In this document: one piece after another, positions 1 to 36,321 of the stretch
How the letters are laid out: each line of letters opens with the position of its first letter
How positions within the stretch are numbered: position 1 is the stretch's first letter
Virus record (IMG/VR): IMGVR_UViG_3300031785_000019
Location: 1-36,321 of that record
From: a virus
DNA: 36,321 nucleotides
Direction: 5' to 3' (one strand)
Notes under the pieces: generated by a model
Seen by the model: only the letters and a program-made list of their open reading frames with translations
Told to the model about the DNA's origin: nothing
Database searches by the model: none
Translations under genes and position numbers: made by a program

Positions 1-38
1 ATAAGAGTAGAACCAAAAAATTAACTGATATATATTTA

Positions 39-153
39 AGTTCCCCATGGCGATTTTTGGCCGCAAAAAGTCTGAAATACTCCCCCCAAAAAGTCTGAAA
101 AAAGTCTGAAATTAGTCTGAAAAAAGTCTGAAAAAATTTCTCCCAGGGGAACT
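39..153. repeat. Inverted repeat flanking the left repeat array
   Basis: AGTTCCCC at 39-46 is matched by its exact reverse complement GGGGAACT at 146-153. With one gap the match extends into TTTA/TAAA on the outer sides. Five of the six AGTCTGAA repeats lie between the arms. The arms are about 100 bp apart, so this looks like a pair of protein sites or a looped structure rather than an RNA hairpin. CCAGGGGAA at 143-151 recurs at 1001-1009. Confidence 0.6.
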
Positions 154-165
154 AAATAGTCTGAA
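69..165 (+). repeat. Six AGTCTGAA direct repeats on an 11-bp grid
   Basis: AGTCTGAA occurs exactly at 69, 92, 103, 114, 125 and 158. The steps are 23, 11, 11, 11 and 33 bp, so almost all copies sit on one face of the helix. Several copies extend to AAAAAGTCTGAAA. The last copy lies inside the palindrome AATAGT-CTGA-ACTATT (155-170). Such phased short repeats are typical of cooperative binding sites (iterons of replication origins, partition sites, operators). A promoter and an RHH gene follow directly. Which role applies cannot be read from sequence alone. Confidence 0.8.
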
Positions 166-172
166 CTATTAT

Positions 173-201
173 TTGAAATAGTAAACTATTTTTGGTAGAA
201 T
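173..201 (+). promoter_or_regulatory. Predicted sigma70-type promoter with palindromic operator
   Basis: TTGAAA (173-178) and TAGAAT (196-201) are separated by 17 bp, each one base from the bacterial consensus. The spacer holds the palindrome TAGTAAACTA (179-188), within the longer AAATAGT-AA-ACTATTT. A repressor bound there would block the promoter. It would drive the genes from 335 rightward, leaving a leader of about 125 bases that shows no gene. The same palindrome recurs at 2649 and 9714. Confidence 0.6.
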
Positions 202-334
202 GGAATAGCTTAGTAGTTTTTAAAATTAATTATCAAAAAAATCTCGAGATAAAAAAACATCAAAAAGATTTCAAAGAAAATTAATTTATAAGATTACTCA
301 AGCTTTAAAAACAAAAACTAACTAACTTTCCAAA

Positions 335-526
335 ATGCCTAGACAGTTAAAGACTCAAAATAAGGGTCGAAATACAGTTGAGGTCAAAGTCACTTTGAAG
401 CCTCAAGAAGCAAAACTTTTAGATGTTGCAATTTTTTTGGATGGATCAGGGTTAACCAGGTCTGCCTTTTTAAAAAAATGTATGTCTGAAAAAGTAGAAA
501 ATACAAGATTGGGAGATATTAAATAA
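335..526 (+). CDS. Small ribbon-helix-helix (RHH) DNA-binding protein
   Basis: This 63-residue basic protein has the RHH layout: a beta strand of alternating residues (VEVKVTL, about 15-21), helix 1 (PQEAKLLDVAIFL), a turn with G-S-G and helix 2 (TRSAFLKKCMSEKV). RHH proteins bind DNA as dimers and usually repress or organise DNA. As the first gene after the AGTCTGAA array and the operator-bearing promoter, it is a natural candidate to bind one of them; this is inference. The ATG follows the recurring ACTTTCCAAA element (325-334) directly, with no Shine-Dalgarno sequence. The next gene overlaps its stop (TAATG). Confidence 0.7.
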   Translation: MPRQLKTQNKGRNTVEVKVTLKPQEAKLLDVAIFLDGSGLTRSAFLKKCMSEKVENTRLGDIK

Positions 527-654
527 TGAGAACTAAGTTATTATTAATTGCTTTTCTCCTTTTGAGTTGGCAATCATATGCGATTATCTCAACTTTATAT
601 AATCGCTTAGATGCTCGTACTACTCAACTTGAAAAATTACTAGAGGATCTTTAA
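526..654 (+). CDS. Tiny protein with N-terminal signal or membrane segment
   Basis: This 42-residue protein begins MRTKLLLIAFLLLSW, a charged start followed by about 12 hydrophobic residues, then a short amphipathic tail rich in Leu and Glu. It is likely inserted in or exported through the inner membrane. Its ATG overlaps the stop of the RHH gene by one base, so the two are probably translationally coupled. A role in membrane contact or superinfection control is possible, but nothing in the sequence identifies it. Confidence 0.5.
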   Translation: MRTKLLLIAFLLLSWQSYAIISTLYNRLDARTTQLEKLLEDL

Positions 655-656
655 AA

Positions 657-986
657 ATGACTACTAAACTAATTAAATCAAAAAGAAACAAGATTAAGGA
701 TTTAAAAACTACAAGAGTTGGTTTAATCCTTCTTGGTCATGGTCAAAGTTCATGGGCTATTACTTCAGATGATGAAGTTAAAAATGTAGTTCTTGCCTTT
801 CGTGCTGCTCGTTATATGCGTAGGTCATGGAAGGGAATTTATAAGTTTAAAAAAGAAGCAATAATTAATGTTCATATTTATGACATTACTAATTGTGAGA
901 CATGGAACCATAACGGATTTGGTCATGTTACTAACGAAAAAGGAGAAACTTTACCATTTATAGAAACCATTGACACGGTTTTATAA
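657..986 (+). CDS. Unrecognised basic protein
   Basis: This protein has 109 residues. The N-terminus is strongly basic (about 8 Lys/Arg in the first 20), followed by a hydrophobic strand VGLILLGHG and a central stretch with several Trp, Arg and Tyr (RAARYMRRSWKGIYKFKK). I do not recognise a family. GAGGAT at 645-650 is a suitable ribosome binding site for the ATG at 657. It ends the first small operon. An inverted repeat follows at 1003-1033. Confidence 0.65.
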   Translation: MTTKLIKSKRNKIKDLKTTRVGLILLGHGQSSWAITSDDEVKNVVLAFRAARYMRRSWKGIYKFKKEAIINVHIYDITNCETWNHNGFGHVTNEKGETLPFIETIDTVL

Positions 987-1002
987 AATTTTTAACTCTT
1001 CC

Positions 1003-1033
1003 AGGGGAAACATTAATTAATTCAATTTCCCCT
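1003..1033. repeat. Inverted repeat AGGGGAAA / TTTCCCCT between genes
   Basis: AGGGGAAA (1003-1010) pairs perfectly with TTTCCCCT (1026-1033) across a 15-base A/T-rich loop. No T-run follows, so it is a weak terminator candidate; a protein site or RNA processing hairpin is as likely. CCAGGGGAA here also occurs at 143-151 in the left control region. Confidence 0.45.
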
Positions 1034-1065
1034 AATTACTTACAACAACTAACTTTTTATTAATT

Positions 1066-1572
1066 ATGACTATTAAACAAACAACATGGACAGTAAGCTC
1101 CACTAATCCAAAACAACATGGAAAAAAAGAAAATATTTTTTCTTTTTCATGTAAATCAAATTATCAAATAAAAGATAAAGATTTAATTGATTTATTTATT
1201 ACAGTAGGTCAAGGTATTACATACTGGGGAGAAGCTTATATTAATTTTCTACCTAATAAAGCCTATGAAAAAGGTTTTTTAAAAATCGAAAGAGAAGGTG
1301 GTATTTATATTAATATTAATCAATTTAATTTAGATTCAAATATTTTTTGCGTTGATCGTGGAGATGATACAGAAATTGAAATTATAGACACTAAGACAGT
1401 AAGAGATTTTATTAATACAATTAAATCTATTATTGAGAGTCCTAATACAAAAGGAGAATTAAAATCTAATTTAATTGAAGCTTTAGCAACTCAAGACTTT
1501 AGTTTATTAGATGCTGCGGATGGAGATTATATTTTTCAAAAATGTATTTTTGGAAGTTGTGTATATGGATAA
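1066..1572 (+). CDS. Unrecognised 168-residue protein
   Basis: A stand-alone gene between an inverted repeat and a strong terminator. The protein is Ile- and Asn-rich, with a probable beta-strand-rich core (residues about 20-105) and an acidic helical part after residue 110. Three Cys near the C-terminus (QKCIFGSC region plus an earlier one) are unusual. I do not recognise the family. The leader AACTAACTTT just before the ATG resembles the leader of the 335 gene. No clear Shine-Dalgarno sequence is present. Confidence 0.65.
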   Translation: MTIKQTTWTVSSTNPKQHGKKENIFSFSCKSNYQIKDKDLIDLFITVGQGITYWGEAYINFLPNKAYEKGFLKIEREGGIYININQFNLDSNIFCVDRGDDTEIEIIDTKTVRDFINTIKSIIESPNTKGELKSNLIEALATQDFSLLDAADGDYIFQKCIFGSCVYG

Positions 1573-1595
1573 TTAAAATTAGATATAGATTAAAT

Positions 1596-1631
1596 GAGAT
1601 CAGGTTTTTAATATCCTGGTCTCTTTTTTTT
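1596..1631 (+). terminator. Rho-independent terminator
   Basis: GAGATCAGG (1596-1604) pairs with CCTGGTCTC (1615-1623), nine pairs with one G-T wobble and a 10-base loop, followed by eight T. It closes the 1066-1572 transcript and isolates the next unit. Confidence 0.9.
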
Positions 1632-1645
1632 ATATAAAAATGATA

Positions 1646-1668
1646 TATAATTAAAATGTACTTTCCAA
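1646..1668 (+). promoter_or_regulatory. -10 box and leader element of the 1678 unit
   Basis: A perfect TATAAT (1646-1651) lies just after the terminator, with only T-rich sequence where a -35 would be. ACTTTCCAA (1660-1668) follows 8 bases later, close to the expected transcript start. This is one of the recurring leader elements described under findings. Confidence 0.45.
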
Positions 1669-1677
1669 TTTTCTAAA

Positions 1678-1959
1678 ATGAAATTAATTCCTTACGGTTC
1701 TAATCAAAATCTTGTTGAAATTAACAAAGATACAGAAATTTTTTATAGCTACAAAACAGCAGTAGCAGGAAAAATAAAAGGTAAATATTATCGGACTAAT
1801 AGATGGTATAGCCAAACAACAACAAGACATATAAATAACTACTTAGGAAAATTAAAATACCTTGAATGTCATCCTAGCTTCTTTGAATCCATTGTTGATA
1901 ATAATTATATTGATGTAACTCCAGTTGAAAAAAAACCCTTATTAATTAAAGGAGAATAA
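1678..1959 (+). CDS. Small conserved phage protein of unknown function
   Basis: A 93-residue protein opening with LIPYGSNQNLVEIN and continuing with a YSYKTAVAGKIKGKYYRT stretch and a conserved-looking SQTTTRHINNYLGK segment. I have the impression of a small family widespread in phages and plasmids with this pattern (start, Tyr/Thr-rich middle, TTSRHIN-like helix); its role is unknown. It heads a four-gene unit (1678-2585) bounded by terminators on both sides. No strong ribosome binding site; the ACTTTCCAA element lies 9 bases before the ATG. Confidence 0.7.
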   Translation: MKLIPYGSNQNLVEINKDTEIFYSYKTAVAGKIKGKYYRTNRWYSQTTTRHINNYLGKLKYLECHPSFFESIVDNNYIDVTPVEKKPLLIKGE

Positions 1960-1963
1960 AAAA

Positions 1964-2179
1964 ATGAAAAAAAAATTTAAAGACTTAATGATAGGTCAAG
2001 GTTTTAAAACTGAATTTTTATTTGATGATTGCTTAATTACTGGAATTAAAAAAAGTTCCCGAACTGCTTTAATGTGCCTTGATAACAATAGAAAAAATGA
2101 TTTTATTATGTATATCGGCATGAATGAAAAAGTTTATGAAGAAAATTTTTTTGTATGCTCAATAGGATTTAAAAAATGA
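1964..2179 (+). CDS. Unrecognised 71-residue protein
   Basis: A small basic protein with a mixed strand/helix pattern and two Cys. GGAG at 1951-1954 gives it a ribosome binding site within the end of the previous gene, and the next gene starts in its stop (ATGA). No family recognised. Position in a coupled unit supports it being real. Confidence 0.6.
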   Translation: MKKKFKDLMIGQGFKTEFLFDDCLITGIKKSSRTALMCLDNNRKNDFIMYIGMNEKVYEENFFVCSIGFKK

Positions 2180-2343
2180 AATTTTCAGAAAAATACTATA
2201 AGGAGTTGAAACTAACTCCTTATCAACATTATCTAAATAATGTTTGGTTTATTGAAACACTTGATAAACTCAAAGATACAGGAACATTATTCATTCCAGA
2301 TTTAAACAAAAAATTTAATAAAATGGGAGATGAAATTGAATGA
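2176..2343 (+). CDS. Unrecognised 55-residue protein
   Basis: Starts MKFSEKYYKEL and contains an aromatic middle (YQHYLNNVWFIETL), so probably two helices, with an acidic end. It overlaps the gene before and the gene after by four bases each (ATGA), the strongest evidence that this short frame is used. No recognised function. Confidence 0.6.
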   Translation: MKFSEKYYKELKLTPYQHYLNNVWFIETLDKLKDTGTLFIPDLNKKFNKMGDEIE

Positions 2344-2585
2344 ATTTATCAACAACTCAAAAAAGAATAATTATTGAACTAATTAAAGATAAGTTTCATT
2401 TAAATAAAGAGAATATTCAATATTGCGAAAATTATATAAATGATGCTTTTTTAATGGAAGAAACAAAACAAGAGAGAGAGAAAAATATTGAAAGTAATAA
2501 ACAGTTAATAACTGAGACCAGGTTAGAGCAAAGAGAATTATTCAAATTATTAAATAAATTTACTTTGAATGAAATAGAGGTTTAA
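2340..2585 (+). CDS. Unrecognised helical protein, last gene of its unit
   Basis: An 81-residue, highly charged, almost wholly helical protein with Glu/Lys-rich heptad-like spacing in its second half, so it may form a coiled coil. It starts in the stop of the previous gene. Its stop codon lies inside the stem of the terminator at 2572-2601. Confidence 0.6.
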   Translation: MNLSTTQKRIIIELIKDKFHLNKENIQYCENYINDAFLMEETKQEREKNIESNKQLITETRLEQRELFKLLNKFTLNEIEV

Positions 2586-2601
2586 AAACCTCTATTTTTT
2601 T
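2572..2601 (+). terminator. Rho-independent terminator overlapping a stop codon
   Basis: AAATAGAGGTT (2572-2582) pairs perfectly with AACCTCTATTT (2587-2597) around a 4-base loop and runs into T to 2601. The stop codon of the 2340 gene is part of the hairpin. Confidence 0.9.
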
Positions 2602-2648
2602 ATAGAAAAAAGATTTTTAATTTTGAATAGCTAACAATATTTATAAAT

Positions 2649-2680
2649 TAGTTTACTATATATAGTGTTCACAGTAGAAT
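2649..2680 (+). promoter_or_regulatory. Predicted promoter with palindrome at its -35 box
   Basis: TTTACT (2652-2657) and TAGAAT (2675-2680) are 17 bp apart. TAGTTTACTA (2649-2658), the same palindrome seen at 179 and 9714, covers the -35. It follows a terminator and precedes the 2705-4654 unit. Confidence 0.5.
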
Positions 2681-2704
2681 ACTGCTAGACACATACACTA
2701 ACTT

Positions 2705-2902
2705 ATGTCACTTTCCAAAAACAAAAAACCATTGAATGAAAATTCCATGAATGGTAAACCCATGAATGATTTAATTTATCAATCAATCATGGGAGAATAT
2801 TTAATTCATCCCAGTGAATGTTTAGAAAATCTAAACATACAAAAAGCAATAAGCATGAATGATGAAGTAATGCTTAGAAAGATTCTTGAATGTGAGTATT
2901 AA
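2705..2902 (+). CDS. Unrecognised 65-residue protein
   Basis: The first gene after the 2649 promoter. The N-terminal 25 residues are rich in Asn, Met, Lys and Pro and look disordered; a helical part follows. The ACTTTCCAAA element (2710-2719) lies inside the frame just after the ATG at 2705, so the true start could be a later ATG (for example 2735). No Shine-Dalgarno is visible for either. No family recognised. Confidence 0.5.
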   Translation: MSLSKNKKPLNENSMNGKPMNDLIYQSIMGEYLIHPSECLENLNIQKAISMNDEVMLRKILECEY

Positions 2903-2904
2903 TT

Positions 2905-3093
2905 ATGGATAAACAACTTAAGGAAAAAATTTACTCAAAACTTTATGATTCGGTAGGTTATTTAATGACTAACCACTCTGATTTACCAAAATCTATTGGG
3001 AAAGTGAAGCTTAGATTAAACAAAAAAGAAATTGCTAAATTATCAAACATTCTTTGGTATATTGCACATTCTGAATTATGGAGGGATAAGTAA
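2905..3093 (+). CDS. Unrecognised 62-residue helical protein
   Basis: Basic, mostly helical (LKEKIYSKLYDSVGYL, then a second helix near LSNILWYIAHSELW). It starts two bases after the previous stop, and its own stop is shared with the next ATG (TAATG). Function unknown. Confidence 0.6.
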   Translation: MDKQLKEKIYSKLYDSVGYLMTNHSDLPKSIGKVKLRLNKKEIAKLSNILWYIAHSELWRDK

Positions 3094-3248
3094 TGGGTAG
3101 AAAAATGACTAAATTGGATAACACTAATAAGTTATTCTTACATACACTTGGAAATCAAGTAGGTAGAGCAAAAATTCAAAGAAATAGAGATATTAAAAAA
3201 AATAAATTTATGAATACTATTCAAACAATTTCTAAAAAAACAAAATGA
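3093..3248 (+). CDS. Very basic 51-residue protein
   Basis: About one third Lys, Arg and Asn with few acidic residues, which suggests nucleic-acid contact or disorder. It overlaps both neighbours (TAATG at its start, ATGA at its end). No motif recognised. Confidence 0.55.
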   Translation: MGRKMTKLDNTNKLFLHTLGNQVGRAKIQRNRDIKKNKFMNTIQTISKKTK

Positions 3249-3589
3249 AAAAACAATTTATTATTCATGAGGATGGCTGTCATGGCTGGTTAGAAGTCAG
3301 TTATAAAGATATAACTGATTTAAATATTCAGAATGAAATTTCTGATTATTCTTACATCAATAGAACTACTAAAAAAATTTTTTTAGAGGAAGATTGTGAT
3401 GCAACATTATTTTTGAATGAATTTGAAAAAGAATATGGATATAAACCAAAATTATTAGAAGGAAAATGGTATGAAGAATCTCCTATTAGAAAATTACCTT
3501 GCTACACTGCATGGCAATTTAATCTCTATTGGAATCCATTAGAAGGTAAAGAATTAAGAGACTATTTAAATTCTGAGGTTAAAAAATGA
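3245..3589 (+). CDS. Conserved phage/plasmid protein (HGW start, EEDCDA motif)
   Basis: This 114-residue protein has two stretches I associate with a widespread but uncharacterised family of phage and plasmid proteins: an early HEDGCHGWLEV and a middle ISDYSYINR...IFLEEDCDATLF. The middle acidic-Cys segment is the most conserved part in my recollection. Function is not known. It is coupled to both neighbours by ATGA overlaps (3245 and 3586). Confidence 0.7.
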   Translation: MKKQFIIHEDGCHGWLEVSYKDITDLNIQNEISDYSYINRTTKKIFLEEDCDATLFLNEFEKEYGYKPKLLEGKWYEESPIRKLPCYTAWQFNLYWNPLEGKELRDYLNSEVKK

Positions 3590-3987
3590 AAAATATCACA
3601 ATTTCAAAAACTGAATTTAATACAGTTACAGAATTTATTTTCTCTTTTGAACAAAGTGAAAATCATTTACCTAGTCCAATACAAAAAACCGCAACATTAA
3701 GTGTTAAACATTCTATTAATGCAAGTGAAAAAGACATTATTAAAAATATGGTTAGAACTGCAATAAATGTTCTAACTAAAGAAGAACAGATGAATCTTGT
3801 AAAAATTTCAAGTTGTAGTTTTTACTTTGATGAATATCCAAAAGAAATTCAAAATAAATTAACAACTGCATTAACCTGGTTTATTGGAAGTTGGTATTTT
3901 CATATAGATCAAAGAAGTGTTATAGAGAATGAATTAATAAAAGAAAATCCAGTAATAGCTAGAAATATATATAGATTTACAGGTTAA
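3586..3987 (+). CDS. Unrecognised 133-residue protein
   Basis: A mixed alpha/beta protein with a strand-rich N-terminal third, a central helix (SEKDIIKNMVRTAINVL) and an aromatic patch LTWFIGSWYFHIDQRS near 100-115. The start overlaps the previous gene (ATGA). I do not recognise it. Confidence 0.6.
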   Translation: MKNITISKTEFNTVTEFIFSFEQSENHLPSPIQKTATLSVKHSINASEKDIIKNMVRTAINVLTKEEQMNLVKISSCSFYFDEYPKEIQNKLTTALTWFIGSWYFHIDQRSVIENELIKENPVIARNIYRFTG

Positions 3988-3989
3988 TT

Positions 3990-4139
3990 ATGAATATAAA
4001 ATCTAATAAAAAATACAAATTTATTGATAAAGATTTAGTAAATGGATTTGTTGTACTTACTGGAAAAGAATTAAATGCAATTCTTGAAAAATCTTACAAA
4101 GAACATATGGAGAAAAAAAATGAAGCTAAAAAAAACTAG
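3990..4139 (+). CDS. Unrecognised 49-residue protein
   Basis: Basic, with a helical C-terminal half (ELNAILEKSYKEHMEKKNEAKK). It begins two bases after the previous stop and its end overlaps the next gene by 20 bases. Real because the frame fills the gap exactly and fits the operon spacing, but no function is visible. Confidence 0.5.
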   Translation: MNIKSNKKYKFIDKDLVNGFVVLTGKELNAILEKSYKEHMEKKNEAKKN

Positions 4140-4326
4140 AAAAGAAAGAAAATGCTATGAATGTAAATCTCTTATTAATAGGGGAGATTTATACGGCCAA
4201 AAAAGTATAGCACTCGGAGAAAAAGTTGATGGTCAAACAGAAACTTTTGATGGTATGAATGTAGTAGTTCATTATATGAGAATACCAGTATCAATTTGTC
4301 AATGTTGTTTGGAGAATAATGCTTGA
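4120..4326 (+). CDS. Small two-CxxC (zinc-binding) protein
   Basis: I chose the ATG at 4120 because GGAG at 4109-4112 lies 7 bases ahead and a longer frame (from 4075) would overlap its neighbour heavily. The 68-residue product has Cys12-x2-Cys15 near the start and Cys60-x2-Cys63 at the end, a pattern for one structural zinc, with a basic N-terminus. Such proteins often bind nucleic acids or act as small scaffolds. The next start (4319) overlaps its end by 8 bases. Confidence 0.65.
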   Translation: MKLKKTRKERKCYECKSLINRGDLYGQKSIALGEKVDGQTETFDGMNVVVHYMRIPVSICQCCLENNA

Positions 4327-4654
4327 TAAAGAAAAATGGGAATATTCAAGGCATGAAGCTAAAGATTTAGCACAAGATTATCTTGATAGAGAACAAACAA
4401 GAGCTAGTTGTATCAAGTATTTTGAATCACATTTTAAAATATCTACATCAACTGCTAATAGATGGTACAACAGAATTTATAATGAATTGATTGTACCTGA
4501 TATACATAAGGCTTTAGAAATACAATCTTATAAAGAGACTGTTGAAACTGAAATAGAAGAATGTATGAAAAAATTAAAAGGATTGACTATAGAAGAAAAA
4601 GTAAATGTTTTAACAAAAATAACTAAATTAAAAAAAGATTTAAAAAAGCTATGA
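4319..4654 (+). CDS. Helix-turn-helix protein, possibly regulator or small terminase
   Basis: A 111-residue protein. Residues about 25-55 (TRASCIKYFESHFKISTSTANRWYNRI) read as a helix-turn-helix with a recognition helix STSTANRWYNRI, then a long charged helix that could mediate oligomers. Small terminase subunits have this plan (N-terminal HTH, helical core), but so do transcription regulators, and the large terminase is not in this window. Last gene of the 2705 unit; the palindrome ATGAGAA-A-TTCTCAT lies across its stop. Confidence 0.6.
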   Translation: MLDKEKWEYSRHEAKDLAQDYLDREQTRASCIKYFESHFKISTSTANRWYNRIYNELIVPDIHKALEIQSYKETVETEIEECMKKLKGLTIEEKVNVLTKITKLKKDLKKL

Positions 4655-4770
4655 GAAATTCTCATGATAATCATTAATTAATTAACTGGCATTAACTATT
4701 AGACCCTCTAGTTGCTAGATCATATTCTTAGTTATGTAAGTCCAGTACTTTTCAAATTACAAAATTTATT
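4651..4770 (+). promoter_or_regulatory. Intergenic control region with two palindromes
   Basis: Two perfect palindromes occur: ATGAGAA-A-TTCTCAT (4651-4665) and TCTAG-TTG-CTAGA (4707-4719). A variant leader element ACTTTTCAAA lies near 4747 before the ATG at 4771. A promoter for the 4771-5733 unit is expected here, but no box pair is convincing. Confidence 0.4.
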
Positions 4771-4953
4771 ATGACTAAAAAATTTAGAGTACTTATGTCT
4801 GAAATTCATTCAGTTTGGTACACAGTTGAAGCTAAAAATGCAGATGAAGCTGGAGATAAAGCACTATACGGAGATTGTATAGATGAAGATGATATGGGTT
4901 GTGAGATGGGTAGCCAAGTTGTATGTGAAGTAGAGGAGTATGAAGATGACTAA
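4771..4953 (+). CDS. Small acidic protein with SVWYTVEAKNADEA motif
   Basis: A 60-residue, very acidic protein. The strand-helix start (KFRVLMSEIHSVWYTVEAKNADEAGDKAL) recalls a group of small phage and plasmid proteins of the DpnD/PcfM type, where a beta strand leads to an EA(D)EA helix. The resemblance is by pattern only. The 5194 product has a similar layout. No role known. First gene of the last small-gene unit. Confidence 0.55.
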   Translation: MTKKFRVLMSEIHSVWYTVEAKNADEAGDKALYGDCIDEDDMGCEMGSQVVCEVEEYEDD

Positions 4954-5206
4954 AAAGAAAATGGTTGAATTTACAACAGTCACAGATTATCAGCAAAAAT
5001 TCCGAATATGTTTGACTGATATATGGGAAGAGATATGTAAAGAAGAATATTTTGAAGATGAAGATGCTGATATAACCTATTGGGAAGAAGAAAATTTAAA
5101 AGAAATTGCATGGGATTATGTTTTAAAAAATCCTGATAAATATAAGGTTGGAGAAGGAGATTATGATAATGAAACTATTTTAGACCAATCAATTTGGGAG
5201 GAATGA
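4946..5206 (+). CDS. Very acidic unrecognised protein
   Basis: Two ATGs, 4940 and 4946, are in frame. AGGAG at 4934-4938 is 7 bases from the second and only 1 from the first, so 4946 is preferred (86 residues). The product is rich in Asp, Glu, Trp and Tyr, with a middle of almost pure acidic residues (YFEDEDADITYWEEE). DNA-mimic proteins are often this acidic and small; that is speculation here. Overlaps the preceding gene by 8 bases. Confidence 0.55.
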   Translation: MTKKKMVEFTTVTDYQQKFRICLTDIWEEICKEEYFEDEDADITYWEEENLKEIAWDYVLKNPDKYKVGEGDYDNETILDQSIWEE

Positions 5207-5385
5207 TGGATTCAATGATTAAAACTTATCAAATAAAATGGTTCGGAACTGTTTATAAAACTGTAGAATTACAGGCCATAAATGAAGATGAAGCTATGGA
5301 ATTATTTAATAGTGGAGAAGGTAAAACTATTTCATATATAACCAAACATGATGACATTGATGAAATTATGGAGATTAAAAAATGA
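5206..5385 (+). CDS. Small protein related in layout to the 4771 product
   Basis: GGGAGG (5196-5201) precedes adjacent ATGs at 5203 and 5206; 5206 has the better spacing, 5203 would give the usual ATGA overlap. The protein (59 residues) has a strand (IKTYQIKWFGTVYKTVELQA) followed by an NEDEAMELF helix, the same strand-then-EDEA plan as the 4771 product, suggesting an old duplication. Function unknown. Confidence 0.55.
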   Translation: MDSMIKTYQIKWFGTVYKTVELQAINEDEAMELFNSGEGKTISYITKHDDIDEIMEIKK

Positions 5386-5588
5386 GTGATTCATTTATGC
5401 ACAAGCACCAGGCTGCACTTGATAGTCAAAGAGAAGAAGCTGAAATTAACTGGTTATTTCCAGAAAATGAACATGATTATTGTTCTAGTTGTGATTGTAT
5501 TTTACGATCTGATGAAGGAGATATTTGTTGTTCATGTGAAGAAATAGAAGATAAAGACTTTCCTTATGAGGAGGAAAATTATGAATAA
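5382..5588 (+). CDS. Small zinc-ribbon protein
   Basis: A 68-residue acidic protein with Cys34-x2-Cys37 and Cys49-x2-Cys52 plus extra Cys39 and Cys50, a compact zinc ribbon. The tail is very acidic. It starts in the stop of the previous gene (ATGA) and overlaps the next by 8 bases. Many phages carry similar tiny zinc ribbons whose roles are not known. Confidence 0.65.
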   Translation: MSDSFMHKHQAALDSQREEAEINWLFPENEHDYCSSCDCILRSDEGDICCSCEEIEDKDFPYEEENYE

Positions 5589-5733
5589 AAAACCAATAAT
5601 AGTTTCATCAAAATATTTAAAAGATGAAGATATAAATGAGCTATGGAAAATTTTAGGTCGTATAGCTGACGATAAAAGAATACCAGTAAATCCTAATGAT
5701 GATGCTGAAATATTTATAGGTTATTTTAATTAA
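5581..5733 (+). CDS. Unrecognised 50-residue protein, end of rightward unit
   Basis: GAGGAGG at 5568-5574 is a strong ribosome binding site for this ATG. The product (MNKKPIIVSSKYL...) has a strand-helix start and a Pro-Asn-rich turn. Its stop overlaps by four bases the stop of the leftward RHH gene, so the two converge tail to tail with no terminator hairpin between them. Confidence 0.6.
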   Translation: MNKKPIIVSSKYLKDEDINELWKILGRIADDKRIPVNPNDDAEIFIGYFN

Positions 5734-5876
5734 TTTTTTTTATTTTTTTCTAAAAATTGATGTATTGATTCTCTTATTAAAAATCCTATAGAAATACCAG
5801 GTCTGACTAATTTTTTTAAATTTTCATACTCATTTTTATCAACACTAACGCTGATTCTTTGCAAGTTCTGGCTCAT
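5730..5876 (-). CDS. RHH DNA-binding protein (48 residues), leftward
   Basis: Begins MSQNLQRISVSVDKNEYENL and carries the complete RHH fold in minimum length: strand RISVSVD, helix 1 NEYENLKKLV, turn RPGIS, helix 2 IGFLIRESIHQFL. It is the only leftward gene among some 40 rightward genes here, and is transcribed away from the TGAATGGC repeats, the first of which lies just upstream of its ATG (5879-5886). That is the layout of an autoregulated repressor or a copy-control protein. Close in plan to the 13780 RHH protein. Confidence 0.75.
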   Translation of the reverse strand: MSQNLQRISVSVDKNEYENLKKLVRPGISIGFLIRESIHQFLEKNKKN

Positions 5877-5878
5877 AA

Positions 5879-5967
5879 TGAATGGCATTTATATATCAAC
5901 ATAATATCACATTATCCTTGAATGGCTTTTTTTGATCCTTGAATGGCTTTTTTCTATCATGAATGGC
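5879..5967 (+). repeat. Four TGAATGGC repeats spaced 40, 21 and 20 bp
   Basis: Exact TGAATGGC lies at 5879, 5919, 5940 and 5960, that is at two or four helical turns. The middle two share ATCCTTGAATGGCTTTTTT. A fifth copy lies inside the next gene at 6188. The last copy continues as ATGGCGATTTT, an 11-mer also found at 47-57 beside the left array. The repeats sit between divergent genes and next to an A/T tract, the plan of an iteron-type replication origin; an operator cluster for the two RHH genes is the alternative. Confidence 0.75.
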
Positions 5968-6002
5968 GATTTTAAGAAAAAGAAAAGAACCAAAAGAAAA
6001 AG

Positions 6003-6056
6003 AATATATAATATATAAATATATTTATTATAAATATATATATAAATATATATATA
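6003..6056. other. 54-bp pure A/T tract (possible DNA-unwinding element)
   Basis: Only A and T occur from 6003 to 6056, mostly alternating TATA. It lies 35 bp from the last TGAATGGC repeat. Such tracts melt easily and form the opening site of many phage and plasmid origins. It also makes a spurious leftward reading frame that I do not accept as a gene. Confidence 0.5.
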
Positions 6057-6093
6057 CATATATGTATTTAATAAATAAAGAAAGAATTTTTTG

Positions 6094-6122
6094 TTGACAA
6101 GATAAATAATCATCTATACACT
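6094..6122 (+). promoter_or_regulatory. Predicted promoter of the DNA-metabolism operon
   Basis: A perfect TTGACA (6094-6099) is followed after 17 bp by TACACT (6117-6122); TATACA two bases earlier is an alternative -10. The expected transcript start is near 6129, leaving a short leader to the ATG at 6144. This is the best -35 box in the window. Confidence 0.65.
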
Positions 6123-6143
6123 TACATACAAAGACATAAACTT

Positions 6144-6656
6144 ATGCCAAAACAGAAACTCACTTTGTATTTAGAGCCAGAACACGTTGAATGGCTTGAA
6201 TCTCAAGTAGATGAAGAACAAAAAGTATCTACTGTAGTCAGAAATCTTATCAGGAAAGCAATGAAGCTTAAATCAAAAAGAAAAACTATTAAGGTTGATG
6301 ATTTTTTTAATACACCATCTTTAGCTCCACAATTTGTGCCTGACGATCTAAAAGAATACACCGATCTTTTAGTTGAATGGTGGACTATCCGATATAAAAA
6401 TAAGGGAACTTGCTCTAGAACAGTTTTTGACCGCATTATTAAAACACTTAGGTCATTTCCATCACAAGATAGAAAAGAAGCTCTTGAGAAAGCTATTACA
6501 GGTGGCTGGAAAGACATCTACCCACTTAAGAAGAGTTACAAACCAGAAGAACCAGAATTTAAGCCTAGATATTTTAAGGCCAGCGATAATGATTTACCAC
6601 CAACATTGGCTGAAATGGGTAAGACCGCTAAAGAACTTATGGAAGGTCAATTATGA
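6144..6656 (+). CDS. RHH protein with helical C-terminal domain, possible replication initiator
   Basis: The protein has 170 residues. Residues 1-45 form an RHH domain (strand KLTLYL, helix EPEHVEWLESQV, helix VSTVVRNLIRKAMKL). After a linker, residues about 75-125 form a helical unit ending LEKAITGGWKDIY, a stretch I associate with phage replisome organiser and related helical proteins. The C-terminal 40 residues are charged and Pro-rich, fit for partner contact. It is the first gene after the TGAATGGC repeats and A/T tract and heads the recombination genes, so an origin-binding role is plausible but unproven. A transcription regulator is the alternative. Overlaps the next gene by ATGA. Confidence 0.6.
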   Translation: MPKQKLTLYLEPEHVEWLESQVDEEQKVSTVVRNLIRKAMKLKSKRKTIKVDDFFNTPSLAPQFVPDDLKEYTDLLVEWWTIRYKNKGTCSRTVFDRIIKTLRSFPSQDRKEALEKAITGGWKDIYPLKKSYKPEEPEFKPRYFKASDNDLPPTLAEMGKTAKELMEGQL

Positions 6657-7372
6657 AAACTATCGAACTATTAAAACCACTAGCTATCTTCAGAGATCAG
6701 GAGACTCATAAATACTTTGATGAGACTTTACAAAGATGGCTTGCTTTTTCTACAACAGAAGTTTGCAACGAGCTAACAGAAGAAGCTAAAGAAAACATCG
6801 AAGCTTACAGATATATCTGGGAGCCTAGAGGAGTCAAGGTGCATGAATGTCTACAGGAAACAATGCTTGGTAGTGGAGATGTTGATGCAGGTGATTACGA
6901 AGCATGGGTTGAACCATTACTTAATCATGAACTGTTTACACACTTTGAACCAATGGCTGTAGAACTTATGATGTCTATACCAGATAAATCAGTTGGAGGT
7001 CAGCTTGATTTACTTGGATATGATACAAAGACTAAACAGATCAGATTGATTGATTTAAAGACTAAAGGTAATTCTAAATATGACATTAGAAAACGATTTA
7101 AAGAAGGAATGATTGAAATTGAAGATCTTTTTTATCCTGATGAAAATATTGTTGTAAAACAATACTGGAAAGAACCTTACTTAACTGATAAACAGCTAGG
7201 TTGTTACATTGAAATGTTGAAACTAAACTATGGAATAATCCCAGATGTATGCAATACCATTTGGGCTTATGAAGGTAGGTGTATCTTAAATAACGAGCAG
7301 CCTACTGAAAGATGTCTTGCTGCATGGCAAGAAGCATGGGAAAAGTTTGAATCAAAACAGGAGCTATTCTAA
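6653..7372 (+). CDS. PD-(D/E)XK exonuclease, RecB/Cas4-like
   Basis: A 239-residue nuclease. Visible motifs: His64 (RGVKVHE), GGQLD with Asp119, IDLKTK with Asp134 and Lys136, and the QxxxY motif Gln181-Tyr185 (QLGCY), in the order of the RecB nuclease family. Phage members degrade one strand of a DNA end so that an annealing protein can act. The ERF annealing protein at 9733 in the same operon is its likely partner. No Cys cluster for an iron-sulfur centre as in Cas4 is apparent. The start overlaps the previous stop (ATGA). Confidence 0.85.
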   Translation: MKTIELLKPLAIFRDQETHKYFDETLQRWLAFSTTEVCNELTEEAKENIEAYRYIWEPRGVKVHECLQETMLGSGDVDAGDYEAWVEPLLNHELFTHFEPMAVELMMSIPDKSVGGQLDLLGYDTKTKQIRLIDLKTKGNSKYDIRKRFKEGMIEIEDLFYPDENIVVKQYWKEPYLTDKQLGCYIEMLKLNYGIIPDVCNTIWAYEGRCILNNEQPTERCLAAWQEAWEKFESKQELF

Positions 7373-7651
7373 ATGCCAGATTTTCCAAAAAATCCATACA
7401 AAGGTCAGATCTTTTATGATCCTGAGTCTGATACTATCTATGAATATTTTGTTCCCAGAGAGGATGATTATTTTTGTAAAAAGTTAAAAATTAAACCGAA
7501 ATGGGTTGTACCTAGTTATGAAAGTGAATTGGTAAATGGTCTGTTCTCTAAAAATGGAAAGGTTAAATATTTTTCATATAAAAAACTTATAGATGAGTTT
7601 GGTTATACCGCAGAAACTATAGCTGAACTTATGGAAGAGTTAAAAGGGTGA
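7373..7651 (+). CDS. Unrecognised 92-residue protein
   Basis: Starts directly after the nuclease stop. The first 30 residues (FPKNPYKGQIFYDPESDTIYEYF) resemble a small beta module with FPxNPxxGQxF that appears in various phage proteins; the rest is helical with an acidic end. It may assist its nuclease or methylase neighbours, but nothing shows how. The next gene overlaps by four bases (GTGA). Confidence 0.6.
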   Translation: MPDFPKNPYKGQIFYDPESDTIYEYFVPREDDYFCKKLKIKPKWVVPSYESELVNGLFSKNGKVKYFSYKKLIDEFGYTAETIAELMEELKG

Positions 7652-8283
7652 AAATTTTGATTGCCTGTGAATATTCTGGCATTGTTAGAGATGCTTTTGC
7701 AGCAAGAGGACATGATGCTTGGTCTTGCGACATTCTAGATACAGAATCGAAAGGACAACATATTAAAGGTGATGTTCTTAAACACCTCAACAAAGGTTGG
7801 CAAATGATGATTGCACATCCTCCCTGTACTCATCTAGCGACAACATCTGCTCGTTGGTTTGTTGAAGGTAAGAAACCTTTACATCTAAGAACAGAGGCAC
7901 TTTCTTTCGTAAGAACACTAATGGCTGCTCCAATAGAAAGAATATGTATTGAGAATCCTGTCTCAGTTATCTCATCATATATAAGAGAAGCAGATCAAAT
8001 GATTCATCCTTATGAGTTTGGTCATAAGGAATATAAAAGGACTTGTTTATGGCTTAAAAATTTACCTTTACTTAAAGCTACAAACAATGTTTACGAAGAA
8101 ACAAAAAATCTTCCATTAAAAGAAAAACAAAAAACATGGTGGATGGGAGATGGCAAAGTTGATAGAGCTATTGTCCAGAAGAAAAGAAGTAAATTTTTTA
8201 CTGGCATTGCATCAGCTATGGCAGATCAATGGGGAGATGAGACTAGACTTCCTGTTGCTGTTGAACAATTATCTATTTTTTAA
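7648..8283 (+). CDS. Putative DNA cytosine methyltransferase (phage family)
   Basis: A GTG start is set by the GTGA overlap with the gene before. The 211-residue protein opens with a nucleotide-binding strand and loop (ILIACEYSGIVRDAF), then Cys-Asp (SCDIL), HPPCTHL with the PPC motif at 58-60 and IENP at 101-104, the order of C5-cytosine methyltransferases. It belongs to a short family common in phages, usually labelled DNA cytosine methyltransferase, lacking a large target-recognition domain. Activity is not well established. With no restriction enzyme nearby, protection from host restriction is the likely role. Confidence 0.8.
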   Translation: MKILIACEYSGIVRDAFAARGHDAWSCDILDTESKGQHIKGDVLKHLNKGWQMMIAHPPCTHLATTSARWFVEGKKPLHLRTEALSFVRTLMAAPIERICIENPVSVISSYIREADQMIHPYEFGHKEYKRTCLWLKNLPLLKATNNVYEETKNLPLKEKQKTWWMGDGKVDRAIVQKKRSKFFTGIASAMADQWGDETRLPVAVEQLSIF

Positions 8284-8285
8284 TT

Positions 8286-8492
8286 ATGAGATACATTCTT
8301 GATGTCTCAGGCAGAGACTTAAAACTAATTAGAGCATCTATTGTTAACTTTCAAAGGTCACTAGCAATATCAAATGCTGCTGAATTTGATGGCTTAATTG
8401 ATGAACTTGACGATTGTTTTCTATCTGTAACAAGACAGAAAAAAGAACAACTTAAATCTAAAGTAAGAAAAAAATGGGGTATTTTTAGATGA
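8286..8492 (+). CDS. Unrecognised 68-residue protein
   Basis: Starts two bases after the methylase stop. Strand MRYILDVSG, then a long helix, an acidic middle (DGLIDELDDC) and a basic end (KSKVRKKWGIFR). Coupled to the next gene by ATGA. No function visible. Confidence 0.6.
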   Translation: MRYILDVSGRDLKLIRASIVNFQRSLAISNAAEFDGLIDELDDCFLSVTRQKKEQLKSKVRKKWGIFR

Positions 8493-8659
8493 AATGTTTT
8501 TACAAAGAACTTGATCGCAGAAAAAAGTATTTAATTACTAAAATTCATAATGAGGTGGCTGCTCTTGGAGATAGCTGGTTTAGACATGAAATAACTGATG
8601 AGCAATATTGTTTACGAATACAGGAATTAGATAAACGTATTGCAGATTTACAGGGATGA
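8489..8659 (+). CDS. Unrecognised 56-residue helical protein
   Basis: Two predicted helices separated by a turn at LGDSWFRHEITDEQY; Lys/Arg-rich first half. The pattern of a helical hairpin recalls small phage proteins that pack as coiled coils. It overlaps both neighbours by ATGA, placing it between two methyltransferase genes. Confidence 0.6.
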   Translation: MKCFYKELDRRKKYLITKIHNEVAALGDSWFRHEITDEQYCLRIQELDKRIADLQG

Positions 8660-9357
8660 ATAATATAAATATCTACAATAATGATTGCTATGACATTATT
8701 GATTCATTAGGTAACTTTGATCTGACATTACTTGATCCTCCTTTCCAGGATTGGAATAAAATAAATTTTAAACTATCAAAAAACATAATTGCTTTTTGTA
8801 ATCATAAATCCAGACATCAGGTAGAAAGTTTATTGGGTAAGCCCAGATCAGAATTGATATGGCATTTTGCTGATGGTAGATGGGTAAGTAATGATCTTCC
8901 CAGAATTACACATGATTATATTTATATATATGGTCAGCCAAAATCTGCAAGTGTTGGAGAATATCAGGATACTAAGACTGTAAAAAAAGGTAATGGTTGT
9001 ATTGGTAGTGATAAGTTAGGACAGAGAACTTACAGGCCAAAGCAAAGAAAGCAATTAAATAGTGTATTGATATACCCAAGAAACATGAACAGTAAATTAG
9101 GTGCATGGACAAAACCATATAAATTAATTAAAAATCTTATTGAGTGGTTTCAGCCTAATTCTGTTATAGATCCATTTATGGGATCAGGAGTAGTTATTGA
9201 TGTCTGTAAAGATTTAAATATAGATGCAACTGGTATTGAAATAAATAAAGAATATTTTGATTATGTGAAAGATAGATTAAATACTAATAAATCACAACAA
9301 GAATTATTTGCTCCAACTTATCAATTAAGTTTTCAGACAGGTATAAGAAACTTATGA
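8656..9357 (+). CDS. DNA adenine-N6 or cytosine-N4 methyltransferase, beta class
   Basis: A 233-residue enzyme with catalytic motif IV DPPF at 27-30 near the start and the AdoMet-binding motif DPFMGSG at 172-178 near the end. Catalytic-before-binding is the beta-class order. DPPF fits either N6-adenine or N4-cytosine chemistry. The middle (about 60-150) is the target-recognition part. It would modify phage DNA during replication, like its cytosine-methylase neighbour. Starts in the stop of the previous gene. Confidence 0.88.
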   Translation: MNNINIYNNDCYDIIDSLGNFDLTLLDPPFQDWNKINFKLSKNIIAFCNHKSRHQVESLLGKPRSELIWHFADGRWVSNDLPRITHDYIYIYGQPKSASVGEYQDTKTVKKGNGCIGSDKLGQRTYRPKQRKQLNSVLIYPRNMNSKLGAWTKPYKLIKNLIEWFQPNSVIDPFMGSGVVIDVCKDLNIDATGIEINKEYFDYVKDRLNTNKSQQELFAPTYQLSFQTGIRNL

Positions 9358-9686
9358 ATCCAAATAAAAGAAAAGGAGATAAGGCAGAAAGAGAAGCAGC
9401 AGAAGTGTTGACTAAGGTAACAGGATTTGAATGTAAAAGAAATCTTGCAGCAGGAATACCAGATGATGTTGGAGATATATATGGCATACCAAACTGCGTG
9501 GTGCAGGTGTGCGACTACAAGGATAAAAATAGAGCCTGTCTTGTTAAACCTAGAGAAGTAGAAACGCAAAGAAAAAATGCAGGTGTAGACTTTGTTGCAA
9601 GCATGGTTAGATTTAGAGGAGGGGAGTGGAGAGTTGTGTTAACACCAGAACAATTCAACACATTATTACAGGCAGCCTTGTCGTAA
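9354..9686 (+). CDS. Holliday-junction-resolvase-like protein with changed active site
   Basis: A 110-residue protein with the Hjc-like layout of phage resolvases: KGDKAEREAAEVL with Glu12/Glu14, then IPDDVGDIYG with Asp41, then the strand VVQVCDYKD. Family members usually have Glu or Gln-x-Lys on that strand; here it is Gln51-Val52-Cys53, so the catalytic Lys seems replaced by Cys, with Lys56 three residues on. The codons of that strand are unusually G+C-rich for this genome. It may use another Lys, be inactive, or only bind junctions. It lies between a methylase and the ERF gene, fitting late recombination. Confidence 0.65.
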   Translation: MNPNKRKGDKAEREAAEVLTKVTGFECKRNLAAGIPDDVGDIYGIPNCVVQVCDYKDKNRACLVKPREVETQRKNAGVDFVASMVRFRGGEWRVVLTPEQFNTLLQAALS

Positions 9687-9723
9687 ACAATATATATGTG
9701 TAATATATTAGAACAGTAAACTA
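9679..9723 (+). promoter_or_regulatory. Possible promoter and operator ahead of the ERF gene
   Basis: TTGTCG (9679-9684), 17 bp, TAATAT gives a weak promoter inside and after the resolvase gene end. CAGTAAACTA (9714-9723) follows, sharing AGTAAACTATTTTT with the 179 site, positioned near the transcript start. The 46-bp gap before the ERF ATG is one of few real gaps in this operon, which supports a control site. Confidence 0.4.
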
Positions 9724-9732
9724 TTTTTACTA

Positions 9733-10473
9733 ATGACCACAAAAGAAAAACCACTGCCAAAACCGCAGACTCTTTCTGAAGCTCTTGCTATCTTTCAATC
9801 AAAAGTTAAATCTGCTGATAAAACAGGTATAGCAAGAGAAACTAGAAAAGATAAAAAAACCAATCAGTATGTAACTACTGAACGGAAGTATTCGACTCTT
9901 GTAGATGTTGTTAAAGCAATTCAACCAGCAGCCGAATTAGGTATCTCTCATACTCAAACCTTTGACTATATACCTTTAGGTACAGATCAGGTTCTTACAG
10001 TTCTTACAACTACTTTATATTTCAAGGATGAAAAACTTGAAAGTAAATTACCTTTAAAAGAACTTAAAGGTTTTAATGTTATGCACGATCTTGGTATCTC
10101 AATTACATATACCAGAAGATATGCTCTTGGTGCTGCCTATGGTATAGGTTCTGAAGAAGATGATGATGCTATGTCATTAAATCAAGCACCTCCTAAAGAA
10201 CCTGGTACTGGTAGAACACCTACTAAAGCTAATCAAAAACTTGAGCCTGTATCAGAACAAGCTATCAAGAATCCCCCAATCACAACTGAAGCTAGAAATT
10301 TAATCCAAGTTGAACTTAAAAAGTTAAATGAATCAAATCCTGATAAGGCAAAAGAAATTGCTGCCTCTTTCATCAAGGAGTTTAAAGTTCCCAGAGTTAC
10401 AGGATTCATTACAGAAGCTAGACATGGTGAGTTTCTAAGTCATGCTATATCAAAGATAGATGACAACAAATGA
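9733..10473 (+). CDS. erf: ERF-family single-strand annealing recombinase
   Basis: A 246-residue protein. Residues about 10-150 match the ERF fold: LSEALAIFQSKVKSADKTG, a KYSTLVDVVKAIQPAAELGIS segment, THTLYF-like strands and the signature DLGISITYTRRYALGAAYGI, followed by acidic SEEDDDA. A Pro/Thr linker leads to a helical C-terminal part (180-246). ERF proteins form rings and anneal complementary single strands, circularising or repairing phage genomes. The RecB-like nuclease at 6653 would supply single strands. The next gene overlaps by four bases. Confidence 0.92.
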   Translation: MTTKEKPLPKPQTLSEALAIFQSKVKSADKTGIARETRKDKKTNQYVTTERKYSTLVDVVKAIQPAAELGISHTQTFDYIPLGTDQVLTVLTTTLYFKDEKLESKLPLKELKGFNVMHDLGISITYTRRYALGAAYGIGSEEDDDAMSLNQAPPKEPGTGRTPTKANQKLEPVSEQAIKNPPITTEARNLIQVELKKLNESNPDKAKEIAASFIKEFKVPRVTGFITEARHGEFLSHAISKIDDNK

Positions 10474-10685
10474 CATCAGAAGAAGCAGAGTTCTCAGGTC
10501 AACAAGTTATGAAACAACTTGAACAAAGACGAACAGAACGCAAGAAAGATTGGAACAGAAACGTATTTGGGGTGCGTACAAATGATGATCTTGCTTCTTT
10601 ACTTAGAGAATATTGTAAGTCGAACAATCTCTCTACAAATCAATTTTTAAACAATTTACTAAAAGATTTTTTTAATTATGGCTGA
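10470..10685 (+). CDS. Small RHH-like protein
   Basis: A 71-residue protein: charged first half (QQVMKQLEQRRTERKKDWNRN), then VFGVRTNDDLASLLREYCKSNNLSTNQFLNNLLKDFF, which reads as strand-helix-turn-helix of the RHH type placed at the C-terminus. It could regulate the recombination genes. It starts in the ERF stop and overlaps the next gene by 8 bases. Confidence 0.6.
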   Translation: MTSEEAEFSGQQVMKQLEQRRTERKKDWNRNVFGVRTNDDLASLLREYCKSNNLSTNQFLNNLLKDFFNYG

Positions 10686-10989
10686 CTTTAATCCAGCACT
10701 ACCATTACCTATCAAATGGTCTATAGGTGATGATCGTTTTAACGAAGGCCAACAGGTCTTGAGTTTAACAATTCCAGTTGACTCTGTTACACATTTCATA
10801 GATCATTTACAAAACCTAGTAGATCAAAAAGCAAAGGAGGGTGAAGTATATGACTTCAACAAAAAAGAGAAAATTAAAACTCAATGTGTACAAATCTACT
10901 CTAAGGCGATGGATGGGCAGTACGGAGTCTTTGGCAACATTAATCCACAAAAGCTTGAACGAGAGGTAAATGAAGAATTACCTTTCTAA
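10678..10989 (+). CDS. Small beta-rich protein with SSB-like acidic tip
   Basis: A 103-residue protein with a strand-rich core (LPIKWSIGDD, QQVLSLTIPVDSVTHF) and C-terminus NEELPF. Bacterial single-strand binding proteins end in an acidic stretch closing with Pro-Phe, which recruits repair and replication enzymes. With ERF two genes upstream, a single-strand-binding or SSB-mimicking role is a reasonable guess, but I cannot identify an OB fold with confidence. Overlaps the next gene by 20 bases. Confidence 0.55.
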   Translation: MADFNPALPLPIKWSIGDDRFNEGQQVLSLTIPVDSVTHFIDHLQNLVDQKAKEGEVYDFNKKEKIKTQCVQIYSKAMDGQYGVFGNINPQKLEREVNEELPF

Positions 10990-11098
10990 AAGTAAAGATG
11001 AATATTTGGTTAAAGATCCTAACCTTAATATTCATTTTAAAATAATAAATGGTGTACGCTACTGGCTTACACCACCTCCTTCTAATTATCAAAAATGA
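10970..11098 (+). CDS. Unrecognised 42-residue protein
   Basis: A GAGAGG at 10961-10966 precedes the ATG by 3 bases. The product starts MKNYLSKSKDEYLVKD and contains FKIINGVRYWLTPPPSNY near the end. Short, but coupled to the next gene by ATGA and filling the gap exactly. Confidence 0.5.
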   Translation: MKNYLSKSKDEYLVKDPNLNIHFKIINGVRYWLTPPPSNYQK

Positions 11099-11382
11099 GT
11101 AAAAGTCCAAATCCCTCTATTTTAAAACTACGCAAACTTAAGGATATAAGACGTAGAAATCTTGAAAGAAATTTTATAGATATACAAATGAAAGGTATGG
11201 ATCATTATGTATTTATAAAAGAAAATGGCAAGGCACAAGTTGTTTATGAAGAGGGTCGTTGGGTTGCAGAACATATTAGGACTGCAATCCTTAAATATAA
11301 TTATGAAATAGATAAAATAGATAAATTATTAATTAGAGATTTTACAGATGAAGAAATTAAGGAATATGAAAAAACTTCTTAA
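11095..11382 (+). CDS. Unrecognised 95-residue charged protein
   Basis: Basic N-terminal half (LRKLKDIRRRNLERN), a strand section (DHYVFIKENGKAQVVYEEGRW), then a helical acidic end. Last gene of the DNA-metabolism operon. Its 3' end overlaps by 26 bases the end of the opposing 11357 gene, so the two transcripts converge and would form a short duplex. Confidence 0.6.
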   Translation: MSKSPNPSILKLRKLKDIRRRNLERNFIDIQMKGMDHYVFIKENGKAQVVYEEGRWVAEHIRTAILKYNYEIDKIDKLLIRDFTDEEIKEYEKTS

Positions 11383-11632
11383 TAGGATTAGTTTTCTTTT
11401 GCTTTCTAACTTCTTTTACCACAGCAGCAGCTTCAAGTTCAATTAATCTATTTAACATAGAAGCTAAAAATACATCTTGTTCTAATTTATGTCTAACAAG
11501 ATGTGTACAATATTTTTTAATATCATTTATTTCATTACTTGCCATTATTTCTCTACAACGCATTTCAACATCTAACTTCATTTCTAAAGGTGCTGGTTCT
11601 ATGTCAATGTTGAGAAATTTAGTAATTTTCAT
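11357..11632 (-). CDS. Small leftward protein of unknown function
   Basis: A 91-residue protein, start MKITKFLNIDIEPAPLEMK, then helices containing LVRHKLEQDVFLASMLNRLIELEA and a basic tail (KEVRKQKKTNPIKKFF). The helical core with paired Cys recalls small marine-phage proteins, but I cannot name a family. Second gene of a leftward pair, coupled to the first by ATGA. Confidence 0.65.
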   Translation of the reverse strand: MKITKFLNIDIEPAPLEMKLDVEMRCREIMASNEINDIKKYCTHLVRHKLEQDVFLASMLNRLIELEAAAVVKEVRKQKKTNPIKKFFHIP

Positions 11633-11790
11633 TTCATTGGAAAAAGTTGTTTTTCTAAAAGTTCAACTGCTCTATCATCTAACGTATTTGTAGTTTGTTT
11701 AGCTATTGTTTTTAATAAATCTACTATCAATCTTTTAACAGCAGTTGTAGTTAAGAAAGTGAGTAAGATTGGTTTTAAGATCTTATACAT
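11629..11790 (-). CDS. Small leftward protein with hydrophobic N-terminal helix
   Basis: A 53-residue protein with ILKPILLTFLTTTAV, then VKRLIVDLLKTIAKQTTNTLDDRAVELL. I recall short phage proteins with the same end (VDLLE...T.N..DD.AV..L), often near lysis or structural genes, unassigned. It is transcribed divergently from the holin candidate at 11858, with 67 bp between them for two promoters. Confidence 0.6.
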   Translation of the reverse strand: MYKILKPILLTFLTTTAVKRLIVDLLKTIAKQTTNTLDDRAVELLEKQLFPMK

Positions 11791-11806
11791 GAAATAAATA
11801 TGTGTT

Positions 11807-11816
11807 ACTTTCCAAA
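11807..11816 (+). promoter_or_regulatory. ACTTTCCAAA leader element before the 11858 unit
   Basis: An exact copy of the element seen at 325 and 2710, 42 bases before the ATG and in the divergent gap. ACTTTCCAAACAT (11807-11819) matches CCTTTCCAAACAT in the 13695 terminator loop at 12 of 13 positions. Promoter boxes for this unit are not clear. Confidence 0.45.
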
Positions 11817-11857
11817 CATAGCTACTTTGCTAGTATTAGACAAGAATCTTTACTTTT

Positions 11858-12127
11858 ATGGCTGAAGAGAAAGAAGAAAAGGAAGGCATCGAATGGGGTG
11901 AACTCTTTGGTCACGCTATCAGATTCCTAATTTTGACTTGGAGTTTATCAATGATGACTCTTGGATATATGGGTAAGGTACGGATAGATGGAGCCTTCAC
12001 TGCTGGCCTGGTTTCGGGGGTACTCGGTTCATACGGGATCTCAGTCGGTAACAAGAAAAGTGGCACAGGTAACGGAAATCCACCTAAAATAATAGATAAT
12101 AGTAAAAACAAAGTGGGAATCAAATGA
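11858..12127 (+). CDS. Small membrane protein, possible holin
   Basis: An 89-residue protein: acidic N-terminus, hydrophobic segment FLILTWSLSMMTLGYMG (about 23-40), a short charged turn, then a Gly/Ala-rich segment FTAGLVSGVLGSYGI (about 47-62) and a polar basic tail. Two membrane spans with a charged tail fit a small class II holin, but no endolysin is recognisable beside it. It heads a unit of exported proteins. A plain membrane anchor is the alternative. Ends in ATGA with the next gene. Confidence 0.55.
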   Translation: MAEEKEEKEGIEWGELFGHAIRFLILTWSLSMMTLGYMGKVRIDGAFTAGLVSGVLGSYGISVGNKKSGTGNGNPPKIIDNSKNKVGIK

Positions 12128-12639
12128 AAAAACTGTTTGCTTTACTTCTATTCTTACCATCTGCTGCATTTGCTGATATAAAACAGGAGTTTGTTACCTC
12201 TGCACAAATTACTGTAGATATGCCCTTCGTTACTACTCAAAAAGTTGGTACGACATATTCATTAAGCGGAAATAATATCACCCCATCTGTAACTGTAGGA
12301 GATACAACAACATCAGGAAAAATTGGTGGGATCAATGTTGGCTCTTTAAGTAATGGTGTACCAGCTATGATTCAAACCGATACTACAGTAACTACTAGCG
12401 GTTCAGCGTTCTCAAAGACAGAATCGGTAACTATGGGCGATGCTACTCCTTCTGCGGTAACTCCTTCTAGTGGAATTGCAGCATTACCTGTACTTGGTGG
12501 AACAACAACTGTGGCTTCGGGTGGTACAGCAGGAAACCTTGCTCTTACTTCATTAAGTTCTGGAGTTCATACTTGTACTGCTGGTGGATCAGGTACAAGC
12601 TGCATAGGATCTACTAAAGTTACTATTACGATTGACTAG
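12124..12639 (+). CDS. Exported Thr/Gly/Ser-rich protein
   Basis: A classical signal peptide (MKKLFALLLFLPSAAFA, cleavage predicted after Ala17) is followed by about 150 residues rich in Thr, Gly, Ser and Val, alternating as beta strands, and two Cys near the end (HTCTAGGSGTSCIGS) that could form a disulfide. It should reach the periplasm or outer surface. First of three adjacent exported proteins. Function unknown; surface modification or superinfection exclusion are possibilities. Confidence 0.7.
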   Translation: MKKLFALLLFLPSAAFADIKQEFVTSAQITVDMPFVTTQKVGTTYSLSGNNITPSVTVGDTTTSGKIGGINVGSLSNGVPAMIQTDTTVTTSGSAFSKTESVTMGDATPSAVTPSSGIAALPVLGGTTTVASGGTAGNLALTSLSSGVHTCTAGGSGTSCIGSTKVTITID

Positions 12640-13063
12640 ACTTTGGCTGCTGGTTTTATTAGCATTACCTATAAGAACACTTGCTGTTCCTGTAGTTCCA
12701 CAGTTTCGTACAGGCAGTTCTCAAACAAATAGCACATCAGAACAAGTAGTAAATGAAGTTATTACCAGCCACCAATACCGCACAGGATACTCATACTCAG
12801 CATCAGGACATAATATCGAATCTGAAACGGGATATATCAACCCTACTCCTACGACTACGAATGAACAAACGGTTGGGGGAGTAAACTTTCATTGGACTTC
12901 ACCAAATTTAGAAGCTATCCCTCGTTGGTCAATTACAAACGATGGAGCAGCCTTCTCTCTACAAGAAACACTAATCACTCCAGGATTAGACACAGTCACA
13001 ACCATAACTCGTCAAATAAATACAAGCACAACTACAGAAACTACAACTACCTTTGGACAATAG
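12632..13063 (+). CDS. Exported Thr-rich protein with TTG start
   Basis: TTG at 12632 is the only start that keeps the whole signal peptide (TRLWLLVLLALPIRTLA), and it overlaps the previous stop by 8 bases. The mature part has repeated T, S, N and G with an amphipathic beta pattern (YRTGYSYSASGHNIESETGY) and ends in a Thr run. It resembles its upstream neighbour in composition, not clearly in sequence. No Cys. Probably acts outside the cytoplasm together with its neighbours. Confidence 0.65.
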   Translation: MTRLWLLVLLALPIRTLAVPVVPQFRTGSSQTNSTSEQVVNEVITSHQYRTGYSYSASGHNIESETGYINPTPTTTNEQTVGGVNFHWTSPNLEAIPRWSITNDGAAFSLQETLITPGLDTVTTITRQINTSTTTETTTTFGQ

Positions 13064-13638
13064 CTCTAATTCTTTGCCCTGCAAGGGTTTTGGCTAATAC
13101 AACAGTAGCTTCTCCTTCTTCAAATGCTCAAGGTGTTGTAAATAATAATGCAACGATGATAACTCCATCAGCTATGCCATCTTACAGAATGAGCCAAGGC
13201 ATAGTCTGTGCTTCGCCTAGTCTTACAATTACACCTTATTTAACAGATAGTTGGTCTTTTGCATTACCTAGAGAAACTATAACCAGAACACCGATCTATG
13301 ATGAGGATACTGGAGAGATTAAATATTATTCTGAAATACCTAGATTTGAAAAAGATAATTTTAATTTAAATTATGGAATATCTGCTCAGTTTAATATCCC
13401 GTTAGGTAAGTCTCCAGCCCTTTGCCATGAAGCTACAGCAGTAAATATTGAAGCTCAAAGACTACTAATTAAAAAAACCAAAATGGAGATCAGTTTGTAT
13501 CGTCTAGAAATGTGTGCAAAACAGGCAAAGTTGGGAGCTACATATAAACCTGGAACACCAGAAGCGGTTACTTGTCAAAATATTATTGTAGATATACCCC
13601 CCAATCAAGTTATCCCACATAATCACAAATTAGAGTAG
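13051..13638 (+). CDS. Exported protein, start codon unresolved
   Basis: The frame from about 13051 reads LWTIALILCPARVLANT, a short signal-like segment, then about 180 residues with several Cys, a strand-rich part and a C-terminal helical part (ATAVNIEAQRLLIKKTKMEISLYRLEMCAKQAKLGA). I recall exported proteins of this two-part kind in marine phages. No ATG, GTG or TTG lies in frame near the signal; the nearest is TTG 12892, deep in the preceding gene. An ATA at 13060 overlaps the preceding stop, and a -1 frameshift or an indel are alternatives. The protein itself looks intact. Confidence 0.6.
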   Translation, partial: LWTIALILCPARVLANTTVASPSSNAQGVVNNNATMITPSAMPSYRMSQGIVCASPSLTITPYLTDSWSFALPRETITRTPIYDEDTGEIKYYSEIPRFEKDNFNLNYGISAQFNIPLGKSPALCHEATAVNIEAQRLLIKKTKMEISLYRLEMCAKQAKLGATYKPGTPEAVTCQNIIVDIPPNQVIPHNHKLE

Positions 13639-13694
13639 ACAAGCCACGGGTTTTAAACTTATCTACGGATTATTATTTTACAATAAAACAAAAA

Positions 13695-13730
13695 AAATAG
13701 GTAAGACCTTTCCAAACATCTTACCTATTT
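13695..13730. terminator. Hairpin between convergent operons
   Basis: AAATAGGTAAGA (13695-13706) and TCTTACCTATTT (13719-13730) pair perfectly over 12 bases around a 12-base loop. A run of A precedes it, so on the minus strand it ends in T-rich sequence; on the plus strand the tail is short (ATTT). It should stop leftward transcription best. The loop holds CTTTCCAAACA, the leader element. Confidence 0.8.
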
Positions 13731-13779
13731 CCGTGTGCAATGGGATTCTTGGATGAATCATATTTAGTATAGCAGTAAT

Positions 13780-14043
13780 TCAAAAAATAGAACTTGCATC
13801 AGCCACTACTGTTTCTTCTTCAATACCTGCTGCTTTTTGTGCAGCCATGTATTTTTCATACTGTTCATACTCTGCTGCTTCAAAGTATTTCTCTCTGAGA
13901 GCCTCTTCAGCGTCAGCAAAATAACTGGAAAGTGCTTGTCTTACAAGAGAAGAGATAGAAGTACCTGGACCAGCATGATATTTCAACAATTTATGCTGAT
14001 GTTTTGTTATCTGAACTGTTAATCGTGATAGATTTTCATTCAT
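13780..14043 (-). CDS. RHH DNA-binding protein with acidic C-terminal tail
   Basis: Residues 1-45 have the RHH pattern: NLSRLTVQI strand, THKQH-type helix 1 (TKHQHKLLKYHAG), turn PGTSIS and helix 2 (SSLVRQALSSYF). The remaining 40 residues are Glu/Ala/Tyr-rich and helical. The turn matches that of the 5730 protein (RPGIS / GPGTSIS), so the two may be related. Last gene of the whole leftward series. The start lacks a Shine-Dalgarno sequence; ACTTTCAAACG stands before the ATG. Confidence 0.75.
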   Translation of the reverse strand: MNENLSRLTVQITKHQHKLLKYHAGPGTSISSLVRQALSSYFADAEEALREKYFEAAEYEQYEKYMAAQKAAGIEEETVVADASSIF

Positions 14044-14073
14044 CGTTTGAAAGTAGTTAAGAACATTGTAGTA

Positions 14074-15030
14074 TCAATTTGATGTCATAGTCATTATTTT
14101 ATTGGTTGATGGCAACTCAATGAAATCTCTGAAAGGATCATCTTTAGGAACTTTAAGATACTGAGTATCAAGACCAATCATAAAGTTATGGGCTGCTCTA
14201 ACAGTAAGAGCAAAAGCTTCAGCACTATTCCAAAATGATCTTTTAAGACTACTATCACAAGACTTAGTAAAAATAATCTGTGCTGCTCTATCGTATGGCT
14301 TAATATCTCTATCAATACCATCAATAGGACTTGCCATACCTGTAGTGACAATATTCAACCAATGCAATGCCCTTTCTTTAGGATTCATTGTATGGTTATA
14401 TTTTTTATGTCTTGAATGTTGGCTGTTATAGGTCATTTCAGCATAGATTTTTAATGCTGCTCCAAGAAAAAATGATCTAACTCTGGTTGTGTTAGTAGGA
14501 CAGACCTTACCCATAAGATAAAGAAACTGATTATGTTTTAAATAAGTTTCTGCAACTATGGCATCATGGCATGGTCTAGAGTATTGTTCAGTACCAGTTG
14601 TGCTATTTATAGCAGCCATAGCGTGTCTTATGGTTGCACAATCTCTTCTGCTAATTCTGACACCACTAACAGTAATACGATCAGACATACACCTAGACTT
14701 ACCAACATCCATTATTTGTTTAGACTTGCTAGGCATATTTTTAACAACAAGAAATGGTTGAGTCATTCCTGTTTGTACAACAGCCATTAATCTATGCTGA
14801 CCATTGACCAGAGTGCCATCTGTATCAAAACAAATGGCAGAATCAGACAAGATAAAACGACTATTTCTCATCTCTCTTTTTAACTCTTCAAGATTATTTG
14901 TACTAATCTTGCGGTTATTTTCAAAGTTTTTTGTTAAATAAAACTGTGCTTTCTCTGGTGTAATAAATTCAAGAGAATATTCTAAGCCCTCATATACTGT
15001 TGAGAGGGCATCTGTAACTTGATTGGTCAT
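14074..15030 (-). CDS. ParB-like domain protein
   Basis: A 318-residue protein. Residues about 20-105 form a ParB/sulfiredoxin-type domain: ITPEKAQFYLTKN, a helix, FDTDGTLVNGQHRL with the hallmark NGQHR at 76-80, then AVVQTG and a strand. The rest (about 105-318) is helical and specific to a phage group I recall carrying this fusion; no helix-turn-helix like true ParB is obvious. Nucleotide-dependent DNA binding or a nuclease activity has been proposed for such proteins. It could stabilise or silence DNA. The start overlaps the previous gene by ATGA. Confidence 0.75.
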   Translation of the reverse strand: MTNQVTDALSTVYEGLEYSLEFITPEKAQFYLTKNFENNRKISTNNLEELKREMRNSRFILSDSAICFDTDGTLVNGQHRLMAVVQTGMTQPFLVVKNMPSKSKQIMDVGKSRCMSDRITVSGVRISRRDCATIRHAMAAINSTTGTEQYSRPCHDAIVAETYLKHNQFLYLMGKVCPTNTTRVRSFFLGAALKIYAEMTYNSQHSRHKKYNHTMNPKERALHWLNIVTTGMASPIDGIDRDIKPYDRAAQIIFTKSCDSSLKRSFWNSAEAFALTVRAAHNFMIGLDTQYLKVPKDDPFRDFIELPSTNKIMTMTSN

Positions 15031-15413
15031 GCTTCTTCGTTACCATGACTAAGGATTGCATCTTTAAGCTGTCTGTTAAATTCAGCGTTTTGCTCTGGGG
15101 TTGCCATCTTTGGCTTTTTTTGTGAATCTTCGTAGTCACGAATCATCTCATAATCTTTTTCATTTTGCTTAATTCTTGCAAAAATAATATTGGCAAGTTT
15201 TTTCAGCATCATGTCATGCTCAACACCTAAAGTATTGATAGAAAGCTCAAAACAATTTAAGAATTGATGACCTCTTATTGTAAATTCATCAACGCTATTT
15301 CGGTTTGATTTAAAAAATAAATGAACTTTATCGTTCAAAATATCGTTGTCAAAGTAAAAATCATCATTATCTTCAAGATGATGACTTGTTTTGTTTTGCA
15401 TGGAAAGTTTCAT
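15027..15413 (-). CDS. Unrecognised 128-residue acidic protein
   Basis: GGAG lies 4 bases before the ATG at 15413. A later ATG (15401) would follow AACTTTCC, the recurring leader element, but lacks a ribosome binding site in range. The acidic N-terminus (EDNDDFYFDNDILND) is followed by strands and a helical second half (DMMLKKLANIIFARIKQNEKDYEMI). It is coupled to the ParB-like gene by ATGA and is probably its partner. Confidence 0.65.
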   Translation of the reverse strand: MKLSMQNKTSHHLEDNDDFYFDNDILNDKVHLFFKSNRNSVDEFTIRGHQFLNCFELSINTLGVEHDMMLKKLANIIFARIKQNEKDYEMIRDYEDSQKKPKMATPEQNAEFNRQLKDAILSHGNEEA

Positions 15414-15441
15414 AAAACTCCGTAAATGTTATTGCCTTTAT

Positions 15442-15457
15442 AGTTTATCATTAAACT
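15442..15457. promoter_or_regulatory. Palindrome AGTTTA-TCAT-TAAACT before the leftward ParB unit
   Basis: A perfect 6-bp inverted repeat with a 4-base centre lies 29 bp before the ATG at 15413. Its arms resemble the TAGTTTACTA operators at 179, 2649 and 9714 but with wider spacing. It is a likely operator of the 15413-13780 unit. Confidence 0.45.
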
Positions 15458-15494
15458 GTCATCACTTTGTATATGTTCTCGAACCGTAACAATG

Positions 15495-16127
15495 TTACTT
15501 TTTCTTTTTAGTCAACTTAGAAACGGCTTGCTTAACTAATGGCCGTACAAGCCCCAAAATAGCGGGAGCACTCGCCCCAACCAAAGCAAGGCTAAAAACC
15601 CCAACAAACTGTGGAGCAGACGGAATGTATTGATCTTTCCACTCAACCGCTTCATAAAGAGTTATGCACTCACTTCCATCTTGACTTCTTTCATGCCCGA
15701 TGACACGTTCTAACTTTTTATCGTTACGAAAATCCCCTACTCTCTGGTCATTCTTGCCAGGGCAGGGAGGAAAATCTGGTGGGGGAGGGTCAGGTGGTGG
15801 TGGAATTTTTGGCTGCTCTGTTTCTGGTAAGGGCGGTGGTTCATTATTGATAAGCGGTTCTTCTGTAATGACGAGATTCTCAGGTGTATAGTCAAGAGGT
15901 ACAAAGCTAGGAAACGGAAAATCGCACGTTGTAAAAACACCATTTGGATCTTCCAACAATAAATTACGATTACCAGTATTTTTTATATCACGATGTTGAT
16001 ATGTACAACCAGGTGCATCAATATCTGGTGGTTTTGTAATAGTTAAATAATAAGGTTTAAATGGTTCTGGTACATTTGGAATGTATATCTCAGGAATATT
16101 TATATCAGGTATATCAATCGAAGGCAT
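15495..16127 (-). CDS. Pro-rich protein with C-terminal membrane segment
   Basis: This 210-residue protein opens with a repeating Ile-Pro pattern (IDIPDINIPEIYIPN), has a Pro-only-like spacer (PPPPDPPPPDFPPCPG) at about 110-127, then a charged part, and ends with a hydrophobic helix FVGVFSLALVGASAPAILGLV (about 172-193) and a basic tail. The layout suggests membrane anchoring with an extended arm. I recall similar proteins among marine phages. Function unknown. Confidence 0.65.
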   Translation of the reverse strand: MPSIDIPDINIPEIYIPNVPEPFKPYYLTITKPPDIDAPGCTYQHRDIKNTGNRNLLLEDPNGVFTTCDFPFPSFVPLDYTPENLVITEEPLINNEPPPLPETEQPKIPPPPDPPPPDFPPCPGKNDQRVGDFRNDKKLERVIGHERSQDGSECITLYEAVEWKDQYIPSAPQFVGVFSLALVGASAPAILGLVRPLVKQAVSKLTKKKK

Positions 16128-16275
16128 CTCTTTTCTTCAATACTTCTACTATTGAAAAGCATTTAGGACAGGACAAGTTAGTCATTACAGAAAACTCGGG
16201 ATAACCACTCATGTCCTCTTCAATATCAATGTCTCCACCTATGATTAGTTCTGTATCACACCAATAACATTTCAT
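16114..16275 (-). CDS. Small zinc-ribbon protein
   Basis: 53 residues, too short for most gene finders. It starts MKCYWCDTELIIGGD and has Cys3-x2-Cys6 and Cys36-x2-Cys39 (CPKC), a compact zinc ribbon. I recall near-identical openings (MKCYWCDTELIIGGD) in marine cyanophages, which supports both the gene and the host guess. It overlaps both neighbours: ATGA with the one before, 14 bases with the next. Confidence 0.75.
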   Translation of the reverse strand: MKCYWCDTELIIGGDIDIEEDMSGYPEFSVMTNLSCPKCFSIVEVLKKRDAFD

Positions 16276-16490
16276 TTGATTATAGGCATAGATGGACCTG
16301 TCATTTTGGGTAAGCCCTGATCTAATAATTTAGGCATCATACCTTGTACATTACCAAGAATTTCATTCATTACTCTTGATTTGAACTGTTCTGAAGTTAC
16401 ATACTTGTAACCTATTACTCCTGTGGCAGTCATGGAGGCTACCATTACGAATGAGATGATACTCAATACGTTAGCAATTTTTTGAAACAT
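16272..16490 (-). CDS. Small membrane protein
   Basis: The 72-residue protein has one long hydrophobic segment (VLSIISFVMVASMTATGVIGYKYV, about 8-31) and a tail containing Met, Pro and Lys (NVQGMMPKLLDQGLPKM). Possible signal-anchor. It belongs to a run of small late proteins with the zinc ribbon and Pro-rich protein. Such sets near tail genes in marine phages are uncharacterised. Confidence 0.65.
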   Translation of the reverse strand: MFQKIANVLSIISFVMVASMTATGVIGYKYVTSEQFKSRVMNEILGNVQGMMPKLLDQGLPKMTGPSMPIIK

Positions 16491-16522
16491 GATTAAAGAA
16501 GCATTTACAAGAGCGTTAGCAC

Positions 16523-16756
16523 CTATTTCTTTGATGGTGCTTTTCTTGATTGTTGGTTTAAGTCCACTGTACCTGATTGCTGGCTTGATGACTCGTTCTT
16601 TTTCAACAGTAACTCCCCAAACTGAACGCCACCCTGTAAAGCGTTGATATTTATATTCGCTGCATCTAATTCTTTTTGTGCAGCATCTCTTGTCTGAACT
16701 TGCCTAACAAGTTCTTCTTTCCACTCAGCAATTTGTTTTTCTGTAATGTCTTGCAT
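16523..16756 (-). CDS. Small helical protein (QFGELLL motif)
   Basis: The ATG at 16756 is chosen over a TTG at 16780 that would overlap the fibre gene; no good ribosome binding site exists for either. The 77-residue product opens MQDITEKQIAEWKEEL and continues as a helix with coiled-coil spacing to NALQGGVQFGELLL, then a polar Ser/Gln tail. I recall a family in marine phages with this pattern of an amphipathic helix and the QFGE motif. Possibly a small structural or chaperone protein. Confidence 0.6.
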   Translation of the reverse strand: MQDITEKQIAEWKEELVRQVQTRDAAQKELDAANININALQGGVQFGELLLKKNESSSQQSGTVDLNQQSRKAPSKK

Positions 16757-16764
16757 AGTTTTAC

Positions 16765-17565
16765 TTAAACTATAGACCAAACTGCACCAGATGGCACTGT
16801 AACAGTTATACCATTTGCTATTGATGGGTCTACTGAAACTGCATTATATCCAGAAGTTAATGTATGATTTGAACTTATCGTTGCTTTCATTTCCAAAATT
16901 CCGTTACTTCCTAAAATTTTTGGTGCAGTTACAGATGTTAAATCAGAAATCCCAAGTTCACTTGCAATAGTTCCAACTACACTTAAGTTTCCTCCAACAT
17001 CTGCATTAGCAGCTACCTCAAGTCCTGTTCCGTTTATTAGTTTTAAAGCTGTGCTTGTAAATCTTCCACAAATATTATTAGAACCAGCTTTTCTTAATGC
17101 AAATTCAAATAAACCATCTTCTGTAGTAGAACTTGCATCATCAATTTTTGCTGTCATCTTTGCATATACTTCTTTGCTGCCGTCATCACTTTCGCCAGTA
17201 AATTTAAGCTGACCTAAGTAATCTGCGTCTGCTGGTGATGCACTATTTCTATAAAGTTCAATTATTGGTAAAGCTGAACTACCTGTATCAGTTGATAGAA
17301 GAGTTAAAACACCTGCTCCATCATAAGTAAATGTTGATTCTCCATTTAAAGTATTTGCAGTTCCCGATCCAGTTATTACTCTATTATCTGCATTATTATT
17401 TATTGTTGTGCCAGACCCACCACCTGATATTTCAGCTACAGATCCATCATCTTTCTTTGTAAATAATTTACCTTCATCTGTTCTTACCGCAACTTCTCCT
17501 ACAGCTAAATCACTAGCTTGTGGATCACTACCGCTTCCTCTTTTTAATTTTATTGTGTTTGCCAT
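16765..17565 (-). CDS. Tail-fibre-like protein, IKLKRG type
   Basis: The 266-residue protein starts IKLKRGSGSDPQASDLAVGEVAVRT, a short N-terminal module frequent in marine phage fibres (repeat of the form IK.KRG...L..GE.A). A Gly/Ser/Asn-rich beta middle follows. The C-terminal end GITVTVPSGAVWSIV corresponds to VTITVPSGSILVIL at the end of the 23562 product, so both share a terminal module. GGAGG is placed 8 bases before the ATG. Likely part of the fibre or adhesin set. Confidence 0.75.
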   Translation of the reverse strand: MANTIKLKRGSGSDPQASDLAVGEVAVRTDEGKLFTKKDDGSVAEISGGGSGTTINNNADNRVITGSGTANTLNGESTFTYDGAGVLTLLSTDTGSSALPIIELYRNSASPADADYLGQLKFTGESDDGSKEVYAKMTAKIDDASSTTEDGLFEFALRKAGSNNICGRFTSTALKLINGTGLEVAANADVGGNLSVVGTIASELGISDLTSVTAPKILGSNGILEMKATISSNHTLTSGYNAVSVDPSIANGITVTVPSGAVWSIV

Positions 17566-17590
17566 AAGCCATACCTCCTAAGAATTATTA

Positions 17591-19465
17591 TTAAGAGTAT
17601 GACCCACCATCTATATCAAAACCAGAAGTAGATTCATCTTCGAGAAATGTTACCAGGTCAGACAGTGCAACCTGTTTCATCGTTCCAGCGTCATTCATAA
17701 CCATACGATCAGCAGCAGCTAAAGTTGTTGATGTTGCAGATGTTCCACCATCTATAATATTCAATTCTGTTGTTGTAACAGTAGCACCATCAAGGATCGC
17801 AACCTCTGTTCCTGTTAAATCAGCAAGTGCGGAGGCCGTTCCAGATGCCATAGTTGCTAATTCTGTTAGCTGTGCATCTGAAGCCTGTTTCGCATTTAAT
17901 TGAGTCTGTATTGCAGAAGTTACTCCGTCTATATAATTTAGCTCAGTTGTTGTTGCAGTTACACCATCAAGTTTGTTTAATTCTGCTGTGCTTACTGTAG
18001 CTCCATCTAATATCTGAACTTCTGCTGAAGTTAGGTCTGCAAGTGAATTAGCAGTAGCTTGAACCATAGTTGCAAGCTCAGTTAATTTTGCATTTGAGGC
18101 TTGTTTAGCATCTAACTGTGTCTGAATATTTGAACTAACTCCATCTACAAAATTCAATTCAGCAGTTGTAGCTGTAACTCCATCTAATTTATTTAGTTCA
18201 GCAGTTGTAACTGTCGCTCCATCTAAAATTTGCACTTCAGCTTGTGTTAGTGCAGCTAACGCAGAAGAAGCACCAGATTGGCAACCAGAGAGGTTATCTA
18301 GGTCAGCGTCATAAGCTTGAACATTAGTTCCGATTGTTAAGCCAAGACTTGATCTTGCTGTAGCTCCAGATTCAAGAACAAAGGTTGAACCATTACCAAC
18401 AATAATTCCACCATCTGTTGTAGCAAGACCAGCTATAGCAGCTAATCCAGCATCATAAGCCTGTACATTTGAGCCAATCGCTAGACCTAATGCAGACCTC
18501 GCACCTGAGGCTGAAGTTGATCCTGTACCCCCGTCTGATATGGCTAAAGTTCCTGTGATAGAACTAGCATCTAACTTAAGAGCTAATTCAGTGGATTCAA
18601 TAACAAGGCCACCATTTGATTTGAGGTCAAGAGATAATTCTGTGCCTGACTTATCAAGTCCATTTCCAGCAGTTACTTCTCCGCTTGAACTGAATTGTGA
18701 AAAAGCTAGTGAGTCAGATCCTACACTTGCACTTCCTTTATTAGTTGTACAAACAAAACCCTTGTCACCATTAGCTGTTCCCTGTTCAACAAAGGTAAAC
18801 ATACCAGCAGCATCCGCACCAGCAGCTAGGTCATCTGTTCTTGACCATGAACCAGCCGCACATTTATACAATCCGTTCTGCGAACCAGTACTTTGATTTT
18901 TAACAAGTACTCTGTCATTTGCAGTTACAGAAACACCATCAATAGTTTGTGTTCCAGATAAAGTTATATTTGCAGTTGTAGCAGCTACCACACTGTCTTT
19001 TACGTCTAATCCCTGTGCAACTCCATCTACATAACCTTTATTTGCAGCGTCATTATCACCTGTTGGATCGGCTAAGTTTGTTATTTTTTGGCTGTTTGCA
19101 GATACGCTACCAGTAGGAGCAGCCATCTGATCTAATCTATTTGCTCTAACACCACTATCGAAGTCACTGATTTTCGTATGCTGAAGCGAAGGTACGTCTG
19201 CGGCTACCATTGAACGGAATGTTGCAGCCCCATTACTTCCGTTTGGTGCGGCAAGAAACGTGTTCTGTGTTCTGCTTGTAGTTAAATCAACAAAACTACC
19301 AGAGCCACCTATAGCCTCAATACTTGTAGCAGATCCTCCTGCTCCACCCGTTCCAATACCGATAAAGAGTTTCTTACTGCCTTCAGCAAAAGCTAATTCA
19401 GCATTTTCTAAACTAGCTGGTGCTCCTGATCCAGTAGATCGTTTGATTCTAATTGTGTTAGCCAT
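17591..19465 (-). CDS. Large repeat-containing tail fibre protein
   Basis: 624 residues. N-terminal IRIKRSTGSGAPASLENAELAFAEG is a fibre attachment module. Residues about 145-260 hold a DVKDSVVAATTANITLSG...ANDRVLVKNQ domain that I recall from many fibres. Around 320-390 a unit with ARSALGLAIGSNVQAYDA occurs twice. Residues 409-572 contain tandem 72-residue repeats built on LDGATVTTAELNKLDGVT. Such repeats form long trimeric beta or coiled shafts. The C-terminus (MKQVALSDLVTFLEDE) is typical of this fibre type. It should mediate host binding. Confidence 0.8.
   Translation of the reverse strand: MANTIRIKRSTGSGAPASLENAELAFAEGSKKLFIGIGTGGAGGSATSIEAIGGSGSFVDLTTSRTQNTFLAAPNGSNGAATFRSMVAADVPSLQHTKISDFDSGVRANRLDQMAAPTGSVSANSQKITNLADPTGDNDAANKGYVDGVAQGLDVKDSVVAATTANITLSGTQTIDGVSVTANDRVLVKNQSTGSQNGLYKCAAGSWSRTDDLAAGADAAGMFTFVEQGTANGDKGFVCTTNKGSASVGSDSLAFSQFSSSGEVTAGNGLDKSGTELSLDLKSNGGLVIESTELALKLDASSITGTLAISDGGTGSTSASGARSALGLAIGSNVQAYDAGLAAIAGLATTDGGIIVGNGSTFVLESGATARSSLGLTIGTNVQAYDADLDNLSGCQSGASSALAALTQAEVQILDGATVTTAELNKLDGVTATTAELNFVDGVSSNIQTQLDAKQASNAKLTELATMVQATANSLADLTSAEVQILDGATVSTAELNKLDGVTATTTELNYIDGVTSAIQTQLNAKQASDAQLTELATMASGTASALADLTGTEVAILDGATVTTTELNIIDGGTSATSTTLAAADRMVMNDAGTMKQVALSDLVTFLEDESTSGFDIDGGSYS
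17750..18241 (-). repeat. Tandem 72-residue (216-bp) repeats in the fibre gene
   Basis: AEVQILDGATV begins at residues 409 and 481, exactly 72 apart, and a partial third unit (TEVAILDGATV) begins at 553. Codons start at 18241, 18025 and 17809. Within each unit AELNKLDGVTATT adds a shorter internal repeat. Copy number can change by recombination. Confidence 0.8.
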
Positions 19466-19476
19466 AGTTTGTTAGC

Positions 19477-19713
19477 TCAAAAGTTTCCACCATCGACCAG
19501 GTTTTCGACAGTGCGTGTAGCATCTAGTCTAAGTGTATCAGAACTTTGCTGATAGTACATAATCGAATTGTTGACTTTACCAGCATGATTTAACGTAATG
19601 TCAAATCCTTCTCCTTGTGGACCTTGTGGACCTGCGGTTTTTACAGTTACAACACGGGTTTCACCGTTAACTGTAACTTTGTTTTTGGTTTGACTAATGT
19701 TAATGTTACTCAT
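19477..19713 (-). CDS. Small fibre protein with collagen-like bit
   Basis: 78 residues: beta-type start (NINISQTKNKVTVNGETRVVTVK), a GPQGPQGEG collagen-like triplet run of three units (about 29-37) and a C-terminal beta part. Short collagen-like segments act as trimerising linkers in phage fibres. It lies between two other fibre genes and probably connects or caps one. The start shares a base with the preceding stop region. Confidence 0.65.
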   Translation of the reverse strand: MSNINISQTKNKVTVNGETRVVTVKTAGPQGPQGEGFDITLNHAGKVNNSIMYYQQSSDTLRLDATRTVENLVDGGNF

Positions 19714-20057
19714 TACATTGTGGTATAGCCTTGGCTTACAAATATTGTACCTTCTACATAATATTCTTGCTTACCTGCTGGATTCTGTATCTTTACGTCA
19801 TAATTTAAGATATTTGGTGTAAAAGTTTCTGTCTGTGCCCTAGTAAGAGTCAAAACAAATGTTCCGTTAGTTGGAGTTGGTATAGATACTGCAAAATCAG
19901 CATATTTAGTGGAGCGTGACTCATCCCATACTTGGCTTGCAATACTATAACCAGTGAGATTTACTGGATTGTCATTTCCATCTGTAAGAGTAATATTTTC
20001 ATCATGGTCTGCTCTTCTTTGAACAGTAAAGTTATATTCGCCAGCTATTATTGCCAT
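19713..20057 (-). CDS. Baseplate/fibre attachment-like protein (BppU-type)
   Basis: The ATG at 20057 overlaps the preceding stop (TGATG) and has GAGG 7 bases ahead; an upstream TTG would add one residue. The 114-residue product has the form of an Ig-like beta domain: YNFTVQRRADHDENITLTDGND, NLTGYSIASQVWDE, then FVLTLTRAQTETF and a strand pair ending in YYVEGTIFVSQ. This is close to the N-terminal domain of baseplate-upper and fibre adaptor proteins. Predicted to link fibres to the tail tip. Confidence 0.65.
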   Translation of the reverse strand: MAIIAGEYNFTVQRRADHDENITLTDGNDNPVNLTGYSIASQVWDESRSTKYADFAVSIPTPTNGTFVLTLTRAQTETFTPNILNYDVKIQNPAGKQEYYVEGTIFVSQGYTTM

Positions 20058-20233
20058 CAACCTGCCTCTTCTGCTGTATTACCTTCTGCAACCCATTCTA
20101 AGTATTCTTTGTAATCTGTGTTTAAAGGAGCAAACGGTATACAAGAAACCAATCCATTGTCCTCTATTTTTTGAATACACTGAAGAGGTCCTGTTTCTGG
20201 ATCGTCAGCATATTTTTTGTAACGTGTTGCCAT
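20057..20233 (-). CDS. Small tail-fibre chaperone-like protein, copy 1
   Basis: 58 residues ending DYKEYLEWVAEGNTAEEAG. The Y-x2-YL-x-W-x4-NT-x-E-E-A end is shared with the 21420 product and recalls the WLAEGNTPEPA end of XkdW-like fibre assembly proteins. It follows (in transcription) the 20236 fibre and precedes the attachment protein, consistent with a dedicated folding helper. A single-base overlap (TGATG) couples it to the next gene. Confidence 0.65.
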   Translation of the reverse strand: MATRYKKYADDPETGPLQCIQKIEDNGLVSCIPFAPLNTDYKEYLEWVAEGNTAEEAG

Positions 20234-20235
20234 AA

Positions 20236-21420
20236 TTAATACTCCGCTCGAAATTGAATTAGACCAGCAGCTTGACCTTGCAATAGTCCAGCCTGTCCAC
20301 CTGTAACACTTGAAGTGACAACATTAAATCCCCAATGTCTTGGGAAGCTAGTAAGATCGTCACCCATTTCATGCGTAAGACTATTCATATTAAAGTTGCT
20401 TGATGAGTTTCCTGCTCTAAATCTAGCGTTAAAACTTTCAGATATATAGGTAGGATATGTCCTCATTGTCTCAGGAAAATAGAAAGCTCCTTTAACATTA
20501 GACGTACTATTGCAAAAACAAGACGTATTTCCTATGAAGTTATTTGTAGTAACTCTGTAAGTGTAGCAATATCTTTGACACTCTCTAAGATCTTCAGCAA
20601 ATGATTTAAACTCGAAATCTGTCGCTACATCACCTACTTCAAGTTGTACTCCTGTAAGAGAAAAAGTAGCATTATTAGTTGTAAGCCATGTTGTCGTAAA
20701 GTCAGGCATACGAGTTGCTTCAGTTAATTGTGCCCACTCATTTAAAGGTCTCGTTCCAGTTGTATCTGTTCCTCTAAATAAATTAAGCTCTAACCTTAAA
20801 CCTTCATCCGCATTGTTTTCAAAAGTTAAATTAGCGTTTCCAGGAATTGTTTTTATTATTTTTGTCCAAGTATCAGCAACTAAAACACCTGTTTCCATCA
20901 CATAATTTTGCATTGTTCCATCTCTAGAAACCAAATTAAAATAGAAATTTTGTGAAACACTTGATTTACACCAAAATTGCAGAGTTATATAACTAGAAGG
21001 TGACGTATAATTCCAACCACTTTGTGCTACATTTTGTGCTTCAATAGTCGTTTGAATTTTTACTAAATCCCCTGCACCAGCACCACTCGTTTGGTTTCCA
21101 TTAGTTATTTTATAGCTTCTTCTAAAACCTAAATTATAAGGAGTTCCTGCTGCTGCTCCTATAGCACCTTGTTCTTGTGTAATATTTTCGTCTAATCCAC
21201 TTGTTTGACATTTAAATCTATCAACAGTTTTAAAACCACTTTCACTTACTGCTGCTCCAGTAGGACTATATTGAGCTACGTTAAATGCCCCATTATTAAT
21301 TAAATTTCTATTTGATCTATTAGTAATGTTTGCAGTACACGATCCATCGGTATTGTTTATTGTGATCGCAGCAGTACTAGCTCCTACACCTTTGATGCTG
21401 TTGACTTTTATTTCAGACAT
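20236..21420 (-). CDS. Tail receptor-binding-like protein A
   Basis: 394 residues. A short start module (SEIKVNSIKGVGASTAAITIN), then NRNLINNGAFNVAQYSP..., a galactose-binding-like jelly-roll with GVQLEVGDVATDFEFKSFAEDLRECQRYC near residue 255-285, a block very common in phage tail proteins, and a C-terminal strand-rich domain with a unique sequence, probably the variable receptor-contact part. A paralog of the 21584 protein, sharing the start, the LINNG block and the DVATDFE block. The start overlaps the previous stop (TAATG). Confidence 0.75.
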   Translation of the reverse strand: MSEIKVNSIKGVGASTAAITINNTDGSCTANITNRSNRNLINNGAFNVAQYSPTGAAVSESGFKTVDRFKCQTSGLDENITQEQGAIGAAAGTPYNLGFRRSYKITNGNQTSGAGAGDLVKIQTTIEAQNVAQSGWNYTSPSSYITLQFWCKSSVSQNFYFNLVSRDGTMQNYVMETGVLVADTWTKIIKTIPGNANLTFENNADEGLRLELNLFRGTDTTGTRPLNEWAQLTEATRMPDFTTTWLTTNNATFSLTGVQLEVGDVATDFEFKSFAEDLRECQRYCYTYRVTTNNFIGNTSCFCNSTSNVKGAFYFPETMRTYPTYISESFNARFRAGNSSSNFNMNSLTHEMGDDLTSFPRHWGFNVVTSSVTGGQAGLLQGQAAGLIQFRAEY

Positions 21421-21581
21421 TAGCTGGCCTCCTCGATTGTATTAGTTTTAGCCCATTCAAGATATACTTGATAATCAAAATTCTCTGGTTCAACAGGAAT
21501 AAAGACATTATCCTCTTTTCTAAGAATAGTTTCATCTTCCTCTGTCTTTTTATAAGTGTAGTTATAAGTTGGATAAGCCAT
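21420..21581 (-). CDS. Small tail-fibre chaperone-like protein, copy 2
   Basis: 53 residues, ending DYQVYLEWAKTNTIEEAS, clearly related to the end of the 20057 product (DYKEYLEWVAEGNTAEEA). The N-terminal half is different (MAYPTYNYTYKKTEEDE). Its stop is shared with the next ATG (TAATG). It sits before receptor-binding protein A and after protein B, the mirror of copy 1, so each of the two related fibre genes has its own small partner. Confidence 0.65.
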   Translation of the reverse strand: MAYPTYNYTYKKTEEDETILRKEDNVFIPVEPENFDYQVYLEWAKTNTIEEAS

Positions 21582-21583
21582 AG

Positions 21584-22657
21584 TTACATCTCCGCATCAG
21601 CTAAAATAAATTCACCGTTAGAACCGCCTTGCGATCTACCATAGATCGGTGAACCATCTACTCTGCCAGATGTGCCTACACCGAACCATATACTTTTACT
21701 TTTTGAAGTTAGGTTGGAAATAGTAGGACTATTCACAGTTACATCTGCACCTCGATACCTTAATCTTACTTGACCTCCTGATCTAACGCTAATCGAAGGT
21801 GCTGTTCTCATAATTACACGAAATGCGACTTGCATACGAAAAGCGGAATTGCCTTCTGTTACTCCATAAAAATTACCTCCGCATATTGAACAATATCGTT
21901 CACAAAGAGCAAGATTCTCAGTCCTTAGTCTATATTCAAAATCAGTTGCAACATCCCCTATCTCAAGTTGAAAACCAGTAAGATAAGCTGTTTTACCAAT
22001 ATTAGCTACCTCCATTGCTACCATTACATTTGTTGCACCTATTGTTGGAATTGTAAAAGTCTTACTAAATCGTTGCCAACTGGTCGTAAATGTAACCGAA
22101 GTACCTCCTACCGCAGTAAACGCAACCGAATTTGTACTGCTAAATTTTGAATCTCTAAAGTTAATAACACAGGTTGCTGCTTCAGTTCCAGAATCGACTT
22201 TGGCATAAAAACTCAAAGTACATTTTTTTCCAGCTTGAAATGCACCTTCGTGTCCAGTTCCTAGAAGTTCTACAGGTTGTCCAATAGATAAAGCACTTCC
22301 ACCATGTGTTAATTTTGCGGAATATAAAAAGCCATCTGGAGCGTCAGTGCTTCTTGCATAAGTCAGACCAGAACCAGCAGCCCAAAATCTGTCAGCCTGG
22401 TAGACCCCATCGGTTGTAGTTGACGTTCCCCTTTGCCATAATTCTAATCCTCCATTTATGAGTAAATTTCTATGGCTTAGCTGTGCTCCATTTATGCCTT
22501 TAACTGCTTGTAAACTATCATTAGAATCTTTAGTTGTAATAACTCCGTCTACGTCTGTGCTTGGCAGTTTTACAGTCCTATCTGCTGTGGGGTTTGTATC
22601 TGGTGCAGATATTGAAACACCGTTACCACCACTATGTTTTAGTTTTATTGAACTCAT
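21584..22657 (-). CDS. Tail receptor-binding-like protein B
   Basis: 357 residues: start module IKLKHSGGNGVSISAPDTNPTADRTVKLPS, then HRNLLINGGLELWQRG leading into a carbohydrate-binding-type jelly-roll with GFQLEIGDVATDFEYRLRTENLALCERYC at about 230-260, and a C-terminal variable part of about 95 residues. Closely comparable to protein A but with different ends. It is predicted to be a host-recognition protein. Four-base overlap (ATGA) with the S74 fibre gene before it. Confidence 0.75.
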   Translation of the reverse strand: MSSIKLKHSGGNGVSISAPDTNPTADRTVKLPSTDVDGVITTKDSNDSLQAVKGINGAQLSHRNLLINGGLELWQRGTSTTTDGVYQADRFWAAGSGLTYARSTDAPDGFLYSAKLTHGGSALSIGQPVELLGTGHEGAFQAGKKCTLSFYAKVDSGTEAATCVINFRDSKFSSTNSVAFTAVGGTSVTFTTSWQRFSKTFTIPTIGATNVMVAMEVANIGKTAYLTGFQLEIGDVATDFEYRLRTENLALCERYCSICGGNFYGVTEGNSAFRMQVAFRVIMRTAPSISVRSGGQVRLRYRGADVTVNSPTISNLTSKSKSIWFGVGTSGRVDGSPIYGRSQGGSNGEFILADAEM

Positions 22658-23559
22658 GCAGCCTCCAATGCAGCAACTTTGGTTTCTAATGTTTCTATTT
22701 TACCTACCGCTTCCTGTAATGCACCAGTAAGTAAAGGAACTAATTTACTATAATCTAAACTTTGAGGAACTATAGCATTATCACTATCAACAGCATCTTT
22801 TTCTCCATATACAGACTCAGGAACAATAGTAGCCATCTCATGTGCATAAAATCCATCAACAGTTGTGGTTGGGTCAGTTTTAAAATTAAATCTATATGGC
22901 TTCATAGTTTTTAATCTAGTTATTGCATTAGATAATGCGATAACATTTTCTTTTAAACGATAATCAGAGGTAGTATTGAAATTTGTGCCACTGGTTGTTG
23001 TAGTTACAGATCCAACAAGAGAGTTTCCGCTTCTTTTAAATAAAATTGAACCTTTTGCAGTAGTAGTAGAAAATCCAGTTCTAATTTCAAAAGCATCATT
23101 ATCTTTCGATATAGCCATAAAACCATCATTACTCATTCTTATTCCTACGACTTGATGGTCGGATTCTGTCTTACCGACGAGCACTTGTCCATCATTATTA
23201 AAAAACGTATTACCGCCCGCAGCGGCAAGTCTTATCTTTTGACTACCCGTATTGTCATATATAGATAACTGTGCAGAAGCATTATCGGCTATTTCCCCGA
23301 AAAAATATCTACTTGTTCCATTTGGAGCAGCTATCTTTAATGAAGATAATGTTGAACCAGTAAACACAGGGTTTGCACTGCCACATTGAATATCTCCAGA
23401 ACTGTCAATTTGGTATCTAGTAGAACCTCCCGTATTTATATTTACAATGTCTGTTCCAAATGAAATTCCTGTGTTGCTGTCTGTTCCTGTAAAAACTGGT
23501 GCTGACGCTGACCCATCAACTCCAGAAATACCAGTTGTTCCGTTAAATGTTAATGCCAT
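22654..23559 (-). CDS. Tail fibre with C-terminal S74 autoprotease chaperone
   Basis: 301 residues. A fibre shaft rich in Gly, Ser and Thr (about 1-195) is followed by SDYRLKENVIALSNAI with Ser198 and Lys203, the self-cleavage dyad of the peptidase S74 intramolecular chaperone, then HEMATIVPE and a helical coiled-coil tail (VGKIETLETKVAAL). Such domains help the fibre trimerise, then cut themselves off before Ser198. The mature fibre would be about 197 residues. Confidence 0.9.
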   Translation of the reverse strand: MALTFNGTTGISGVDGSASAPVFTGTDSNTGISFGTDIVNINTGGSTRYQIDSSGDIQCGSANPVFTGSTLSSLKIAAPNGTSRYFFGEIADNASAQLSIYDNTGSQKIRLAAAGGNTFFNNDGQVLVGKTESDHQVVGIRMSNDGFMAISKDNDAFEIRTGFSTTTAKGSILFKRSGNSLVGSVTTTTSGTNFNTTSDYRLKENVIALSNAITRLKTMKPYRFNFKTDPTTTVDGFYAHEMATIVPESVYGEKDAVDSDNAIVPQSLDYSKLVPLLTGALQEAVGKIETLETKVAALEAA

Positions 23560-23561
23560 AA

Positions 23562-24194
23562 CTACAAGATAACAAGGATTGAACCGCTTGGCACGGTTAT
23601 AGTAACACCAGAATTAATTGTTGGTGAAACTGAGTGTGCGTGTTTATTAGTAGTGATTTCATAGTTTTGAGTAACATTTTGATCGTTTTCAAATACCCAC
23701 TGATCGTTACCACCACCTGTTGCTCCTGCACCACCAGCAACGGCTGTAAAAATAGTACCATTAAATATCTCAGCTTCAGTAGTTGTTGAGTTAAATCTTA
23801 TTTGACCAGCTTGCGGACTACCTGGTCTTTGGGCTGTCGTACCAACAGGAAGTTTTAGTGCAGTCGTATAGTTGTGAACAACCTCTCCTGTAAAGGTTGC
23901 TCCATCCGCTAAACTTGCAAGACCTAAATTATCTAGCGTAATATTACCAATAGTTGTAAATGACCCTGTTCCAGAACTAACCGCAGTACATATCTTTAGT
24001 TCATTAGTAGTTGTATTGATATGAGGTTGATATTGAGCTACATTTGCTACACCACTTGGATCACCTGTTTCAGAGTTTATTGTTCTTAATGCTTGAAATA
24101 TATCTTTCATCGCAGTGCGAACTTCCGCACCAGTACCGTTATCTGGGAAGAAATTATTACCGTTCTCTTTTCCTGTGGTATTAACTCTAGTCAT
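23562..24194 (-). CDS. Tail-fibre-like protein with VTITVPSG C-terminus
   Basis: 210 residues. An N-terminal helical part (GAEVRTAMKDIFQALRTINSETG) suggests an attachment or coiled-coil segment; a beta-rich middle (APGTTAQRPGSPQAGQIRFNSTT region) includes a short motif frequent in marine phage fibres; the C-terminus HSVSPTINSGVTITVPSG is shared with the 16765 product. First fibre gene after J, so possibly the part that meets the tip. Confidence 0.7.
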   Translation of the reverse strand: MTRVNTTGKENGNNFFPDNGTGAEVRTAMKDIFQALRTINSETGDPSGVANVAQYQPHINTTTNELKICTAVSSGTGSFTTIGNITLDNLGLASLADGATFTGEVVHNYTTALKLPVGTTAQRPGSPQAGQIRFNSTTTEAEIFNGTIFTAVAGGAGATGGGNDQWVFENDQNVTQNYEITTNKHAHSVSPTINSGVTITVPSGSILVIL

Positions 24195-24222
24195 CTAACA
24201 AGAAATGTTTGTTCCCATTGTA

Positions 24223-27200
24223 CTATCCTTTGCCAAATCCGACAGCTTGGAACGTAAATTCTTTGCCATTGATAGCACTACCTCCACTATCTTTAAACAC
24301 AATAGTAAAACCTGCACCATCTATACTAGATACTTGGAAAAATTCTCCAGCATTTAAATTAAGAGCAGTAATACCGATGGATGGAGGATTACTGTTTGGA
24401 GCAGCATCAAGTCCAGTAGCTCCTGTAAAGAATGTATTAGTGAAAGATACATTTGTAGATCCGTTAGCTGTTAATACATTGCTTTGTTCAGTTCGTCTTA
24501 ACAATGATGCACTGAAACCAAGTTGTGAAATTTTTATATTTTGTGCTGGATCGTTAGTTTCTAATTCTGCTTTAAATTTAAAACCTCTACCCTTAAATGT
24601 TCCGTTAGCAAACTCATTAAAAGCTGTATAAGAACTCATATCTTGAGATACTGCAACAAGTATCTTTGAATTTACACCAGTAGCTTCTGATCCATCAAAA
24701 TCTTCCCAAGTGTCAATTAAAGCTGTTCTGTCATCAAATAAAGTACCAATATAAAATCCTTCTGTAAGAAAATGACGTTTTAAATCTAAACTAAATACTG
24801 CACCTAAATCCAATGTCTCCGCAAACTCATAAGAACCTTTCATATTTCTTTTGACTACAACATCTCCAGAAGTAACTAAGGTATCACTAGCTGTAATTGT
24901 AAAATTATTTGCATCCACCACAGATACAACAGCAAACTCTCCATCTACTGAATCTCCTGATAAATAATCTACTTGAATTACCTGTCCTACAGATAATCCG
25001 TGAGTATTAACTGCACAAGTAACAACTGTACCTGCAACTGAATTATCAGATCCATTTGACTGCACATATGTTCCAGTAAGCCTTGCTGGATTCGTCAACA
25101 TTAGAGAGTTGCTAGGAGCATCGAAATTTACATTAGTTTTTACTGATGTACAACTACCGCTATTATTAAGTGAGCAGAACTTTTGGGCTAACAAATCTTC
25201 CCTTCTAGTCATTGCTGTAAGTTGAGATGTGTTATCAGGAAGATCAATAACTATACTTGTTTCACCTCTACTAAATCTTCCTCCATCATCTTGGAATTTT
25301 AAAATATATTCTCCTTCTAAAAATGGAACTACAGCTTGTGTTGAGTTTCCAGGTAAAGCATCTACAAGATCAACTGCATTGGCAAAAGTTCCTGTTCCAT
25401 CTGTTAGTGTCGAATGTCTTACATAAACAAAACCACCATGAGTAACATCTATATCTTGAGCCACGTTCCATCTAAGCCTTATAAGTTTTTCTGAAAAAGG
25501 TTCTATAGTTAAGCCAGTAACATTTTCTGGTCTAGCAGTTTTTCCTTCAGCGTTAAAAAGTAAATCAGAAGAAGTCGGACTTAGCTGTAATGCAGAGTTA
25601 TAGCTAAATACTTGAATTTCGTATGTACCAATATCAGTGTTAAATATCTCAAAATCAGGTGCGGAAACTGTAGTTGAAACAAAGTTACCATTATTAAATC
25701 TATAGTTAACTTGATATTGAGTAACACCAGCTACAGGTTGCCAACTAATAATTAACTTTGATACTGCATTATTATTTATTGCAACTATTTTTTCTTCAGC
25801 TACTAAAGCAGTAGGAGGATCTACAGGGTCATTTAAAATCGAAATGTCTCTTTCTTCTATTTCTTCTGCCTTGTCAATAAAATTATATTTATCGGGTACA
25901 TAAGACAAAGCTGTAATTGTAAAACTAGCTCCATCGTTTTCTTCAACTGTAATTACTCTAAACTTTTGAGCTAAAGTATTGTCATACTCAATTATCCAAA
26001 CACTATTGGAATTGGGTATGGTACTAAAAACACCGTTAATTAAAATTGTACTACCAGAAATATCCGCAACTTCATGTTGTTCAACCGTTCCATTAGGCAA
26101 TATTACACTTAACTGAGGGTTGTTATCTAGTTCTAAATTTGTCTCGCTTGTATTATCTACAATAATCGTATTGCTAGTAGCTGATTTAATTCGACCACCT
26201 ACTCTTACTCCAGACCGTACAGGATCAGCAATATCAATAACTGCACCTGGTCTGACAACTACTCCAGAATCTATAGAAGTAGAAAAAGTAACAACTTCTG
26301 ATTCATGTTGTTCTGCAAAGAGAACTGCTCTCCCCATTCGTCTAGCTTGTTTTCTAGAAGTACATCCAAATGCTTTTATTTGTTTTGTTATAATTCCAAA
26401 CTTATTTACAGCGTCATCATCTCTAACCTCTTCAAAATCTATTTCTCTACTTCTCATATTAAAAAACCCAACAGATATAACTGTATGTCTTGTTTTTAAA
26501 CTACTGCCCTGATAACTAAATCCTTCTTCAGTAACATTGGCTAGTGTAAATAAATAACTAGCATTTTTCGGACTATCTTGAGCAAGTTGAATACTACCAG
26601 CAGACCATATAGGCATACACCTCATAACACCTGCTAATTCATTTATAAGTTCAAAAGCTCCATTTGAAGATGTTATATTTACATTGCAAGCAAACCTAGC
26701 TTCTCGATTAACAAGTTCATTAGAATATTTACTTGCAGTAAAGTAGGTAAACAAGTCTATATTTTCATATAAATCTGTATCGCTAGGGCTACTAGGATCA
26801 AAATTAGGAGATATATGAACACCAAACCCATACCTTTGATCTGTAAGTAAATCAAGTAGTATCATCGCAGGGCAAGTTGTCCACTTTGCTTGCTGCATGA
26901 CACCGTTAAAAATATAGCCATCTGGATATACAATTCTACCCGTAGCATTATCAACAGTTGGAGTTCCAGAATTAAGAGCACCTGCTCCTGGAATCCTTAC
27001 TTTTATGCCTCTAATTCTGTACTTCCTCGTTGGTACAGAACCAAATTGCATAGAGTCAAGTCGAAGAGAACAATAAGCACAATCAGGAAATGTGTCAGTT
27101 TTATCAAATACTTCTGTAATAGTTGTCCATTCAAAAGCATCTTGAATACTTGAAGTTGTACTATCATTAGTGACTCTTGTAACCCTTACTCTTACTGGAA

Positions 27201-27843
27201 AAGTGCCGTTTAAATTGATTCTGTAATCTTTCTGGTAAGCATCAGCAGTTCTACCTGTTATTTTGTCATCAACTTTTTCTTGAAAAGCACCATTATTAAA
27301 ACTGACAGATATTTTTAATCGTATTGTTCGACCAAGCAAATCACCTTTTGTAGTTGCCTCTTGAAGTGAAGGAACTGTTATCGTAATTCTTACTGCATCA
27401 GGATTTTCAGCATTTGGAAGTCTATTTGGTATCTCTCGAGTTACAGGGATACCTTTCTTAACAGTTACTCCTACAGCAGTACTAGAAGAATTATTTACTA
27501 TACCTTTAATTTTTCCCTGACCCGAAGTACCAAATCTAGGAACAAAACGTACATTTCTAAAATTAAAGTCTACATTTCTAGGATCAGCAGAATTAGCATT
27601 AGGTCTTAATATAGGTGTGTCATTAAAAAATATATCTTTTTTAGCAGCATTATTATACGCATTGGTATTTTTTGTCCTGCCTTCTTTTGAGGCAGTTGCA
27701 AAACCTTCTATCTCACCTTCAGAAATTAATTCAAGAAAAGTTCCAAACTGCCTACTATTTAGAGTATCTTTTTCTATTGTTGGATCGGGTTGCCTTCTTC
27801 CTCCTCCACCAGAACCAATAATCTTATTTGGTATATTCCTCAT
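24223..27843 (-). CDS. Tail tip host-specificity protein, lambda J-like
   Basis: 1206 residues, close to the length of lambda gpJ (1132). The N-terminal part (RNIPNKIIGSGGGGRR...TLNSRQFGTFLELISEGEIEGF) is the J signature, followed by the J core to about 660, then two fibronectin-III-like domains about 672-850 (PPTALVAEEKI...ISWQPVAGVTQYQVNYR and GLTIEPFSEKLIRLRWNV) and a C-terminal beta region with a possible receptor-contact end. It forms the central tip fibre. ATG is shared with the previous stop (TAATG). Confidence 0.9.
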   Translation of the reverse strand: MRNIPNKIIGSGGGGRRQPDPTIEKDTLNSRQFGTFLELISEGEIEGFATASKEGRTKNTNAYNNAAKKDIFFNDTPILRPNANSADPRNVDFNFRNVRFVPRFGTSGQGKIKGIVNNSSSTAVGVTVKKGIPVTREIPNRLPNAENPDAVRITITVPSLQEATTKGDLLGRTIRLKISVSFNNGAFQEKVDDKITGRTADAYQKDYRINLNGTFPVRVRVTRVTNDSTTSSIQDAFEWTTITEVFDKTDTFPDCAYCSLRLDSMQFGSVPTRKYRIRGIKVRIPGAGALNSGTPTVDNATGRIVYPDGYIFNGVMQQAKWTTCPAMILLDLLTDQRYGFGVHISPNFDPSSPSDTDLYENIDLFTYFTASKYSNELVNREARFACNVNITSSNGAFELINELAGVMRCMPIWSAGSIQLAQDSPKNASYLFTLANVTEEGFSYQGSSLKTRHTVISVGFFNMRSREIDFEEVRDDDAVNKFGIITKQIKAFGCTSRKQARRMGRAVLFAEQHESEVVTFSTSIDSGVVVRPGAVIDIADPVRSGVRVGGRIKSATSNTIIVDNTSETNLELDNNPQLSVILPNGTVEQHEVADISGSTILINGVFSTIPNSNSVWIIEYDNTLAQKFRVITVEENDGASFTITALSYVPDKYNFIDKAEEIEERDISILNDPVDPPTALVAEEKIVAINNNAVSKLIISWQPVAGVTQYQVNYRFNNGNFVSTTVSAPDFEIFNTDIGTYEIQVFSYNSALQLSPTSSDLLFNAEGKTARPENVTGLTIEPFSEKLIRLRWNVAQDIDVTHGGFVYVRHSTLTDGTGTFANAVDLVDALPGNSTQAVVPFLEGEYILKFQDDGGRFSRGETSIVIDLPDNTSQLTAMTRREDLLAQKFCSLNNSGSCTSVKTNVNFDAPSNSLMLTNPARLTGTYVQSNGSDNSVAGTVVTCAVNTHGLSVGQVIQVDYLSGDSVDGEFAVVSVVDANNFTITASDTLVTSGDVVVKRNMKGSYEFAETLDLGAVFSLDLKRHFLTEGFYIGTLFDDRTALIDTWEDFDGSEATGVNSKILVAVSQDMSSYTAFNEFANGTFKGRGFKFKAELETNDPAQNIKISQLGFSASLLRRTEQSNVLTANGSTNVSFTNTFFTGATGLDAAPNSNPPSIGITALNLNAGEFFQVSSIDGAGFTIVFKDSGGSAINGKEFTFQAVGFGKG

Positions 27844-28460
27844 TACGAATCATCCTCCACTTCTACTTGTACAGTATCTATTGCACCAGAAATAAGTACA
27901 GACCCAGTAAATATTTCTCCATAAACAAGAGGGATAGGAGTACCTGCTCTAGCAGTATTTTGAGTTCCTGCAAAATTAAATGATATTCTAGGATCATCTT
28001 CTCGTTCAGTCGGTTTAGGCATAGGAAATAGCATTTCACTAACTCCACTTAAAACTAAATAACCACCAAGATACACCATAGATTTAGCTACAAATGCACC
28101 ACCCAAGACAGAACTTGAGAATGTAAGACCACTTGTAAAACTAAAACTTGCACCACCTGTAACAAAAGCTAGTCCAATCATTGCTGCACCAAATAAAGCC
28201 CTTCCAAGACCACCAGATCCAGCTATAACAGGAATTATATGTATATCCTGTTGCCCAATAGGATAATGTACTTCTTCTTTACTTATTTCATAATCCCCTA
28301 TTTTTACATGATAATAGTTTGGATTCATGTGAGGTTCTACTTGAGGAAAATTATTTACTAAAAAACTAATTGCTTTTGATAAACTATTTACTTCTATTTC
28401 AAACTCTTTATGACCTACAAATTTTGCAAGCTCACCATATAGTTTTAATTTACGCAACAT
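27843..28460 (-). CDS. Tail assembly protein, lambda I-like
   Basis: 205 residues. N-terminal ubiquitin-like strands (KLKLYGELAKFVGHKEFEIEVNSLSKAISFLVNNFP), HIIPVIAGSGG, then a hydrophobic Gly-rich middle (LFGAAMIGLAFVTGG) and a C-terminal tail. Matches gpI of lambdoid phages in order and position between K and J. Needed for tip assembly in lambda; not found in the mature particle there. Confidence 0.88.
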   Translation of the reverse strand: MLRKLKLYGELAKFVGHKEFEIEVNSLSKAISFLVNNFPQVEPHMNPNYYHVKIGDYEISKEEVHYPIGQQDIHIIPVIAGSGGLGRALFGAAMIGLAFVTGGASFSFTSGLTFSSSVLGGAFVAKSMVYLGGYLVLSGVSEMLFPMPKPTEREDDPRISFNFAGTQNTARAGTPIPLVYGEIFTGSVLISGAIDTVQVEVEDDS

Positions 28461-29151
28461 AACGATACCTCTTTCCTGTGGATTTAAACAGCCATTGAGA
28501 ATAAGGCTCTCTACAAGACAGTCTATCGGTTAGATGATGTAAAACATCCCCATTTAAGAAAACAGCTACATGATTTAATCCAGACGATCCAATAGACATC
28601 AATAGTGTATCCCCATCCTTTAATCTTTCATCAGGTCTTAACTCTCTAAAACCAGTTCTCCAAGCACAACTTTCAAATAATGGATTTGAAATAAATTCTT
28701 CTGGAGTTGTAGGTCTATCCCAATCTTTTAACTCAATGCCTTTTTCTTCTTTATACCAATCTCTTACTAAACTCCAACAGTCAGTAACACCCCATACCCA
28801 CGGTCTGCCTAGTAACGGTGGCTTATATCCACAAGGCTCTAAGTATGCCCACTGTTCTGTCTGAGGATTCACAATGTGCCAAGGAAGATTACTTTTTTCG
28901 CAACCGATTTTATCTGCCTGACTAGGAGTAGGGGGAGTTATTGGATGACTATGAACAACAGCAGTAATCTCACCTGTATTATCTGCTTTTATATAATCTT
29001 CTGGGTCGATTATAAAACATTGATACTCTGTCATAGATAAATTACGACAAGGAAAATATCTTTCCTTACCTTTTACATTTAATAATAAACCACAAGATTC
29101 TTTAGGTTCTTCACGTTGTGCATGAAGTAATGCTTTATATTTCCAACTCAT
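28450..29151 (-). CDS. Tail tip protein, lambda K-like: JAMM protease plus NlpC/P60
   Basis: 233 residues. Residues 1-105 form a JAB/MPN domain with the JAMM signature His67-x-His69-x7-Ser77-x2-Asp80 (HSHPITPPTPSQAD) and Glu18 near ESCGLL. Residues 115-233 form an NlpC/P60 peptidase with Cys125 (VTDCWSL) and His194 (LNHVAVF). In lambda gpK both domains are present, and the peptidase may help tail-tip entry by cutting peptidoglycan. Overlaps I by 11 bases. Confidence 0.92.
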   Translation of the reverse strand: MSWKYKALLHAQREEPKESCGLLLNVKGKERYFPCRNLSMTEYQCFIIDPEDYIKADNTGEITAVVHSHPITPPTPSQADKIGCEKSNLPWHIVNPQTEQWAYLEPCGYKPPLLGRPWVWGVTDCWSLVRDWYKEEKGIELKDWDRPTTPEEFISNPLFESCAWRTGFRELRPDERLKDGDTLLMSIGSSGLNHVAVFLNGDVLHHLTDRLSCREPYSQWLFKSTGKRYRYVA

Positions 29152-29921
29152 ATTATAAAAGACCCAATAGCAGGAAATAAAGTTCTAGTACATTGACGTT
29201 GAGGTGCTCTAACTCCTGCTATATCAAATACTGCTGCTAATTCAAATTGAACAATATCTCTATTTTCTACAGATTTTCTATCAACAGTATAAATTTCTTT
29301 TGGAAACTCTGCTGTAGGGTCTGGTGTTCCAAAAGGATTTACTTGAACACCATTTTCATTTGGAGGAAAATTAACCGCATCAATATAACGTGCCAAGGTT
29401 CTTATTCTTGTTACAGTTGCTCCTCCAAGATCATTACCAGCAGTTACTTTATTTATATCAAGAAGAATTGCTGTGATCGTACTTAAAGCATTACTAACAG
29501 TAAAGGTAGGTCGAGGTAATTGTCCTCTTCTAAAAGCAAAGCCTTCAGCTTTTATAGGCATCTTTAAGTATTGATCTCCAGCCCATATAATATCACCGTT
29601 ATTATTTAAGTTCGTACCATTATGAAATCTATAAATCTGATTAGAACCATGTAATTTGAGAGAGGTCTGTAAAGTAAATAGTTCAATAATTGATGAGGGA
29701 GTTATCCTCTGTAAATCACTTGCAACACTACTAATTGAAATATATCGAACTTCGTTATCATAAACAATTTCACCAATAGTGGTAACCCAATTAGGTTCAT
29801 TATTTCCTGTTGTTCCTGCTTGTGTAACTTGAAAAAATAATCCATTATCAGCAGAAGTAGGTGCAACTATCGTACCTAAAGATAAGACAGCACCAGCACT
29901 CCATACAGTTGCAGCACTCAT
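29148..29921 (-). CDS. Minor tail protein, lambda L-like, without Cys cluster
   Basis: 257 residues. Position between M and K and the core ITPSSIIELFTLQTS, GDQYLKMPIKAEGF and RIRTLARYIDAVNF define it as an L-like tip protein. The N-terminal 60 residues (WSAGAVLSLGTIVAPTSADNGLFFQVTQAGTTGNNEP) are an extra beta module I know from other phage tip proteins. Lambda L has a Cys-rich C-terminal domain holding an iron-sulfur cluster; here the protein ends at QRQCTRTLFPAIGSFII with only one Cys, so that domain is missing. Confidence 0.8.
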   Translation of the reverse strand: MSAATVWSAGAVLSLGTIVAPTSADNGLFFQVTQAGTTGNNEPNWVTTIGEIVYDNEVRYISISSVASDLQRITPSSIIELFTLQTSLKLHGSNQIYRFHNGTNLNNNGDIIWAGDQYLKMPIKAEGFAFRRGQLPRPTFTVSNALSTITAILLDINKVTAGNDLGGATVTRIRTLARYIDAVNFPPNENGVQVNPFGTPDPTAEFPKEIYTVDRKSVENRDIVQFELAAVFDIAGVRAPQRQCTRTLFPAIGSFII

Positions 29922-30283
29922 GCTTCAAAAACCTCTCTAAAAGTTGCTTGTATTGTAGCTCTGTTATTAAATGGTATTGATTTGCTCCATCTTTCGCAAA
30001 CAAACTTTTGAGATAAGGATTCACCTGGTGGAGTAAAATCAAAACTATCACTATCATCTGGTTTACCTGCTGCGTTTGCACGGGCGTCTAAGAAATCTTC
30101 TATAACATCTGCATCTGATTCTGATACTTCAAAAGTAAATTGATATACTTTAGGATTCTGATGTTCTGTCAATCCAAAATTAATTCTGTGTTCAAAACCA
30201 TCTGCAAAAACAATAGTGCGAACTTTAGGTGCAGATGTTTTTCGCTGTCCATATTTAGGTTTTATTGAAGGAAAGGTAGCCAT
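29918..30283 (-). CDS. Minor tail protein, lambda M-like
   Basis: 121 residues with VRTIVFADGFEHRINFGLTEHQNPKVYQFTFEVS then ADVIEDFLDARANA and the strand SFDFTPPGESLSQKFVCERW, the M family layout. In lambda gpM is part of the tip complex and resembles a tube subunit. ATGA overlap with L and TAATG with the tape measure stop. Confidence 0.87.
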   Translation of the reverse strand: MATFPSIKPKYGQRKTSAPKVRTIVFADGFEHRINFGLTEHQNPKVYQFTFEVSESDADVIEDFLDARANAAGKPDDSDSFDFTPPGESLSQKFVCERWSKSIPFNNRATIQATFREVFEA

Positions 30284-32805
30284 TATGCAAGTAATCCTCC
30301 TGGTCTTTGTTGTTGTATTATTTCAGATTGTACTGCACTTGAAATAAGTAAACCAAGTTCTCTTCCTTGTTGTTCATCTCCCTCAACAGAAGAACCAGAA
30401 GCATCTACGTTTACTACGATATTTGTTGAACCACCAAGAGCATGATTTGGTGTAATCATTCCAGATACACCTGGGCTAAATAATTCTGGCCCACGTTCTC
30501 CTACGATATAACTATTTCCTCCTTTTACTGGTCCTCCTGCTGCTCTTGTAATAGTAGATATTCCAAATGAACCTTTTGGTAAATCTGCTCCACTAGGTAT
30601 GCCTGTCATTGCTGTTGCTTCTGCTCCTAATCTTGCAGAATTTAATGGATTTAAAAAACTACTAAATAACCCCATAATTCCTGATCTTATTTGTGCTGCT
30701 AATATTTGTGCTGCCATATCTAAAAACGCATCTGCTGTACGTTGAAATAAATTTCGTAGTGCTTCTTGAGCAGACATAGAACCACTTATAATACCTTTAA
30801 AAGATTCTGCAAAAGAATCCCCAATACTTTTACTTAAGGAATCAATTTGTCTTAAAGGATCAAGTAATTTGTTTAATTCATCTACTGGTGCTTTTATAAT
30901 TGCTTGTCTTTCTAATTCTTCATTAAATTCTTTTTGTATTTTTAATCGTTCTTTTGCATCTTCTAACTGTTGTTTAAACTCATCACTATTAAAAAATTCA
31001 TTAGATCTAGCTTTTCTTAATTCCTCTACTGATTTAGTAGTTGAGTTAAGAAATCTCTGAAATATATTACCTTCTTTACCAAGTTCAAAACCTCTAAAAG
31101 GATTTAATAAGTCACCAGTACTAATATCTTTAGATCGACCAAAATAATCGTCTTGTTCTCTTTGTTGTTTTAAAATTTCAGTATTTTTATTAAAAATTTG
31201 TTCTCTAAGTTTTAATTCAGCAGCAGTCGCACCATTTGTTTTAAGAGTTTCTAAGGCAATTTTTGCTTGTTCTAAAGATAATTCTTTTGAAAATTTAGGT
31301 AATGCACTAATAATTGAAGCATTATCTTTTAGTCCTGCAAACGTATCAAATATACCTTCTGAACCAAAAAACTTTGTAAGAGTAATTCTTGCAGATGCTT
31401 CAAACTGTTGAAACGCTTTTAATGCTTCAAGTGCTTCATCTTTTGATATTCCAAGAGCCTGTGCAAATTCTCTAACTTGTTTTGCAGTAAATAATGATGT
31501 ACCACCTGTTGCTTGAATAGAAACATTTAATTTATCAACAGCCTTTTGAAAATCAATAGTTTCTTGTATTCTTGAAGCAATCGCAGTACCAGCAATAGAC
31601 AATCCAAAACCAAATCCTCCACCTAAAGCACCACCAGCCAAACCACCAACACCACCACCAGCAGCAGCTAAAGGACCTTGACCAAAGAGTAAAGGGAAAC
31701 CTCCACCAATAAGACCACTAGAAATAGACCCCGATATTCTTCCTGCCCTACCTCGACTATTTGCAAATGGTCCTCGAGGATTAGCTCTACTTCCAAATCC
31801 CATTCTGTTAAAGAAATTAGGTCTTGCAGCCTGTGGACCTATTGGACTTGCATAAGCATTTGGATTTCCAAAAATAGCTCTGTTATTTGATGCACTTAAT
31901 AATTGTGCAGTTTTACCTGTATTTTTATCAATTTTCTTTTGATGCCTTAATTGTGATTTCATCACAGCACTAAAAGCAGGTCCTATAGGTCTGTCATACT
32001 GAACTCCTGGTCTAATTCCAAATGCAGAAGCCTCTCTTGATGCTTGACTTGCACTTAGATTGGACATAAGCCTTTCTCTAAAAGCACCTCCAGAAAACAA
32101 ACCAGATGCCTGTCCAGGTCCGATTGGCCCACTATATCCAGGAAAAACAGGAGATGTTAATGGACTTGATTGACCTATAAATCTTGCATTGTTAACTGCT
32201 GCTGCGGTTTGACGATTTAGTTCACCTCTTATTTGTAATTTTTTATTTTCTGCCTCTGCTGATTTTAATTCTAAAGCTAATAATGCCTCTTGTAATCTAA
32301 TCTCATCTCGCCTTAAAGCCAAAGTTCTTTCTATTTTTCCAGCAACAGGAACACTTTGACCTCCTAAAATACTTGATGCCTGACCTGGACCAATAGGACT
32401 AGAGTAAGCATTTGGTGTTTCTCTAATACCAGCTTTAGCAAACCTTGTAAAACGTCTGCCTTTTTCTACTTCTTTTATAAGTGCTAATTCTTCCTGTAAA
32501 CCTTTATTTAATTGTTCCTGTGCTTTGACAAATTGGTACGCTGCTATAGCTGCTTCTTTTGTTCCTAGAGTTACATTTTTTAAATTAGTTTTTGCTAAAC
32601 CGAGATTCTTTTGTAAATTATCAACATTTCTTACTAATCCATCTCCTAAAACTTGATTTGCTAATTTTGCACTTCTTGAAAAATTTGATATAAATTCATT
32701 TGCACTTTTAATATTTAGTGATAAATCTTTTATTTGTTTATTAAACTTACTTAATTTCTCAGCGTTTTTTATAGAAACAGCAATATCGACATTATAATTA
32801 GCCAC
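30283..32805 (-). CDS. Tape measure protein
   Basis: 840 residues beginning with GTG at 32805. The first 200 residues are coiled-coil helices. A motif xxPIGPxQAS recurs four times at about 137, 227, 273 and 321, in otherwise disordered Gly/Ser/Phe/Arg-rich sequence. A hydrophobic, Gly-rich stretch (GGFPLLFGQGPLAAAGGGVGGLAGG, about 368-392 and on to 412) could cross the membrane on DNA entry. C-terminal helices follow (550-720). Length sets the tail; by the 1.5 angstrom per residue rule about 125 nm. Confidence 0.88.
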   Translation of the reverse strand: MANYNVDIAVSIKNAEKLSKFNKQIKDLSLNIKSANEFISNFSRSAKLANQVLGDGLVRNVDNLQKNLGLAKTNLKNVTLGTKEAAIAAYQFVKAQEQLNKGLQEELALIKEVEKGRRFTRFAKAGIRETPNAYSSPIGPGQASSILGGQSVPVAGKIERTLALRRDEIRLQEALLALELKSAEAENKKLQIRGELNRQTAAAVNNARFIGQSSPLTSPVFPGYSGPIGPGQASGLFSGGAFRERLMSNLSASQASREASAFGIRPGVQYDRPIGPAFSAVMKSQLRHQKKIDKNTGKTAQLLSASNNRAIFGNPNAYASPIGPQAARPNFFNRMGFGSRANPRGPFANSRGRAGRISGSISSGLIGGGFPLLFGQGPLAAAGGGVGGLAGGALGGGFGFGLSIAGTAIASRIQETIDFQKAVDKLNVSIQATGGTSLFTAKQVREFAQALGISKDEALEALKAFQQFEASARITLTKFFGSEGIFDTFAGLKDNASIISALPKFSKELSLEQAKIALETLKTNGATAAELKLREQIFNKNTEILKQQREQDDYFGRSKDISTGDLLNPFRGFELGKEGNIFQRFLNSTTKSVEELRKARSNEFFNSDEFKQQLEDAKERLKIQKEFNEELERQAIIKAPVDELNKLLDPLRQIDSLSKSIGDSFAESFKGIISGSMSAQEALRNLFQRTADAFLDMAAQILAAQIRSGIMGLFSSFLNPLNSARLGAEATAMTGIPSGADLPKGSFGISTITRAAGGPVKGGNSYIVGERGPELFSPGVSGMITPNHALGGSTNIVVNVDASGSSVEGDEQQGRELGLLISSAVQSEIIQQQRPGGLLA

Positions 32806-32836
32806 TTTCTATAAAAATTAAAACATTTTCTCTATA

Positions 32837-33031
32837 TTACCTTCTTTTGCCTCGTAAAGCACTAGATCGTTGTGCTTGTTCTTGTTGTTTTTTATATTCT
32901 TCATCCTCCAGTTCCGCAAAAGCAGCCCAACCTATCATTTCTTCAATAGTCATTGTCTGACATAACTCAGCTACAGTTTTATGTAATGTCTTAGCTAGAG
33001 AAAATAAAAATTTCCAATCTTTATTTGCTTT
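32837..33031 (-). CDS. T-like tail chaperone extension, reached by +1 frameshift
   Basis: The frame opens directly after a stop at 33032-33034 and overlaps the end of the G-like gene by 11 bases. It reads KANKDWKFLFSLAKTLHKTVAEL... then CQTMTIEEMIGWAAFAELEDEEYKKQ, the helical pattern of the lambda T part (EL.....E...W.A...E). There is no suitable start codon at its beginning, only an internal ATG at 32953. The usual G-T product is made by ribosomal frameshift; the frame here is +1, and AAA-A at 33032-33029 allows a Lys tRNA to slip by one. This gives about 179 residues in the fused form. Confidence 0.7.
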   Translation of the reverse strand, partial: KANKDWKFLFSLAKTLHKTVAELCQTMTIEEMIGWAAFAELEDEEYKKQQEQAQRSSALRGKRR

Positions 33032-33377
33032 TTAAATCGGCTTTAGCCTGTTTTACCTCCTTATCAGCACCAGCATTTACCATTGCTAATTGTATTTCTT
33101 CAAGCACAGATGCTTCAATCTCTCTTCTTAAAGATGCCTTGTCTCCATCTTGAAAAAGTCTTGCACCATCTTTATCTAGTGATTTTTCAATCATCATTTG
33201 TAAAGCATAATCATTTACATCATCAGAATTACTTTTTTTCTGTATTGATTCTCTTTCAGCAATAGTTAATGGATGCCAATAAACAGTAAGAATAATCTCA
33301 TCATCCTGTTTGATGTCATGTTTGTAGAGTTGAGAAACACCAAACTTGTTTCTTAACAGATCAACTGCTCTAGTCAT
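33021..33377 (-). CDS. Tail assembly chaperone, lambda G-like
   Basis: 118 residues, helical, with WHPLTIAERESIQKK near 33-47 and an acidic end. Position between the U-like protein and the tape measure, and the out-of-frame T-like extension, identify it. In lambda G and GT coat the tape measure before the tube forms. No Shine-Dalgarno sequence precedes the ATG. Confidence 0.8.
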   Translation of the reverse strand: MTRAVDLLRNKFGVSQLYKHDIKQDDEIILTVYWHPLTIAERESIQKKSNSDDVNDYALQMMIEKSLDKDGARLFQDGDKASLRREIEASVLEEIQLAMVNAGADKEVKQAKADLKSK

Positions 33378-33404
33378 ATATAAAAGTAATATTACATTAC
33401 TATA

Positions 33405-33833
33405 CTACGCATTTGCTGTGAATTGGCAAGATATTAAGCCAAGAAAGTGTGCAGAGTCATCTAAAACAATAGGTGCAGGGCCAACAATATCTAAAACTCT
33501 AGGTTTACAACTAAATGTATCTGTATAGTCAGAAGCATTAACAGAAGTAAGTCCATCAATCACAGCTTCTCCTAATGCAGATAAGGTAGCACTACCTTTT
33601 CCTCTTGGAACATAAACATTACATTGAATAACTCCAGAATAAAAATCTTGAGATGCTCCCTGTGTTTGAGATGTGGCTTGTGCAAAATCTATTGACATGA
33701 TTATGTATTTTTTAGTCTTACCAGGTGTTTTATACACCATATTGTCATAAATCATTTCTACAGTTGGATCTACGTCTGCAACTGCATCTGTTACTGCTTT
33801 TTCAAAAGCTGCTCTGGTGTTAACTAAAGTCAT
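33405..33833 (-). CDS. Tail terminator-like protein (lambda U / DUF4128 type)
   Basis: 142 residues: an N-terminal helix (NTRAAFEKAVTDAVADV), strand KYIIMSIDFAQATSQTQG, FYSGVIQCNVYVPRG, a helix and a closing strand pair (HFLGLISCQFTANA). This fits the small alpha/beta tail terminators that cap the tube and join it to the head. Only 27 bp separate it from the G-like gene, leaving no place for a tail-tube gene between them as in lambda. ATGA overlap with the Z-like gene. Confidence 0.7.
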   Translation of the reverse strand: MTLVNTRAAFEKAVTDAVADVDPTVEMIYDNMVYKTPGKTKKYIIMSIDFAQATSQTQGASQDFYSGVIQCNVYVPRGKGSATLSALGEAVIDGLTSVNASDYTDTFSCKPRVLDIVGPAPIVLDDSAHFLGLISCQFTANA

Positions 33834-34369
33834 AAATTAGTGTAATCAACAAATTCTCTATCTGGATCAGCAAATTGTCCAATACCACCTTGACCACCTT
33901 TAAATCTACTTGCTCCAATAGCAATCTTAGCTTTTTTATCTGTAAATATTGCATTTACAAGAGGTTTAAGTTGTCCTTGAATATATTGAGGAATTTTACT
34001 TCTTGTGGAACCTAAAGCACTTGCAGCGTATTCTGATCTATTTCCTATATATACTTTAGAAAAAAGTTTGAAATTATATTTTATCTTATCTGCAAATCTA
34101 GGTTCGACTAAAGCGTTAGGTGCTGGCCTACGTTCATACGAAGGTTCTATTTCACTCCAAGGAGGATTATTTTCTCTTGCCTGATCTGGTCTGGGTCTTT
34201 GCGTACTAGCTGTCCAACTTGAAGCAAAAAATCCAGTATCAATAGGGCTTATCGGATCTTCTTCTCTAGATAAATCAAACAATGTTGCTCGTATAAAACT
34301 GTTAAAGTCTTGCTCTAAATTATTTATTAGGTCTGATCCTGCATTACCAACATCTCTATTCTTAGCCAT
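33830..34369 (-). CDS. Neck/tail completion-like protein (HK97 gp10 / lambda Z type)
   Basis: 179 residues: helix LEQDFNSFIRATLFDLSREED, then PIDTGFFASSWTAS, a segment typical of gp10/Z proteins (PVDTGxxxxSW), YIGNRSEYAAS and a helical end. Likely closes the head or joins it to the tail. Placed between the 128-residue connector protein and the U-like gene as expected. Confidence 0.75.
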   Translation of the reverse strand: MAKNRDVGNAGSDLINNLEQDFNSFIRATLFDLSREEDPISPIDTGFFASSWTASTQRPRPDQARENNPPWSEIEPSYERRPAPNALVEPRFADKIKYNFKLFSKVYIGNRSEYAASALGSTRSKIPQYIQGQLKPLVNAIFTDKKAKIAIGASRFKGGQGGIGQFADPDREFVDYTNL

Positions 34370-34755
34370 TACAATCTCACCAATAAAGTAAACAGATATG
34401 TTTGTCCACCTTGTTTTGTATCTATATTAATTATCTGTCCGACTCTGGTAGATCCAGCATAAGTTATTGTAACCTCATCATCAAAAGTTGGTTGATTATC
34501 ACCTATTAAATCAGGTGTAATATATATCTTTGCCTCTCTTCTTTCTCTACCATCAGTTTCCGTAGACCTGATAAATTCTATAGGAACTTTTAAGTCTGAA
34601 TAGGTCGTGTCTATAGTTACATTTTCTCCTTTATCTATGTTGTACATAGAAAGTCCTTTCTTTGTATAAGTAATAGTTGTATCTAAAGAGTTTCCTAAAG
34701 TAGAAACTATATCTTTAGCAACACTTTTTAGTAATGAATCAAGTTGACCTGCCAT
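34369..34755 (-). CDS. Head-closure-like protein
   Basis: 128 residues; helix DSLLKSVAKDIVSTLGNSL then a beta part with YSDLKVPIEFIRST...REAKIYITPDLIG and a final DEVTITYAGSTRVGQIINID, the pattern of small beta-barrel head-completion proteins (lambda FII type). Shares its stop/start bases with both neighbours. Assigned by order and fold impression. Confidence 0.6.
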   Translation of the reverse strand: MAGQLDSLLKSVAKDIVSTLGNSLDTTITYTKKGLSMYNIDKGENVTIDTTYSDLKVPIEFIRSTETDGRERREAKIYITPDLIGDNQPTFDDEVTITYAGSTRVGQIINIDTKQGGQTYLFTLLVRL

Positions 34756-35285
34756 TATCCTCTAACCACCCTCATCTGAAAAGCACCTGCTCCACCTAGC
34801 ATATATGCTCCAAGATAACTTTGTAACCACGGGTAAACATCCATAATATTATTTATAGCTCCTGCTCCCTGACTATCAGTATTATATTTAACCTGTATAT
34901 CTCCTAGTTTTACTTCAGAAAAATTACCATCTTTACCAGTAGTACCAGTAATAGCATCAGTATCATTTGCCAAAGCTCTAGCTAATTCATATTGTGCATA
35001 TTTAATATTTAACGGAATTGTAGAGCAAGCTAGTTCAACACCATCTACTTGATAATTATTTCTTGGAAACTTAAGTGCCTGACCATCATCACATCTGTCT
35101 CCATAAAATACAAAACTATCAATCCATCTAGTCGCTGATATTAAGGATCTTTTTTTCTGGTCATCAGTTTTATTATCCCAAGTCGATGAATCTGGAACTG
35201 TCTCAAAATAAGTATTAGCTTCTGTCAACGTGACATAGCTATTAGCATTAGCATCTTTTATAGTTGCATTTATAGTGGCTGCCAC
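34755..35285 (-). CDS. Head-tail adaptor protein (DnaT-like annotated family)
   Basis: 176 residues. The start NSYVTLTEANTYFETVPDSSTWDNKTDDQKKRSLISATRWIDSF... is typical of a phage adaptor family often labelled DnaT-like single-strand binding by weak similarity; P22 gp4-type adaptors share the helix plan. CSTIPLNIKYAQYELA gives a second helix. Position just after the capsid gene marks it as the first connector, not a DNA replication protein. Confidence 0.75.
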   Translation of the reverse strand: MAATINATIKDANANSYVTLTEANTYFETVPDSSTWDNKTDDQKKRSLISATRWIDSFVFYGDRCDDGQALKFPRNNYQVDGVELACSTIPLNIKYAQYELARALANDTDAITGTTGKDGNFSEVKLGDIQVKYNTDSQGAGAINNIMDVYPWLQSYLGAYMLGGAGAFQMRVVRG

Positions 35286-35320
35286 GATAAGAAAGTAATT
35301 TTAGTTTTATTGTAGCGTAA

Positions 35321-35351
35321 AGAAAAAACCCCACCAATAATTGATGAGGTT
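35321..35351 (-). terminator. Terminator after the capsid gene
   Basis: On the minus strand AACCTCATCAA pairs with TTGGTGGGGTT over 11 bases (two G-T), loop of 3, followed by six T. In plus coordinates the arms are 35341-35351 and 35327-35337. It would make the capsid transcript end here and reduce read-through into the connector genes. Confidence 0.85.
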
Positions 35352-35373
35352 TGATGACCACAATTTAATACTA

Positions 35374-36321
35374 TTAAGAAATAGTAGATGTATCAAGTGG
35401 TGAGTTAACTGTTAAACGAACAATAGGAACTAAATCCGCATCGTATGTCAACGCCCACTTGTTAGCTGTTGCTAGTTCAGCGTTTGTTGGGTTGTCTCCA
35501 GCATCACTCCACTTAGTACCCATGATGTGATAAGCACTGTGGTAGTCAACAGACATAACATCCTGCTTAGATAAGATGTTTCTATCTGATTCTATGCTTA
35601 GAGGTGATTGCTGACCTTCAAGAATTGTTCCTGACTTGATTAAGTAGCAGTAGAACTCAATCTGATGACCAGATGCACCAGGAGCAACTGTATTAACCTG
35701 AGAGTCAATAACAACATTCATACCAGCAAATTGGCCGATACCTCTTTCTGTGATGCCAACACCACCGCCACCCCATTGGATGCCAGTTCCAGTTGATAAA
35801 GCAGATGTAGAGAATGTCAACATACCAACCTGATATAGGTAGTAAGCAACAGATGGATGAATTACTAGAGTGTCTAGCTCTTCTCCTCTTTCTCCAAGAA
35901 GTGATCTACCTCTTGCAACTGCTGATGCAGTTAGATAGTTTGCTTCACCAGCACCAGTAGCAGCAGCCTTCGCTATATCTAAGTTATTAGAAGAAAGAGC
36001 AGTACCGAATACACCTTGAAGATGACTAAATAGTCTTGCTGAGTTTAGCTTGTTGATAGCATCTGCAATTTGGTTTCTGATGTGACCCATTGGATCTTCA
36101 CCAGCAGCCAATACAGCTACATCATCAACAGCATACGCAAAACCTCTATGACAGATAGTTGCGATCTGTGTTCCTGTACCAATCTTCTGTGGTGTCAAAT
36201 AACCAGAGTTACTTGTACCCCATGTTGCTGTACCATCTAAGATTTCCTCAGTTGGTGAGATTGGGTTAAATTCTGGAACTTGTATTCTTGTTCCACCTTC
36301 TGATGCGTCAAGAAGTGCGTT
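35374..36321 (-). CDS. Major capsid protein, HK97-fold type (5' end outside window)
   Basis: The frame is open to the right edge, 41 codons before the internal TTG at 36198, so the N-terminus is missing; at least 315 residues are present. Visible blocks: GYLTPQKIGTGTQIATICHRGFAYAVDD, DPMGHIRNQIADAINKLNSARLFSHLQG, RGRSLLGERGEELDTLVIHPSVAYYLYQ, ILSKQDVMSVDYHSAYHIMGTKWSD, NPTNAELATANKW and LVPIVRLT at the end. These fit the common HK97-fold coat proteins with the PTNAELA end. It forms the icosahedral shell. Followed by its own terminator. Confidence 0.9.
   Translation of the reverse strand, partial: NALLDASEGGTRIQVPEFNPISPTEEILDGTATWGTSNSGYLTPQKIGTGTQIATICHRGFAYAVDDVAVLAAGEDPMGHIRNQIADAINKLNSARLFSHLQGVFGTALSSNNLDIAKAAATGAGEANYLTASAVARGRSLLGERGEELDTLVIHPSVAYYLYQVGMLTFSTSALSTGTGIQWGGGGVGITERGIGQFAGMNVVIDSQVNTVAPGASGHQIEFYCYLIKSGTILEGQQSPLSIESDRNILSKQDVMSVDYHSAYHIMGTKWSDAGDNPTNAELATANKWALTYDADLVPIVRLTVNSPLDTSTIS

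Follow-up and report, generated by a model that had tools for sequence, protein, structure and literature searches.

Genomic setting of the array

The window, i.e., the whole stretch of 36,321 nucleotides analysed in this study, is a virus record with lambda-type tail genes. At its right end, the minus strand encodes the major capsid protein, and the early genes lie at the left end, mostly on the plus strand. The repeat array lies in front of the first early gene (Table 1). Upstream of it, only the end of a 144-aa gene is found, and the rest is absent from the window because the contig begins there. On the close relative L014, the junction is composed of TerL on the minus strand, the divergent 144-aa gene on the plus strand, the array and a 63-aa protein, which is identical to the product of window 335-526. 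The 144-aa gene ends some 45 bp before the array, and TerL adjoins it. We refer to this gene as terminase-small-subunit-like by its position and the predicted helical fold of its product, in which a long helix comes after a helical N-terminal domain. The protein matched no family or structure, and the Foldseek search with its model was uninformative. No known RNA element was found with Rfam.

A 41,291-bp contig from the single cell Prochlorococcus sp. AG-418-M08 (L127, QCMG01000013.1) shows circularly permuted collinearity with the window, which ties the phage group to Prochlorococcus. No close relatives were found among deposited phages at the DNA level, and the TerL identity to them was below 60%. 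Three other window proteins may be of the RHH type: the protein at 5730 has a Pfam RHH_1 match, and those at 6144 and 13780 resemble RHH proteins by the look of their sequence. The 6144-6656 protein combines an RHH-like N-terminus with a weak match to an O-like replication initiator further in (phrog_678). Two DNA methyltransferase genes (7648-8283 and 8656-9357) are also present in the early region.

Table 1. Features at the left end of the window
Feature	Position	Strand	Basis or remark
Terminase-small-subunit-like gene (144 aa), 3' end (last 7 codons and stop)	1-24	+	matches ...VEPKN* of L014:1544-1978
(T)ATATATTTAAG block, directly 3' of the terminase-like gene	29-40	+	invariant, 94/94 loci
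First AGTCTGAA unit, off the register by 1 bp	69-76	+	word count
Four AGTCTGAA units 11 bp apart (92, 103, 114, 125)	92-132	+	word count
Final exact AGTCTGAA unit, 33 bp past the previous one; ends 7 bp short of the -35 hexamer	158-165	+	
Sigma-70-like promoter TTGAAA-17-TAGAAT, TG before -10 (extended)	173-201	+	promoter-pattern match
Palindrome AAATAGTAAACTATTT, overlapping the promoter	176-191	.	sequence
RHH-like protein (63 aa), proposed array reader; putative DNA-facing strand residues E16, K18, T20	335-526	+	

The array and the early promoter in the window

The array in the window is real. All six exact AGTCTGAA copies of the original prediction are present where they had been reported, with steps of 23, 11, 11, 11 and 33 bp, and one extra copy was found at 34593. 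Against the six copies within 39-201, shuffles (n = 2000) gave at most 1 copy, with a mean of 0.01. In the whole window the word occurs 7 times against 1.85 expected, a count that was reached in 0/100 dinucleotide shuffles, and outside the array it was found only as single copies. The copies had been claimed to fall on one face of the DNA; the last five are exactly in an 11-bp register, and the first one (69) is off by 1 bp. Behind most units of the window lies an A-run, phased at 11 bp.

The promoter with a palindrome that had been described next to the last copy was also recovered, starting 8 bp past it, with the hexamers TTGAAA (-35, 173-178) and TAGAAT (-10, 196-201). Two promoter-like matches were found in 1-700 vs 2.8 expected, so that a single match is no better than chance. 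The AGT of the palindrome (180) is located 22 bp (2 x 11) past the AGT at 158, in the register of the window, and sits between the -35 and -10 boxes, which suggests a natural position for a repressor. The element GTTTAC/GTAAAC (window 180-187) was found near the early promoter in 64 of the 94 loci described below vs 16.8 in shuffles, across word classes. The distances of the window units to the -10 box are 104, 93, 82, 71 and 38 bp, all of them 5 mod 11.

The array had further been described as enclosed by an inverted repeat. Both arms exist, AGTTCCCC at 39-46 and GGGGAACT at 146-153, and the repeat is not conserved: the right arm occurs in the window alone (1/94 loci), so we regard the inverted repeat as incidental and reject it as a functional boundary. 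The ATATATTTAAG block and a C-run (80-87 in the window) follow the terminase-like gene at 94/94 loci with any word. These blocks are possibly a cos/pac element or a transcript end.

Layout, words and spacing among relatives

Related loci were collected by scans with the terminase-like and RHH proteins, and duplicates were removed, which left 94 non-redundant loci, the window included, each with an array region and an RHH gene. The 586 scan matches are stretches rather than genomes, and later scans mostly returned the same contigs. The layout is common to 94/94 loci and consists of the terminase-like gene, the array region, the promoter and an early operon with one RHH gene. A helically phased array was found at the same place in nearly all of them; 3' of the terminase-like gene, the mean autocorrelation has maxima at lags 10, 20, 30 and 40 (0.43-0.46 vs ~0.27), and periodicity was not found in two odd loci, L051 and L060. 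The word itself is spelled differently among loci, as AGTCTGAA, AGTCCGAA, AGTTCG, AGTCCATA, AGTTCAAA or TTGCCAA. The search for clusters of the same word at the same place thus showed that the flanking genes and the phased array are kept, and that the word is respelled.

The RHH genes of these loci belong to two classes. Class A genes encode 61-63 aa and lie immediately downstream of the promoter, which is the arrangement of the window, and class B genes encode mostly 47-54 aa and lie mostly behind a 110-aa gene. Unit steps are multiples of 11 bp only in 3 loci with the RHH subtype of the window (LDGSGL loop). The other loci have multiples of 10 bp nearly everywhere, and the class B Q steps that were listed include a single deviation; class A also shows some 15- and 16-bp steps. 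In the TTGCC group, the distances of units to the -10 box are nearly all 2 mod 10, and the array length varies by ~20-bp steps. The fixed phase of the units to the -10 box is supporting evidence only, because unit-wise slippage could keep the phase without selection. One locus of a different kind also carries the word: L019:3290-3422 contains twelve tandem 11-bp units with the AGTCTGAA word beside a transposase-like gene on an otherwise unrelated contig, and this perfect tandem repeat probably shares the word by coincidence.

The word follows the predicted reading strand of the RHH protein

The pairing between the word and the strand residues was tallied over loci with a clear dominant word. 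In class A, E16 goes with AGTCTGA (10/10, plus the window), Q16 with AGTCCGA (4/4), D16 with AGTTCG (1/1) and A16-N18-R20 with TTGCC (7/7), i.e., 22/22 overall. The agreement in class B is ~90%, where Q goes with AGTCCA (44/46) and H with AGTTCA (8/10); 2/46 and 2/10, respectively, break the rule, the words of the T loci (n=4) are mixed, and 7 further Q or H loci are without a dominant word. The facing residues were assigned by strand alternation and by analogy to known RHH proteins. The three facing residues never differ between class A pairs of the same word, and 19% of the other residues do; between pairs of different words, 78% of the facing residues differ vs 53% elsewhere. This contrast is significant in the class A permutation test (p = 0.0002; 0.0024 without the TTGCC group). 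The RHH columns that separate AGTCTGA from AGTCCGA loci are 13, 15, 16, 17 and 21, all five in the strand (13-21), and no column of the terminase-like protein separates these loci. Between L204 (contig of L114), with the word AGTTCG, and L207 (contig of L014), seven RHH differences were found, of which E16D is the sole facing one.

The partial Mantel correlation between array and RHH given TerS is 0.64, and that between array and TerS given RHH is 0.21. Adjacency of the array and the RHH gene alone causes some of the covariation. Independent word switches amount to 2 supported independent pairs, or 4 on all branches, and the sign test is not significant. A prediction that was written before two further scans held in 3/3 new loci, all of the commonest class. 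Our reading of these data is that the word is determined by the RHH strand and the pitch by the protein body, the latter part resting on three related loci.

The candidate array reader

The proposed reader is encoded by the first early gene, 335-526. The AlphaFold model of this protein (mean pLDDT 73) contains helices at 23-36 and 42-58, with no DSSP strand before them, and its best VIA-align match is the RHH antitoxin ParD2 (Z 4.8 over 48 residues, rmsd 2.9). Foldseek with the RHH model gave weak matches only, and the protein has no Pfam family over the cut-off. A class A profile found nothing among the sequences of solved structures, where a ParR sequence match was not seen either. The class B profile matched NikR at E 0.02-0.04, ranking below a histone H1x match, and Arc gave no significant match to it. 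The class A and class B profiles aligned with each other in hhalign (E 1.3e-6, probability 90.6), with E16 placed on Q10 of class B. We infer an RHH fold for the 335-526 protein from the moderate-confidence model and these weak profile matches.

Discussion

Several functions can be considered for the array. One is a packaging site (pac or cos) recognised by the terminase small subunit: phased repeats are bound by TerS rings, and terS often contains or adjoins the packaging site. The array is directly 3' of the terminase-like gene with the divergent TerL adjoining, the invariant ATATATTTAAG and C-run blocks (94/94) could be a cleavage site, and the helical N-terminal domain and long helix of the terminase-like model would suit such a role. 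We nevertheless regard packaging as unlikely, as loci with different words have terminase-like proteins that share 96-99% identity with a single query, and the covariation with the RHH protein is the stronger one, the terminase-like protein having no column that separates AGTCTGA from AGTCCGA. By eye, the listed contig ranges do not accumulate ends at the array, the single-cell contig runs through it, and the terminase-like assignment itself is without a family or structure match. The array might also act by DNA curvature, with phased A-tracts upstream of the promoter in place of word recognition, as the A-runs that trail most window units in 11-bp phase might indicate. This is extremely improbable and largely refuted, because the periodicity persists strongly on G and C matches alone (z up to ~28), and a long A-run is missing from AAGTCCATA, the unit consensus of class B.

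A partition site of the ParR/parC type would share its geometry, and its manner of diversification, with the phage arrays. Neither the window nor the related single-cell phage contig yielded a ParA-like ATPase, which speaks against a partition site in the known sense, one of the roles offered originally. The corresponding profile (AAA_31) had no match in the window or contig C13 and detected 14/14 controls; ~5 kb of the phage genome lies outside the window. The ParM-type StbA_N (PF06406) was likewise not found in the window or the related genome, with 0/14 controls detected, a ParM-like match is absent among the window genes scanned, and a tyrosine integrase was not found in the window or the related phage contig; nothing indicates that the phage persists in its host. 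We consider partition to be quite unlikely. A replication origin whose iterons bind a phage initiator would be consistent with short, phased repeats in direct orientation, with their AT-rich surroundings and with a word that is otherwise only single, but the only initiator-like match is the weak O-like one at 6144, some 6 kb off, and the word covaries with an RHH protein in which a replication domain was not found. Iterons near the O-like protein at 6144 were rejected, since no clear array exists there. The replication origin that had been suggested gained no positive evidence and appears very unlikely.

In our interpretation, the array is probably a cooperative, ParR/parC-like RHH operator for the 335-526 protein, which would control the early operon. 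The original suggestions included an operator cluster with one of the RHH proteins as its reader, and this is supported for the 335 protein, with which the word and the spacing change in relatives. At AGTCTGAA units spaced by one helical turn, RHH dimers would place a two-stranded ribbon in the major groove, and they would stack side by side along one DNA face, wrapping or stiffening the DNA. The resulting nucleoprotein array could reach the early promoter at 173-201, and the most likely outcome would be negative autoregulation or a timed shut-off of the early operon. Repression is favoured because several known RHH regulators repress; RHH proteins can also activate, as reported for AmrZ (PMC3325190). 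The word appears to have been respelled several times in the phage family together with the reading strand of the protein, and the relatives would carry different, probably mutually insulated operator specificities. What the sequences show is the array, its constant place, the 10- or 11-bp register and the covariation of word and spacing with the RHH protein; binding, cooperativity, repression over activation and insulation between the variants are what we infer.

MetJ, Arc and CopG are small RHH autoregulators that are cooperative on tandem sites, as is proposed for the array reader. Lys23 and Thr25 of MetJ read the AG of AGACGTCT, which resembles the conserved K-x-T strand and the conserved AGT of the phages. 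MetJ sites are arranged in 8-bp steps, and the known operators of MetJ, Arc and CopG have few units, whereas the phage arrays are long with 10- or 11-bp steps. The literature search on RHH phage operators and MetJ residues yielded nothing useful. ParR is an RHH protein that binds direct repeats of 11 bp (R1) or 10 bp (pB171) beside its own promoter, which it represses, and incompatibility is determined by differences in ParR/parC specificity (PMC9426499, PMC5016525). The phage loci likewise have 10-11 bp direct repeats at one locus next to the promoter of an operon that encodes the putative RHH-type binding protein, and mutually exclusive specificity, as in the ParR/parC families, is proposed for the arrays. 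Unlike ParR/parC, the phage protein has only ~47-63 aa, no motor was detected, no ParR match exists among solved structures, and a few strand-residue changes accompany the respelled words among close relatives. The repressor and the asymmetric stoperator of Cluster A mycobacteriophages diversify together into specificity groups (PMC6550527), similar to the regulator and site described here. However, Cluster A stoperators are scattered over the genome and have a different kind of reader, and the sites described here form one phased array at the early promoter.

Our verdict is that the locus is probably a variant early-operon operator array, with a ParR/parC-like geometry in a phage, no motor detected and words that switch with the proposed reader. 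As a more speculative possibility, the mini-RHH family may have diversified into numerous, mutually insulated specificities through a simple strand-residue code (E/Q/D/H with K-x-T vs A-N-R), with the array and the helical pitch in step, as a label of superinfection compatibility or immunity among co-occurring Prochlorococcus phages. If our interpretation is right, these close relatives amount to a recognition experiment performed by nature: on a constant layout, the DNA word varies in step with a few strand residues, and a pitch of 10 or 11 bp is dictated by the protein body. An RHH-DNA recognition code could then be tested directly with about six short proteins and six arrays, and the family would serve as a source of insulated small regulators. 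It would also indicate how the early switches are kept separate among abundant ocean phages that infect a key phototroph.
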